Shown here piece by piece: positions 1 through 64,000 of a DNA stretch of 64,000 nt. Position numbers and translations under genes: made by a program. The notes under the pieces were generated by a model. The model did not search any database and was not told the DNA's origin. It saw only the letters and a list, made by a program, of their open reading frames with translations. Source of the DNA: Luteolibacter sp. (GTDB taxonomy: Bacteria; Verrucomicrobiota; Verrucomicrobiia; Verrucomicrobiales; Akkermansiaceae). Location: contig JAUYNL010000099.1 of assembly GCA_030696085.1 (NCBI GenBank), positions 22,790 to 86,789 of the forward strand, given 5' to 3'. Numbering within the stretch: the first letter of the stretch is position 1; each line of letters opens with the position of its first letter.

Positions 1-19
1 CACCACGCGCCACACCAGG

Positions 20-544
20 ATGTTGAGAGATGCCACCCGGGGACTCGCCCAGCAGATGGTCTGGTGGGGATGCGATGTACGCCATTCATCGGGCAATCTC
101 CTGGTGTGCCACGGCATGAACCGCAACCCTTCATCGGGTCTTACGGGCACCAGTTGCTACCGGATGCCGTGGGAAGGAGGATGGATCGAGCTTCACGGCG
201 CGGTGGCGTCATGGACTTCCCTGGATGAGCGCGACGGCATGATTTTCTCACGTGACCGTGGCAGGATCGGCTTGTGGAATGAACGCCGCCCACCGTTTCC
301 GGGCATTGAGTTTGGAGCCCATGGGTCCGCCGTGGAGCGCTGGGAGGCGGCCGCGCCGATGATCCGCTGGGTCGCCGCTTATGAGGAATGGGTGCTGGCA
401 CAAGCTGGCCCGGCTTGGAGGCAGGTCTGCTGGAAGCACATCCGCCGCCTTCCCCGCGGGAAATCATGGCTTCCTCCGCAAGCGACACTGGATTGGTGGA
501 AGAGCGCCGCATCCATCACCACACCTCATTCATCTGATTTCTGA
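20..544 (+). CDS. Hypothetical protein
   Basis: 174-aa ORF ending just upstream of the CobW-like gene; Trp-rich, no domain recognised. Confidence 0.4.
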
Positions 545-548
545 ATTC

Positions 549-1886
549 ATGACCTCCAAACTCCCCGTCACCGTCCTCACCGGCTTCCTCGGCTCCGGCA
601 AAACCACGCTCCTCAATCGCATTCTCACCGAAAATCACGGTCTTCGCATCGCCGTGATCGAGAATGAATTCGGCGAAGTCGGCATCGACCACGAACTCGT
701 CATCAACGCCGACGAGGAAATCTTCGAGATGAACAACGGCTGCATTTGCTGCACCGTGCGCGGCGACCTCATCCGCATCATCGGCAGCCTGATGAAACGC
801 CGCGACCAGTTCGACCACATCCTCATCGAAACCACCGGCCTCGCCGATCCCGGCCCTGTCATCCAGACCTTTTTCGTCGATGACGAAATGAAGGACAAGC
901 TCGCCCTCAACGCGATCATCGCCCTCGTCGATGCCCGCCACATTGGCCTTCACCTCGATTCCAGCGAGGAGGCCGTCAAACAAATCGCCTTTGCCGATTC
1001 CATCCTGCTCAACAAAACCGATCTCGCCACCCCGGCGGAACTTGACGCACTCGAAGCCCGCGTCAAGGCCATCAACGGCGTTGCCAAACTCCAGCGCTGC
1101 CAAAACGCGAATGTTCCCATCGCCAGTGTGCTCGACATCGGCGGCTTCAATCTCGACCGCTCCATCGGCATCGATCCCCGTTTCCTCGATCCAGAATACC
1201 CCTTCGAATGGGGCGGCATATTCGACGCCCCCGCAGGCACGCTCACCCTGGAGGCATCGAAAAAACCGGATCCATCGATGACAACAGTCATCATCCCTGT
1301 CAGCGGAACCGATGACGAATCACTCGCTCTGGCCCGTGAGGTTGCCATGCGTGCATTTTCCCCCGATGCCATCGGGGCTCCATCCGGCCACACCATCAGC
1401 GCCGATGGCATTCCCTACGACCTCATACTTCGCGCGGGATCAATGAACTGGACATGTGAAATCGTTGAACCCGGCCCGCTCGCCATCTTCACCCAACACT
1501 ACCCGGAAGAACTCGGCCTGCTCTTCCTAACGGAATCAAGCGAACTTCAACCACTCATCGCCGCATCCTACAAGCCGGACCACAGCCACGACGAGACCGT
1601 CACTTCCGTCGGCATCGAGGCCGATGGAGAATGCGATGCAAGGAAACTCGACGCTTGGCTCTCGAAACTTCTCCGCGAGCGCGGCACCGACATCTACCGT
1701 ATGAAAGGCGTCTTCGCCATCAAGGGGAACCCCAACCGCTTCATCTTCCAGGGCGTCCATATGCTGCTCGATCCCACCGACGGCGGCCCATGGGGCTACA
1801 AACCTCGCCGCAGCAGCCTCGTCTTCATCGGCCGCGATCTCGACCGCGACGAACTCAACCAATCCTTCCGCAAATGTCTCGCCTAA
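549..1886 (+). CDS. COG0523/CobW family GTP-binding protein (putative zinc metallochaperone)
   Basis: [10 protein letters not shown]-loop, NNGCICC metal motif, CobW C-terminal-like domain ([19 protein letters not shown]). Start moved to ATG at 549. Confidence 0.9.
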
Positions 1887-2959
1887 CAGACCCCGAAGAA
1901 ACGGAAGAAATCGAAATCCGTTCTGCCGCCGACCTGCTGCCACTCATGTGGTCGGCAGACCTGCCCGATTACGCCCTCGATCTCCGCTGGTCTCCGGACG
2001 GATCCCACCTCGCCGCCCTCCCAAGCACAGGGATGCCGGGTATCCATGATCGGAAAACAAACGCAGTCAAGAATCTCCCGGCCCACAGCGGCGGCAATGG
2101 CAGCATCGCTTGGCATCCGCAAGGCAGCATTCTTGCCACCTTCGGCCAGGATGGAATTCTCCGCCTCCATGACATTTCCTCCAGAACCTCCCGCGAACTC
2201 CAACTCCCGCGCGGCTGGACCGGGCGTTGCGCGTGGAATGCCGATGGCTCGCTCATCGCCGCCGCTGTCGGCAAAGCCGTACATGTCATCGATCCACATA
2301 CCCTCGAAACACTCCAGATCATCGATGACCACCGCTCCACCGTCACAGATCTCGTCTGGCACCCCGTGCTTTCGAATCAACTAGGCACCGCCAGTGATGG
2401 CGGCGCGCGCATGTGGCGGATCGGAGAGAAAAAACCCTTCGCCCGCATCGACGATGGCGTCGCCGCGGTTCTCACCACCTGGAGCCCTGATGGACGCTGG
2501 CTCGTCACCAGTGACCAATCGCCTTCCGTCCACCTCTATGATCTGAAAAAACGTGCCCCGCTCTTCATTCAAGGCTTCGAGACCAAAATCAAAGCCATCG
2601 CCTGGCAAACCGGCGGCACATCCGATCTCCCATGGCTCGCTCTCGGCGGCCGCACCGTCATCACCGTCTGGCCCTGCTTCGGCAAAAACGGCCCGCGCGG
2701 CGCAAAGCCGATCCAGCTCTACGGCCACCTCAAGGAAGTCTCCGCCTTGGATTTCCCCATTGACGGTCCTTATCTCGCCTCCGGCGCGCGCGATGGCCTC
2801 GTCTTCCTCTGGCTGCCCCATCACTCCAACGGCCCCGCCCTCATCGCCCGCGAAGAGAGCGAAATTACCACCGTCCGCTGGTCCCCCGACGGCCTTACAC
2901 TCGCCTACGGCACCGCTTCCGGCCGCATCGCCATTCACACCCTCAGCCACAAAGTCTAA
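1874..2959 (+). CDS. WD40 repeat protein
   Basis: Repeated WSPDG/WHPQG...LASGxxDGxxxLW blades; ATG at 1874 overlaps the end of the upstream GTPase gene. Confidence 0.85.
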
Positions 2960-2961
2960 CC

Positions 2962-3870
2962 ATGAATCGCCTGCTCCTGCTCTCCATCATCGCCCTGGTC
3001 GCCGCCTGCAAACCCGAAGCCGATTCCAAAACCAACGCCGATGCCGGAAAACTCCGCATCCTCGCCTCCTTCCTGCCGGTTCATGCCCACGCCGCCGCCA
3101 TCGCCGGTGATCGTGCCATCGTCCAATCCATCGTCTCCGGTGATGTCGGAGCCCACGGTTATTCTCCGCGCCCGGCTGACATGGAGCGCATCGCACGGGC
3201 TGATGTCCTCGTCTTCAATGGCGCGGGCATGGAACCTTGGCTCGATGATATTGTCCGACATTCTTCGAAAAAGAATCAGAAAAGGGTTGATCTATCGGCC
3301 GGCATCGAACTCATCGCCAACCCGCCCGTTTTCGGTGCGGTCGATTCATCCACCGGCGAAGCAAACCCGCATCTCTGGCTTGATCCCCTCATTGTCATCC
3401 GACAGGTGGAAATTCTGCGTGACGCACTCGTCGCAGTCGATCCCGAGGGAGCCGGGATCTATCAAATTAACGCCGCCGCCTACATCGCCAGTCTCCGTGG
3501 ACTCGACGCCGAATTCAAAAGTATTCTCGGCCCGCTGCCATCCAAGAAACTGGTCACCTTTCATGATGCCTTTCCATATCTCGCAAAACGCTACGGACTC
3601 GAATCCATCGGCTACATCTCCGAGTTTCCCGAGCGCGATCCCGCACCGGCGGAACTCGCCGCCCTCATCGACCGCATACGCGCCTCCGGCGTCAAAGTCA
3701 TCTTCGCCGAGACCGGCTACGAACCCGCACTGCTCCAACGCGTTGCCAGCGAGGCGGGAGCGAAAGTCTCCACCATCGATACCCTGGAAGTCGGCCAAAG
3801 TGGTCCCGACGCCTATCTCTCAGGCATGAGGAAAAACCTCGAATCCCTCCGCACCGCCTTCGCGCCATGA
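2962..3870 (+). CDS. Metal ABC transporter substrate-binding lipoprotein (ZnuA-like)
   Basis: Lipobox LVAAC; HAHAAAIAGD, GAGMEPWLDD, NPHLWLDP, TFHDAFPYLAKRYGL are typical of cluster A-I metal-binding SBPs. Confidence 0.9.
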   Translation: MNRLLLLSIIALVAACKPEADSKTNADAGKLRILASFLPVHAHAAAIAGDRAIVQSIVSGDVGAHGYSPRPADMERIARADVLVFNGAGMEPWLDDIVRHSSKKNQKRVDLSAGIELIANPPVFGAVDSSTGEANPHLWLDPLIVIRQVEILRDALVAVDPEGAGIYQINAAAYIASLRGLDAEFKSILGPLPSKKLVTFHDAFPYLAKRYGLESIGYISEFPERDPAPAELAALIDRIRASGVKVIFAETGYEPALLQRVASEAGAKVSTIDTLEVGQSGPDAYLSGMRKNLESLRTAFAP

Positions 3871-4520
3871 TTGCCCTTTCACCGCTTCTCGAAACCCGCG
3901 AACTCACCCTGCACCACGGCACGCGTGAGGTGCTCGCCGGTTTTTCCTGCACCATTGATCGCGGTGAGCTGTTAGGCATCAGCGGCCCGAACGGCTGCGG
4001 AAAAACCACCTTGCTCAAGGCCCTTGTCGGCATTCATCAGCAAACATCCGGAACCATCCGCCGCCAGCCCCCCGCCCGGAATCCCGGCTACGTACCGCAA
4101 CACGCGCCCATCGACAGGAACTTCCCGCTCACGGCCTCCGAGTTCCTCGCCATCAACTGCCAGAGCCGCATCCCTTGGATCGGCGGCATCCCGCGCAAGC
4201 TCCGCCATGGCATCTGCGGAAAACTCGATTGCCTCGGCATCTCCCACCTCGCCACCCGCCCGCTCGGCACGCTCTCCGGCGGCGAACTTCAGAGAGTCCG
4301 CATCGCCGCCGCCCTGCTCGAGGATCCCGCGCTGCTTTTGCTCGACGAACCCTCCAGCCACCTCGATCCCGCCGCGACCGCCAGCCTCAAGCAACTCCTG
4401 CTTCATCTCCATCAGGAGCACCCTCTCACCCTCGTGGTCGTGTCCCACGACGAACCCTTCATCGATGGACTCGCTACGCGCCGCATCTCGCTGGCAGCAC
4501 CCTCGCTCGCCGTCGCCTGA
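3867..4520 (+). CDS. Metal ABC transporter ATP-binding protein (ZnuC-like)
   Basis: Walker A GPNGCGKTT, signature LSGGELQRV, Walker B LLLLDEP; start overlaps the stop of the SBP gene. Confidence 0.92.
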   Translation: MIALSPLLETRELTLHHGTREVLAGFSCTIDRGELLGISGPNGCGKTTLLKALVGIHQQTSGTIRRQPPARNPGYVPQHAPIDRNFPLTASEFLAINCQSRIPWIGGIPRKLRHGICGKLDCLGISHLATRPLGTLSGGELQRVRIAAALLEDPALLLLDEPSSHLDPAATASLKQLLLHLHQEHPLTLVVVSHDEPFIDGLATRRISLAAPSLAVA

Positions 4521-4528
4521 ATCCCGTC

Positions 4529-5356
4529 ATGCATCTCATCGAGCTGTTCCGCCACGACTTCATGCGCCACGCGCTGATCTCCGGCATTTTGTTAGGCCCG
4601 GTGTGCGCCGTGCTCGGTGTCTTCGTGAACCTGCGGGGCATGGCGTTCTTCAGCGATGCGCTCGCCCACTCGGCAATTACCGGCGTAGCCCTCGGCTTCA
4701 TGGTCGATACCTGGACCGGCTGGCAACTCGATCCCACTATTTATGTCCTCATTTTTTCCTGCATGCTCGCGCTCGGCATGGGCTGGATGTCCCAGCGCAT
4801 GCCGCTTTCCCGCGATACCATCACCGCCTTCACCTTCACTGGCAGCGTCGCGCTCGGCGTAATCCTCATCTCCCTCCTTGGTAAACACCGCATGCTCGAA
4901 GGCCTGCTCTTCGGCAGCATCTATTCCAACGGCCCCGCCGACATTGCCCGCCAGGCCATCCTCGCCGCCATCGTTCTCCTCTTTTTCCTCACACAACTTC
5001 GCCCGCTCACTCTCGCCACTCTTGATCCGGAACTCGCGCGCGCCCGTGGCGTGCGCCCCGCCTTGCTTCACTATGTGTTTTCCCTGCTAGTCGCCGCCAC
5101 CGTCGCCGTCGGCCTCAAAATGCTCGGCGCCCTCCTGCTTGGCGCCCTCATCGTCATGCCCGCCGCCGCTGCCCGCATCGCCTCCACCAACTTCCGCGGC
5201 CTTGCCGCCGGAGCCATCCTGTTAGGACTGCTCGCCCCACCCATCGGCATCGCCGCCTCCGCATCCCTCAACTTGCCCACCGGCCCCTGCATTGTCCTGG
5301 TCCACGTCGCCGCATTGGCAGTCTGCCAGATCATTCACCTCGTCCGTTCCTCCTGA
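4529..5356 (+). CDS. Metal ABC transporter permease (ZnuB-like)
   Basis: ABC-3 family motifs (GVFVNLRGMAFFSDALAHSAITGVALG, LGALLLGALIVMPAAAARI). Start taken as ATG at 4529. Confidence 0.9.
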   Translation: MHLIELFRHDFMRHALISGILLGPVCAVLGVFVNLRGMAFFSDALAHSAITGVALGFMVDTWTGWQLDPTIYVLIFSCMLALGMGWMSQRMPLSRDTITAFTFTGSVALGVILISLLGKHRMLEGLLFGSIYSNGPADIARQAILAAIVLLFFLTQLRPLTLATLDPELARARGVRPALLHYVFSLLVAATVAVGLKMLGALLLGALIVMPAAAARIASTNFRGLAAGAILLGLLAPPIGIAASASLNLPTGPCIVLVHVAALAVCQIIHLVRSS

Positions 5357-5367
5357 ATAATTCCCGC

Positions 5368-6321
5368 ATGTCCCCATCTTCCGACCGCATTCCCGTTCTC
5401 ATCGTCGCCGGTTTTCTCGGTGCCGGGAAAACCAGCTTTATCCGTGATCTCCTGCCGCGTCTCGTGGGAGGACCTCGCGCGCCCTACGTCATCCTCAATG
5501 ATTTCCTCAATGCCGCCATAGACGCTTTCACTCTCAAAGGTCTTGGTGCGGAAGTTCAAGGACTCGCCGCAGGCTGTGTCTGCTGCGATGACTCCGGCAG
5601 CCTGATTGACGCCATCCTCCGCGTGCCCGTTTCCATCCGCCCGCTCATCATCATCGAGGCCAACGGTACTACCGATCCCTACCGGCTCATCGAGACGCTC
5701 ACACTCACTGCCACCTTGCGCGATGTGGTGGGTCCCATCCTGCAGGTCACCATCGTCAACGAATCCCGCTGGGGAAAACGGCTACTCCCGGGGGACAAGC
5801 ACACCGAGCGCGCCCAGGTCCGCACCGCCAGTGCCATTCTCACCAACCGCGGCGACACGGCAACCGACAAACAGAAGCGCAAACTCCGCGACGAGTTGTT
5901 AGAATTGAATCCCGGCGCACCCCGACTCGATGCGGATTCCTTCATCGAGCTCCTGCTGCACGAAACTGCCGCCGGATTCCCGCCAGTGCCGGACACCTCC
6001 GATTCCATCCCTCACGTCCATCATCATGTGGCCGTGCATCTGGAGCCTCCCGTGATGAGCGAGGAGGACCTTCGCCAATGGCTCCAGGCACTCCCACGGG
6101 ACATCCTCCGAGTGAAGGGACTGGTCCGCATTTCCGACCTGGAAATGTGTTACTTCAACCGCACCGACGATCCTTTTGAGACGCCCCGCATCATCAAGGT
6201 CCGCGCCCAGGAAGGCATGGAACCCGCCGCCGTCTTCATTGGCCCACGGCTCAACGACAAATCCCTCCTCGCCAGTTTTCAAAACAAAAAACCCGAATCA
6301 TCATTCAGACTTTCCCTCTGA
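5368..6321 (+). CDS. COG0523/CobW family GTP-binding protein
   Basis: [12 protein letters not shown]-loop, AAGCVCCDD metal motif. Confidence 0.85.
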   Translation: MSPSSDRIPVLIVAGFLGAGKTSFIRDLLPRLVGGPRAPYVILNDFLNAAIDAFTLKGLGAEVQGLAAGCVCCDDSGSLIDAILRVPVSIRPLIIIEANGTTDPYRLIETLTLTATLRDVVGPILQVTIVNESRWGKRLLPGDKHTERAQVRTASAILTNRGDTATDKQKRKLRDELLELNPGAPRLDADSFIELLLHETAAGFPPVPDTSDSIPHVHHHVAVHLEPPVMSEEDLRQWLQALPRDILRVKGLVRISDLEMCYFNRTDDPFETPRIIKVRAQEGMEPAAVFIGPRLNDKSLLASFQNKKPESSFRLSL

Positions 6322-6342
6322 AATACCAATCCATTTCCTAAC

Positions 6343-7554
6343 ATGAATCCAACGCGAAAACTTCCCGTCACCATCCTTTCCGGCTTCCTTGGCGCCGGCA
6401 AAACCACCCTGCTCAACCACATCCTGAAGAACCGCGAGGGTCTCAGGGTGGCAGTCATCGTCAATGACATGAGCGAGGTGAATGTGGATGCGGAGACCCT
6501 CCGCCGCGGTGATGCCGCGCTTTCCCACACCGAGGAAAAAATGGTGGAGATGTCCAACGGCTGCATCTGCTGCACGCTGCGGGAGGATCTCATGTTGGAA
6601 GTCACGCGGCTTGCGCATGAAGGCCGTTTCGATGCGCTGCTCATCGAGTCCACCGGGGTTTCCGAACCCATGCCAGTGGCGGAAACATTCACCTTCCGCG
6701 ATGAAAACGGCAGTTCGCTTTCCGACCTCGCGGGCATCGACTGCATGGTCACCGTGGTGGATGCGCCGAATTTTCTCCGCGACTATTGCGGCACGGATCA
6801 GCTCAAAGACCGGAACCAACAGATCGGGGAGGAGGATGAACGAACGCTGGTTGATTTGCTCACCGATCAGATCGAGTTCGCCAACATCGTCATCGTGAAC
6901 AAAACGGACTGCGTGACGGCGGAAGATCTCGCCACAGTCACCGGCATGGCGCGCTCTCTCAATCCGAAGGCGCGGGTGATCGAAACGAGCCATGGCACGG
7001 TGAGCCCCGGCAGCATTCTCAACACCGGCCTATACTCTCAGGCAGAGGCGGAGCAAACCCCGGGCTGGCTCGATTCGCTCGTTCATCACACGCCGGAAAC
7101 CGAGGAGTATGGCATCTCGAATTTCATCTATCAGCGCCGCCGCCCCTTTCATCCCGCGCGTTTCCACAAGCTGCTTGGCATCGAGTGGCCCGGAGTCATT
7201 CGTTCAAAAGGTATTTTCTGGCTCGCCTCGCGCCCGGACTTCGCGGGCTTCTGGTCGCAGGCTGGAGCCATTGCGCGGAACTCGTGTGCCGGGCGTTTCT
7301 GGGCCGCTATCCCGGAAAACGACAGGCCCTCCGATTCGGATGCAGTAGCGGCTCTCCGGCGCGCTTGGAAGGAACCATGGGGCGACCGCCGCCAGGAAAT
7401 CGTCCTCATCGGCCAGGGACTCGACCGGGAAGCGCTCGAAGCCATGCTCGACGAGGCGATCCTAACAGACAAGGAGTTCGCCTGCGGCCCGCCCGCCTGG
7501 GCGGCCATCCCCGATCCGTTCCCCGTTTGGTCGCTCGCACCCGTGCTTTCCTGA
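6343..7554 (+). CDS. COG0523/CobW family GTP-binding protein (YciC/ZigA-like)
   Basis: [29 protein letters not shown]-terminal [14 protein letters not shown]...GRFWAAIP. Confidence 0.9.
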
Positions 7555-7557
7555 ATC

Positions 7558-8277
7558 ATGCTTCGCCGTCATCCCATGCTCATTTCTCGCAAGCCGGGTT
7601 TCACGCTGGTGGAACTTCTCATCGTCATTGTCGTCGTCGCCACCCTGGCGACCTTGGTCGCGATGGGTGCTCGTTCCGCGCTGCTCGCGTCCCAAGAGGC
7701 GAAGTGCATCTCCAACCTGCGCAACATCGGTATCGCATTGCATCTCCATGCCGCCGATCATGGCGGCTCCTTCCCGGAAACCTCGCACACCGCCATACTC
7801 GATAAAGCATGGATCACGACACTTGAGGACTACCTCGGCGACTATGACGAAATCCGCGTCTGCCCAGGCGATCCTCGGCGCGACGAGCGCCTTGCCGCCG
7901 GGGGAACCAGCTACCTGCTCAACAACTTCATTTTCGTTCCCGAAGTCGACCCGTGGGGCGAGTTGCTCGGTCCCGCCCTCAACCGTCCGGCGGCCATCCC
8001 CGAGCCTGCGAGGACCATCCTGGTTTTCACCTGCGCCGACCGCGTGGGCACGGGGCCCGGCAACGACCATACCCATTCCAGTCTGTGGACGAATTGGCGC
8101 GGTGTTTGTGCCGACATCGCACCCGGTCGTTTCGGCAGTGGCGGCGACCCGCATGCCGCCCAAGGCCGCGCCAACTACCTGTATGCCGACAACCGCGTGG
8201 AATCGATCCCCGCTGCCGAGATCAAACGCAAAACCGACTCTGGTATCAACATCGCCCAAGTTCCCGGAATCCCATGA
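7558..8277 (+). CDS. Type II secretion/type IV pilin-like prepilin (pseudopilin)
   Basis: KPGFTLVELLIVIVVVATLATLVAMG class III signal/N-methylation motif. Confidence 0.85.
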   Translation: MLRRHPMLISRKPGFTLVELLIVIVVVATLATLVAMGARSALLASQEAKCISNLRNIGIALHLHAADHGGSFPETSHTAILDKAWITTLEDYLGDYDEIRVCPGDPRRDERLAAGGTSYLLNNFIFVPEVDPWGELLGPALNRPAAIPEPARTILVFTCADRVGTGPGNDHTHSSLWTNWRGVCADIAPGRFGSGGDPHAAQGRANYLYADNRVESIPAAEIKRKTDSGINIAQVPGIP

Positions 8278-9455
8278 AAAGACTAAAATACGCAATCATC
8301 CTGTGCCTTGCCCCGAGCCCCTTGCACGCCGGACTGGTTCCGCTCGGCGAACATGTGGACATCCGCTCCCATTTCGTCGCTGGCGCATGGAACAACGTTT
8401 TACGCGTCGATAGCCGCCCCGCTCCCCATGACCCCGCCGAGGCGTTCCTGCCGCTCTCCGACAAGCCCTACATCTCAAGCAATCCCACCATTTCGGGTTC
8501 CCGCCAGACGCAACCATCCTCTTCCTCCTTCGCCTTCACCGGCGCGCAACCCGGCGATCCGATCTGGACCGCCATTCAGGGCACTCCCGGCATTGGCGAG
8601 GCTTGGCCGGGATTCGACAACGACCAACCTTTCGGCACTTTCGGTTCTTACATTCCTGCCGATCTGAGAGTGTCTCAGGAAAACCCGCGCCCTTGGCTCA
8701 AGATCACGCTTGCGGGCTACCAGCCGCCTCCCGGGAAAGCCTCGCACTTTTCGATGTGGAACTCCACAAGCGGGAAACCACCGACCGTATGGATGTCCAC
8801 CTTTGACGCCAACATCGAAAATGCCTACTACTTCGCCGAAGGCTCCCACACCCACGTCTGGTGGGGATTCACCGCGCAGGGCATTCACAAGATCACCTTG
8901 CAATCATCTGCATTCCTCGGGCCCGGAGCCACCAATCCCACCGGCCCCGGCGATCCCTTCACCGTGGTCTTCGCCGTCGGCACGATGGCCCGCTGGCAGG
9001 CCGTATGGTTCGATGCGGCGGAGTTGGACGATCCGGCGGTATCCGGGCTCTTTGCGGATGCCGATGGCGACGGGCTTTCCAATTTCATCGAATACGCCTT
9101 CGGCACCCACCCCAGGTCCGGCGCTTCCGTGCCGCTCGCGGACGGTCTCGGCTTGCCGTTGTTCTCCCTCAGCGAGGAAAGCGGCACCGTCTATCAGACA
9201 CTCACCTATCCCCGCCGGCGCGCCGGAGAGCGCACCGCACCCGAGCTCTATCAGCCGCTGTTTGCCGACAGCCCGGCCGGGCCATGGACTGACGCCGGTG
9301 TGACTAGCACCGCCGTGGACTTCCCCCCATCCCAAACCACATTGAATGCGGATTGGGAACTCGTGACCAGCCGCCGCCCGGTTCCTTCCGGTTCCTCATC
9401 CGGTTTCGGCCGGGTGGCGGTGACACCCGGGGACGGATTTGCTGTCCAGCCATAA
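8274..9455 (+). CDS. Secreted protein with choice-of-anchor-M-like domain and DxDxDG calcium-binding-type motif
   Basis: N-terminal signal peptide; LVPLGEHVDIRSHFVAG and HTHVWWGFTAQGIHKITLQSSAF motifs; DADGDGLSNFIEYAFGT near the C terminus; ATGA overlap with the pseudopilin gene. Confidence 0.65.
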   Translation: MKRLKYAIILCLAPSPLHAGLVPLGEHVDIRSHFVAGAWNNVLRVDSRPAPHDPAEAFLPLSDKPYISSNPTISGSRQTQPSSSSFAFTGAQPGDPIWTAIQGTPGIGEAWPGFDNDQPFGTFGSYIPADLRVSQENPRPWLKITLAGYQPPPGKASHFSMWNSTSGKPPTVWMSTFDANIENAYYFAEGSHTHVWWGFTAQGIHKITLQSSAFLGPGATNPTGPGDPFTVVFAVGTMARWQAVWFDAAELDDPAVSGLFADADGDGLSNFIEYAFGTHPRSGASVPLADGLGLPLFSLSEESGTVYQTLTYPRRRAGERTAPELYQPLFADSPAGPWTDAGVTSTAVDFPPSQTTLNADWELVTSRRPVPSGSSSGFGRVAVTPGDGFAVQP

Positions 9456-9458
9456 GCG

Positions 9459-10199
9459 TCATCCGGGCTTCGCGTCCTCTGCGAGCACCTTTCCTAACAG
9501 GGAGATCATCGCCTGCGCGGCCTGTCTGCCGGTTTCGACCACTTCGTGATGATCGAGCGGTGTGGCGGAAATGCCCGCAGCCCAGTTGGTGAGACAGGAG
9601 AACGCGGCGACCGACAGGCCCAACGAGCGGGCTTGGATGGTTTCGAGCACCGTGCTCATGCCCACGGCATCCGCGCCGATGGTGTGGAGCATGCGCACTT
9701 CGGCCGGTGTTTCATACTGCGGTCCGCGCAAGCCGGCATAGACACCCTCGTGCAGCGGCATGGCCAGTGCGAGTGCCGCCTTGCGGAATACGGCGCACCA
9801 CGCGGGATCATAAGCGGCGCTCATATCGACGAAATCCGCTCCTTCGAGCGGCGAGGCTCCCGTTAGATTGAGGTGATCGCAAAACATCATCCAGGTCCCT
9901 GGATGGAAATCCGGGTTCAGGGTGCCGGCGGCATTTGTGAGGATGAGGCGTTTGATCCCCTGCCCCGCCATCCAGCGCACACCGGCCGTGACCGTTTGCG
10001 GCGAGTGGCCTTCGTAAAGATGGACCCGGCCTTTCATCAGAACGACCGGCGAGCCGCCCAGGCTTCCAAAAACAAACTTTCCCGAGTGGCCCGGAACCGT
10101 GGAGGCCGGCAGCCCTGCCACCGCGAAGGACACCTCGCGCTCGACCTCCACCGCATCCGCCAGTGGCCCCAATCCTGATCCCAATACGATTCCTGTCAT
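9459..10199 (-). CDS. Purine-nucleoside phosphorylase
   Basis: GIVLGSGLG, GRVHLYEGHSPQTVTAGVRWM, LTNAAGTLNPDFHPG, DAVGMSTVLE motifs. Confidence 0.92.
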   Translation of the reverse strand: MTGIVLGSGLGPLADAVEVEREVSFAVAGLPASTVPGHSGKFVFGSLGGSPVVLMKGRVHLYEGHSPQTVTAGVRWMAGQGIKRLILTNAAGTLNPDFHPGTWMMFCDHLNLTGASPLEGADFVDMSAAYDPAWCAVFRKAALALAMPLHEGVYAGLRGPQYETPAEVRMLHTIGADAVGMSTVLETIQARSLGLSVAAFSCLTNWAAGISATPLDHHEVVETGRQAAQAMISLLGKVLAEDAKPG

Positions 10200-10312
10200 G
10201 CAATCGAGCGTAACAAACCGATTTCAAACGGCCACCCTGTTTCCAGGCCAGTCCTGTATTGCAATTCGCGCTTGGGTTGCCACTGCGGCCTGCAATAGGG
10301 TGCCCCCGCCCC

Positions 10313-11791
10313 ATGTCCGCGCCGAATCTCAGTGAAAAACTCCTCGCCTCGGTGTCGCGGGATTTTTTCCGGCCACTCACCCGGCCCTCGGCGGCGATTT
10401 ACGTCGATTGCGCGGAACGCCTGGCCGATGTCGCGGGCGAGGCCGGGCGCATTCCTCAATCGGAATCCATCGCCCTGATTCGCGAAATTCTTGCCGCCCA
10501 TCCGGACATCGTGCTCGCCGACGACGAAGGAGCGACCCTGCGCGATGCCCGCCAGCGGGCCGGACAGATTTTCAACCGCCTCTGCGATGCCAAATGGCTG
10601 GAAGATCAGCAGCTCGGCCTGCATGAACGCTGGACACTCGTTTCCCCCGGACTCCGGCCGCTGCTCCGGCTGCTGCGCGAACTCGCGGAGGATGAAATCG
10701 CCGAGTTGAAAACCTTCGCCGATACCGTGCGCGGCGTTTGCGAAACCCTCGAACGTCCCGGCATTCTGGATGCGCGCATTCAGGAACCGGACGCCCTCCG
10801 CGCCACCGTCACCGACGTCAACTCGCGCCTCGAAAGCGCGATCATCCAGCTCCACGGCGTGGAGAAACTCATCTCGCTTTTCGACCGCCGCCAGCGCCTC
10901 AGTGAGTCGCCGGCAGAAACCCTGCGCCTGCTCTACGCCGAGTTTGGCGCGGGCCAGCACATGGTTTGTTACGATGCACTCCGAAGAAACGGCCTGCTTC
11001 CCAGACTCCAGGTGCTGCGCTCGCAAGTCGCTGATCGCCGCGATGATCCGCTGGTCAAAGCGCGCCTCGCCCAAGGACTCGCCGACCACTATCACTGGGA
11101 TGAAACCGAGGCCTATCACCGTGCCGAGAAAACCCTGCGCGAGCTCGAACACCGGCTCGCCGCCATCCGCCACGTCGCCGATGCCATCGACGCCCGAATG
11201 GCATCGTTCAACCAGCTATCCCAACAACGCTACCGCTATCAGACCGAACTCCGCGGCCGCCGCCCGGAAATCGTCAAAGCCTATTGCGATGCCATCAACG
11301 CCGCCCACGAAGGCAGCCGTCTCGGCGCCATGCGCGAGACCTCGCCGGACTTCGCGCCGCTCATCCCCGAAGTCCGCTTCTTCTTCGGCACCGAATCACT
11401 CGCCCGCACCCGCCGGACCAAGGCTCCTGCGGATCTAACATTCGTAGGCGAGTCCGATGGCCATGACGAATCCGCAGCGGACACGCTCGCCTCCTTGCGC
11501 GAACGCCAGCGGCTCGCCCTCACTCCGCAACGCGCCGCCCGCCTCGTCGCGCGTCTGCTGCCGGGAAAAACCAGTTCTCTCTCCACCTCCGATTTCAACT
11601 CCGCGGATCTCGATGAAATGCTCGATCTGTTAGCCGTTGCCGCCTACGAACATGCCTTCACAGCCGATGGCAAACGCGTGAAATGGCGCGTCACCGGCCC
11701 CGGTAAAGACGCGGGTCTCACCCCCGAACAAATCCCCACCGACCCCCACGCCGCCTGGAACATCGATCGATTCACCATCCAGAAAATCTGA
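10313..11791 (+). CDS. jetA: Wadjet JetA / MksF-like kleisin (DUF3375)
   Basis: First gene of the four-gene jet operon; size and sequence character (long helical, SESPAETLRLLYAEFGAGQHMV) fit DUF3375. Start ATG 10313. Confidence 0.85.
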   Translation: MSAPNLSEKLLASVSRDFFRPLTRPSAAIYVDCAERLADVAGEAGRIPQSESIALIREILAAHPDIVLADDEGATLRDARQRAGQIFNRLCDAKWLEDQQLGLHERWTLVSPGLRPLLRLLRELAEDEIAELKTFADTVRGVCETLERPGILDARIQEPDALRATVTDVNSRLESAIIQLHGVEKLISLFDRRQRLSESPAETLRLLYAEFGAGQHMVCYDALRRNGLLPRLQVLRSQVADRRDDPLVKARLAQGLADHYHWDETEAYHRAEKTLRELEHRLAAIRHVADAIDARMASFNQLSQQRYRYQTELRGRRPEIVKAYCDAINAAHEGSRLGAMRETSPDFAPLIPEVRFFFGTESLARTRRTKAPADLTFVGESDGHDESAADTLASLRERQRLALTPQRAARLVARLLPGKTSSLSTSDFNSADLDEMLDLLAVAAYEHAFTADGKRVKWRVTGPGKDAGLTPEQIPTDPHAAWNIDRFTIQKI

Positions 11792-11818
11792 ATCTCAAGC
11801 TCCAATCTCCAATCCCCC

Positions 11819-12442
11819 ATGTCCGATCCCCACTGGCCGCGATTCTGGCCCGATGTTCCTGAAGAAGACCGACCCGCGATCCGCGAGATCCTCGCCGAGT
11901 TGTTAGGGCGTGGCACACTCCTCGGCGGCAGCGGATCGGGCCGCGACCATTTCCTGCTCGCCCGCGACCATTATCGCGGCCACCTGAGCGACTACCTCGC
12001 GCCGCTCGGCCTCGAACTCATCATCGACGACGATTTCTCCCTGCTCCAAGCCCGTCCGCGCCCGGAGACCTGCCACTTGCTTTCTCACTTCACCAAGGAC
12101 GAAACGCTCGTCCTGCTCGTGCTTTGGCGCGTCTGGGACGATCACCGCACCAACGAAGCCGCCAGCGCCGTGATCCTGACGGTCGATGAACTCTGGACCC
12201 GCTTCCGCAACACCTTCGACAAGATCGATCCACCCGAGAAAACCCATCTCGATGCCTTGTTAGGACGCATGAAACGCCACCGCCTCATCCGCACCCACAA
12301 ACCGGAAGGCACAGTGCAACTCGGCGAGACGCTCATCGAAGTGCTGCCCAGCCTGCCCCGCGTGATTCCCTTCGACAGCCTTGAATCCTGCCTCGCCCGA
12401 GCCGCCCTCTATCAGCCCACCGAACCCACTCCGGAAGCCTGA
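11819..12442 (+). CDS. jetB: Wadjet JetB / MksE-like (DUF4194)
   Basis: Position and size; DEDRPAIREILAELLGRGTLL... and winged-helix-like C terminus. Confidence 0.85.
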   Translation: MSDPHWPRFWPDVPEEDRPAIREILAELLGRGTLLGGSGSGRDHFLLARDHYRGHLSDYLAPLGLELIIDDDFSLLQARPRPETCHLLSHFTKDETLVLLVLWRVWDDHRTNEAASAVILTVDELWTRFRNTFDKIDPPEKTHLDALLGRMKRHRLIRTHKPEGTVQLGETLIEVLPSLPRVIPFDSLESCLARAALYQPTEPTPEA

Positions 12443-12443
12443 C

Positions 12444-15400
12444 ATGTCCACCCGCGTCCACCTCAGCCGCATCCTTGCCATCAACTGGTATGGCTACCGC
12501 CGTTTCATCGATATCACCGGTCTCTCCCTCATCACCGGGGCCAATGGCTCGGGCAAGAGCGTGCTGCTCGACCTGATCCAGTTCGTCCTGTTAGGCGAGG
12601 CGCTCAGCCGTTTCAACAAGGCAGCCGCCGGAGCCGGCGGCGGACGTTCACTACGCGGCTACTGCCTGTGCGACACGAACACCCAGGGCAATGACGGACA
12701 GGAGCGCTACCTGCGCCCGTCCGGAGTCACGCTCGCCGGCCTCGAATTTGCTTGGCCGCTGGCAAAAGGTGAGGAATCCCCGCGCCGCGAAACGTGGGGC
12801 GCGCGCATCGAATACGAAGGCCCCACCGCCAAGGCGCGCACGCTCTGGTTCACCGTGCCGAATCGCCTCGAACGCGAGGATTTCCTCAGCCGAGATCTCG
12901 ATCCGGACGCCGTCGCCTTCATGTCCGAGGACGAGTTCCGCGTGCATGTGAAACGCGATCTCGGAGGCGAAGTCTTTGATCGCCAGGCTTCTTATCTCGA
13001 CGAAATGGGATCGCGCGGCCACCTCGGTTTCGACCGCGTGCAGATGAATAAAACCCTGCCAAACTCGATGGCCTTCCAACCGGTCGAGTCGTTCGAAAAA
13101 TTCATCCGTGATTATTTGTTAGAACCGGGTCTGCCCGATGTGAAGGCCGTGCGCGCCAGCGTGGATGCCCACCGCCGCGCCCAGGAGCGGTTGGAGAAAA
13201 TGCACGACCAGCATGCCCGGCTGGCCCGCATCGGCGCGCTGCATCGGGAATACCGCGAGGCCCGCCGCGATGCGCGCATGCACTCGCACCTGCACGAGGC
13301 GCTGGCCCACGAGCAGAAGCTCGAAGCACTCACGGAACGGCGCAACCAGCTCGATGTACTGCGCGATCACAACTCCGAGCAGCGCGCGGACTACGAGGCG
13401 GCGATCAGCGAACGCAACGAACTCGATTCCCAACTCGCAAAGATCCGCCTCGTCGCCGGCAATGACCTGCAAATCACCCGCCTCGCCGAAGACCGCAGCC
13501 ACCGCGAGGAGGTCGGCCGCGAACTCGACGCGCTCAAGGAGATCGAAAAATCCGCCCGCCAGTTCCTCCATGACCGCATCCGGTATTGGAAACAATGGCT
13601 GCGTCTCGGTAAGGAATTCGGCCTTGAGGAACCGGAAAACGCGAGCCCATGGCTCAAGCTCATGCAGGGTGCCGATGAGGCCGCCGCGCTGGATGCCGCC
13701 GCCCGCATGCCGCGCATCTATCAGGCGATGGTCAACGACGCCCGCGACCGGTTGCGGCCCGTGGAGGACAGGATCAAGGATCTCGAAAGCCGCGAGGCAA
13801 GACTCCGCCGCGAACTCGACGATCTCGATCACAAGGGCAGCGCCGCGCCGACGCCCTTGTTGGACGCATTGAAATCCCGTGGCCAGAAAGCAGACGCGCT
13901 TGGCCGGGTGATTGAAGTGAAGGCGGAAGCCGAGCCCTGGTGGCCACTGCTCGAAAGCCTGTTAGGAAACAAGCGCTCCGCCGTGCTTGCCGCCGATTTC
14001 AAAGCCGCCTGGGAACAAGCGCGCCGTCTCGGCCACATCGACGAGGTGCTCGTGCATCCCGATGAACTCGGCACCGCCCCGAAGAGCCCGAAACCGGGAA
14101 CGGTGACCGCGCTTTTCGAGACCTCACATGATCTCGCCTCAGCCTACCTCCACCATCTCTTTGGCGATGTCATCGCTGTCGAGTCGCCTGCGCAACTGGA
14201 ACTGCACCCGCGCGCGCTTTCCAAGGACGGCTGGTTCAAAGACCCGCCGCAGCGCCTGCATTTCCAGCCTGCGAAGGAGTTCACCATCGGCGAGGAAGGC
14301 CTGCGCCGCCTGCGCACGCTGCGCCAGGATGAACTCGCCGAGGTGAAGGAGGAACTCGCCATCCAACATCGCAGCCGCGAGGATTGGCGGACCTTTCTCC
14401 ATCGCGGCGAGCAATGGACACTCGACAAGGCCGAGCCGCCCGCAGGCAGTTCGAAACTCCGCGACCTGCCGCGACTCCGCAAGGAACTCGCCCAGCTCGA
14501 TGAAACCATCCGCCTGTTAGCCACACCCGAACGCGAGGAAACCGTGGAGAAACTCCGCGTCCTGGAGAAGACCTTCCAGGGCGTGATTGAACGCACCGGC
14601 CGACTGGCTAACAGCATCGAGAAATTCGCCCAACAGGAGCGCATGATGCTGGATGCCATCGCCGGCATGGAGGAGGAGGAACGCGCCGCCCTCATCAAAC
14701 GCCAGGCCAGCCGCGAATCGCTGGATGGAATCCGCGATTCGGAAATCGACGAGCTCATCGCCGCGGCGCGCAGCCAATTTCCCAAGTGGCAGCAACGCCT
14801 CGAAGCCGCCGCCGAAATGGCGCGCATCCGCGAATACGAGGCCGACAAGGCGCGCGAATCCCGCAACCTTGAACGCAGGGCACTGGCCGAAACCCATCCC
14901 GAAACCGCCGGGGCTTTTGATCCCGACGACGACGAAAACACCCGCTACGATGCGCGCCGCAGCGAGCTGGAATCCCACGAACTCGAAAAATACACCTCCG
15001 CCGCCGAAGACGCGCGCAAGGAATGGGAAGACCGGCTCCAACACCAGGTGCTCGATGTCCTTAAAGAGAAGTTGGACGAGGCGGAGCGCACGAAACGCGA
15101 GCTCAACCGCGCCATGGACCACGACATCGGCGGTTGGCGCTATCAGCTTTCGATGAAGGCGGACCGCAGCCACAGCGCGATCTGGACGCTGGTGGACAAG
15201 GGCCTCAACCCCGGCCTCGAACTCTTCGCCTCCGGCGCGAAGGAAGAGATCGAAAACGCCAAGGCCGCACTCATGGCCGCCATCGAAAACTCCGAAGACC
15301 CGCGCCAGCAGCGGGCGCTGGATTACCGTTACTATCATCACTGGGACATCCAGGCCACGCCCACCGGCAAGGGCGAAGGCGCGGCCATCTCGCTCAACCG

Positions 15401-15773
15401 CAACGCCAAGAAACAAAGCGGCGGAGAAAACCAGGCCCCGTTTTTCGTCGCCATGTTAGCCGCATTCCAACGCGTCTATGACCTCGGCCCGCGCGAATCA
15501 CGCAAGAACCTCGGCATCGTCATCATGGACGAGGCGTTTTCGAAACTCTCCGGTGATCGCATCGATGCCTGCCTCGAACTTGCCAGAAACTTCGGCCTGC
15601 AACTCATCATGGCCTTCCCGGAGGACCGCTTGCCGACGATGATCCAGCATGCTGAGACCGTCGTGCAATGCCGCGTAGAGCGCAGTTATGATGAAAAGAG
15701 CGGCCAGATCACCAATATCGAAAACTGGGTGGTCAAAGTGGACCGTGACAAGCTGGTGGAGGCCCTGTTATGA
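12444..15773 (+). CDS. jetC: Wadjet JetC / MksB-like SMC/Rad50-type ATPase
   Basis: Walker A GANGSGKS, long coiled coil, SGGENQAPFF signature, Walker B LGIVIMDEAFSKLS. Confidence 0.93.
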   Translation: MSTRVHLSRILAINWYGYRRFIDITGLSLITGANGSGKSVLLDLIQFVLLGEALSRFNKAAAGAGGGRSLRGYCLCDTNTQGNDGQERYLRPSGVTLAGLEFAWPLAKGEESPRRETWGARIEYEGPTAKARTLWFTVPNRLEREDFLSRDLDPDAVAFMSEDEFRVHVKRDLGGEVFDRQASYLDEMGSRGHLGFDRVQMNKTLPNSMAFQPVESFEKFIRDYLLEPGLPDVKAVRASVDAHRRAQERLEKMHDQHARLARIGALHREYREARRDARMHSHLHEALAHEQKLEALTERRNQLDVLRDHNSEQRADYEAAISERNELDSQLAKIRLVAGNDLQITRLAEDRSHREEVGRELDALKEIEKSARQFLHDRIRYWKQWLRLGKEFGLEEPENASPWLKLMQGADEAAALDAAARMPRIYQAMVNDARDRLRPVEDRIKDLESREARLRRELDDLDHKGSAAPTPLLDALKSRGQKADALGRVIEVKAEAEPWWPLLESLLGNKRSAVLAADFKAAWEQARRLGHIDEVLVHPDELGTAPKSPKPGTVTALFETSHDLASAYLHHLFGDVIAVESPAQLELHPRALSKDGWFKDPPQRLHFQPAKEFTIGEEGLRRLRTLRQDELAEVKEELAIQHRSREDWRTFLHRGEQWTLDKAEPPAGSSKLRDLPRLRKELAQLDETIRLLATPEREETVEKLRVLEKTFQGVIERTGRLANSIEKFAQQERMMLDAIAGMEEEERAALIKRQASRESLDGIRDSEIDELIAAARSQFPKWQQRLEAAAEMARIREYEADKARESRNLERRALAETHPETAGAFDPDDDENTRYDARRSELESHELEKYTSAAEDARKEWEDRLQHQVLDVLKEKLDEAERTKRELNRAMDHDIGGWRYQLSMKADRSHSAIWTLVDKGLNPGLELFASGAKEEIENAKAALMAAIENSEDPRQQRALDYRYYHHWDIQATPTGKGEGAAISLNRNAKKQSGGENQAPFFVAMLAAFQRVYDLGPRESRKNLGIVIMDEAFSKLSGDRIDACLELARNFGLQLIMAFPEDRLPTMIQHAETVVQCRVERSYDEKSGQITNIENWVVKVDRDKLVEALL

Positions 15774-16984
15774 ATCAACCCGCATGGCTCGCGGAACTGC
15801 ACCGCCAATGGCACGCCGCACGCGGCAGGCGCATTGCGGAAACCAGCCGGGCTTTCACACGGAATTGGGCGCGTTTGTTAGAAGATGCCGGCATCACCAG
15901 CGCCGAAAACCAGACAACGGCGGCGCGCGAGGCGGAAGCACTGGAAAAAGCGGGGAACTTGATCCTCAAGCGCCATCGCTACCGGCAGTATCTGGTCGAA
16001 CGCATCACTCTGCCGCTTGGCCGGGAGTCATGGTTGCAAGGTCTGTTCGGCGGCATCGCGAGTGTCGATTTGCAGGCAGCCTCCCTGGAAATCGTTTCGG
16101 AGTTTTACCAACGCGGGCATCAGCGGTTTCAGGACGAATGGGCGGCGCTCTGCGAATCCCTAACCATCGAGTTCTCATCCGCGCGCTCGCTGCGGCCGTT
16201 CACCTGGACTCATCCGGCAACGCTGCGCGGATTGTTGGAAACGACGGCGAAACTCAGCCAGCGCGAATGGCCGGTCGGCACGATGATTCGCACCGCCAGC
16301 GTGGAATGCGGCCTGGATTCCAAGGGCCTCGAACGGCACCAGAGGACTTTTGAAGCCGCACTCACGCGTTTGCTCGGGTCCGCCATGTCATTCAAATCGC
16401 TCGGCTTTGTCGCGGGTGATTCGCATGTCGAGCTGCACGGCCCGGTTTGCCTGCATTCCCCGGATGGCGGCAGCCATGACTTCGACGGACTGACCCACGT
16501 GCTCATCTCCGCCGCGGATCTCGCGCGTTGTTCCCGCATCACCACCACCGCGGATCGCCTGCTCAGCATCGAAAACCGTAAGACCACCTTCCGCCAATAC
16601 GCCGCCGCGAATACGGAGCGGCGCACGCTCATCGCAGCCACCTCGTTTCCCACTCCGGCTTTTCGCGATCTGCTGGAAAAACTGCCGATCGATCTGCCGC
16701 ACCATCATTTCGGCGATACCGATCCGGCGGGCTGGCACATCCTGCTCAAACTCCGCGAAGCCACGCCGCGCCATGTCGCGGCCTTCCAAATGAAGTGGCG
16801 TCCGTCCGCCACGCCGAGCCCGCTCACGCCTTATGACCGGAAACTGCTGCCGAAATTGCTGGATTCACCCCTTCTGGCCGACGTCCGGCCGGAGATCGCC
16901 ATGATTGTGGAAAAACAGGATCGCGGCGACTTCGAACAGGAAACGATCAAATCAAACGGACCGCATGCTTTTTGGAGAGCTTGA
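15770..16984 (+). CDS. jetD: Wadjet JetD / MksG nuclease (DUF3322/DUF2220, Toprim-like)
   Basis: Toprim-like FGDTDPAGWHILLKL motif; translationally coupled to jetC. Confidence 0.9.
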   Translation: MNQPAWLAELHRQWHAARGRRIAETSRAFTRNWARLLEDAGITSAENQTTAAREAEALEKAGNLILKRHRYRQYLVERITLPLGRESWLQGLFGGIASVDLQAASLEIVSEFYQRGHQRFQDEWAALCESLTIEFSSARSLRPFTWTHPATLRGLLETTAKLSQREWPVGTMIRTASVECGLDSKGLERHQRTFEAALTRLLGSAMSFKSLGFVAGDSHVELHGPVCLHSPDGGSHDFDGLTHVLISAADLARCSRITTTADRLLSIENRKTTFRQYAAANTERRTLIAATSFPTPAFRDLLEKLPIDLPHHHFGDTDPAGWHILLKLREATPRHVAAFQMKWRPSATPSPLTPYDRKLLPKLLDSPLLADVRPEIAMIVEKQDRGDFEQETIKSNGPHAFWRA

Positions 16985-18140
16985 GCACGTCGCCTGACTG
17001 CGGGGAAACGGCCGCGGAGGGATCGGTTAGTTTTTCACCGTTGAGCTGGACGGATCCGGAGGTGATGAATTGCTTGCGCAGCTCGCTGTTGGATTTTTCC
17101 AGATCGAACGCGGCCTTGAAGGCGCGGGCGGCGAGTGAAAGAACCGTTAGATCCGCGGGAAGATCACCGATGGACAGCTCCGGCAGGTCCGCGTGAACAA
17201 GGTCTTTTTTCGAGAAACGCGTGTCCCAGTCGGCACGCGCGGCGGCACCGGCTTCTTCGCCGTGGTAGCGGGCGGTGAGTTTCTCGGCGAGGGCCTTCTT
17301 GGCGTCCATCGGGTGGCCTGCGGGATCACGGGCCACGCCTAAGAGGAGAAGGTAATAACGGTCCATCAGCTCGTCGGACACGCTCATGAGCTTGCCGAAC
17401 ATTTCCTGCGGCGGATCGGACACGCCGATGTAGTTGCCATAGGATTTGGACATTTTCCGGACACCGTCGAGACCTTCGAGCAGCGGCAGCACCATGACGA
17501 CCTGCTGGGACTGGCCCTCCTCCTTCTGGAGGTCGCGGCCGACGAGGATGTTGAAGAGCTGGTCGGTGCCGCCGAGTTCGACATCGGCGCGGATTTCCAC
17601 CGAGTCCCAGCCCTGCATGATCGGGTATTGAAGTTCATGGAGACGGATTTCCTGACCGGCATCGAGTCGGTTTCGGAAGTCCTCGCGCTGGAGCATCTGC
17701 TGGAGGGTGACACGCGAGTTGAGCTTGAGGATTTCCTCATAACTCATCTTGCGGAACCAGTCGCCGTTGTAAACGATCTCGGTTTTGGACTTGTCGAGGA
17801 TCTTGAAGGCCTGGTCGGTGTAGGTTTCGGCGTTGGCGAGCACCTCGTCGCGGGTGAGCGGCGGGCGGGTGGCGGAGCGGCCGGAGGGATCGCCGACGGT
17901 GGCGGTGAAGTCGCCGATGAGCAGCACGGCCTGATGGCCTAACAACTGGAACTGCCGGAGTTTCTCCAGGGCCACGGTATGACCGAAGTGAATGTCCGGC
18001 GCGGTGGGATCGACACCGAGCTTGATCCTCAGCGGGCGCTTGTTTTTCACCGACTCGCGGAGTTTTTCGAGCAGTTCCTTTTCGGAGAGCACCTTGGCGG
18101 CACCGGCAGTGAGTTGGGCGAGTTGTTGTTCGGGAGACAT
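16947..18140 (-). CDS. tyrS: Tyrosine--tRNA ligase
   Basis: KLGVDPTAPDIHFGHTVALEKLRQFQ, KMSKSYGNYIGVSDPP, C-terminal S4-like domain. Confidence 0.95.
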   Translation of the reverse strand: MSPEQQLAQLTAGAAKVLSEKELLEKLRESVKNKRPLRIKLGVDPTAPDIHFGHTVALEKLRQFQLLGHQAVLLIGDFTATVGDPSGRSATRPPLTRDEVLANAETYTDQAFKILDKSKTEIVYNGDWFRKMSYEEILKLNSRVTLQQMLQREDFRNRLDAGQEIRLHELQYPIMQGWDSVEIRADVELGGTDQLFNILVGRDLQKEEGQSQQVVMVLPLLEGLDGVRKMSKSYGNYIGVSDPPQEMFGKLMSVSDELMDRYYLLLLGVARDPAGHPMDAKKALAEKLTARYHGEEAGAAARADWDTRFSKKDLVHADLPELSIGDLPADLTVLSLAARAFKAAFDLEKSNSELRKQFITSGSVQLNGEKLTDPSAAVSPQSGDVLKLSKKHAVRLI

Positions 18141-18158
18141 GGAGAGAGTTGAAAGTTT

Positions 18159-19760
18159 TCAGTTTTCAGTATTCAGCGAAGAAACCAGATGGAGTCTGAG
18201 GATGCGTTTGAGTTCCTCGGCGGCTGCGGGGCTGTCGGGAACGCTGTGATTGCAGGGGACGATCTTTTCCGAGGCGACAGGTGTGACATGTGAGGACCAG
18301 TACGGCACGACGCCGTCGCTGCTATCGGGGGTGTTGCACTTGCCGCGGTCACCGATGACGGAGTGGAAAACGATGTTCCGGGGGAGCGCGAGACGGTTGA
18401 GTGCGATAGTCGCGCGATTGGCGGGCGAAAGGCTGTTGATGGAGGTGGGCAGGCGCTGGGAGGGATCGTCGCCCTGGACCACGTCCCCCATGGCGAGCAT
18501 GGTGTTGTCGAACAGCTCGATGGTCAGGGTTTTGGGCAGGCGGATGAGTTTGGAGATCCAAACGGCGGGACGCAGGGTGGCCATCGGGCTGCCGCGGTGC
18601 GGGACGGCGAGGAAGACCACGCGTTCGGGCTCCGTGAGCGGCTGATAGAGGGCGGCGTTCCGGATGAGCTCGCGGGATTCGGCGCTCACCTTGAGTTGAT
18701 CGAGAGGCTTCGTGTAATTTGCGTCGTAGAACACGGATTTGGGATCGGTGACGCTGGAGCGGGTGATGAGGCCGCCCATGGAATGGGAGACGACGACCAT
18801 GCGGTTGAGGTTGCGGTCATGGCCCTTGGTGCGGGCGTAGGCGCAGGTCTCGCGCATGAGTTCGCGGAATTTCATGCTGCTGAAGATCCATGGATTTCCG
18901 GTCGGATAGTTGTAGAGCCAGATCTGATAGCGCCGGCGGAACCATGGCTCCGGCGCGAGTTCGTTGATCAGGTTCTTGAAGGCATCCGGACTGGAAACGA
19001 GGCCGTGGACGAAGACGACGGGGATTTTTTCCGGGTCGTAAGGGGTGATGAAATAGACACCGGACTCCTCCATGTAGCGGTCGGGAAGAATGACGTTCTG
19101 GATTTTGAGATCATCGAGTTCGCACATCTGCCAGTAGAAGGCGTTGGCGGCGGACCAATCGGCGGCCAGGGTGTGGGTGGCGGATCCGATCCTGGCATTA
19201 TCCTTCTTCCAACGCTTGGCGAATTGCCAGACAGGGGCACCGGGCCGATCAAAGGACAGGATGGCGGTGGCGCTGTAGGGCAGGCCGTTAGGCAGATGGT
19301 ATTTCTCGCGTTTCTGGCCGACGGGTGTGGTTTTCTTCCAACCGACGAGCGGAACGCCGACGCCATCAGTGGTCTTGTGGGCTCGCACGACCTTGCCATT
19401 GACGAGAGATGCGGGAAACAGGACGTCGAGATTCGCAAGATCCAGTTGTTCCGGGCCGGGAGCAGCGATGCGGGTGCCGATGGCCGCCGCCCGGGTGTTC
19501 CAACCGTTTGGCCCGCAGCGGAGTTGATCGAAGAGTTTGGCGACGGCCGCATTGTAGCGCGAGCGAGCCGGTTCCCACTCGCCCCGGCGTGCGGTATTTG
19601 CGAGGACGGCCCAGTTTTGGCGCGCCTCGTCAATGAGGGCTGCGGCAGGAGTGCGCGATTCCCGTGGGACGCGGTGGCATTGCGGCGGCTGGGGTGCCCC
19701 GCACTGGCAAAGCAGAACGGCGACAAACCAAGGGGCGATGCGTTGAAGAAGGACGGTCAT
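18159..19760 (-). CDS. Alpha/beta hydrolase (lipase/esterase-like)
   Basis: PVVFVHGLVSSPDAFKNLI and VVVSHSMGGLITR nucleophile elbow. Confidence 0.8.
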   Translation of the reverse strand: MTVLLQRIAPWFVAVLLCQCGAPQPPQCHRVPRESRTPAAALIDEARQNWAVLANTARRGEWEPARSRYNAAVAKLFDQLRCGPNGWNTRAAAIGTRIAAPGPEQLDLANLDVLFPASLVNGKVVRAHKTTDGVGVPLVGWKKTTPVGQKREKYHLPNGLPYSATAILSFDRPGAPVWQFAKRWKKDNARIGSATHTLAADWSAANAFYWQMCELDDLKIQNVILPDRYMEESGVYFITPYDPEKIPVVFVHGLVSSPDAFKNLINELAPEPWFRRRYQIWLYNYPTGNPWIFSSMKFRELMRETCAYARTKGHDRNLNRMVVVSHSMGGLITRSSVTDPKSVFYDANYTKPLDQLKVSAESRELIRNAALYQPLTEPERVVFLAVPHRGSPMATLRPAVWISKLIRLPKTLTIELFDNTMLAMGDVVQGDDPSQRLPTSINSLSPANRATIALNRLALPRNIVFHSVIGDRGKCNTPDSSDGVVPYWSSHVTPVASEKIVPCNHSVPDSPAAAEELKRILRLHLVSSLNTEN

Positions 19761-19917
19761 GGGCGGGGCGGGCGACAGAATGCCTTGCTGCGGCTGTCTG
19801 CCAAGTCCGGATAAACGGCCCGCCGGGCTGGCAGCACTGATTTTCCGGCGGGTCGGATGATTTTTGCCTTTCCATATTCACGGACTTCGATCCATTGTCG
19901 CGCCCGCCATTTAAAAT

Positions 19918-19993
19918 GGTGGTCGTAGTTCAATGGTAGAGCCCCAGATTGTGATTCTGGTTGTTGCGGGTTCGAGTCCCGTCGATCACCCCA
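19918..19993 (+). tRNA. tRNA-His (GTG)
   Basis: Acceptor stem GTGGTCG/CGATCAC with G-1:C73, anticodon stem-loop CCAGATTGTGATTCTGG, T-arm GCGGGTTCGAGTCCCGT, encoded CCA. Confidence 0.95.
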
Positions 19994-20057
19994 TCTTTCC
20001 CATCGGGATTCGAAGCCGGGTCCGGGAGGAAAAGGAGGAATTCAAGTCACACGACCA

Positions 20058-20756
20058 ATGCAGCCGCTGGAAAGCCGGATTCATTACAAATTTCGCAATT
20101 CGCTGCTTCTGGCGGAGGCACTCACGCATCCGAGCCTGGCGTATGAGTCGCAGAAGCCGCACTTCGACAACCAGCGGATGGAGTTTCTGGGGGATGCTGT
20201 CCTGCAGTTGATCGTCACGGAAGAATTGTTCCGCATGTTCCCGGACTTCACCGAGGGACGCCTCACCAAACTGCGCTCGCGCGTGGTTTCCCGCCGGGCG
20301 CTCGCCCGATTCGCCATGGCGATCCATCTCGGCGACTATGTCCTGCTCGGCAAGGGCGAGGAGGCCACAGGCGGCCGGCGGCGTCTCTCGACACTGGCGG
20401 ACGCCTTCGAGGCGCTGATCGGAGCGGTATATCTCGATTCAGGTCCCGACAAGGTGCGGGAACTGGTGCTGCGCTTGTTTGAGGCGGAAATCGGCAGCAT
20501 GGTTTTAAGCCCGGAGGAGCGGAATCCGAAAGGCGAATTGCAGGAATGCCTGCAGTCGATCCACCCCCAGGCCCCCGTCTATCGGATTGTCAGCGAGAGC
20601 GGGCCCGATCACCGGCGAGTATTCCAAGCCGAAGTTTCCTGGCGTGGCCTGGTGCTCGCAACGGGCAAGGGCAAGAGCAAGAAGGAAGCCGAAGCCCGTG
20701 CCGCCGCCGAGGCATTGCGCACGCGGCTGTGGGAGGACTCTGATCGGCCGGGATAA
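20058..20756 (+). CDS. rnc: Ribonuclease III
   Basis: ALTHPSLAYE, NQRMEFLGDAVLQLI signature, C-terminal dsRBD. Confidence 0.95.
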   Translation: MQPLESRIHYKFRNSLLLAEALTHPSLAYESQKPHFDNQRMEFLGDAVLQLIVTEELFRMFPDFTEGRLTKLRSRVVSRRALARFAMAIHLGDYVLLGKGEEATGGRRRLSTLADAFEALIGAVYLDSGPDKVRELVLRLFEAEIGSMVLSPEERNPKGELQECLQSIHPQAPVYRIVSESGPDHRRVFQAEVSWRGLVLATGKGKSKKEAEARAAAEALRTRLWEDSDRPG

Positions 20757-20763
20757 ACCCCGC

Positions 20764-23712
20764 ATGCACCACCCGTTGCGGCGTGCCCGGCATCTGAAAT
20801 CAGACGATCCGGATGGATATTCGAATTCGGAATGTTCAAACGGCTCCAGCCGGTATTTGCCTCCCACATGTCCGCCAAGATCCGCTTCACCTCCGCCTAC
20901 GCCTCCGGTCTCGTGCTCGCCAAGGTCGGCCATCCCCAGCGGAACGAGGCTGGTGAGGGACCTGCGTGTCGGGCAATCGGGGTCCTTTCCCTCCATGCTG
21001 CGGGCAGTCGGGAGCCGGGTATTCTTTTTCGCCGATGACGGGGAGCATGGAATCAAACTCTGGAGCAGCGACGGCGAAGAAACCGTGATGGCCGACCCGA
21101 GTCCGGGCGTCCCGGGATTCATCCCGAAGCAGGCGACTGCGGCGGGTGGGTTGCTCTACTTTTCGAATGGCCCGATTTCCCCCAGTTTCTTCGGTTGGGG
21201 CCTGTGGCGGAGCGACGGCACAACCGCAGGGACCTGGCTGTTGAATCCGGCACAAGGCACCTCGTTTCCGCCTTACCGGCCCTTCGGCTATCCTGAAATG
21301 CTCACTGAAATGGACGGGGCCTTGTTTGGTTCAAATCTGGGTCACGAACTGTGGCGCTCCGCTGGCACCCAGGCGGAAACCGAAAAACTGGCCGACCTCG
21401 GGGCCGGGGCGCGGATGGTCTCGATGGCCGGTGCCGACGGCTGCCTGTGGATCACGTTGAACCGCGGAACCGCCAAGGAACTGTGGTCGTGGTTCGAGGG
21501 TTCGGCGGGTATGATCGCCACATTTCCCGAGGGGGCGCTGGCCGCTGTCGGACTAGCAGTTAGAGGCAGCAGGGCGTTTTTCGTCTCGAATGACTCAGAG
21601 GCGGGCGTCGAATTGTGGACCAGCGATGGTACCGTCACCCGACGGGTCGCGGATATTCAGGCGGGAGAGCCATCATCGTTTCCCCAGGAGTTGACATGGT
21701 GTGGGGAGACCCTCTATTTCACCGCCGACGACGGGATCGTCGGTCGCGGTTTGTGGGCCAGCGACGGGGAAAATGCCTGGCCCGTGAAAACCTGGCCGGG
21801 TGCTGCGGAACCAACATCGCTCGTCGCCGACGGCACAACCTTGTTCTTCCTGCGCAATGAGGGTGGTGAAGTCCTTTGGCGGAGCGATGGCACCAATGCC
21901 GGGACGCAGGCGGTCAAGCAAGTGACCACGTCCGAAACCGCTTGGGGGCAGCGGGATTTGATGGTGGAAGCCGGAACGCTTTTCTTCGAGGGAAACGACG
22001 GTCAGTCGGGATACGAGTTATGGTCGAGCGACGGCACGCCGGACGGTACCGGAATGTTGCGGGATCTAACGGGAACAAGGGACGGATTGATAGGGATCGA
22101 ACCGAACGGCATGGCCGCTTGGGGAAACGCCCTGGTTTTCTGCGGCGATGACGGCATCGCCGGTGAGGAGCCGTGGCGGAGCGACGGAACCGCGGGGGGA
22201 ACACAAATGCTGATGGATGTCCGTCCGGGCGCGGAGGATTCCACACCCGCACGTTTTGCAGTAGCGGGCGAAAACCTGTTTTTCGAGGCCGTTGACGGCG
22301 TGCATGGCAGGGAATTGTGGACGAGTGGCGCAAGCGGGACCGCAATGGTCCGTGACATCAATCCCGGCAACGCCTCGGCATACGTGAACGGCATGGCGGC
22401 TTTCAACGGGCGGCTGGCATTCACGGCGCAGGACGAAACGGAGAGCGGATTGTGGATCACGGATGGAAACAGCACGGTGAAAATCAAAGGGAACGCGGGC
22501 AATCAGCTTGGAACACTGGGCAGCGGCCTGCTGTTCACCGCCGCAGCGTCCGGATATGACAATGAGCCGTGGTGGACCGACGGGGAAACCACCCGCTTGG
22601 TCAAGGACCTCATCCCCGGCTCTCAGGGATCAAGCCCGTCGTGGTTCACGAGGGTCGGTAACGAAGCGTATTTCCAAGCTTACAACGGTGCAGGCTCCCG
22701 GTTGTGGCGGACTGACGGCACGGAGCAGGGAACCGCGCAGGTCAGCGGATGGCAGGGGCCGGGGGCCGTCTATCCGCTCCTGGCGGCCGGCAACCGTTTG
22801 TTTTTCTTCGAAGAAAAAAGCACCACCGGATTGCGACTCTGGATGGCGCAAGACGGGCATGCAGAATTGGTCAGGCAAATCGGCGACAGCGGTCCGGACT
22901 ATTATTACCCGTTCCCGGCAGACCCCTATGTGGAAACCTGTGGTGGACTGTTGTTCTTTGTGGCCAACGACGGGGTGCATGGCGACGAGCTGTGGCTCAG
23001 CGACGGAACGCCGGCCGGCACCGTGATGGTGCGCGACATCCGACCGGGCTCTGTCGGTTCCGCACCATGCAACCTGAAGACAGTGGGAGGAGTGGTGTAT
23101 TTCCAAGCCAACGACGGCATCACTGGCGAGGAATTGTGGGTGACCAATGGAACTGCGAACGGTACCCGATTGGTCGCCGATTTGGCCCCCGGTCCGGGCG
23201 GGTCGGCACCAAACCAGTTGGTGCTTGCGGGAAACCGTCTGTTTTTCAGTGCGGTGACGGAAGCAACCGGGCGCGAGCCTTTCCTGTTCGAGGTCGGCGC
23301 GATCTTGGATTTTCATGTCTGGACCGAAGCGTCCGGCCTTGATGGATTGGATGCCGCCCCAAGCGCCACTCCCCATGGTGACGGCGTGGCGAACCTGCTG
23401 AAGTATGCCTTCGGCATTCAAGGGGCTGTTCCATACCACGGCCCGGCCACCGGACAACCTGGGCATTTGCCCCACATTTCCGTCGTAGCCGACGAAAACG
23501 GCACCACGCTTCAGGTGGAGTATGCCCGCCAGACCGACAGCTCGATGATTTATACCGCAAAACGATCCACGACCCTCGCCGAAGGATCATTCGTGCCGAT
23601 GGCCGGAGACGAAGTGGTCGGGCCGAGTGTTGACGGATGGGAGCGTGTCACCCGGTCGGAGCGGATCGACGCCGCGAAATGTTTCGGTGTGGTTGAAGTG
23701 ACCTTGCCGTAG
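20764..23712 (+). CDS. ELWxxDGT-repeat protein (beta-propeller-like, probably surface-associated)
   Basis: Many ELWxSDGTxxGTxMVRDIxPGxxGS repeats; C-terminal DGVANLLKYAFGI segment typical of large Verrucomicrobial exoproteins. 5' end uncertain, no clear signal peptide. Confidence 0.7.
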   Translation: MHHPLRRARHLKSDDPDGYSNSECSNGSSRYLPPTCPPRSASPPPTPPVSCSPRSAIPSGTRLVRDLRVGQSGSFPSMLRAVGSRVFFFADDGEHGIKLWSSDGEETVMADPSPGVPGFIPKQATAAGGLLYFSNGPISPSFFGWGLWRSDGTTAGTWLLNPAQGTSFPPYRPFGYPEMLTEMDGALFGSNLGHELWRSAGTQAETEKLADLGAGARMVSMAGADGCLWITLNRGTAKELWSWFEGSAGMIATFPEGALAAVGLAVRGSRAFFVSNDSEAGVELWTSDGTVTRRVADIQAGEPSSFPQELTWCGETLYFTADDGIVGRGLWASDGENAWPVKTWPGAAEPTSLVADGTTLFFLRNEGGEVLWRSDGTNAGTQAVKQVTTSETAWGQRDLMVEAGTLFFEGNDGQSGYELWSSDGTPDGTGMLRDLTGTRDGLIGIEPNGMAAWGNALVFCGDDGIAGEEPWRSDGTAGGTQMLMDVRPGAEDSTPARFAVAGENLFFEAVDGVHGRELWTSGASGTAMVRDINPGNASAYVNGMAAFNGRLAFTAQDETESGLWITDGNSTVKIKGNAGNQLGTLGSGLLFTAAASGYDNEPWWTDGETTRLVKDLIPGSQGSSPSWFTRVGNEAYFQAYNGAGSRLWRTDGTEQGTAQVSGWQGPGAVYPLLAAGNRLFFFEEKSTTGLRLWMAQDGHAELVRQIGDSGPDYYYPFPADPYVETCGGLLFFVANDGVHGDELWLSDGTPAGTVMVRDIRPGSVGSAPCNLKTVGGVVYFQANDGITGEELWVTNGTANGTRLVADLAPGPGGSAPNQLVLAGNRLFFSAVTEATGREPFLFEVGAILDFHVWTEASGLDGLDAAPSATPHGDGVANLLKYAFGIQGAVPYHGPATGQPGHLPHISVVADENGTTLQVEYARQTDSSMIYTAKRSTTLAEGSFVPMAGDEVVGPSVDGWERVTRSERIDAAKCFGVVEVTLP

Positions 23713-24087
23713 GGTAAATAGCGCCACCACAGGGCCGGAACTACAATACCTGACCCTCATTTGCCCTGTCGAGCATCGCGACAGATTGTCAAATTCCACC
23801 GTTCTCGTTCACTGGAAATTCCCTCCATTCACTTCCCGCACCTGCTTTTCCGTCCGGGGGAATGCCTTCCCCCGCGAGGTTACATCGTGCGCCTCGCCCC
23901 CCTTCGCCTGGGGAGTTCCCTCCCCAAACCCCTCCACCACCGCACCGGCGGACCGCCCTGCTTCGCCGACGGACCTCCACGCCAATTGGCGGCGAAACCT
24001 CCGCCATTCATTGGAGGCGATAAACACTCATTCTCCGAAACCTAGAACCCTTCCGACGATCATGTCATTTACATCAGCGGAATCCGT

Positions 24088-24117
24088 TGTTAAGAAACTG
24101 TCATGGAATACGACAAC
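24088..24117 (+). promoter_or_regulatory. Predicted alternative-sigma promoter (TGTTAAG-N16-CGACAAC)
   Basis: Upstream of the sigma-factor gene; matches five other copies in the island with a variant -10. Confidence 0.65.
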
Positions 24118-24155
24118 CCCTTGCGGCCTCGCACTCCCAACACCCTCCGCCGCCT

Positions 24156-24740
24156 GTGACTCCCATTCCCATTGAAGATCTGATGCAGCATGCCGATGCG
24201 CTTTACCGATTCGCGCTTTCGCGGGTCAAGGACCACCATACGGCGGAGGACCTCGTGCAGGATTGCCTCTCGGCGGCCTGGCAACGCTTGGAGAGCTTCG
24301 ATGGGCGCTCATCCCTCAGCACCTGGCTCATCGGCATCATGAAATTCAAGGTCATCGATCACTTCCGCAAATCCAAGCGCACGCCAACCGATCAAGCGGT
24401 CCATGCCGCCGATGAGGACGATGCGGGCCAGGATCCGGTGGACAGCTTGTTCACCTCGAAGGGGGCGTGGAAGGTGGATCCCTCTCACGGGTTGGAAATG
24501 CTGGCAAGCACCCCGGATGACTCGGCACACCGCAACGAACTGATGGCTTGGGTCCGTGCCTGCATGGACAAGCTTCCCGAACGACTCCGCACGCTCTTCA
24601 CTTTGCGGGAGGTTGACGGTCTCGACGTCCCCTCGGCAGCCTCCGCCGCAGGGGTCACCGCCGGCAGCGCCGCCGTGCTGCTCACCCGCTCGCGTCAACG
24701 CCTTCGCCTCTGCCTGCAGGAAAACGGAATCCAGCCATGA
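24156..24740 (+). CDS. ECF-like sigma-70 family RNA polymerase sigma factor
   Basis: DALYRFALSRVKDHHTAEDLVQDCLSAAWQRL region 2 and TLREVDGLDVPSAASAAGVTAGSAAVLLTRSRQRLR region 4. GTG at 24156 chosen because the predicted promoter lies downstream of the ORF-track start; ATG 24183 is an alternative. Confidence 0.88.
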   Translation: MTPIPIEDLMQHADALYRFALSRVKDHHTAEDLVQDCLSAAWQRLESFDGRSSLSTWLIGIMKFKVIDHFRKSKRTPTDQAVHAADEDDAGQDPVDSLFTSKGAWKVDPSHGLEMLASTPDDSAHRNELMAWVRACMDKLPERLRTLFTLREVDGLDVPSAASAAGVTAGSAAVLLTRSRQRLRLCLQENGIQP

Positions 24741-25081
24741 AACCCGGCCAGCATCTTCCTCCTCCGCCTCTCACCTACCGGGTGAAGCAGGCCATCATGT
24801 GCCCGATCCTCAAGGCTCTCGGTTTGTGCTGCCGCAGCGCGTTCAACCTGTGCAGCGAGAAAATGGACCGGGAACTCACCAAGCGTGAATCCCTCCGTCT
24901 GCGGGTCCACCTCTCGATGTGCGGCCTCTGCAGCAGCCTGCCCGCCCAATTCGAAGGCATGCGCAAGTTGATCAAAACCACCTGCGAGCATGAGCACGAG
25001 GGTGATTGCTGCTCCGAATCCCTTTCCGAGGAAGCCAAGGAACGCATCGCCCGTCATTTGAAGAGCCGCAGCAAGGAGTGA
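24737..25081 (+). CDS. Putative zf-HC2-type anti-sigma factor
   Basis: HLSMCGLCSSLPAQFEGM (HxxxCxxC) motif; start overlaps the sigma-factor stop. Confidence 0.7.
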   Translation: MKPGQHLPPPPLTYRVKQAIMCPILKALGLCCRSAFNLCSEKMDRELTKRESLRLRVHLSMCGLCSSLPAQFEGMRKLIKTTCEHEHEGDCCSESLSEEAKERIARHLKSRSKE

Positions 25082-25123
25082 GTCCCGTCCATCGCCGGTT
25101 TTCTGAAAAATTCATCGGATCAC

Positions 25124-25153
25124 TGTTAAAGCGGAATCGAATCAAGCGACTCA
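25124..25153 (+). promoter_or_regulatory. Predicted sigma promoter (TGTTAAA-N16-CGACTCA)
   Basis: 24 nt upstream of the arsM ATG; shared motif. Confidence 0.75.
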
Positions 25154-25176
25154 CGGGAGACAATAGAGTTCATCCC

Positions 25177-26349
25177 ATGACATCGCCCTCCATTCCATCC
25201 GCCGAATCCGCCACCCGCGAGCGCTACGCCGCGGCCGCCGCCAAACCCGAAGCCGCACTCTGCTGTCCGGTCGATTACGATCCTCAGTATCTCAAGGCCA
25301 TCCCCACCGAAGTCATCGAGAAGGATTACGGCTGTGGCGATCCCTCGAAGCATCTTCACCCCGGAGAAACTGTGCTCGATCTCGGCTCCGGCACCGGGAA
25401 AATCTGCTTCATCGCTTCCCAAGTGGTCGGCCCCACAGGGAAGGTCATCGGCGTGGACATGACCGACGACATGCTTGAAGTCGCCCGCCGCAATGCGCCC
25501 ATTGTCGCCGAAAACATCGGCCACGCCAACGTCGAGTTCCGCAAGGGACGCATCCAGGATCTCGCCCTCGATCTCGAAATTCTCGATCAGGAACTCCGCA
25601 AGAACCCCATCGCCGACGCGAATTCCTTCCTCTCCGCCGACGCCCTCGCCGCCGACCTCCGCGTCAAGCACCCGCTCATCGCCACCGACAGCATTGACGT
25701 CGTCGTTTCCAACTGCGTGCTCAACCTCGTGGAGACCCACCTCAAGCGGCAACTTTTCGAGGAAATCTTCCGCGTGCTGAAAAAGGGTGGCCGCGCCGTC
25801 ATTTCCGACATCGTTTCCGACGAGGAAATCCCGCTCCACCTCCAGAACGATCCCTACCTTTGGAGCGGCTGTATCAGCGGTGCCTACACCGAAGAGGGTC
25901 TTCTAGCAGCATTCGAGGATGCCGGCTTCCACGGCATCGAAATCCTCAAACGCGACGACGCACCGTGGCAGACCGTCGAAGGCATCGAGTTCCGCTCCGT
26001 CACCATCCAGGCATGGAAAGGCAAACAGGGTCCCTGCTTCGAGCGAAATCATGCCGTCATCTACAAAGGTCCGTTCAAGAAGGTGCTCGATGACGACGGC
26101 CACGCTCTCGAACGCGGCAAACGCTACGCCGTCTGCGACAAGACCTTCACTCTCTATCAACAAGCCCCCTACCGCGATCACTTCGCCTTCGTCGAACCGC
26201 TCACGGAAATCCCGGTGGAGGATGCGAAGCCCTTCGATTGCTCCGGCACCCGCGAGCGCCACCCGAAGGAAACCAAAGGCCAGGACTACAACGCCACCAC
26301 CGAGGCCGCCCAGTGCCGCACTGGCGGCGATGGGGCTTCGTGCTGCTGA
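25177..26349 (+). CDS. arsM: ArsM-like arsenite SAM-methyltransferase of arsenosugar clusters
   Basis: ALCCPVDYDPQYLKAIPTEVIEKDYGCGDPSKHLHPGETVLDLGSGTGKICFIASQ, DVVVSNCVLNLV; C-terminal CC. Confidence 0.88.
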   Translation: MTSPSIPSAESATRERYAAAAAKPEAALCCPVDYDPQYLKAIPTEVIEKDYGCGDPSKHLHPGETVLDLGSGTGKICFIASQVVGPTGKVIGVDMTDDMLEVARRNAPIVAENIGHANVEFRKGRIQDLALDLEILDQELRKNPIADANSFLSADALAADLRVKHPLIATDSIDVVVSNCVLNLVETHLKRQLFEEIFRVLKKGGRAVISDIVSDEEIPLHLQNDPYLWSGCISGAYTEEGLLAAFEDAGFHGIEILKRDDAPWQTVEGIEFRSVTIQAWKGKQGPCFERNHAVIYKGPFKKVLDDDGHALERGKRYAVCDKTFTLYQQAPYRDHFAFVEPLTEIPVEDAKPFDCSGTRERHPKETKGQDYNATTEAAQCRTGGDGASCC

Positions 26350-26502
26350 AGTCCGCCCCCAAACATCTTGGAAGTCGGTCTGGCAAAACCCAGTGCTGCC
26401 CCGGGGGGGGGAGTGGCGCTCGAATCCAAAATCCAGACCGGCTTCCCTGTTTTTATCTGACAAAACCCGAAGGAGTCGCCCCCGCCATACCCACATCATC
26501 AC

Positions 26503-27124
26503 CATGAAACGAATCCCATTCATCACACTGCTATCCCTGGCCGTCTCCAGTGCATTTCTCGTGGCCGAGGAAAAACCACCGGCCCACCTCAAAACCGGCG
26601 ACCCCATTCCCGATGTCGTTCTTCGCGATGCCGATGGCGGCGAATTCAAGCTCCGGGAACACATCGCCAAACAGCCCGCTGTCCTGATCTTCTATCGCGG
26701 CGGCTGGTGCCCGTTCTGCACCAAGCACCTCATGGCGCTTGTGGACATCAAGGACAAGCTGGTCGCGAACGGCTATCAGCTCCTTGCCATCAGCACCGAC
26801 CAACCGGCCAAGCTCAAGGAGACACCGAACCGCGAAAAACTCGGCTACACCCTGCTCTCCGATTCCGATATGGCCACCGCCAAGGCCTTCAAGATCTCCT
26901 TTCAGGTCCCGGACGAACTCGTTGCGAAATACAAAAGCGAATACCAGATCGACCTCGAAGCAGCCTCGGGAAAAACCCACCACCTGCTGCCGCATCCCGC
27001 CGTCTTCGTCGTCGGCAAGGACGGCGTGATTCGCTTCGCCCACGTGAACCCGGATTACAAAACCCGTCTTGATCCCGAAGCCATCCTCAATGCCGCAACC
27101 GAGGCCGCAACCCCAGCCCGATGA
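26503..27124 (+). CDS. Peroxiredoxin-like AhpC/TSA family protein (secreted)
   Basis: Signal peptide then LKTGDPIPDVVLRDADGGEFKL and FYRGGWCPFCTKHLMAL (CxxC). Start at ATG about 26503 inferred within ORF 25919..27124. Confidence 0.8.
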
Positions 27125-28230
27125 TGATTGCACTTCTCATCGTCGGCGTGGTTCTGCTCGCCTATGCCAATGGGGCCAATGACAACTTCAAGGGAGTCAC
27201 CAGCCTCTACGGCAGCAAGACGTGCAGTTACCGCACCGCCATCACCTGGGCCACCGTGACCACCGCAGCCGGGAGCATCGCCGCTCTATTCCTCGCTTCT
27301 GTCCTGTTGAAAAACTTCTCCGGCAAAGGCTTGGTGCCCGATGAACTGGTGCTTTCGCCTGTCTTCGCCCTCTCAGTAGCCTTCGGCGCGGGCGGCACGG
27401 TTCTCCTGGCGACCCGTCTTGGCTTTCCCATCTCGACCACCCATGGCCTCACCGGCGCAATGGTCGGCGCGGGCATGACCGCGGTGGGTGGCGGTGTGCA
27501 TTTTACCATGTTGGGAAAACAATTCATCCTGCCCCTGCTGCTGAGTCCGATGCTCGCTCTAGTGACCAGTGGAGTCATCTATCTGTTTTTAAAAGGCCTG
27601 CGCAAGGCCACCGGAATCCGCGAGGAAACCTGTGTTTGTGTCGGTGGGAAATGGCAGCCTGTTTCCGATGCCGGTGTCTCCTGCATGGCCTCCGAGTCGC
27701 TCGCATGGGAAGTCGGCACCACCCCGGAATGCGAACGTCGCTACCACGGATCCTTTCTTGGCATCGAAGCGAAACCGACCATGGACACGCTTCATTTCCT
27801 CAGCGCGGGCGCGGTCAGTTTCGCCCGCGGCCTCAACGACACACCCAAGATCGCCGCGCTGCTTCTGGTTGCCGGTGCCGTCAAACCCCAGTGGAGCCTG
27901 TTCATCATTGCCACAGCGATGGCAGCGGGCGGCATCATCCAGGCCCGCCGTGTCGCCCACACCATGAGTCACAAACTCACCGACATGAACGCCGGCCAAG
28001 GCTTCGCCGCCAACCTGTCCACGGCCCTGCTCGTCACCACCGCCAGCCTGCACGGCCTGCCGGTGAGCACCACACACGTCAGCGTCGGAGCTTTGCTCGG
28101 CATGGGCACCGTCACAGGTCAGGCCAAATGGAAATCCGTCATTCCCGTCCTCGCATCCTGGGTCATCACACTGCCAGTGGCGGCGGCCCTGGCGGCCCTG
28201 GCGGCATTGGCACTCATCAGTCTGAATTGA
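27121..28230 (+). CDS. PiT family inorganic phosphate (possibly arsenate) transporter
   Basis: ANGANDNFKGVTSLYGSKT, STTHGLTGAMVGAG, ARGLNDTPKIAAL, STTHVSVGALLGMG. Confidence 0.92.
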   Translation: MMIALLIVGVVLLAYANGANDNFKGVTSLYGSKTCSYRTAITWATVTTAAGSIAALFLASVLLKNFSGKGLVPDELVLSPVFALSVAFGAGGTVLLATRLGFPISTTHGLTGAMVGAGMTAVGGGVHFTMLGKQFILPLLLSPMLALVTSGVIYLFLKGLRKATGIREETCVCVGGKWQPVSDAGVSCMASESLAWEVGTTPECERRYHGSFLGIEAKPTMDTLHFLSAGAVSFARGLNDTPKIAALLLVAGAVKPQWSLFIIATAMAAGGIIQARRVAHTMSHKLTDMNAGQGFAANLSTALLVTTASLHGLPVSTTHVSVGALLGMGTVTGQAKWKSVIPVLASWVITLPVAAALAALAALALISLN

Positions 28231-28272
28231 TTCGTATCGTGAAAGCTGCCAATCGCTCAAGTTGATACAAAT

Positions 28273-28302
28273 TGTTAAGGCAAGCGGTTCCATGACGACT
28301 CA
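28273..28302 (+). promoter_or_regulatory. Predicted sigma promoter (TGTTAAG-N16-CGACTCA)
   Basis: Shared motif, upstream of the small ORFs at 28308/28505. Confidence 0.72.
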
Positions 28303-28307
28303 CGGGC

Positions 28308-28508
28308 ATGCACACGAACCCCGATTTCCACCACCTAAACATCCGCGACATCGACCGCGCCATGGCGGATGCCCATTCCGCCGTAGTTCCACTGATCTGC
28401 CATGAGGAAGACTGCTTTGTGGAGGGGAGTGAACTCCATGCCCTGACGGTAGAAATTCTGGTAGATCGCGCCACCCCCACCCATCCCCACAACCGCCAGG
28501 CCTCATGA
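28308..28508 (+). CDS. Hypothetical small protein
   Basis: 66-aa ORF; an internal ATG at 28362 is a more likely start given the promoter position. Confidence 0.35.
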   Translation: MHTNPDFHHLNIRDIDRAMADAHSAVVPLICHEEDCFVEGSELHALTVEILVDRATPTHPHNRQAS

Positions 28509-28813
28509 TCCGTCGCTGCCAAGACTGCTTCCGGGAACAGCACATCGTCCTCTGGCCGGCGCTCTCGCGCAGCGTCAATCTGCTGGCCATCCTCAACGTC
28601 AGCCTGTTCTTTCTCACCGGCGCGGTCCGCACGGGTGGTTACTGGTTTCCACTCGTTTCGCTCGCCCTGCTTGCCTTGGCCAGTCTGCTCATCCTCTTGC
28701 CGCTTGGATTTCACGACCGGCTCGGGTATTACCTGCTCAACGTCGCGCTCTGCGTCGCCGCCGGTTGGTTGCTTGGAGCCAGCATCGTCTATTGGCTGAA
28801 CCGGGCATCGTGA
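28505..28813 (+). CDS. Small integral membrane protein
   Basis: Multiple hydrophobic segments; ATGA overlap with the preceding ORF. Confidence 0.55.
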   Translation: MIRRCQDCFREQHIVLWPALSRSVNLLAILNVSLFFLTGAVRTGGYWFPLVSLALLALASLLILLPLGFHDRLGYYLLNVALCVAAGWLLGASIVYWLNRAS

Positions 28814-28821
28814 AACCCACG

Positions 28822-28851
28822 TGTTAAGAAATCCCCCGCGCGAACGACTCA
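28822..28851 (+). promoter_or_regulatory. Predicted sigma promoter (TGTTAAG-N16-CGACTCA)
   Basis: 25 nt upstream of the arsS ATG at 28876. Confidence 0.75.
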
Positions 28852-28875
28852 ATGACAAGTCACCGAACGATTTCC

Positions 28876-29856
28876 ATGAACCACTTCCAGCAAAAGCTCA
28901 CCGAACACCACACGCCGCTCACCCGGGGTCGCTTCGAAACCCTCCAGATCAACGTCGGCCGCAAGTGCAACCAGACCTGCACCCACTGCCATGTCGATGC
29001 CGGTCCACACCGCACCGAGATGATGACCGAAGAGGTCGCCCACAAGGTCGGTGCTTGGATCCGCGAGCATCGGCCCAAGATCGTGGACATCACCGGCGGC
29101 GCGCCGGAAATCAGTGAGTTCTTCCGCTACTTTGTCGAAACCGCCCGCGAGGTCGGGGCACATGTGATCGACCGCAACAACCTCACCATCATCGAGACCA
29201 AATCCCACTCCTACCTGCCGGAATACCTGGCGAAACATGAAGTGGAGGTCGTGGCCTCGCTGCCGTGCTATCTGGAGGACAACGTCGATGCTCAGCGCGG
29301 AGACGGCGTGTTCCAGAAAAGTATCAGCGCTCTCAAGAAACTCAACGCCGTCGGCTACGGTACCACGCTTCCTCTCACTTTGGTTTACAACCCCATCGGC
29401 GCGAAGCTCCCGCCCGACCAGGCCGAACTGGAAGCCGATTACAAAATCGAACTGAAGCAGCGCTATGGCATCGTCTTCACCCGGCTTTTCGCCATCACCA
29501 ATCTGCCCATCGCCCGCTTCGCCGTAGATCTCCGCGAGCACGGGCAATGGGACTACTACATGGACTTGCTGGCAAACAGCTTCAATCCCGCCACCGTCGA
29601 GGGCCTGATGTGCCGCAGCACGATCAATATCGGCTACGAGGGCGAGGTCTTCGACTGCGACTTCAACCAGATGCTGCGCATGCAACAACGCGCCGAAGGC
29701 AAGCAGCTCTTCCTCTGGAACGTCACTCCCGAGTCGATGGCCACTCAAAAAATCCTCACCGCCAACCACTGCCTCGGCTGCACCGCGGGCCACGGAAGCT
29801 CCTGCACTGGAGCACTCGAAGAACCAACAACCCACAAAGTCCTGCTGGCATGTTGA
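28876..29856 (+). CDS. arsS: Arsenosugar biosynthesis radical SAM protein ArsS
   Basis: LQINVGRKCNQTCTHCHVDAGPHRTEMM (radical SAM CxxxCxxC), DITGGAPE, C-terminal CLGCTAGHGSSCTGAL. Start reassigned to ATG 28876. Confidence 0.9.
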   Translation: MNHFQQKLTEHHTPLTRGRFETLQINVGRKCNQTCTHCHVDAGPHRTEMMTEEVAHKVGAWIREHRPKIVDITGGAPEISEFFRYFVETAREVGAHVIDRNNLTIIETKSHSYLPEYLAKHEVEVVASLPCYLEDNVDAQRGDGVFQKSISALKKLNAVGYGTTLPLTLVYNPIGAKLPPDQAELEADYKIELKQRYGIVFTRLFAITNLPIARFAVDLREHGQWDYYMDLLANSFNPATVEGLMCRSTINIGYEGEVFDCDFNQMLRMQQRAEGKQLFLWNVTPESMATQKILTANHCLGCTAGHGSSCTGALEEPTTHKVLLAC

Positions 29857-29885
29857 ACCAACCGACACCTTAGCATCGTGACCCA

Positions 29886-30236
29886 ATGAAAAACCAACCC
29901 CACACCGCGCCTTCCTGCACCGACAAATCCTGCGCAACCGGCACATGCGGCGGCCCCGGTCTTTGCCCCGGCATCGCCATCTTTATCGCCTGGGTCGCCG
30001 GGAACGGCATTGCCGCACTCACCGGCCTCACATGGTTCGGCTGGGCTGTGGGTGTCCCGCTCGCCCTCATCCTCATCACCGGCGCTTGGCGCTGGCTGCC
30101 CAGCAAAAAAAACTGTCAAGACCTCCTGAATCCTGATTCCCATGCCCACAGACAAACCCACCGTGCTCATCCTCTGCACCGGCAATTCTTGCCGCAGCCA
30201 CATGGGCGAAGGCATCCTTCGTTCGATTGCCGGTGA
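29886..30236 (+). CDS. Small Cys-rich membrane protein (3' end possibly frameshifted at an A8 tract)
   Basis: CTDKSCATGTCGGPGLCPGIAIFIAWVAGNG followed by TM segments; the tail overlaps the arsC reading frame. Confidence 0.5.
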   Translation: MKNQPHTAPSCTDKSCATGTCGGPGLCPGIAIFIAWVAGNGIAALTGLTWFGWAVGVPLALILITGAWRWLPSKKNCQDLLNPDSHAHRQTHRAHPLHRQFLPQPHGRRHPSFDCR

Positions 30237-30639
30237 CGTGATCGACGTTCAAAGCGCCGGATCGCGCCCTGCGGGATACGTGCATCCGATGGCCATCGAA
30301 GTCATGCGCGAAGTCGGCATCGACATCTCCGGAAACGAAAGCAAGAGCCTCGAAACATATCTGAACCAACCAGTCCATACGGTGATCACTGTCTGCGGCA
30401 ATGTGGACCAAATCTGCCCAGTTTTTCCCGGCCAAGTGGAGAGAATCCACCATGGCTTCGACGATCCCGCCCATGTGAACGGGACACCGGATGAGGTTCG
30501 CGCGGCATTCAGGCGTGTTCGCGATGAGATCGGGGAGTTTCTACGCGAGAATCTGCATTATTGGAGCATGACCCCGACCAATTCGTCGGCTTCCGGAAAT
30601 ACAACCGCCCCCTTCCACCGGAACCATTCGGCCTCATGA
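30142..30639 (+). CDS. arsC: Arsenate reductase / low-molecular-weight phosphatase family (ArsC)
   Basis: VLILCTGNSCRSHMGEGILR P-loop, SAGSRPAGYVHPMAI, TVCGNVDQICP. Confidence 0.88.
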   Translation: MPTDKPTVLILCTGNSCRSHMGEGILRSIAGDVIDVQSAGSRPAGYVHPMAIEVMREVGIDISGNESKSLETYLNQPVHTVITVCGNVDQICPVFPGQVERIHHGFDDPAHVNGTPDEVRAAFRRVRDEIGEFLRENLHYWSMTPTNSSASGNTTAPFHRNHSAS

Positions 30640-31316
30640 GTCACTCACCCCCGCAGGCCATCGCATTCGATGTTGTGGAAACCTTATTCTCGCTCGACCC
30701 GATGCGGCAACGCCTGAGCGACTTGGGACTTTCGGGTGAGAGTCTGGAACTTTTCTTCGCAAGACTACTCCGCAACGGGTTCGCGCTCGATGCCAGCGGC
30801 ACGTTCACGCCCTTTGGCGAAGTCGCCCGCGCAACCCTCGAAGGAATTCTCGCCGCCAAGGACATCGCCAGCGATGTGAGCAGGATTGACCACGCGCTCG
30901 CCGGATTTGCGGAACTTCCCGCGCACCCCGACGTGGCGCCCGCATTTCAACACCTCCGCGAAAACGGGATTCCCATCTTCGCATTGACCAATGGCAGTGC
31001 CGACAACACGCGCCAGCTCTTGGAACAGGCGGACTTGTTGGCGCATGTCGAGCGGATCATTTCCATCGACGAAGTCCGCCACTGGAAACCCCGTCGCGAG
31101 GTGTATCTGCAAGCTGCCGATGTCGCCGGAGTGCGACCCGGCCAGCTCGCACTCGTCGCTGCCCACGCGTGGGACATCCACGGTGCCAGCCAGGCGAGCC
31201 TCATGACCGGATGGGTCAGCCGTCTCGAAAAACGCTTTGATCCGTCCATGAATCCACCGGATGTTTCCGCAGACAGCTTGGACGAAACATGCCGTAAACT
31301 GCTGGATCGTGGCTAA
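30636..31316 (+). CDS. HAD superfamily hydrolase (haloacid dehalogenase type II-like)
   Basis: AIAFDVVETLFSLDPM, IFALTNGSADNTRQLLE, HWKPRREVYLQAADVAGV, VAAHAWDIHGA. Confidence 0.85.
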   Translation: MSHSPPQAIAFDVVETLFSLDPMRQRLSDLGLSGESLELFFARLLRNGFALDASGTFTPFGEVARATLEGILAAKDIASDVSRIDHALAGFAELPAHPDVAPAFQHLRENGIPIFALTNGSADNTRQLLEQADLLAHVERIISIDEVRHWKPRREVYLQAADVAGVRPGQLALVAAHAWDIHGASQASLMTGWVSRLEKRFDPSMNPPDVSADSLDETCRKLLDRG

Positions 31317-31380
31317 TAAAGCGCCTGACGGGTCCTGCATTTCGCGCATCCCGCCTGTGTCACCGTTTGAACCATCGCTC

Positions 31381-32223
31381 ATGATCATCGTCCTCAACGC
31401 CCAAGTCTCCACCTCCGGTGTCACCGAAATTCGTCCGTGGATCGCCTTGGGACTGCTTGCCTTTCTCCTGCTATGGGAGACCGTCTCACCGTTCTTTCAT
31501 TTTCCGAAAGGCCGTGAACGCGTCCGCCACGGTTTCCGGAATGTGCTGTTAGGCATCCTCAACGCCGTCGTCACCACCCTGATTTTCGTCGGTCTCTGGT
31601 GGTCGGCGGCGGCGTGGGCGGAAAGTCGCTCGTTCGGCCTCCTCCACTGGCTATCACTTCCCGCGTGGTACGCATGGCCGCTCGCCATCCTGCTCTTCGA
31701 CGCCTGGACTTACTACTGGCACCGCATCAATCACCGCATTCCCTTCCTCTGGCGCTTCCACCGCGTTCACCACTCGGACCCTCACATGGATGTCACCACG
31801 GCCAACCGCTTCCACACCGGGGAAATCGTCATGTCCTCCATCCTGCGCGTGCCTCTCATTGTTCTACTAGGTGCCAGCATCGAACAACTCGCCCTCTACG
31901 AACTGCTCATGTTCGCCGTCGTCCAGTTCCACCACGCCAACATCAGCGTTTCCGAAAAGTGGGACCGAGCGCTGCGCCTGTTCATCGTCACGCCCTACAT
32001 GCACAAGGTCCACCACTCGCGCTGGCAACCGGAGACGGACTCGAATTACTCCTCGCTGCTCTCCATCTGGGACCGGCTGTTCCGCAGTTTCCGGATCAAC
32101 GAAAAACCCGAAACCATCCGGCTTGGCCTGGACGAGTTTGACCGCCCGGCCGATCAAACCATCCCGGGTCTTCTGCGCACACCGCTTGCGAATCGCAAAG
32201 CCAACCGCCCCCGCAAGCCGTGA
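31381..32223 (+). CDS. Sterol desaturase/fatty acid hydroxylase family protein
   Basis: Histidine clusters YYWHRINHRIPFLWRFHRVHHSDPHMD, HKVHHSRW; TM segments. Confidence 0.9.
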   Translation: MIIVLNAQVSTSGVTEIRPWIALGLLAFLLLWETVSPFFHFPKGRERVRHGFRNVLLGILNAVVTTLIFVGLWWSAAAWAESRSFGLLHWLSLPAWYAWPLAILLFDAWTYYWHRINHRIPFLWRFHRVHHSDPHMDVTTANRFHTGEIVMSSILRVPLIVLLGASIEQLALYELLMFAVVQFHHANISVSEKWDRALRLFIVTPYMHKVHHSRWQPETDSNYSSLLSIWDRLFRSFRINEKPETIRLGLDEFDRPADQTIPGLLRTPLANRKANRPRKP

Positions 32224-32738
32224 AAGCCATCGTATGGACCCTCGCATTCCTGGTCATCGGCTGCGGCCAGCACAACGGCACACCTGAAGTCAGGCTCGAC
32301 AAGATCACACGCGAAATCGCCGCAGAGTTCCCGCAAGTTCCCACACTCACCCCTGCGGAACTCGCGGCATGGTTGGACGATGCGGACCGCGAACCACCGA
32401 TCCTTCTTGATGTGCGCGAGCCGAACGAATTCACCGTAAGCCACCTTCCCGGAGCACGCCGCGTCGATTCGGATGCCGATGTGAAAAAACTCCTCGCCAG
32501 CCTCACACCAAAACGCCCGGTGATACTCTACTGCTCGGTGGGATACCGCTCCTCGAAACTGGCCGAGCAATTGCTCGAAGCCGGCGCTTCCGATGTCCGC
32601 AATCTCGAAGGCTCGATCTTCCGATGGGCCAACGAAGGACGCCCGCTCCAACGCGACGGCATGCCTGCCCACCAGGTCCATCCTTACAGCTCACGCTACG
32701 CAGAAATGCTTCACCCGAATCTACGAAGCGAACCTTGA
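32220..32738 (+). CDS. Rhodanese-like domain lipoprotein
   Basis: Lipobox VIGCG; ILLDVREPNEFTVSHLPGARRV and VILYCSVGYRSSKLAEQL active site. Confidence 0.9.
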   Translation: MKAIVWTLAFLVIGCGQHNGTPEVRLDKITREIAAEFPQVPTLTPAELAAWLDDADREPPILLDVREPNEFTVSHLPGARRVDSDADVKKLLASLTPKRPVILYCSVGYRSSKLAEQLLEAGASDVRNLEGSIFRWANEGRPLQRDGMPAHQVHPYSSRYAEMLHPNLRSEP

Positions 32739-32750
32739 GTCAATCACCCC

Positions 32751-33644
32751 ATGAACCAAGCCATCCACTCCGAACCCGCCATCGCCTTCATCGGCGGCAG
32801 CGGACTCTATCAGATCGACTCGCTCGAACACCCGATCAGCCACCAAGTCTCAACGCCCTTCGGCGACCCATCCGGCCCCATCATCGAAGGCCGCGTGGCT
32901 GGTCGCCGTGTTTGCTTTCTCGCACGTCACGGTCATGGCCACCGGCTGCTTGCCCATGAGATCAACCACCGCGCCAACATCTGGGCGCTGCGCTCACTCG
33001 GCGTGCGCTGGGCCATTTCCATCACCGCCGTCGGCAGCTTGCGCGAGGAATTCGCCCCGCGTCATGCGGTCGTGCCGGATCAATTGGTGGATCGCACCGG
33101 GCGCGCCCATGAATTCACGTTCTTTGGCAACGGCATCGCCGCGCATGTCGGATTCGCCGATCCTTACTGCCAACCGCTTCGTGAAATCCTGTTAGCCGCC
33201 ATCCATGCCGCAGGCGCTACCGTTCACGATGGCGGCATCTATACCTGCATGAACGGCCCTGCCTTTTCCACACGCGCCGAAGCGGAAATGCACCGTCAGC
33301 TCGGCTTTGACCTCATCGGCATGACCAATGCCCATGAAGCCCGCCTTTGCCGCGAGGCGGAAATCGCCATGGCCACGCTCGCCTTCGTCACGGACTACGA
33401 TTGCTGGAAAATCGACGAAGCCGCCGTGGATGTCGCCGCTGTGATTGAAAACCTCATGGCCAACGCCGGCCTCGCCAAATCCCTCATCCCCGCCATCACC
33501 ACTTCCATCCCGGACGCACCTGACTGGCCCGAACACCGCGCCCTCGACACCGCCATCCTCACCCCACGGGATCATTGGCCAGTTGAACGTGCCCGTGACC
33601 TCGCTCCACTGCTCGGGCGCATGTCGAGCGAAGATTCCTGTTAA
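32751..33644 (+). CDS. MTA phosphorylase-like nucleoside phosphorylase
   Basis: AFIGGSGLYQIDSLE, FLARHGHGHRLLAHEINHRANIWAL, ITAVGSLREE, DLIGMTNAHEARLCREAEIAMATLAFVTDYDCW. Confidence 0.92.
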   Translation: MNQAIHSEPAIAFIGGSGLYQIDSLEHPISHQVSTPFGDPSGPIIEGRVAGRRVCFLARHGHGHRLLAHEINHRANIWALRSLGVRWAISITAVGSLREEFAPRHAVVPDQLVDRTGRAHEFTFFGNGIAAHVGFADPYCQPLREILLAAIHAAGATVHDGGIYTCMNGPAFSTRAEAEMHRQLGFDLIGMTNAHEARLCREAEIAMATLAFVTDYDCWKIDEAAVDVAAVIENLMANAGLAKSLIPAITTSIPDAPDWPEHRALDTAILTPRDHWPVERARDLAPLLGRMSSEDSC

Positions 33645-33668
33645 GACACGGACGGTGTGGCCGACTCA
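33639..33668 (+). promoter_or_regulatory. Predicted sigma promoter (TGTTAAG-N16-CGACTCA)
   Basis: 26 nt upstream of the DUF547 gene ATG; overlaps the phosphorylase stop codon. Confidence 0.75.
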
Positions 33669-33693
33669 CAGGAGTAAACCAACCACGTCATTC

Positions 33694-34503
33694 ATGATTC
33701 CGCCACGCTCCCTCATTTCCGCCGCCATCGCGCTACTCGCCGCATTCCTACTTCCCGCATGCTCGCAGGCGGAGTCCGACGGCTCATACAAAACCGCCGC
33801 GTCCTCCGAAGGGTTTGACCACGCTCATCAGGTCTTCACCCAGGTGCTCTCCGCGCACATACGCAAGGGAAAGGTGGACTATGCCGCTTTGAAAAAGAAA
33901 CCCGGTGCGCTGAATGCCTACCTCGACACACTCGCCGCTGTTTCCAAGAAGGACTACGACCGCTGGTCCAAGCAGGAGCAGATGGCCTTCCTGATCAATC
34001 TTTACAACGCCTCCACCCTCAAACTCATCATCGACCACTACCCGGTCAAAAGCATCAAGGACATCGGCAGCATCATCAAAGGCCCTTGGAAGCAGGAGGT
34101 GGTTCGCTTGTTCGGAAAAATCGAAACCCTCGATCACGTCGAACACGACCTGCTACGTCCCAAATTCAACGACCCGCGTGTCCACTTCGCCGTCAACTGC
34201 GCGTCCATCGGCTGCCCCGATCTCCGCACTGAGGCGTTCCAAGCATCCAGGCTCGATGCCCAGCTTGAAGAACAGACCCGCTCATTCCTCCGCGACCACT
34301 CACGCAACCGGGTCGATGCAAAAAACAAAACCCTCCACCTGTCCCTCATCTTCAAATGGTTCAAGGAGGACTTCGTGAAAAAATCCGGCAGCGTCGAAAA
34401 ATTCGTCGCTCCTTACTTCGAGGTTGCGGATCGAACCATCATCCAACGCGGCGGACTGGGCGTCAATCACACCGATTACGATTGGTATCTCAACAAGCAA
34501 TAA
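33694..34503 (+). CDS. DUF547 domain lipoprotein
   Basis: AFLINLYNASTLKLIIDHYPVKSIKDIGS, RVHFAVNCASIGCPDLRTEAF. Confidence 0.88.
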   Translation: MIPPRSLISAAIALLAAFLLPACSQAESDGSYKTAASSEGFDHAHQVFTQVLSAHIRKGKVDYAALKKKPGALNAYLDTLAAVSKKDYDRWSKQEQMAFLINLYNASTLKLIIDHYPVKSIKDIGSIIKGPWKQEVVRLFGKIETLDHVEHDLLRPKFNDPRVHFAVNCASIGCPDLRTEAFQASRLDAQLEEQTRSFLRDHSRNRVDAKNKTLHLSLIFKWFKEDFVKKSGSVEKFVAPYFEVADRTIIQRGGLGVNHTDYDWYLNKQ

Positions 34504-34515
34504 TCCCGCATCTCT

Positions 34516-35424
34516 GTGAAACTTATAACGATCACCGCCATCGCCGCGTCGCTCACATCCCTCGTCATCGCGCAGGACACCGTCAACGGCTTCAAACTGA
34601 CCGATCTGCGTATTGATCGCGAGGCCATCAAATCCGGCGGCCCGCCGCGTAACGGCATCCCGTCCATCGATGCCCCGAAATTCATCGCTCCGGACAAGGC
34701 GGATTTCATGAGGGATGACGACATCGTCCTCAGCTTCACCCACGACGGCACTACCCGCGCCTATCCGCTCCGCATTCTTGTCTGGCACGAGATCGTCAAC
34801 GAAACCATCAATGGCAAACCCACCCTTGTGACCTATTGCCCGCTCTGCGGCACCGCCATGATCTTCGACCGCAAGGTCGGCGGAAAAGTCCGCACCTTCG
34901 GCGTCTCCGGCATGCTCTATCAAAGCGACGTGTTGATGTATGACCGCGAGGACGAATCGCTGTGGTCGCAACTCAAAATGGAAGCCGTCAGCGGGCCACT
35001 TTCCGGGACCAAGCTCGAATGGCTGCCCAGCGAGCATCTGACATGGAAAGCCTGGAAGGCCAAATACCCGAAAGGCGAGGTGCTCTCGACGGAAGCAGGC
35101 CATCAGCGGAATTATCTCGGCCATGCCTACGCATCGTATTTCGGCAGCCCCAATGTCATGTTTCCCGTGCCGAAACATCGCGACGAGCTGCTCGACAAGG
35201 CCTGGGTCGTCGGCGTGGTCCACCAAGGCAGGGCCGTCGCCTTTCCCATCACACGCCTGGAGCAGACAAACGAGGCGGAACATGCCGGCGTGCATTTGAA
35301 ATTCGATCCCGTGTCCCGCCTTGCCACCGCCACGGATGCCAAAGGCAATGAGCTTCCCACCGTCACCGTTTTCTGGTTCGCATGGCAGGCGTTCTATCCG
35401 CAAACCACCCTTTGGAAACCTTGA
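34516..35424 (+). CDS. DUF3179 domain-containing secreted protein
   Basis: VTYCPLCGTAMIFDRKVGGKVRTFGVSGMLYQSDVLMYDRE. Confidence 0.88.
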   Translation: MKLITITAIAASLTSLVIAQDTVNGFKLTDLRIDREAIKSGGPPRNGIPSIDAPKFIAPDKADFMRDDDIVLSFTHDGTTRAYPLRILVWHEIVNETINGKPTLVTYCPLCGTAMIFDRKVGGKVRTFGVSGMLYQSDVLMYDREDESLWSQLKMEAVSGPLSGTKLEWLPSEHLTWKAWKAKYPKGEVLSTEAGHQRNYLGHAYASYFGSPNVMFPVPKHRDELLDKAWVVGVVHQGRAVAFPITRLEQTNEAEHAGVHLKFDPVSRLATATDAKGNELPTVTVFWFAWQAFYPQTTLWKP

Positions 35425-36722
35425 GCATCCTGAGCAAACCACGCGATGTCCTGATCGTGATGACCCGCATGCCGCGTGAAGGCCGCAACAAGACCCGGCT
35501 CATTCCCGCGCTTGGAGCGTCCGGGGCCACCGCCATGCACGATCGTCTCGCCCGCCACGCGGTGGGCAGGGCCTCGTCCTACGCCATGATGCATCCCGGA
35601 ACGTCACTTGAGGTGCATCTGGAAGGAGGATCGCCGGACGAAGGCCGTGCCTGGCTGGGGGATGTCGAGTGCATCGCCCAGCGTCCGGGTGATCTGGGTC
35701 ATCGGATGCAGGCGGCGGCGGACCGTGCTTTCTCGCGCGGCGCGAAACGCGTGATCATCATCGGAACCGATTGTCCGTCTCTCGATGAACCCTTTCTATC
35801 AGAAGCATTTGATATGCTCACCAAAACCGATGTCGTGTATGGTCCTGCGGCCGATGGGGGATATGTCCTGATCGGTCTCTCCAAACCATGTCCGCAACTC
35901 TTCACAGGCATCGCATGGGGTGAAAACATGGTTCTCGAACAATCGCTCACAGCCGCACGCGAATCCTTTCTGAACGTCGCCATGCTCGAAGTCCGCGAGG
36001 ACGTGGACACGCCCGCCGATCTGCCTGCGGCCGAGACCACGTTGGCCGCCGGCGAATCGGTCTCCGTCATCATTCCCACCCTGGACGAAGAGGCTCATCT
36101 TCCTTTCCTGCTCGAACACCTGAAGCGTTGCAACCCTCACGAAATCATCATCGCGGATGGTGGCAGTCGCGACTGCACGATAAAAATCGCCGAGCAGGCC
36201 GGTGCCCGCGTCGTCCACGCCGCAAAAGGCCGCGCATCGCAGATGAATCTGGCCGCAGCCACCGCGACCGGCGAATTCCTGCTCTTCCTCCACGCCGACA
36301 CCATGCCGCCGTCTGATTACGCTTCGATCATTCGCGCCATTCTCACCGCACCAGGCACCAGCGCAGGCGCGTTTGGCTTCGCACTTTCTGGAAAACTCAG
36401 CAGCGCCTCGCTCATCGAACGCATGGTGAACCTGCGCTGCCGTCTCTTCCAAACTCCCTACGGCGACCAGGGACTCTTCCTCCGCCGCCGAATGTTCCGC
36501 CGCGCGGGCCGTTTCCCTGACTGGCCTGTTCTCGAAGACCTCCACCTGGTGCGCATGCTCAGGCGGATCGGCCGCGTCCAAACATCCACCGAGATCGCCC
36601 TCACCTCCCCGCGCCGCTGGCAGCATGGCGGCACCATCCGCACCTTTCTTCGCCACCAACTCATGCTCGCTGCCTATCACATCGGCGTTCCTGCCCGGCA
36701 TATTGCCAAAATCCGCCCCTGA
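35421..36722 (+). CDS. Fused TIGR04282-like (DUF2064) and TIGR04283-like GT2 arsenosugar glycosyltransferase
   Basis: N-terminal VLIVMTRMPREGRNKTRLIPALG...IIIGTDCPSLDEPFL; C-terminal VSVIIPTLDEEAHLPFLLEHL...IIADGGSRDCT...LLFLHADT...YGDQGLFLRRRMF. Confidence 0.85.
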   Translation: MSILSKPRDVLIVMTRMPREGRNKTRLIPALGASGATAMHDRLARHAVGRASSYAMMHPGTSLEVHLEGGSPDEGRAWLGDVECIAQRPGDLGHRMQAAADRAFSRGAKRVIIIGTDCPSLDEPFLSEAFDMLTKTDVVYGPAADGGYVLIGLSKPCPQLFTGIAWGENMVLEQSLTAARESFLNVAMLEVREDVDTPADLPAAETTLAAGESVSVIIPTLDEEAHLPFLLEHLKRCNPHEIIIADGGSRDCTIKIAEQAGARVVHAAKGRASQMNLAAATATGEFLLFLHADTMPPSDYASIIRAILTAPGTSAGAFGFALSGKLSSASLIERMVNLRCRLFQTPYGDQGLFLRRRMFRRAGRFPDWPVLEDLHLVRMLRRIGRVQTSTEIALTSPRRWQHGGTIRTFLRHQLMLAAYHIGVPARHIAKIRP

Positions 36723-36734
36723 TCCATCAAACCC

Positions 36735-37208
36735 ATGAACACCACCACACGCCCACCTCTTCCGCCCTTTGATGCGGAATCCGCAGCCCTCAAGGTCCGC
36801 CGCGCCGAAGATGCATGGAACGGACGCGATCCGGAAAAAGTCGCGCTCGCCTATACACCGGACAGCATCTGGCGCAACCGCGCCGAATTCCTTCAAGGCC
36901 GCGATGCCATCGTCGCCTTTCTCACACTCAAGTGGAGCCGCGAACTCGACTACCGCCTCATCAAGGAACTCTGGGCCTACACCGACAACTGCATTGCCGT
37001 GCGCTTCGCCTACGAATGGCACGACGACTCCGGACAATGGTTCCGCTCCTACGGCAATGAAAACTGGGACTTCGATGAACACGGTCTCATGCGCCGCCGG
37101 ATTGCCAGCATCAATGATCTACCCATCGCCATGGATAGTCGCCTGTTTCACTGGCCTGTAGGCCCTCGACCACAAGATCACCCAAGTCTATCTGAGCTTG
37201 GATTGTGA
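36735..37208 (+). CDS. DUF1348 / NTF2-like family protein
   Basis: [40 protein letters not shown]...[27 protein letters not shown]. Confidence 0.88.
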
Positions 37209-37215
37209 GATTTGT

Positions 37216-37246
37216 TGTTAATGATAACCCCATTCCGGACGACTCA
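37216..37246 (+). promoter_or_regulatory. Predicted sigma promoter (TGTTAAT-N17-CGACTCA)
   Basis: Shared motif 35 nt upstream of the ATG at 37282. Confidence 0.65.
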
Positions 37247-37281
37247 ATCTCACGCCATAGAAATCACACCAAACCAACACC

Positions 37282-37833
37282 ATGAAATTCCAGATTCACA
37301 CACCCGATACCGCCCCCGAAGGCTCACGTCCCTTACTCGAACAAGTCCAGCAAGGCTACGGCTTCATTCCCTCCGTCTATGGCATCTTTGCTGAATCTCC
37401 GGTGGCCACTTCCACCTACATCCACATCACCGACCAACTCAAAGCACACAGCGTCCTTACCCCACAGGAACAACAGATCGTCATGATCGCCGTCAGCGAA
37501 CAGAACGGTTGCGAATACTGCGTCGCCGCCCATAGCGCGGTGGCGGGCATGGTTCAGGTTCCACAGGAAACCATCGCCAGCCTCCGTGAAGGACGCCTTC
37601 CCTCCGACCCGAAACAAGCCGCCCTCGTCCGCTTCGCCAAAGCCGCCGTCGAACACCGCGGTTGGATCCCCGAAGCCGACCAGCAAGCCTTCCTCGTCGC
37701 CGGCTACACCACACGCCACGCGCTCGACGTCCTCTCCATCATCGCGCTCAAAACCCTCAGTAACTACTCCAACCACCTCGCCCACCCGCCGCTCGATCCA
37801 CAGTTCGAAGCCCAGCGCTGGAGCGCGAAATAA
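37282..37833 (+). CDS. Carboxymuconolactone decarboxylase / AhpD-like protein
   Basis: SEQNGCEYCVAAHSAVAG CxxC motif. Confidence 0.88.
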   Translation: MKFQIHTPDTAPEGSRPLLEQVQQGYGFIPSVYGIFAESPVATSTYIHITDQLKAHSVLTPQEQQIVMIAVSEQNGCEYCVAAHSAVAGMVQVPQETIASLREGRLPSDPKQAALVRFAKAAVEHRGWIPEADQQAFLVAGYTTRHALDVLSIIALKTLSNYSNHLAHPPLDPQFEAQRWSAK

Positions 37834-37867
37834 CAAGTGCGCTTGTGAGACCGCGATCATATCGCTC

Positions 37868-38236
37868 TCAGGGGCGGGACTTCTTCGCACTCTCCCTCCG
37901 TCGCTCCTTCAGCCGACGCCCTACAGCCACGATCGCCTCGATCGCCGGCTTGAGTTCGCCGCCCAGGTCGGTGAGCGAGTATTCCACTGTCGGCGGCGAG
38001 GTGGGTTTCACCGTCCGCTCCAAAACGCCGTCCGCCGCGAGCTTCTTCAACCGCGCCGAAAGCACCTTGGCGGAGACGCCCATGAGATCACTCTTCAGCT
38101 CGCTGAACGTCCGCGCCGAATGCCCGAGATACCAGATGATGACAGGAGTCCATACCCCGCCGATCACACCGAGACATTCCGCCAGCGGGCAGGTGTCGGG
38201 CGGGGGAGTGACCTTGTTTTTGCGGCGTGGCACCAT
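37868..38236 (-). CDS. HxlR-family transcriptional regulator
   Basis: CPLAECLGVIGGVWTPVIIWYLGHSARTFSELKSDLMGVSAKVLSARLKKLAADGVLER. Confidence 0.92.
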   Translation of the reverse strand: MVPRRKNKVTPPPDTCPLAECLGVIGGVWTPVIIWYLGHSARTFSELKSDLMGVSAKVLSARLKKLAADGVLERTVKPTSPPTVEYSLTDLGGELKPAIEAIVAVGRRLKERRRESAKKSRP

Positions 38237-38293
38237 AATTTCGTAGCAGGTTTCCCCGAGGTAACCCGATTCTCAGGTTTCCGCAAGTCAGCA

Positions 38294-38310
38294 GGTTTAC
38301 AAAAGTAACC
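38294..38310. promoter_or_regulatory. Candidate HxlR operator (GGTTTACAAAAGTAACC)
   Basis: Imperfect palindrome (TTAC-AAAA-GTAA core) in the divergent intergenic region, 22 bp before the nitroreductase ATG. Confidence 0.4.
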
Positions 38311-38332
38311 TTCAGCCTATTTTCCCGCCACC

Positions 38333-38956
38333 ATGACACACACCAACATGACCCCACTGGAAGCCATCGAGTCGCGCCGCTCGGTGAAACACTTCGACTC
38401 AGCGCATCAGATGACCGATGATGAGATCGCACGCCTGATTGGATTGGCCAAGCTCGCCCCTTCTTCGTTCAACATGCAGAACTACCGCTTCGTGCTCGTT
38501 CGTGATCCGGAACTGCGCAGCCAGATCCGTGCCGTCGCATGGGATCAATCCCAAGTTACCGACGCCTCTCTGCTCGTCATCCTCTGCGCCGACCTAACCG
38601 CCCACGCCAACGAACCTCAGCGTTACTGGGCGCACGCACCGCAGGAAGTGCAGGACATCCTTGTGCCCGCCCTCACCCCATTCTATGAAGGCAAGCCTAC
38701 GCTCATCCGCGACGAGGCCATGCGTTCGACCGGCTTCGCCGGAATGACCCTCATGCTCGCCGCACGCGGCATGGGCTACGATTCCTGCCCGATGATCGGC
38801 TTCGACGCCGAGGCTGTCGCCAAGCTGATCAACCTCCCCGCCGACCACGCACTAAGCTTCATGCTTGCCATCGGAAAGCAGGCCAAGCCCGTATGGCCGC
38901 GCGGCGAACGTCTGCCCGACAGCGAGGTCGTCATCCAGGATCGTTTTCCCACATAA
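38333..38956 (+). CDS. Nitroreductase family protein
   Basis: IESRRSVKHFDSAHQMTDDEIARLIGLAKLAPSSFNMQNYRFV. Confidence 0.92.
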   Translation: MTHTNMTPLEAIESRRSVKHFDSAHQMTDDEIARLIGLAKLAPSSFNMQNYRFVLVRDPELRSQIRAVAWDQSQVTDASLLVILCADLTAHANEPQRYWAHAPQEVQDILVPALTPFYEGKPTLIRDEAMRSTGFAGMTLMLAARGMGYDSCPMIGFDAEAVAKLINLPADHALSFMLAIGKQAKPVWPRGERLPDSEVVIQDRFPT

Positions 38957-38961
38957 CCACC

Positions 38962-40008
38962 ATGGAATCACTCTCCGCGCGCCTTGGCATGAGACTGCCC
39001 ATCATCCAGGGCCCTTTCGGCGGCGGGCTTTCCACCGTGAAGCTCGCCGCCACCGTGACCAATGCCGGTGGCATGGGATCGTTCGGTGCGCATTTGCTGG
39101 AACCGGATGAAATCATCCGCACCACCGAAGCCATCCGAACCGAAACACAAGGCTCTTTCGTTATGAATCTCTGGGTGGACAGCGGGGACGAGAAATCCGG
39201 GGAAACGGACGCCGAAACATTCGTCCGCGCCGCCACCGAACTCGCCCCTTTCTATCAGAAGAACCACATTACCCCGCCGGAATATGCCAGCGGAAACTCG
39301 ATCCATTTCGAGCGACAAGTGGAAGCCATCCTCCGCGCACGTCCGCCCGTCTTTAGTTTCGTTTTCGGAATCCCATCAAAGGACATTCTATCGGAATGCC
39401 GCAGGCGCGACATCCTCACAATGGGCGCGGCCACCACGCTCGACGAAGCGCTCGCCATCGAGGCCGCTGGCGTTGACATCATTCTGGCCACAGGATTCGA
39501 AGCCGGTGGCCATCGTCCTTCCTTCCTGCGCCCCGCGGCCGATTCCCTGCATGGCACGCTCGCCCTCGTCCGCCAGGTTGTTGCATCCGTGAAAGTCCCG
39601 GTCATTGCCGCAGGGGGTATCGCTGATGCGCAGGGCGTGGCTGCGGCAATGGTGCTCGGAGCCTCCGCCGTGCAGATCGGCACCGCCTTTCTCGCCTGCG
39701 AGGAATCCGGCGCACACCCGCTCCACAAACAGAAACTCTTCCATCCCGCCGCCCGCCAAACCCGCCTGAGCGACCGCGTCTCCGGCCGCCTCGCGCGCTT
39801 CATCGCCACCCCCGCGCTCGATGATCTCGAACGCCTCAACCAAACCCACCTCGGCTACCCGTTGCAGGGCGAACTCACCCGCCCCCTCAAATCCATCGAC
39901 AGTGGACTCTTCTACGCAGGCCAGGGAGCGCCCTTGCTCCGCCACCACCGCGCCGCCGATCTCACCCTGGCCCTCGCCGCCGCCATTTCACATACCGCAC
40001 CACCATGA
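38962..40008 (+). CDS. Nitronate monooxygenase (2-nitropropane dioxygenase-like)
   Basis: LPIIQGPFGGGLSTVKLAATVTNAGGMGSFG, VPVIAAGGIADAQGVAAAMVLGASAVQIGTAFLACEES. Confidence 0.92.
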   Translation: MESLSARLGMRLPIIQGPFGGGLSTVKLAATVTNAGGMGSFGAHLLEPDEIIRTTEAIRTETQGSFVMNLWVDSGDEKSGETDAETFVRAATELAPFYQKNHITPPEYASGNSIHFERQVEAILRARPPVFSFVFGIPSKDILSECRRRDILTMGAATTLDEALAIEAAGVDIILATGFEAGGHRPSFLRPAADSLHGTLALVRQVVASVKVPVIAAGGIADAQGVAAAMVLGASAVQIGTAFLACEESGAHPLHKQKLFHPAARQTRLSDRVSGRLARFIATPALDDLERLNQTHLGYPLQGELTRPLKSIDSGLFYAGQGAPLLRHHRAADLTLALAAAISHTAPP

Positions 40009-40913
40009 ACCCGCCCATTGCCCGCCAGCTCATCCTTCCCTCGCTCTGCGCCGACGCCCTCGCCCTGGGCAGCCACTGGATCTACAACCCGGCCAAGATC
40101 GCCCGCCTCTACCCCGATGGTGTGCGCAACTACGATGATCCCCGTAGCGAATACCATCCGGGAAAATCCGCGGGTGATTTCACCCATTACGGCGATCAGA
40201 CCATGGTGCTGCTGAAGAGCGTGGTATTGCGCGGCGGCTTCGAGCCGGCGGGCTGGCGGGAGGATTGGCTGCGCTTCTGGAAATCCGATCCGCCAGCCTA
40301 CCGCGACGGTGCCACCAAGGCCACCCTCGGCTTCCTCGAACGCGGCGTGGATGCCGCCTCGGAAAGCAACGACCTCGCCGGTGCTTCGCGGATCGCTCCG
40401 GTGCTCGCTATGGCGTCCAACCAGCCCCTCGAAGAACGCATTGCCGCCGCCCGCGCCCAAACCGCGCTCACCCACGGCGACCGCGCCACCATCGACACTG
40501 CGGAATTTTTCACCCGAGCCGTGGATGCGCTCTCTTCTGGAAAATCGCTCCCAGACGCGCTGGATACAGCGGCAAGCGCCTCCTACCATCATCTCGATGC
40601 CCGAGGTTTCCTCAATCAGGTGAAATCCTCGCTCCACCTCGAAGACCGTGCCGCAGGCGAAGCTTTCGGCCTCACCTGTCATACACCCGAAGCCTTCCCG
40701 CTCACTCTCTGGTTCCTTCTCCGCTACCACAACGAACCGCTTGAAGCCGTGATTCAAAACACCATGGCCGGCGGCGACAACGCCGCGCGCGGCATGGCCA
40801 TCGGCCTCATCATGGGTGCCGCCCACGGGATCGACTGGCTTCCGCCCCGCTGGATCGAGGAACTCAACGCGCGGGATGAAATCGACACCCTCCTCGGACA
40901 GGCGCGGTCGTGA
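40005..40913 (+). CDS. ADP-ribosylglycohydrolase family protein
   Basis: CADALALGSHWIYNPAKI, HYGDQTMVLLKSV, GGDNAARGMAIGLIMGAAHG. Confidence 0.85.
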   Translation: MNPPIARQLILPSLCADALALGSHWIYNPAKIARLYPDGVRNYDDPRSEYHPGKSAGDFTHYGDQTMVLLKSVVLRGGFEPAGWREDWLRFWKSDPPAYRDGATKATLGFLERGVDAASESNDLAGASRIAPVLAMASNQPLEERIAAARAQTALTHGDRATIDTAEFFTRAVDALSSGKSLPDALDTAASASYHHLDARGFLNQVKSSLHLEDRAAGEAFGLTCHTPEAFPLTLWFLLRYHNEPLEAVIQNTMAGGDNAARGMAIGLIMGAAHGIDWLPPRWIEELNARDEIDTLLGQARS

Positions 40914-41114
40914 AGCCGCAGTCGCCTCCCACAAGCACTCGCGCCTTGCCGTCTCCGCGCCGTCCGCCATGCTGGCCACCACAGCATGACATCCTCGGCA
41001 TTCATCACCAAATGGCGGCACATCGAGCTCAAGGAACGCTCCGCCTCAGGCCGCTCCCCCTCTGCGGGGTCGGGTGATTCCTGACAAGTTCGGTCCTTCA
41101 TCGGTTGAATGCCC

Positions 41115-41186
41115 GGGCCGCTGTAGCGGCTCTGCAAATGCGAAGCCTGATCGCATGGACGGAGCGCAGCGGAGTCAATCCTCCGG
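41115..41186 (+). mobile_element. Group II intron-derived fragment (decayed)
   Basis: GGCCGCTGTAGCGGCTC...AGCCTGATCGCATGGACGGAG...AGTCAA resembles the reverse complement of 42307-42384. Confidence 0.5.
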
Positions 41187-41727
41187 TATCTTTGTTTAAA
41201 CGGGCATCGCGCCCCCGGCTCGTTTTCCCGACTACTATGACCTCTGCTGACTTCTCCGCCGCTCTCACAGCGGAGATCTCCCCAGGTAAGAACGCAGTCC
41301 TCCCCCGCACAATCGCCCCATTTACCTGCCGGGCCAAACCGAACGGTTTATCCTCACTGCGGGACGATCTGCGGGATGGCTTCGCATTCAGATGAGCCGC
41401 TATCGCGGCGGGGCAGTCGCTGTGTTGTGCCAGCTCACCTGGTCCGGACGGCCTTGTATGGGGTTTTTGTCCATCGACTTGCGGGTTTCGCATAGCCTTC
41501 TTTCGGCAACACGGTCGCCCGTGCCTTCTTGGCTTCTGCTGGTGCTTATTTGTTCATTTCTGTTCATTTCGATTTTCACACAGGGGACTTGAACCCCTTT
41601 AGGACTGCGCCCATGCTGGGCACACACAAGCCAGTAGTGTCAACGGCGGACAACATCTCTAGTTCGCTTCGCTCTGGACGTTCAATTTCCGCCGTGCCAC
41701 ACTTCAAACGCCAAGAAATTACAGAGC

Positions 41728-42225
41728 ATGAAATGGATCGGCCTAGCATTTCTCGTCGTCGGTGCATTGCTTGCGGTTGACCACCGCAACTGGTTTGTGC
41801 CAGTCGTTATTGGTCTCATCTTCCTTGGATACTGGTATTTTACTGAGCGAGAGCCTGAGGAAGTTCCTCCGGACGAGTCTGACTATCTTCACCGTGATGA
41901 GAAGCCGACGAAGTTGCAGGAGAGTTCGACCAGTTTTGATCTTCCTGACTTCGCCCCGTTTCTCAAGCGCCTATCATCCCAGGTCATGGGTGGGTATACC
42001 GCGAAGGTCATTGATCATCTCGCCGGACTTGCATCGACGATGAAGCACGAGCAGGAGCGCAGCCTTGAGTATGAGGCTGTCTTTCGAGGTCAGCGATGCC
42101 CGCTCAATATCTGTCTTTTCAAGGATGATGCCGAGGAGATCACGATATACTTTCACACGCCCAAGCCGCTTGCGGATTTCATCGACAGTGAGATTGAAGC
42201 CTTTTTTGCCGAGCGCGGGATGTAG
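41728..42225 (+). CDS. Hypothetical membrane-anchored protein
   Basis: 165-aa ORF with an N-terminal TM segment; lies between two intron-like fragments. Confidence 0.55.
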   Translation: MKWIGLAFLVVGALLAVDHRNWFVPVVIGLIFLGYWYFTEREPEEVPPDESDYLHRDEKPTKLQESSTSFDLPDFAPFLKRLSSQVMGGYTAKVIDHLAGLASTMKHEQERSLEYEAVFRGQRCPLNICLFKDDAEEITIYFHTPKPLADFIDSEIEAFFAERGM

Positions 42226-42249
42226 CCTTCATGACCACATCGAAGCAAA

Positions 42250-42390
42250 ATCCAAGGCGAATCGGGTCGAGGTGACGGGATTGCGCCCGTCACCCCTCCC
42301 ACACCACCGGACATGCGGGTTTGACTGCGTTCCTCCGTCCATGCGGTCAGGCTCCGCGGGTTTTTCCGAGCCGCTACAGCGGCCATGGCA
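42250..42390 (-). mobile_element. Group II intron 3'-end-like segment
   Basis: Minus strand reads CTGACCGCATGGACGGAG...GCATGTCCGGTGGTGTGGGAGGGGTGACGGGCGCAATCCCGTCACC, typical of sequence downstream of group II intron RT ORFs. Confidence 0.6.
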
Positions 42391-42409
42391 TTGCATCCGG
42401 CGGTTCCCA

Positions 42410-43153
42410 TCAGACTCCGGAGACAGGCCGTGACTTGTCCCCGTAGTTCAGTTTGATCCAGATATCCCTCATCTCAGGAACCCCTTGTTCCTTCAGCCAA
42501 CGGTTGTTCAGTCCCTGATGCACGATCTTGTTGCGACTCATGCGCCAGTATCCCTTTCGGCTCCGGGTTGCCATGTGAACCTTCTTGGGGTTCGCCCCCA
42601 ACTTTAACAGGTTCCGCCTTCGCGTGCGTGGTCTTTTCCATTGTTTCCAATAGTATAGCAGCGGCGACAGCGGTCCGCCTTGCGGGACTCCCAGAGGCGT
42701 GGCCTCGCGGGTGCCGTCGGGCAGCTCGACTCCGGCACGCAGGTAGCGGCCGATCAGACGCAGCAGTTTGCCGCCGCCGATCTTTTCGCGCAATCGCACC
42801 AGAAGTGGATCGTGTTTCACCGTATCGAAGAACGCTTTCAGATCGCAGTCCACGGCGTGACGACGTCTCAGTTTCCACGCTCCCTCCATGTGCCGCACTG
42901 CCTGATGGGCATTGCGGCCTTCGCGGAATCCGAAGCTGTATTCGCTGAATTCGCCGTCCCAGAGCGGAGTGAGCACTTGGGCGGTGGCTTGCTGGATCAC
43001 CCGATCCAGCACCGTCGGGATGCCGAGGGGACGCTCCGTCCCGTCCGGCTTGGGAATGAAGACCCGGCGCACAGGCGCAGGGTGATAGATTCCTTTCCTG
43101 AGTTGGGATGCAATGCGCTCCCAGTGTTCGCGGGCACCATGAGCTTCAGCCAT
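42410..43153 (-). pseudogene. Group II intron reverse transcriptase/maturase remnant (N-truncated, internally deleted)
   Basis: VRRVFIPKPDGTERPLGIPTVLDRVIQQA...YSFGFREGRNAHQAV...ATPLGVPQGGPLSPLL joined directly to YYWKQWKRPRTRRRNLLKLG...; the YADD active-site segment is missing. Confidence 0.88.
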
Positions 43154-43511
43154 AAAATCTCGCTGAGAAAAATCATTCCCGCCAATTGATTCACAGTGAG
43201 TTGGGATGAGTATGATTTTTCCAGCCTAACCGAGTCTGCGGCAAGTCTTATTCACGCTTGGGAGCGGGTATTTCGCAACGCGCAAGCCCGAAAGAGAGGT
43301 TTCAACCTGCGGGAACTCAACCCGTCAGAAGCGATTCCGCGCGGATACAACCCACACAGGATGAGTGATTTCAGACCTAAAGTTGGCCACCGTTGTCGAT
43401 TCCCCATAATTCGATTCCGCGGTGTTGGATGACGGTTTTTTGGATGGAATCGGGAAAATTCGGTTTTGCGCGGGCGGATTCCCTGTCAATACTGCGGCGG
43501 AGATTTTCCAC

Positions 43512-44912
43512 ATGATTACCTACACCAAGCAGCCCCACTCGCGAGAATACCGGCTCATCTTCAAAAACGTGGATCGCGAGGGTTGGGATCCATCCATTGA
43601 GTGCTTTCTGCGCGATGGCGGCTATGAGGACCTGAAGAAAGCCCTCGCCATGCAGCCGAAGGATATCACCGAGGAGGTGAAGAAATCGGGTTTGCGCGGC
43701 CGAGGCGGCGCGGGTTTCCCCACCGGCATGAAGTGGACCTTCATTCCGCCCAACAACACCAAACCCGTCTATCTGATCTGTAACGGCGACGAATCCGAAC
43801 CCGGCACCTTCAAGGACCGATATATCCTCCACCAGGATCCGCACCAACTTATCGAGGGCATGGTGATCTCCGCGTTCGCAGTCGGCGCACATACCGCCTA
43901 CATATACATCCGCGAGGAATTCCCCGCAGCGGCGTTGCTGGTGGAGAAGGCCATTGAGGAGGCCCGCTCCCGGAATTTCGTCGGGAAAAACGTGATGGGC
44001 ACTGGTTTTGACCTCGAAATTTTCGTGCACCGCGGAGCCGGGGCCTACATCTGCGGCGAGGAAACCGGCCTGATCGAATCGCTTGAGGGCAAGCGCCCGT
44101 ATCCGCGCATCAAGCCGCCGTATTTCCCCGCTGCACTCGGCCTCCACATGTGCCCGACGATCGTTAACAACGTCGAGTCACTCTGCCATGTGAAGCACAT
44201 CATCCGCATGGGCGGTGATGAATATGCGAAACTCGGTGTCGCCCGCAACACCGGCACCCGCATTCTCTGCGTGTCGGGCGATGTGAAAAATCCAGGTTAT
44301 TTTGAAGTTGAAGTCGGCAAGCTCACGATGCGCGAACTGCTCTACGACATTTGCGGCGGTCCCAGGGACGGGCGCGAGTTCAAGGCCGTGATCCCCGGCG
44401 GATCGTCATCGAAAATCCTCCGCTGTGATGAAAGCTACCCTCTCAAGAATCCGGATGGCAGCACGCGCCGACTCGGCTTCTGGGACATCCCACTGGATTT
44501 CGATACCCTTGCCGCCTGCGGATCGATGGCCGGTTCCGGTGGCGTGATCGTTCTGGATGATTCGCGAAAAATGTCATGGGTGCTCAACAACCTCAACGCA
44601 TTCTATGCTCACGAATCCTGCGGACAGTGCACTCCCTGCCGGGAGGGCTCCACATGGATGAAGAAAATCTCAGATCGCATCGTCGCGGGCGCTGCCTGCC
44701 CGCAGGATCTGGAGACCCTCGAAAGCGTGGCCTATCAGATCGATGGCCGCACAATCTGTGCGTTCGGCGAGGCCTCATCCTGGCCGGTGGAGGCGATCAT
44801 CGCGAAATTCCGCGACGAGCTGTTAGCCGACACCCATCCCGGCAACGCCACGAAGCCGCACAATCCGGAGGCTGTGGCGCAGCAGCGCTTCATGGCGTGC
44901 GGCAGCCGATGA
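43512..44912 (+). CDS. nuoF: NADH-quinone oxidoreductase subunit F
   Basis: GLRGRGGAGFPTGMKW, NGDESEPGTFKDR, GAGAYICGEETGLIESLEGKR, ESCGQCTPCREG. Confidence 0.93.
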   Translation: MITYTKQPHSREYRLIFKNVDREGWDPSIECFLRDGGYEDLKKALAMQPKDITEEVKKSGLRGRGGAGFPTGMKWTFIPPNNTKPVYLICNGDESEPGTFKDRYILHQDPHQLIEGMVISAFAVGAHTAYIYIREEFPAAALLVEKAIEEARSRNFVGKNVMGTGFDLEIFVHRGAGAYICGEETGLIESLEGKRPYPRIKPPYFPAALGLHMCPTIVNNVESLCHVKHIIRMGGDEYAKLGVARNTGTRILCVSGDVKNPGYFEVEVGKLTMRELLYDICGGPRDGREFKAVIPGGSSSKILRCDESYPLKNPDGSTRRLGFWDIPLDFDTLAACGSMAGSGGVIVLDDSRKMSWVLNNLNAFYAHESCGQCTPCREGSTWMKKISDRIVAGAACPQDLETLESVAYQIDGRTICAFGEASSWPVEAIIAKFRDELLADTHPGNATKPHNPEAVAQQRFMACGSR

Positions 44913-44965
44913 AGAGGCTCCCCGCATGCCGCATTTCACGCGCTGCCTTGGCCTGGGTGCCATGC

Positions 44966-46616
<1,651 letters not shown>

Positions 46617-46622
46617 GAGTTT

Positions 46623-46650
46623 GGTAGGCGGTAGGCGGTAGGCGGTAGGC
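46623..46650. repeat. Tandem heptamer (GGTAGGC)x4 with nearby inverted CCGCCTACCG
   Basis: Directly visible; positioned between floA and the downstream gene. Confidence 0.9.
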
Positions 46651-46688
46651 GGTTTCTTTCCGCTTTCCGCCTACCGAAAAGACGAAAA

Positions 46689-47690
46689 TCACGCTTCGCC
46701 CTTGGAGATGCTGCCACGCATCTGGGTGTCGGACTTGATGTTTTCCATCTTGTAGTAATCCATCACGCCGAGATTGCCACTGCGGAAGGCTTCGGCGAGC
46801 GCGAGCGGGACCTGGGCCTCGGCCTCGACGACCTTGGCCTTCATTTCCGCGACACGGGCGATCATTTCCTGTTCGAGGGCGACGGCGGCGGCGCGACGGA
46901 TTTCCGCCTGGGCCTGGGCCATGTTCTTGTTCGCCTCGGCCTGCGCTTCCTGAAGTTGCGCACCGACATTTTCACCGACATCCACGTCAGCGATGTCGAT
47001 GGAGAGAATCTCAAACGCGGTGCCCACGTCCAGACCGCGGTGAAGCACGACTTTGGAAATGCTGTCCGGGCTTTCGAGCACCGTCTTGTAAGATTCCGCG
47101 GAGCCGATGGTGGTAACGATGCCCTCGCCGACGCGGGCGATGATGGTTTCCTCCTTCGCGCCGCCGACGAAGCGGTCGAGGTTGGTGCGCACGGTGACGC
47201 GGGCGCGGACCTTCACCTGGATGCCGTCCTTGGCCACGCCGTCGATGGTCGTGCGGCCGGACGCGGGATTCGGGCAGTCGATGACTTTCGGATCGACCGA
47301 GGTTCTAACGGCCTCGACGACGCTTTTGCCGGAGCCCTTGGTGGCGAGGTCGATGGCGCAGGCGCGGTTCCAATCGAGGCTGATGGCGGCCTTTTGCGCG
47401 GCGATGAGCGCCTGGATGGTGGGGATCACGTTGCCGCCGGCGAGGAAGTGCGCCTCGATGTCATTGATCGGGATTTCGATGCCGGCTTTCTTGGCGGTGA
47501 TGCGGGCATCCACCACCATGCCATAGGGTACCTGGCGGAGGCGCATGGCGATGAGGTCGGTGAAGCCGACGTAGGCGCCGGCCAGCCATGCCCGCAGCCA
47601 GACACTGAAGAATGAAAGGATGATGCCGAAGAGCAGCAGGCCCAGGATGACGACAACGATGAGGATGATGGTGGATAGATCTAATTGCAT
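46689..47690 (-). CDS. floA: Flotillin-like protein FloA
   Basis: [39 protein letters not shown]...[24 protein letters not shown]. Confidence 0.92.
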
Positions 47691-47697
47691 GGCGGGG

Positions 47698-48174
47698 TCA
47701 CTTGTTTTTGGTTTCGGATACGATGAGACGGAAATTATCAGCGCCGGTCACTTCGAGGGCGGCTCCGGCGGGAACCTGGCCGGACTGGCAGAACGCCTCG
47801 TAACGTTTGCCCTCGATCATGATATATCCGCTGGGAGAGAGCATGGTGAGGGCTTCGGCTGATTTGCCAATCAAATCCCGCGCCTCGTCCCCGAAGGCGG
47901 CGCTCACCGCGGTGATTTCCCGGGTGAGGAAGGCCCTGCGCCCGACTGAAGTTCTGGGCAAAATGCGGAACTCGATGAAGAACGCGAGAATGGTCAATGC
48001 GACGGCCAGGGTCACCGCGAGCATGCCTCCGCCGCTGCCGTAATCGATGAATGCCATCACACAGCCGCCGAACATCATCAGTCCGCCGATAGTGCCGAGG
48101 ATGCCACCCGGCACGATCACCTCCACCGAAAGAAAGAGGATTCCGAGGAAAAAAAGCAGTATGATCCATGTCAT
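47698..48174 (-). CDS. NfeD family membrane protein
   Basis: Hydrophobic N terminus, C-terminal OB-fold-like [28 protein letters not shown]. Confidence 0.8.
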
Positions 48175-49592
48175 GATAAAACCTCCACGATGAGTCCGAA
48201 TTCAGAAACTCCGGTGATCCTGACCGGCGTGCCGGCCTCGGCGAAGCCCATGCCGAGCCTGGCCTCATAGCGCCTGCCTGAAACCTCGATCTGTCCGCTC
48301 GGGAAGAGCGAGGTGGCGGCCACTCCGGAAAGCCCGATCAGATTTGTGACCGGCGCTTCATCCTGAGCTCTGCTATTGAGCGCACGGATCGGTCCGGGTT
48401 CGCCGCCGACGGCGGATTCCAGCACCAGCCTGCCCCAAGGGCCGCCTTTCGGCAGGAACTTCAGGATCGCAAGGAACACCATCACCGCCAGGACGACTCC
48501 GGCCATCACGTTGGCCAGCGGACGAAACAGCACATCACCCTCCAAGGAAATCGGTTCGCCCGGCCACAAATCGAGCATCGCCCAGACCAGCGAGCCGAGC
48601 ATCAGGGCGATTCCCGTCAACGCGAGAACCAGCGTGCCGGGGATGAAGAACAATTCGATGGCGATCAAGAGCAGGCCGATCAGGAAGAACAATGCCGGTT
48701 CGTGACCGGAAAGCCCGGCCACATAATGGCCGAAAAACACCACTCCCAGGAGCACGATGCCGGACACGCCGAAGATGCCGAAGCCCGGGGTCTTGAACTC
48801 GATGAACAGGCAGAGCAGCCCGAGTCCCAAGAGAATCGGTGTGAAGGCGGTGATGTATTGCGCGAGTTTCTCGGACCAGGTGATTTCAAGCCGGATGGCG
48901 GAATGCTTGCCCGCACCGTGGAGTTGGTCGAGCAGCGAGTCCAGATTCTCCGCGATGCCCGCGCCTAACAATGGCTGCGGCGGATCGCCATAGGTCTTCA
49001 TCGCCTCCAGCGCCGTGAGCGAGAGAAGCTCGCCCTTTTCCTTGATGACCGTGTCGCCAATCTTGAACTCGTAGTCGGCATCAATCATCGCGGAGAGCAC
49101 CTCGCCGCGATATCGCTTGCCTTCCGAAATGGCGCGCACGCGCGCCTTGAGATAACTGTTGATCTTGGCCTTCATGGTGGCGTCGATCTCGCCGCCGGTG
49201 GCCATCACCGGCGCGGCGGCACCGATCACGCCGGCCGGAGCGAAGTAGATCTCATCGGTTCCCGCGGAAATGAGGGCTCCGGCGGAAATCGCCTCGCGGT
49301 TGACATAAGTGACGGTTCTTCCGGGAAATTTTTCGAGGGCCTGCAGCATCTCGAAGGTCACATTGAGAGCGCCGCCGGGGGTTTCCATGTCGAGCACGAT
49401 GGTGTCCACCTTGTTCTCGATGGCCTCCTTGAGGCCGCGGCGCAGGATATAGAGCTCGGGTTTGGCGATCTGCGCGCGGATCGGGATGATGACCACCTTC
49501 GCGGGTGATTTGTTTCCTTCCGGAACCACATCCTCAGCAGGTGAAACGGCGGGAAAAAAGCCTGGAACCGCCGCAAAAAAAACCATCAACAT
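48171..49592 (-). CDS. NfeD-family membrane serine protease (ClpP-like)
   Basis: VDTIVLDMETPGGALNVTFEML, REAISAGALISAGTDEIYFAP, C-terminal NfeD domain. Start ATG 49592. Confidence 0.85.
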   Translation of the reverse strand: MLMVFFAAVPGFFPAVSPAEDVVPEGNKSPAKVVIIPIRAQIAKPELYILRRGLKEAIENKVDTIVLDMETPGGALNVTFEMLQALEKFPGRTVTYVNREAISAGALISAGTDEIYFAPAGVIGAAAPVMATGGEIDATMKAKINSYLKARVRAISEGKRYRGEVLSAMIDADYEFKIGDTVIKEKGELLSLTALEAMKTYGDPPQPLLGAGIAENLDSLLDQLHGAGKHSAIRLEITWSEKLAQYITAFTPILLGLGLLCLFIEFKTPGFGIFGVSGIVLLGVVFFGHYVAGLSGHEPALFFLIGLLLIAIELFFIPGTLVLALTGIALMLGSLVWAMLDLWPGEPISLEGDVLFRPLANVMAGVVLAVMVFLAILKFLPKGGPWGRLVLESAVGGEPGPIRALNSRAQDEAPVTNLIGLSGVAATSLFPSGQIEVSGRRYEARLGMGFAEAGTPVRITGVSEFGLIVEVLS

Positions 49593-49692
49593 TCGTTGCA
49601 CGTCCTGAAATATGAACCGGATCGCCAGACAAGCAAGCTTGCCGGTGATGGAAGATTCCGGAAATTTTCCAGTGCCGGGGAAACGGATGGGC

Positions 49693-50559
49693 TTAGATCC
49701 GATGGGTTTCCAGCCACTTCTCGCGGCGGAACCACGTTTCCTGGCGTTTGGCATATTGGCGGGTGGCCGCATTGATAAGCTCCCCGCAGGTGACGCGGTC
49801 GATTTCTCCGGCCAAGAGAGCGCGGATCTCGCGGAAACCGATCGCTTTTTCGCAATTGGACGAGACATCCGACAGGGCGGCGACTTCCTCGATCGCGCCG
49901 CCGTCCAGCATCGCGCGGGTGCGAGCGGCGATGCGCTTGTGAAGCTCGGGACGCGGGCGCTGGATGACGATGCCGCGGAGGCCAGCGGAGATTTCCCGGG
50001 TTTTGCCCTCCCATTGGTCGCGCAATTCCGAGGCTTTCCGACCGGTGAGCAGGCAGATTTCCAATGCGCGGGAAACGAAACGCCGGTTTTGCAGCGCGGT
50101 GCGCTCGGCTTCGATGGGATCGAGTTCTTGCAGTTCCGCCACCAGGTCCTCGAGCGGGCGGGCGTCGAGTCCGGCGCGCAGCTTCGCGTCGCCGGCGGGC
50201 AGGGGCGCGGGGCCGTGGGTCAGGAATTTCAGATAGAGCCCGGAGCCGCCGGTGATGATCGGTGTCCTGCCTCGGCTTTGGATTTCTTCGATGACGGGTT
50301 TGGCGAGTCGCATGTAGATGCCGGCATCGGCGGACTCTTTTGACTCTAACACTCCGTAGAGATGGTGCGGGACAAGCGCGCGTTCTTCTAACGGCGGGGC
50401 GGCGCTGACGATTTCAAGTCCGTGGTAAAGCTGGAAGGCGTCGGCGTTGACGATCTCGCCATCGAGTTTTCCCGCCATCTCCAGCGCGAGCGCGGATTTC
50501 CCGGATGCGGTGGGGCCGCAGATGTAATAAGGAGGGGGGACACTCTTGTCCCCCATGCC
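49693..50559 (-). CDS. miaA: tRNA dimethylallyltransferase
   Basis: YICGPTASGKSALALEMA, VNADAFQLYHGLEIVSA, GGSGLYLKFL. Start approximate: the repeat-borne ATG GGG GAC AAG. Confidence 0.92.
   Translation of the reverse strand, partial: GMGDKSVPPPYYICGPTASGKSALALEMAGKLDGEIVNADAFQLYHGLEIVSAAPPLEERALVPHHLYGVLESKESADAGIYMRLAKPVIEEIQSRGRTPIITGGSGLYLKFLTHGPAPLPAGDAKLRAGLDARPLEDLVAELQELDPIEAERTALQNRRFVSRALEICLLTGRKASELRDQWEGKTREISAGLRGIVIQRPRPELHKRIAARTRAMLDGGAIEEVAALSDVSSNCEKAIGFREIRALLAGEIDRVTCGELINAATRQYAKRQETWFRREKWLETHRI
50529..50557 (-). repeat. REP-like palindromic repeat, copy 1 (inside miaA 5' end)
   Basis: Reverse complement ATGGGGGACAAGAGTGTCCCCCCTCCTTA, identical to copies 2 and 3. Confidence 0.92.
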
Positions 50560-50580
50560 TCCGGGCGCGGCGTTGATCAA

Positions 50581-50609
50581 ATGGGGGACAAGAGTGTCCC
50601 CCCTCCTTA
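50581..50609 (+). repeat. REP-like palindromic repeat, copy 2
   Basis: ATGGGGGACAAGAGTGTCCCCCCTCCTTA. Confidence 0.92.
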
Positions 50610-50658
50610 AAGCGCCATTGCTCGTTCGCTTTGCCATAGGGTGAAGAGCTGAATGAAG

Positions 50659-50687
50659 ATGGGGGACAAGAGTGTCCCCCCTCCTTA
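50659..50687 (+). repeat. REP-like palindromic repeat, copy 3 (abuts ffh stop codon)
   Basis: ATGGGGGACAAGAGTGTCCCCCCTCCTTA; its TTA is the complement of the ffh TAA stop. Confidence 0.92.
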
Positions 50688-52061
50688 AAACTTGCCGCCC
50701 ATGCCCTTCATCATGTTGCCGAGGCCGCCTGCGCCTCCCAGGCCGCCCATCTGCTTCATCATGTTCTTCATCTTGTGGGGCGACTTCATCATCTTGCGCA
50801 TCTCTCCGAACTGCTTGATGAGCTGGTTCACCTGCATGAGCGAGGTGCCGGAGCCCGCGGCGATGCGCTGGCGGCGGGAGCCCTTGATGATTTCCGGGCG
50901 GCGGCGTTCTTCGAGCGTCATCGAGAGCACGATGGCCTCGGTGCGCTTGAGCTTGCTGTTATCCAGGGCTCCGGCGGGGAGCTGCTTCTTGATCTTGCTG
51001 AAGCCCGGCATCATGCCTAACAAACCTTCGAGCGGGCCGAGGTTCCGGATCATTTTCATCTGATCGAGGAAGTCGGTGAAATCGAATTTACCCTGCTGCA
51101 TGCGCTTCATCGAGCGCATGGCGTCCTCCTCGTTCACCTTGCCGGCGACTTGCTCGACCATGCCGACGATGTCGCCCATGCCGAGGATGCGGTCGGCCAT
51201 GCGGTCCGGATGGAACTCGAAAAGCTGGTCGAGCTTCTCGCCTTCGCCGGCGTATTTGATCGGCTTGCCGGTGACGGCGCGCATCGAGAGGGCCGCGCCG
51301 CCGCGGGCGTCGCCATCGAGCTTGGTGAGGATGATTCCGGTGATGCCGACGGCGTCGTCGAAGTGTTTGGCCACGGAGACCGCCTGCTGGCCGGTGGCGG
51401 AATCGGCGACTAACAGGGTTTCCTTGGGCTTGAGAAACTCATGCAGGCGCTTGAGTTCGGCGATGAGGCGCTCGTCGATTTCCTGGCGGCCGGCGGTGTC
51501 GAAAATGAGCACGGTGCCATGTTGTTGCTCCGCCCAAACGAGGGCGTTCTTGGCGACCTTGACGACATCGGTCTCGGAAGCATCCGGAGTGTAACACGGG
51601 ACATCGACCTGTTTGGCAAGCGTGGCGAGCTGGTCGATGGCGGCGGGCCGATAGAGGTCGCAGGCGATGAGCAGCGGGCGGCGGCCTTCCTTCTTGAGAC
51701 GGCTGGCGAGCTTGGCGGAAGTGGTGGTCTTGCCCGCTCCGTTGAGGCCGCAAATGAGGATGTGCGCGGGTGGATTGAGATCGAGCGGGGCCTGGTCGCC
51801 ACCCAAGAGTTCCGCGAGTTCGTCATGGAAGATCTTGACGATCTGTTCGCCGGGCTTGATCGACTTGAGCACGTCCTCGCCCATGGATTTCTCCTTCACC
51901 CGGGCGATGAAGTCCTTGGCGATGCCGAACTCGACGTCGGCCTCCAGCAGGGCGATGCGGATCTCGCGCAGGGCGTCGGAGATGTTTTTTTCCGAGATGC
52001 GGCCGACGCCGCGGAGATTGCGGAAGGTCTTGTCGAGGCTGTCTGATAGAGAGGAGAACAT
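50685..52061 (-). CDS. ffh: Signal recognition particle protein Ffh
   Basis: ICGLNGAGKTTTSAKLA, DTAGRQEIDERLI, TKLDGDARGGAALS, C-terminal Met-rich M domain. Confidence 0.95.
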   Translation of the reverse strand: MFSSLSDSLDKTFRNLRGVGRISEKNISDALREIRIALLEADVEFGIAKDFIARVKEKSMGEDVLKSIKPGEQIVKIFHDELAELLGGDQAPLDLNPPAHILICGLNGAGKTTTSAKLASRLKKEGRRPLLIACDLYRPAAIDQLATLAKQVDVPCYTPDASETDVVKVAKNALVWAEQQHGTVLIFDTAGRQEIDERLIAELKRLHEFLKPKETLLVADSATGQQAVSVAKHFDDAVGITGIILTKLDGDARGGAALSMRAVTGKPIKYAGEGEKLDQLFEFHPDRMADRILGMGDIVGMVEQVAGKVNEEDAMRSMKRMQQGKFDFTDFLDQMKMIRNLGPLEGLLGMMPGFSKIKKQLPAGALDNSKLKRTEAIVLSMTLEERRRPEIIKGSRRQRIAAGSGTSLMQVNQLIKQFGEMRKMMKSPHKMKNMMKQMGGLGGAGGLGNMMKGMGGKF

Positions 52062-52095
52062 GTGGGTATAAGCTGAGATGCGGAAAAACTGAAAT

Positions 52096-53268
52096 TCACT
52101 CGCCGTCCGGGAGGTAGGCGGAATCGCGATCAATCTGGAAGGTCCAGCGGAGCGGGGATTCGGGGTCCTTGCCTGCGCGGTCCTTCCAGTTGATGGAGAC
52201 CTGGCAGGTGTTCTGGCGGAGGCGGCGGTTGACCTGCCATGAGAGTTTGCCGTTTCCGGGGGAGAAACTCGCGGGGACCTCACCGAAGCCGGAGACTTTC
52301 ATGACGAGCGTGGCGGGATCAAAGTCATCGATTTTCGATAGGTCGGCCGATATTTCCGGCAGTCGTGAGTTGATGATGGCTCCGGGCTCGGGATGGACGG
52401 GATGGGGGGTGGTCTGGATCAGGCCGGCGATTGCGCCGGAAGGCGCGGCGGAGTTTTGAGAATCGCGAAAGGTGGTGGCGAATTCGAAGATCTTGTCGTA
52501 GTTCCCGAGAATCATGTATCTGGGAATGGTGTTGTCCTGAGCCTGACGGGTGACTTTTCCGGGAATCACGGTAAACAGGTGGGTGTAGCCGAATTCCACG
52601 CCAAGCGCGTACATTTCCTCGGTGTGAAAACCGCCGGGATAGGCATAGGTGATGACGGTGGTTTTGAATTTGGACTCGAGGAAACGTTTGGATTCGCCCA
52701 TTTCCTTGCGGAGATACGCATCGAAGGCGTCGGACCCTTTTTTACGGAAACTTTTGACGGTAACTGGATAGGGATGGCTGACGGAGTGGCTGCCGATGGC
52801 GGCACCGGCGGTGATCATTTCCTGGATCATTTGGGTGGTGAGGGCCTTGCCGCCGCCATCCACGTAATTCTTGTAGAGATAGAGGCTGAAGGGGTAACCG
52901 AATTCCTTGAGGATGGGAAACGCATCGGTGTAAACGGATTTCCATCCGTCATCCAGGGTGATGAGGGCGGACTTTTCGGGAATCTCCATGTCGCCGTGTT
53001 TCCAAGCCACGAAGTCATGCAGGGAGATCACCGTGATGCCGAGCTGGCGGATGGTTTCCATCTGCTTGCGGAACTTGGAGGTGCGGATACGCATGGCGGT
53101 CTCCGGCTCGGTTTCGGAAAAATCGTGATAGCCGAGAATGGCGACGCGCGCACCATCGTCCGGAATTCCAAGCAACGGCGTTTCGACGGGAGCCGCGGGT
53201 GGGGGAAGATCCTCCGCCCACAGGCAGATGCCGGTGAGCAGGGTGAGAAACAGTGTGAATGTCTTCAT
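52096..53268 (-). CDS. Polysaccharide deacetylase family protein
   Basis: VAILGYHDFSE, SALITLDDGWKSVYTDAFPIL, IGSHSVSHPYP, TYAYPGGFHTEEM; signal peptide. Confidence 0.88.
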   Translation of the reverse strand: MKTFTLFLTLLTGICLWAEDLPPPAAPVETPLLGIPDDGARVAILGYHDFSETEPETAMRIRTSKFRKQMETIRQLGITVISLHDFVAWKHGDMEIPEKSALITLDDGWKSVYTDAFPILKEFGYPFSLYLYKNYVDGGGKALTTQMIQEMITAGAAIGSHSVSHPYPVTVKSFRKKGSDAFDAYLRKEMGESKRFLESKFKTTVITYAYPGGFHTEEMYALGVEFGYTHLFTVIPGKVTRQAQDNTIPRYMILGNYDKIFEFATTFRDSQNSAAPSGAIAGLIQTTPHPVHPEPGAIINSRLPEISADLSKIDDFDPATLVMKVSGFGEVPASFSPGNGKLSWQVNRRLRQNTCQVSINWKDRAGKDPESPLRWTFQIDRDSAYLPDGE

Positions 53269-53337
53269 TGCTGGCGGGAAACTAGCCCTAAAGCGGATTT
53301 TTGAAAGGAAGAACAGCGCATCCCTCCAGGCACGCGA

Positions 53338-53375
53338 AAAAGCCGCTCTCCCGTGGTGGGAAAGCGGCTTTGAAG
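53338..53375 (-). terminator. Rho-independent terminator downstream of the GSII gene
   Basis: Minus strand AAAGCCGCTTTCCCACCACGGGAGAGCGGCTTTTT hairpin plus U-tract. Confidence 0.8.
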
Positions 53376-53393
53376 GAGTGGATTCCGACAAAA

Positions 53394-54410
53394 TCAGGGA
53401 GTTGGAACTTCCGAGATGGTCTTGAGAATCCGCGAGGCGATCTGATAGGGATCGCCTTGGGAGTTCGGACGACGGTCTTCGAGATAGCCCTTGTAGTCGT
53501 TGTTCACGAAGGAATGTGGGATACGGATCGAGGAGCCTCGGTCGGCGAGGCCGTAGGTGAACTTGTCGATCGACTGGGTCTCGTGGAGGCCGGTAAGGCG
53601 CAGGTGGTTGTCCGGGCCGTAAACGGCGACGTGCTCCTCCATATTTTCCGCGAAAGCGGCCATGAGAGCTTCGAAGTAGGTCTTGCCGCCCTTTTCGCGG
53701 AGGTAATCGGTGGAGAAGTTTGCGTGCATGCCGGATCCGTTCCAGTCGCCGCGGATCGGCTTGCAGTGGTATTCCACGTCAATGCTGTATTTTTCGCAAA
53801 GGCGGTTGAGGATGTAGCGGGCGACCCAGACTTCGTCAGCGGCACGCTTGGAGCCTTTGCCGAAGATCTGGAATTCCCACTGGCCTTTGGCGACTTCTGC
53901 GTTGATGCCTTCATGATTGATGCCGGCATCGAGACAGAGATCGAGGTGCTCCTCGACGATTTGACGGGCGATGTCTCCGACGGCCTTGAAGCCGGCGCCG
54001 CAGTAATACGGGCCTTGAGGGGCAGGGTAGCCTTCAGCGGGGAAGCCGAGGGGGCGCCCGTCCTGATAGAGGAAGTATTCCTGCTCGAAGCCGAACCATG
54101 CGCCGGGATCGTCAAGGATGGTCGCGCGGGTATTGGTCGGGTGCGGGGTGGTGCCGTCGGGCATCATGACTTCGCACATCACGAGCACGCCATTGCGGCG
54201 GGTGCTGTCCGGATGCACGGAGACGGGCTTGAGCATGCAGTCGGAACTGCGGCCCTCGGCCTGCATTGTCGAGCTGCCGTCGAAGCCCCAGATCGGGAGT
54301 TGCTCGAGACTCGGAAAGCTGTCAAATTCCTTGACTTGGGTTTTTGAGCGAAGGTTCGGGACGGGAGTGTAACCGTCGAGCCAGATGTATTCCAGTTTGT
54401 ATTTGGCCAT
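53394..54410 (-). CDS. Glutamine synthetase, short eukaryotic-like type II (GSII)
   Basis: LPIWGFDGSSTMQAEGRSSDCMLKPV, WFGFEQEYFL, GPYYCGAG, IRGDWNGSGMHANFST; only about 338 aa. Confidence 0.92.
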   Translation of the reverse strand: MAKYKLEYIWLDGYTPVPNLRSKTQVKEFDSFPSLEQLPIWGFDGSSTMQAEGRSSDCMLKPVSVHPDSTRRNGVLVMCEVMMPDGTTPHPTNTRATILDDPGAWFGFEQEYFLYQDGRPLGFPAEGYPAPQGPYYCGAGFKAVGDIARQIVEEHLDLCLDAGINHEGINAEVAKGQWEFQIFGKGSKRAADEVWVARYILNRLCEKYSIDVEYHCKPIRGDWNGSGMHANFSTDYLREKGGKTYFEALMAAFAENMEEHVAVYGPDNHLRLTGLHETQSIDKFTYGLADRGSSIRIPHSFVNNDYKGYLEDRRPNSQGDPYQIASRILKTISEVPTP

Positions 54411-54526
54411 GTTGGTCGTTTGTTCAGTGTTGTGGGGTGGGAGGGTTTGCGTCGGCTACAGGATTGTCTGGGGCCGAACTGCCCGCGGCAGAAGAAGCGG
54501 AAAGCATGCCAATGCGTGAAATTTTT

Positions 54527-55348
54527 TCAATTGGGTTGATTTTCCGTGGGAGTGGTTCCGTTGACGTGGACGACGATGAGGGTCGTATCGTCGATTCCCG
54601 AGTTGTTGATGGCGCGTTTGAGGAGGCGATGGGCGGTTTGTCCAGGATCGGCGGGAGCGGCGAGAGCCTCGGAAATATGGCGTTCCCAGACGCCATCGAT
54701 GAGACCATCCGAGCAAATCAGGAAGCGATCTCCAGTCTGGAAGGGGATGGCGGCGAAGTGGGGGCAGACTCTGGCGTGGCCGCCGCCGATGACTTCATAG
54801 AGGGCGGAACGGCGCGGGTGGCTGCGGTATTGGATTTCCGGGATTTCGCCACGTTTCCACTGGCCCCAGGCGGAGGTGTGGTCGCGGCTGAGTTGCTCGA
54901 GATGACCGCCACGGGAAATGTAGATGCGGGAGTCGCCGACGTTGGCGATGTAGAGGTTCGCAGGGGTGAACCAGGCGAGGGCGAGGGTGGCGGCCATGCC
55001 ACGGGTGCGGTCGCAAGCTGCTGCCGCATTGATGTGCTCGTGAACGGAGTGGATGGCATCGGTGAGGTGCTCGAGGCAATCCGGGAAAAATCCGGAAGCG
55101 GCGATTTTGAAGGTTTCCGGGATGATTTCCGACATCCGGGTGAGCAGCAGGGATGAGGCGAGATCGCCGGCATTGCCGCCGCCCATGCCGTCGGAGACGG
55201 CGAAGACGAGGTCGTGTTTTTCGAGGGAGTGGCAGCCGGATTGTTGCAGAGTCGTGGCCCCCTTGGGATCGGAGGCGAAGGCGATGAGGGAGTCGTCGTT
55301 GCGAGGTTTGCGCGAACCGCTATGGGTGAGCGCGGCCCAGTGAAGCAT
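54527..55348 (-). CDS. PP2C-family serine/threonine phosphatase
   Basis: SRKPRNDDSLIAF, FAVSDGMGGGNAGDLAS, NVGDSRIYISRGGHLEQLSRDHT, FLICSDGLIDGV. Confidence 0.92.
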   Translation of the reverse strand: MLHWAALTHSGSRKPRNDDSLIAFASDPKGATTLQQSGCHSLEKHDLVFAVSDGMGGGNAGDLASSLLLTRMSEIIPETFKIAASGFFPDCLEHLTDAIHSVHEHINAAAACDRTRGMAATLALAWFTPANLYIANVGDSRIYISRGGHLEQLSRDHTSAWGQWKRGEIPEIQYRSHPRRSALYEVIGGGHARVCPHFAAIPFQTGDRFLICSDGLIDGVWERHISEALAAPADPGQTAHRLLKRAINNSGIDDTTLIVVHVNGTTPTENQPN

Positions 55349-55385
55349 AGGGGGATTCGCCACGGTGGTTAGCGCTGGATTAAGG

Positions 55386-55808
55386 TTAGGGTTTTGGAGC
55401 GGAAGGCCGCACAAGACCGGGCGGTGGGGGCAGGATCTCGGCCAGTTCGAAATCGATGATGCAGAAGCATCCGAGTTTGTCGGAGTAGGTGATGTTGCGG
55501 GGTTCCGCGTCGAGGTGGCGGACTCCATATTCCTTTTCGAGTTTGGCGAAGAGCTTGTCGGACTTGGCCTTGGTGATCTGGGTCGCGAGTTTACCGCAGT
55601 TGGTGGAGACGAAGTAGAGTTCCTCCGGGTGCTCCTCTAGCAGACGGGGCACGTAGGGGCAGCCGCGCTCTTCGAGCACCTTGAGCACGGCCACCTCGGT
55701 GGCGTAGCGCTTGTCGGCATCGGTGCCGCGCAGACGCTTGTGGACGTTGCCGTAGAAATCGATCCTGACTGAGGATCTGATGCCGTCTTTAAGGGGTTCG
55801 AGAGCCAT
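55386..55808 (-). CDS. Minimal Bud32/RIO-like protein kinase-fold protein
   Basis: 141 aa; HLDAEPRNITYSDKLGCFCIIDFELAEIL matches HxDxxPxN catalytic loop and DFE motif. Confidence 0.65.
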   Translation of the reverse strand: MALEPLKDGIRSSVRIDFYGNVHKRLRGTDADKRYATEVAVLKVLEERGCPYVPRLLEEHPEELYFVSTNCGKLATQITKAKSDKLFAKLEKEYGVRHLDAEPRNITYSDKLGCFCIIDFELAEILPPPPGLVRPSAPKP

Positions 55809-55825
55809 GGGGGAATGATCTCGAT

Positions 55826-57733
55826 TCACCAGAAGATGACGTAGAGCAGCAAGGTGCATGCGATCACGATGCCGCCTGCGATTTTGGAGGAGGCGCAGCC
55901 TTCGACATTCATGGTGGTGCGTGTTTCAAATACGACTGGTTGGGCGAGGGGTTTCACCAGGGCGATGATCCACATCACGGCGAGCACGCTGAAGAAGCAG
56001 ACGCCCATGGCATCGAGGAATGCAAGATCGGTGTATTGATCGAGCGCCCAGTAGAGAAGCGGATTGAGCAACAGGCCCACCACGCCACAGATGCCAGGGC
56101 CGCGGCGGTTGAGGATGCCGAAGACAAACACCGCAAGGATGCCGGGTGACGCATAGCCCTGGAACTGTTGGATGTATTTGAAAATCGACCCGAATTTATC
56201 GAGGTTTGGAGCAAGAAGGCAGCCGATCACGGCGAAAACGCCCACCGCGATGCGGCCGGCGGCCACCAGGCCCTTCTGCGAGGAATTCTGACTGAAATAC
56301 CGTTGATAGATATCCATGGTGAAAATGGTGGAGGCGGCGTTGAGCACCGCTGCCAGCGAGCTGACGATGGCCCCGAGCAGTGCGGCGATGACAAAACCCC
56401 GGATGCCGATATTTTCCGGCAGCAGGTTTTTCATAAGCAGGTTCAAGGCGGCGTCATACTTGTAGCCCTGGATCGGATGCAGCGTGAGACCGGCTGATTT
56501 TTCGATCTTCGCCAAACGCGCGGGAATGATCGCAAAACGCTGTTCCTCGGTCAGTGCGGCGGCATCAAGGCCGGAGGCATCACCGCCCTTGGCCTTGAGC
56601 ACCGCGATATTGTGGGCGTCAATGGCGGCGGCTTTCTCCGGATTGAGACGGGCCCATTGGATATTGGCGACGAATGCGCGGCCGCTCTCCGGCCTGCCGA
56701 CATGCTGCTCGAGCGCGGTCCAGTCGGCGGCGTTCTTGCGTGCGTCGATTTCCGAAAGTTCCTTGCTGTAAAGGTTGAAGGCGATGATGCCTGGAATCAC
56801 GATCACGAAGGGAATGATCAGCTTCATGCCTGCCGCGAAGACGATGCCTTTCTGGCCTTGCTTGAGGGACGATGAACCGAGAACCCGCTGGGTGATGTAT
56901 TGATTGAGTCCCCAGTAGTAGAAGTTGGGAATCCAGAGGCCCAGAATGAGCGCTGTCCATGGGATGTTCTTGTCCCAGCTTGGCAGCTTCATGTGCATCT
57001 TCTCGTGATTTAGCGCGATGAGCTTGGCGATGCCGCTTGCGTTATCGGCGACTTCCTTTGGATGGGCGGAGCCGGCCGTCAGTTCGGAGACCGGGGTCAT
57101 GCCGAGTTTTTGCAATGCGAAATAGGTGATGATCGCCCCGCCGAGAATGAGGGCGATGCCTTGGATCAAGTCAGCCCACGCCGAGGCGTTGAGTCCGCCT
57201 GCGGCGATGTAAATGGCGGCCATCATGCCGATCATCCAGCACCAACCGGTGAGACCGAGATCGAGAAACCCGTGGTCGGCGAACAATTCGCTCATGGTCA
57301 GGCCGCCGGCGTAGATGACGCCGGTCAGCGAGACGAAGACCAGCAGGACCATGGTCATGAAAGCCATGATCGCCCGGGTCCCATCGCCATAGCGTTGCTG
57401 CAGGAACTGTGGCATGGTGAAGATCCCGGATTTGAGGAAATATGGCAGGAACGCGAAGGCCACCACCACCAGCGTGATGGCCGCCATCCATTCATAACTT
57501 GAGATGGCCAGCCCCATGTAGTCCGCCGCGGAACCGGACATGCCCACAAACTGCTCGGAGGAGATGTTAGCCGCGATCAGCGAGACGCCGATCAACCACC
57601 ACATCAAGCCGCGACCCGCCAGGAAATAGGATTCGGAGTCTTTTCCCTCCCCTTTCGATTTGTAGAGCCCGAGGCCAATGACCGATGCGATGAAAACGAC
57701 AAATACGACGAGGTCGATGGTGGATAATGACAT
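55826..57733 (-). CDS. Sodium:solute symporter family transporter (SGLT-like)
   Basis: ESYFLAGRGLMWWLIGVSLIAANISSEQFVGMSGSA; about 14 TM segments. Confidence 0.92.
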   Translation of the reverse strand: MSLSTIDLVVFVVFIASVIGLGLYKSKGEGKDSESYFLAGRGLMWWLIGVSLIAANISSEQFVGMSGSAADYMGLAISSYEWMAAITLVVVAFAFLPYFLKSGIFTMPQFLQQRYGDGTRAIMAFMTMVLLVFVSLTGVIYAGGLTMSELFADHGFLDLGLTGWCWMIGMMAAIYIAAGGLNASAWADLIQGIALILGGAIITYFALQKLGMTPVSELTAGSAHPKEVADNASGIAKLIALNHEKMHMKLPSWDKNIPWTALILGLWIPNFYYWGLNQYITQRVLGSSSLKQGQKGIVFAAGMKLIIPFVIVIPGIIAFNLYSKELSEIDARKNAADWTALEQHVGRPESGRAFVANIQWARLNPEKAAAIDAHNIAVLKAKGGDASGLDAAALTEEQRFAIIPARLAKIEKSAGLTLHPIQGYKYDAALNLLMKNLLPENIGIRGFVIAALLGAIVSSLAAVLNAASTIFTMDIYQRYFSQNSSQKGLVAAGRIAVGVFAVIGCLLAPNLDKFGSIFKYIQQFQGYASPGILAVFVFGILNRRGPGICGVVGLLLNPLLYWALDQYTDLAFLDAMGVCFFSVLAVMWIIALVKPLAQPVVFETRTTMNVEGCASSKIAGGIVIACTLLLYVIFW

Positions 57734-57746
57734 GATATGGATTTGG

Positions 57747-58850
57747 CTAGGTTATGGATTCAGATGGAATCGAAGAAGGTTGCTCCGCCGTGAACTTGTG
57801 GATCATCACATGCCTGTAGGTTTCCCCGGGACGAAGCACGGGTGACGGGAAGGATGGCTTGTTAGGCGAGTCCGGGAAGCCCTCCGTTTCGAGGCACAGC
57901 GCGCTTCTCCTGGCATATTTCACGCCGCCCTTGCCTGCGACGGTTCCAGCGAGGAAATTTCCGCCGTAGAACTGGATGGCGGGCTGGTCGGTGGAGATTT
58001 CCATCACGCGGCCGGACTTGGGATCCTTGACGCGGGCTGCGAGGCGGACGCCCGTTCCCTTTTCAAACACCCAGGCGTGGTCGTAGCCTCCGCTGAATGC
58101 CAGCGCTTCAAAATCCGCGTCCACGCGCTCGCCGATGACGGTGGGCTTGGTGAAATCCAGCGGTGTGCCGGCCACGGGCGCGATCACGCCGGTGGGTATG
58201 AGCCCGGCATCGGTGGGCAGATAGTTCGGTGCCGCGAGCATCAGGACGTGGTCGTTGATGGAAGTGCCGGGATCCCCCGAGAGATTCCAGTAGGTGTGAT
58301 GGACGAGATTCAAAATCGTAGGTGCATCGGTGGTGGCGCAGGCCTCCCACTTGAGCTCGTTATCCCCGGTGAGTGTGTAGGTCACCTTGACGGTCAGGTT
58401 TCCGGGGTAGCCCTCTTCGCCGTCCTTGGAGACGTAGGTGAATTGGACGCCGTTTTCGGCGGTGGGCTTGCCGGACCAGAGGACTTTGTCGAAGCCCTTG
58501 ATTCCGCCGTGCAGATGGCAGGGGAGGCCGCTGGGGTCGTTGTTGGTGGCGAGAGTGTATGGCTTGCCGTCCAAGGTGAATTTGCCGTCCTTGATCCGAT
58601 TGCCGAAGCGACCGATGGTCGCACCGAAGTAATTGGTGTTGGTCAGCCAACCCGCCAGATCGTCGTAACCGTGGGTGATGTCGGCGGATTTGCCGACCTT
58701 GTCGGGGGTCTTCATGGAGACCAGGATCGCGCCGTATTCGGTGACGCGGGCCTCCAGGCCGTTCTGGTTGGTGAGGGTGAAGATTTTCACTTCGCGCCCA
58801 TCCGACATTTTGCCGAACACTTCCTGTTTGACTGCTGACGGCGAGCTCAT
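57747..58850 (-). CDS. galM: Aldose 1-epimerase
   Basis: NYFGATIGRFGNRIKDGKFTLDG, NLVHHTYWNLSGD, GGYDHAWVFEKG, QPAIQFYGGNFLAG. Confidence 0.93.
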   Translation of the reverse strand: MSSPSAVKQEVFGKMSDGREVKIFTLTNQNGLEARVTEYGAILVSMKTPDKVGKSADITHGYDDLAGWLTNTNYFGATIGRFGNRIKDGKFTLDGKPYTLATNNDPSGLPCHLHGGIKGFDKVLWSGKPTAENGVQFTYVSKDGEEGYPGNLTVKVTYTLTGDNELKWEACATTDAPTILNLVHHTYWNLSGDPGTSINDHVLMLAAPNYLPTDAGLIPTGVIAPVAGTPLDFTKPTVIGERVDADFEALAFSGGYDHAWVFEKGTGVRLAARVKDPKSGRVMEISTDQPAIQFYGGNFLAGTVAGKGGVKYARRSALCLETEGFPDSPNKPSFPSPVLRPGETYRHVMIHKFTAEQPSSIPSESIT

Positions 58851-59076
58851 CTCGGGGGATTTCTGACACGATGCCAGGGCGATGACTAGTTCGAAATCAG
58901 CAAGTTTTTTCGGTTCATGGCCGGAGGTTTTTTGCCGTTTCGGGAGGGCCTGCCAATTGGAAACTGGTGGGAAACTAATGGTCGGAGAGCGCGCGTGCCG
59001 TCAGGCGGCGATTTTTTTCACGGAACCGGCGGCTTGCGGTGGTTGACCAGGCCCGCGATGTGATTAGACTTCCGCC

Positions 59077-59544
59077 ATGACCACTGTGGAAACAGCAAGC
59101 AAGATCCTTGACACGATGCTCGGCCACCTCGGCCTCGCGGCGACCATCGAGGCGCAGGAAACTCATGACGGTCCGTGCCTGCAAATCCATTCGACCGACA
59201 GCCAGGCGATCATCGGCCGCGATGGAGACCGCTTGGACGACTTGCAATACCTCGTCAACCGGGTGCTGCGGCGGCAATTCCCCAAGGCGGAGCGCATCAA
59301 GGTGGACTGCGAGCATTTCCGCAGCATCCGCGAGGACCAGATGGCCGGGGAGATCCGGGAAATCGCCGCGCGGGTGAAATCCACCGGCCATCCCCATCAG
59401 TTGCGGCCGCTCAACGCCTACTACCGGCGGATGGTGCACAATCTGCTCATCGATGATCCGGAGATCGTGACCCACTCGCCCGAGGGCGATGATCGCCTCA
59501 AGCGGATCACGATTTCCGCCAAGACCTCCTCCCCTTCCGCTTGA
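59077..59544 (+). CDS. R3H/KH-domain RNA-binding protein (Jag/KhpB-like)
   Basis: IIGRDGDRLDDLQYLVNRVLRRQ and R3H-like LRPLNAYYRRMVHNLL. Confidence 0.82.
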   Translation: MTTVETASKILDTMLGHLGLAATIEAQETHDGPCLQIHSTDSQAIIGRDGDRLDDLQYLVNRVLRRQFPKAERIKVDCEHFRSIREDQMAGEIREIAARVKSTGHPHQLRPLNAYYRRMVHNLLIDDPEIVTHSPEGDDRLKRITISAKTSSPSA

Positions 59545-60017
59545 TGAAAAGATTCCTCTTCGACTGTGGAACGCGCGATGTGAGCGCGTCGCTGGGCATG
59601 CTCGCGCTGCGCGTGATGTTCGGCCTGATGATGCTGATCGGTCACGGTCTGCCCAAGCTCCAGGGCTACGCCGCGCGCAAGGACCTGTTTTACGTGCCGG
59701 ACTTTTTCCCGCTGAAATGGATGTCCCCGCAGGTCAGTCTGGCGGCGTCCATCACGGCGGAAGTCGGGGCCGCCGCACTCCTCATCCTGGGCCTCGCCAC
59801 TCGGCCGGCCGCCTTCCTGCTGGGATTCAGCATGGTGGTCGCGGCATTCGGTTTTCATGGCACATCGCCATGGTTCGTCGCCCCGCCGACGATTTACGAT
59901 GCCAAGGAGCTCGCCCTGCTCTATCTGATTCCGATGATCGCCATCATCCTGGCGGGCGGCGGCGCGTTCTCGCTGGACGCCGCGATTTATAAGGAAGGCA
60001 AACGCCGCCGCTGGTGA
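59544..60017 (+). CDS. DoxX family membrane protein
   Basis: [22 protein letters not shown], four TM pattern. Confidence 0.85.
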
Positions 60018-60021
60018 CATC

Positions 60022-60369
60022 ATGGAAACGCACCGTCTCGTCCTGCCGGGTGATTTGAACCATTACGGTTTCCTCTTCGGAGGGCGGCTGCTCGCGTGGA
60101 TCGACGAGGCATCCTGGATTGCCGCCAGTCTTGACTATCCGCACTGCCAGTTCGTCACCGTGGCGATGGATACCGTGGAGTTCCGCCATAGCGTGCGGCA
60201 GGGAACCATCCTGCGCATCACCTGCACCCGCATCCGAGAGGGCGGCACCAGCGTCACCTATGCGGTGGAGGTGATCGATGAAAACGCCGGTCCCCATCCG
60301 ATTTTCTCGACCCGCGTCACCTTCGTCAGCGTGGATGACGCGGGGGGCAAACGCCCGATCCGTGCCTGA
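60022..60369 (+). CDS. Acyl-CoA thioesterase (hotdog, YciA-like)
   Basis: [41 protein letters not shown]. Confidence 0.85.
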
Positions 60370-60586
60370 ACGGCACCTGGCACATTTCCGAACTCAAGGC
60401 CCCGGGAAACGCCGAAGTGATGGACAGCACGAGGCGGAGCGTTGAGTCGTGGCTGGGACAACTTGCAGATGGCAGGTATTCAAGCGGACTACTTGTGACG
60501 TGCGGGTGGCTTTTCATCGCTTCTTTTTTGATGGAACATCCGACACCGCAGTCGTCCGTTCGTGTTTCAAGTGGCAGCGGTCGCGC

Positions 60587-61945
60587 TTATTTCCCGATGC
60601 AAAACCTGCTGAATATCACTCCTAACAAATCCTCGGTGCCGACCCGGCCGGGAATTTCCCCGAGGGCGTCGAGCGCCTCGCGCAGATCAATTGCGGCGAG
60701 CTCCGGATCGCTGTTGGCATCGTCGAGCAGTTCCAGTGCGGCGAGCAAGGCGTTGCGGGCCATGGCCAGGCTGGCCTGATGGCGCGCGTTGATGGCCACG
60801 GCGTGCTCGCCCCAGTCCACGTCTCCGAAATGCAGCGAGTCGCGGATGGTTTCTGATAGAGCCTCGAAACCTTCTCCCGTGACGCATGACAGGCGCGCCG
60901 CCTCCACGCCGGCCCAGGAGGGGTGCTCGCCGAGATCGCACTTGTTGAGCACGCGCAGATGCTTCGCCGCGGTGGCTGGAAAAACCGCGTCTTCCGGCTT
61001 TGGCCGGCTGGCGTCGGAAATCTCCAACAACAAATCCGCCGCTTCGATCTGGCGCACCGTGCGCTGGATTCCCTCGGCTTCGATGAGATCCGCCGCCTCG
61101 CGCACCCCGGCGGTATCGACCAGGCGCAGCGGGATGCCCCGCAGGTTGATGGTTTCCTCGATGGTGTCCCGGGTGGTGCCGGCGATCTCGCTGACGATGG
61201 CCCGCTCGAAGCCTAACAACCGATTGAGCAGGCTGGACTTTCCGACGTTGGGCTCGCCGTAAATCACCGTTCTAACACCCTCGCGCAGAATGCGACCCTG
61301 GTCGGCGGTGTCCAGCAGGCTATCGACGATGGCGAGAACGTCCCGGACCCGCGAACGAAGCAGCGTGCCGGTCTGCGGATCGATGTCCTCCTCGGGAAAG
61401 TCGATCCAGGCTTCGAGATGGGCCAGGGTTTCGAGCAATTGATCGCGCGCCCCGGTGGTGCGGCGGCCGAGGACTCCCTCCAGTTGGCTGCGGGCGGCTC
61501 GCAGGGATAGGCGGGTTTGCGCGGATATCAGATCCATCACCCCCTCGGCCTGGGTGAGGTCGAGTTTGCCATTGAGAAACGCGCGGCGGGTGAACTCGCC
61601 GGGGCCTGCGGGAAGCGCGCCGCAGGCGAGAAAGTGTCCCAGCACCTCGCGTGTGGCGAGAATCCCGCCATGGCCGGTGAATTCCACACAGTCCTCCCCG
61701 GTGTAGCTGCGGGGCCCCGGGAAAACGGTTAGGAGCCCGTCGTCGAGGATTTCCCCGCCGGCATCCGTCACGCGGCAATGGCGGGCGCATCGTGGCTCCT
61801 GGCGCGAGACTCTGCCGTCGGTGGCCAGATCCGCCACTCGGATGGCGGCGGGACCGGAAATCCGGATCATGGAAACCGCGCCCATGCCTGGCGGGGTGGC
61901 GACCGCGGCAATGGTCGTGCGGTGTGGATCCGGGAGCGCTTCCAT
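60587..61945 (-). CDS. mnmE: tRNA modification GTPase MnmE
   Basis: TIAAVATPPGMGAVSMIRISGPAA, YGEPNVGKSSLLNRLLGFERAIVSEIAGTTRDTIEE, C-terminal FCIGK. Confidence 0.95.
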   Translation of the reverse strand: MEALPDPHRTTIAAVATPPGMGAVSMIRISGPAAIRVADLATDGRVSRQEPRCARHCRVTDAGGEILDDGLLTVFPGPRSYTGEDCVEFTGHGGILATREVLGHFLACGALPAGPGEFTRRAFLNGKLDLTQAEGVMDLISAQTRLSLRAARSQLEGVLGRRTTGARDQLLETLAHLEAWIDFPEEDIDPQTGTLLRSRVRDVLAIVDSLLDTADQGRILREGVRTVIYGEPNVGKSSLLNRLLGFERAIVSEIAGTTRDTIEETINLRGIPLRLVDTAGVREAADLIEAEGIQRTVRQIEAADLLLEISDASRPKPEDAVFPATAAKHLRVLNKCDLGEHPSWAGVEAARLSCVTGEGFEALSETIRDSLHFGDVDWGEHAVAINARHQASLAMARNALLAALELLDDANSDPELAAIDLREALDALGEIPGRVGTEDLLGVIFSRFCIGK

Positions 61946-61954
61946 GCGGGTGAA

Positions 61955-63268
61955 TCACTTCGCGGAAACGGAGGAATCGTGCGCTTTTCCCCCGAGACCC
62001 AGAAATTCCCAACAGATGAAGCGGCTGATTTCGAGTTGTGGCGCGTTTTCATCCCCGGTCCAGGAGAGCTCCACCGTGGCGGTGCGGGTCTGCGGGCGGC
62101 CATCTCCGGTGCCGCGCCAGTTGAGGGTCGAAAGGACGCGACCGGCTTCTGAATCCACCTTCACGTTCACCCGGGCTGTGTCTCCCGTGTTGGCGGGATC
62201 GGCTAGGCGGTAGGTGCGGGTGCCTGCCTCTGCGCGATTCTTGTCCGGCACATCCTCGACGATGAAGACACGGAAGACGTTGGTTTGGCCGGTTTCCGGA
62301 AGTTCCACGAAATTCTGGAAGGTTCTGTATTTCGTCTGGGCGAAGATTTCCCAATCGAGTTTCAGGCCCTCGGGAGTCTTTTTGAAGAAGGCATGAACCC
62401 GCAGCGGCTCCATGGCGAAGTTTCCGGCGCGGGCGAGGGTACTGAGCAACAAGTCCGCCTCATCGAGGCCGTGCTGTACTTCGAGCGTGGCCAGCGGACG
62501 GAAGAATTCCTTCATCTCGAACTGCGGCGGTTGGTCGTAAATCATCATGAATAGCCCGCGTTTCCGGTCCTCCTCGGACAATTCATACACCGAAAAGGCT
62601 TCAGCCGGCGTGTCGGAGTCGTTGATCACCACGCCACCGTAAAACTCATCGAGACGGGTTGCGAGCTCCCTTCCATTGAGGATGAGAGGGAGTTTTTCCT
62701 CACTGCTGGTGGCGGCCATGAAATCCCGCAGCACCTCGGCCGCATCTTTTTGCCAACCGATCCGGATGTAGTTCGCATCACGTGCTGTAAGATCGCCCGC
62801 GGATGGAATGACGGATGGAGGCGGAACATTGCGGCCCATTTCGCTGGTGACAAAAAGCACGGCCGTGCCCGCTCCAAGAATCAACAGCAGCAGGACCAGC
62901 ATCACTGGAATCAGACCGCTTTTGTGAGGGCGCACGGACTGGCTGGCAGGTGCGATTTTGACGTGCGTTTTGCGGGTCTCGTTTGCCTGGGGAGTCATCT
63001 CCGGTAGGACTGGAGTATTTGACGCGGCACTCGCAGGGGAAACTACGGGCTGCGCGGACGCAGCGGTGGCAATGATTGACGGCGGAGCTTGAGAAGCCGC
63101 AGGAGCAGGAGCAGGAGCAGGAGCCTCGGCTGCCGGAGAAGTGATGACCTTTCCGCAATGCGGGCATGGGGCGGTGGTCGGCGGAAGATCCCGGGGAATC
63201 AGAATCTTGCCCTCGCAGTGCGAGCAGCGAAACTCCTTCTTGTCGTTTGGAATGTCTGAATTTGCCAT
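61955..63268 (-). CDS. Hypothetical zinc-ribbon membrane protein
   Basis: FRCSHCEGKILIPRDLPPTTAPCPHCGKVI zinc ribbon, Ala/Pro linker, single TM; start ATG 63268. Confidence 0.75.
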   Translation of the reverse strand: MANSDIPNDKKEFRCSHCEGKILIPRDLPPTTAPCPHCGKVITSPAAEAPAPAPAPAASQAPPSIIATAASAQPVVSPASAASNTPVLPEMTPQANETRKTHVKIAPASQSVRPHKSGLIPVMLVLLLLILGAGTAVLFVTSEMGRNVPPPSVIPSAGDLTARDANYIRIGWQKDAAEVLRDFMAATSSEEKLPLILNGRELATRLDEFYGGVVINDSDTPAEAFSVYELSEEDRKRGLFMMIYDQPPQFEMKEFFRPLATLEVQHGLDEADLLLSTLARAGNFAMEPLRVHAFFKKTPEGLKLDWEIFAQTKYRTFQNFVELPETGQTNVFRVFIVEDVPDKNRAEAGTRTYRLADPANTGDTARVNVKVDSEAGRVLSTLNWRGTGDGRPQTRTATVELSWTGDENAPQLEISRFICWEFLGLGGKAHDSSVSAK

Positions 63269-63388
63269 GTGGTGGGGAATCCCCGGATGCTGAAAACTAG
63301 ATAAGTGTGCGCTCCCTGTCAAACCCGCGGACTGGTCTCAGAACAAGGCGCTTGGCGGGAAATCGATTAGGGATTGATTATCAGCGCC

Positions 63389-64000
63389 ATGCTCACCCTG
63401 ATTTGCTACGGCCTGCTATGCGGCGCGGCCGACGTCAAAGCCATCTGGAAAAAATGCGGCCCGTTCCAACCAACAACAACGCGCCGCAGTCGGTCTGAGC
63501 AAACGTTGCAAAACAGCGGCATGCTCATCATGCCCGGCTACGATGCCTTCAACGATCTGCTCAACGCCGTGGATCCCGTCTCCCTGGCGACCATTTCCTC
63601 GCCCTCAAGGAAAACCAAGCCACACTCTGTCAACTCGCGCGCGAAAAGCTCGACGGGCGTCCTGCGGATTGGACATCGGACACCGAGTGCGAGCACGGAC
63701 GGATCGAATGGCGGGAATTGCGGGTGGTTTCATTTGATTTGGACACCGCCCTGTTTCCCGGAGCGCGGCAACTCGCGAGCCCCACCCGCTGGTATCGCGA
63801 AAAGAAAAGCTCCGCTGGCTTCAAGAGCGAAACCCGCTACTTCATCACCAGCCTCAGCGAGGGAGAAGCGGGCCATGCGCGGCTTGCGGAAATCGCCCGT
63901 GGTCATTGGTCGGTGGAAAACAAAAACCACTGGAAGAAAGACGCCACCCTGTGGCGCGAAGACCGAGGAGTGCGGCGCAAAGCCAAAGGAGCCAAGAACC
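63389..64000 (+). pseudogene. ISAs1-family transposase remnant (frameshifted, runs off the window)
   Basis: LKENQATLCQLAREKLDGRPADW...HGRIEWRELRVV...ARLAEIARGHWSVENKNHWKKDATLWREDRGVRRK, spread over different frames. Confidence 0.82.

Follow-up and report, generated by a model that had tools for sequence, protein, structure and literature searches.

Probable remains of a REPtron between ffh and miaA in an Akkermansiaceae bacterium, and the proposed start of miaA within them

What are three copies of one palindrome doing between two housekeeping genes, and where does the second of these genes begin? The question is raised by a 64,000-nt stretch of DNA (the 'window') in which ffh and miaA are neighbors on the minus strand, with the copies between and partly within them. 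Both genes are intact by profile: ffh (50685–52061, minus strand) scores 562.5 bits against TIGR00959, and MiaA scores 201.9 bits against TIGR00174, where the cut-off is 148.65. By comparison with relatives, the three palindromes are the remains of a REPtron between two housekeeping genes of this Akkermansiaceae bacterium. REPtrons are RAYT (TnpA_REP) genes flanked by REPs tagged with a tetranucleotide, GTAG (PMC8266576, PMC3733652). Our reading, to which we give a probability of roughly 0.8, is that the site is a decayed REPtron, and that miaA starts in the 3' end of the former RAYT gene and reads through the REPs.

The repeat and its relatives

Scanning the window finds three mismatch-free copies of a 29-mer—copy 1 at 50528–50556 (minus strand), copy 2 at 50581–50609 (plus) and copy 3 at 50659–50687 (plus)—while shuffled sequences give none and the chance expectation is 0.00. 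The initial annotation had described a 29-nt palindrome in three identical copies, and exact matching bears this out; it had placed copy 1 at 50529–50557, 1 nt off. Read tail first, each copy consists of TAAGGAG followed by a hairpin, GGGGGACA-CTCT-TGTCCCCC, with a stem of 8 bp and a loop of 4 nt; the tail reads on the plus strand in copy 1 and on the minus strand in copies 2 and 3. Copy 1 (the right, inverted arm) and copy 2 (the left arm) are 100% complementary, on either side of a 24-nt spacer (50557–50580, no strand), and so make up a REPIN-like arrangement, two inverse REPs with a short spacer. The initial annotation had recognized this REPIN-like pair, but gave it a core of 23 bp.

Copy 3, an exact match, marks the left edge of what was the RAYT unit; after ffh the congeners, too, have a REP in the equivalent place. 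Its last three bases, TTA at 50685–50687, are the minus-strand stop codon of ffh, as had been noticed at the outset. Ffh in the window ends GGKF-stop, and most congeners end GGKFPF-stop (window 50685–50699), such that the protein is two residues shorter where copy 3 supplies the stop. The source genome is a draft of 3.77 Mb in 110 contigs, and misassembly at identical repeats is possible.

In that genome the exact 20-bp core, like the exact 29-mer, occurs only at the ffh-miaA site. Confinement of the repeat to this locus, as the exact-core search would have it, was nevertheless rejected: freeing the outer stem bases reveals a dispersed family. Searched for in this way (GACANGAGTGTCNNNNCTCCTTA, one mismatch), the family turns up in 43 of 73 congeners, and the control gives no matches; the source genome itself holds 11 copies at no more than one mismatch and 12 at no more than two (0 control matches), and G036, G144 and G166 hold more than 100 copies each at one mismatch. 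The palindrome with at most one mismatch is present in 24 of 195 genomes, and its reversed control gives 0 matches. The initial annotation had held that limitation of the 29-mer to this locus would refute its reading; literally that limitation exists in the source genome, but the family is dispersed in both genome and genus—11 copies in the source genome, as befits a REP element—and G039 (L017), which belongs to another genus, has the identical 29-mer. A second inverted REP pair lies on C100 of the source genome.

Among the matches listed in the palindrome-only search, 38 of 41 copies have CTCC, the complement of GGAG, beside the stem; the tetranucleotide of this family is GGAG, then, not GTAG. 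The stem, too, is maintained by pairing: 111 distinct copies display paired substitutions of several Watson-Crick types in stem pairs 2–4, and slid partners pair in 31–41%. Since the copies were chosen for pairing, the evidence lies in the variety of the Watson-Crick types rather than in the pairing percentage. Tail, stem and dispersal together uphold the identification of the palindrome as a REP.

Variants of the element occur elsewhere. G137, of another genus, has 34 core palindromes (L023, L046), several of them in inverted pairs ~126 nt apart, with tails CTCCGTT or CTCCGGT, not CTCCTTA, which makes them a subfamily of the same REP. The ffh-miaA gap of G166 (L187) contains a different inverted REP pair with like tails, AAGGAG and CTCCTT, and another stem (GGGCGAT...). 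In relatives, the TAA of the REP tail ends open frames of at least 200 codons in 16 of 78 REPs, the two other frames giving 5 and 4, which is suggestive only, but hints that REPs with this tail tend to sit on gene ends, the TAA often closing a long frame. The observation also takes in three other REPs of the source genome (L316, L320 and L321).

The RAYT unit and its remnant in the gap

Six congeners (G176, G076, G194, G202, G174 and G135) have the order ffh-REP-RAYT-REP-inverted REP-miaA. The RAYT is a Y1 transposase gene of ~200 aa, part of which is masked in G202. In G176 it matches PF01797 (Y1_Tnp) at 24.5 bits, against a cut-off of 23, and its translation contains an NHIH motif; its best NCBIfam match is the REP-associated tyrosine transposase NF047646, at 58.1 bits, below the cut-off of 80. 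The Y1/HUH domain is assigned on this congener gene, the window holding 13 RAYT codons only. REPs flank the RAYT in all six units, and in most other homologs. Four of the six use the TAA of the REP tail as the RAYT stop, and two have a TGA ahead of the tail.

Those 13 codons, the last of the gene (FTLWQSERAMAL-stop), occupy 50607–50645 on the minus strand, and their stop is the TAA of REP copy 2. They are almost the same as the 3' end of the G176 RAYT (TTCACCCTATGGCAAAGCGAACGAGCACTGGCG) and also match those of the five other congeners. From the ffh stop to the P-loop of MiaA is 167 nt in the window, as against some 717; the congeners range from 591 to 719 nt (the G202 sequence is itself incomplete). 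About 550 nt of the unit are missing, and at that point stands a 12-nt stretch (50647–50658, minus strand). A complete transposase gene, and with it an intact REPtron, is absent from the site, and it is because the RAYT is reduced to its last 13 codons that we call the unit 'decayed'. The initial annotation had proposed a search for a RAYT (Y1 Tyr) transposase, and one is involved, both as the unit of the six congeners and as the 3' remnant in the window.

A cognate RAYT was also sought among the 13 Y1 matches of the source genome and rejected: the nearest is 44% identical, with none closer elsewhere in the genome, and the core palindrome is at none of their loci.

Where miaA starts

Read on the minus strand, copy 1 gives MGDKSVPPPY, in frame into YICGPTASGKS, exactly as the initial annotation had it. 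The further claim, that copy 1 supplies the start of miaA, is probably wrong, since the corresponding repeat of the congeners has no in-frame ATG, GTG or TTG, and the ATG they share is in the RAYT 3' end. Upstream of copy 1, the miaA frame of the window is open as far as an ATG at 50637 (50635–50637, minus strand) and reads MAKRTSNGALRRGDTLVPHLINAAPGGMGDKSVPPPYYICGPTASGKS. This ATG spans the RAYT Leu-Trp codons CTA TGG in a different frame, and it is kept in all six intact-unit congeners: in their miaA frame, the RAYT 3' end and the sequence up to the P-loop contain one ATG, GTG or TTG, and it is the ATG of the Leu-Trp pair (xTA TGG). Beyond it, up to the P-loop, three of the six lack ATA, ATT and CTG as well. 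The distance from ATG to P-loop varies from 102 to 120 nt, and is always a multiple of 3.

ATG, open frame and right phase occur together in 6/6 units before miaA versus 0/16 when a miaA-type frame is read through RAYT-repeat units that are not directly before miaA (p = 1.3e-5, uncorrected for relatedness; the six congeners are related, and count for less than six independent events). The RAYT Leu codon is xTA in six of six, its first base variable; elsewhere in these genes, 15 of 101 Leu codons have this form. RAYTs at the ffh-miaA site that have the ATG form one clade (support 87), next to which falls the RAYT that G141 retains adjoining ffh. The window retains the ATG, the open frame and the phase despite its remodeled repeats and spacer.

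Because the sole ATG shared by the congeners lies in the RAYT 3' end, and the window keeps it, miaA probably starts at 50637, not at 50556 in copy 1. The gene with its extension would then span 49693–50637 on the minus strand, alignment assigning codons 1 to ~36 to the extension and codon 41 to the P-loop Gly. The comparisons indicate that the start codon and the first ~36 codons lie in the last codons of the dead RAYT and in the repeats. That repeat DNA encodes the N-terminus of MiaA, the more general claim of the initial annotation, is very probable, frame and phase being kept across six congeners. The tail of copy 1 (CTCCTTA on the minus strand) adjoins the miaA codons TAC ATC TGC, and the junction is identical in the congeners. 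Comparison of miaA 5' ends among relatives had been suggested as a check: species without the unit have short MiaA starts such as MQEPFYICG and MIPEPFYICG, and carriers of the unit appear to start in the RAYT 3' end. The MiaA tree is too weakly resolved to date the insertion. In an AlphaFold2 model built from 19 sequences (mean pLDDT 66.8, modest), residues 1–36 have a pLDDT of about 30 and the first strand begins at residue 37. The repeat-encoded tail of ~36 residues is probably a tolerated, disordered extension; predicted disorder makes a new activity of MiaA unlikely.

ATG 50637 is the most likely start, and it has one serious rival, in the window's species alone: ATG 50556 (50554–50556), within copy 1, with 50557–50637 as an untranslated leader. 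This ATG exists, it is in the miaA frame—there is one further in-frame start in the window, a TTG—and no clear Shine-Dalgarno sequence precedes ATG 50637 there. The SD-like codons upstream of the RAYT-internal ATG of the congeners disappeared from the window with the body of the RAYT, and initiation could have moved to 50556 as a result. We nonetheless rate this the less probable start by some way. ATG 50556 is missing from all six congeners, being unique to the window's species; it sits within the stem of a strong hairpin, and the GGAGG ahead of it is only one base distant. The frame from 50637 to 50556, moreover, is still open and still in phase, though repeats and spacer have been remodeled.

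Might the REPs be untranslated instead, a 5' regulatory region acting as hairpin attenuator or mRNA stabilizer, with miaA starting at a rare codon near the P-loop? Many N-terminal REPs may be non-coding, translation possibly starting downstream of them, as PMC3733652 warns, and the region does fold strongly (z -8.5), with two terminator-like hairpins. We think it improbable all the same, for the congeners offer no conventional start beyond the RAYT-internal ATG, and three of them not even the rarer codons listed above; phase and open frame, too, are kept in all, unlike the units elsewhere. Weakest, and very hard to credit, is the notion that a dispersed REP inserted afresh three times at ffh-miaA in the window's species, with no connection to a lost RAYT, for while the copies are mutually identical and their stem is unlike that of the congeners, the RAYT 3' remnant, the overlap of RAYT stop and REP, and the REP/miaA junction are all at the congener positions.

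A start within the RAYT 3' end is not the sole arrangement among the relatives. G036 and G144 have the order ffh-REP-RAYT-REPIN-miaA with a different RAYT Leu codon and a miaA-frame ATG between the two arms of the REPIN; here too the frame passes through the right REP (MPPEDKSVLPPYFVCG in G036). In G127 (L191) the end of a second Y1 transposase, with the palindromic repeat GACTGCGGGGACTGACCCC, precedes miaA, and related or degraded copies of it, with this repeat or a decayed form, precede miaA in G205 (L179), G170 (L177), G141 (L180) and G105 (L236). This end supplies the ATG and first codons of miaA, in a reading of the form MNS...ICG (MNSITCETAGTDPKLFFICG in G127). The start of miaA seems, then, to have been captured by transposase ends more than once, the independence of these captures being more than the trees can prove. 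In G180 (L178), ACTCCTTATTACATC comes right after the ffh stop and is identical to the congener sequence where REP tail meets miaA; it is possibly the scar of a lost RAYT unit. The start of miaA in G180 would be a TTG that overlaps the stop codon of ffh.

A proposed history, and known systems

We infer the following course of events. The ancestor would have had the order ffh-REP-RAYT-REP/inverted REP-miaA, with the unit fused at its right end to miaA, immediately ahead of the P-loop strand. Such a junction would have replaced the ordinary start of miaA by the out-of-frame ATG in the last RAYT codons, and translation would have crossed both REPs before reaching miaA. The RAYT-internal ATG and the repeat phase would then have been preserved by selection on miaA. 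In the lineage of the window, all of the RAYT would have gone except the 13 terminal codons on which miaA depends, and local conversion would probably have made the three REPs identical.

Cross-species conservation is an argument that a core tRNA-modification enzyme takes its N-terminus from translated REPtron DNA and its start codon from the transposase gene. This bears on the retention of single-copy RAYTs in the manner of housekeeping genes. Conceivably, and we offer it as speculation, the arrangement acts as a lock: RAYT 3' end and REPs, by holding the start codon of a needed gene, could not be cleanly deleted, miaA would have had its start captured by two kinds of Y1 unit (RAYT/REP and TIRYT), and decay would leave the piece that miaA needs. 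Such a lock, if true, would help to explain the persistence of single-copy RAYT units. More practically, automatic miaA start calls in the group to which the window's species belongs may often be wrong.

Parts of this picture are already known: REPs inside genes, REP tails as stops, REPtrons, and the loss of REPtrons (PMC3733652, PMC8266576), including transposase loss by deletion in E. coli (PMC8266576, PMC3733652). In the open-licence PMC literature we found neither a description of a gene that starts within the 3' end of a RAYT nor a paper that has RAYT and miaA together. The palindromic elements of Rickettsia (RPE) are mobile palindromes read in frame within proteins, including the N-termini of expressed ones (PMC3733652); from that description, they are compared here in mode of action, and RAYT or start-codon capture is not described there. 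TIRYTs are Y1 transposases with terminal inverted repeats (PMC3733652), and the GACTGCGGGGACTGACCCC-type unit of G127 and others resembles them; it is a parallel case, not the unit of the window.

Also known are the intragenic REPs that are read as amino acids, among them those of the verrucomicrobium O. terrae, and the REP termini that form the stop of the upstream gene (PMC3733652). The window has the second feature and, on our reading, the first. It differs in that N-terminal coding is supported by frame conservation in several species, whereas PMC3733652 regarded many such cases as doubtful, and in that the start codon would come from a transposase gene. With the REPtrons themselves the unit shares a Y1 gene flanked by REP and inverted REP, a tetranucleotide directly 5' of a perfect palindrome, and dispersed REPs. 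It departs from them in having GGAG for GTAG, in a neighboring core gene whose start codon lies, on our reading, within the 3' end of the RAYT and whose frame continues across the REPs, and, in the window, in the mere 13 RAYT codons that are left.
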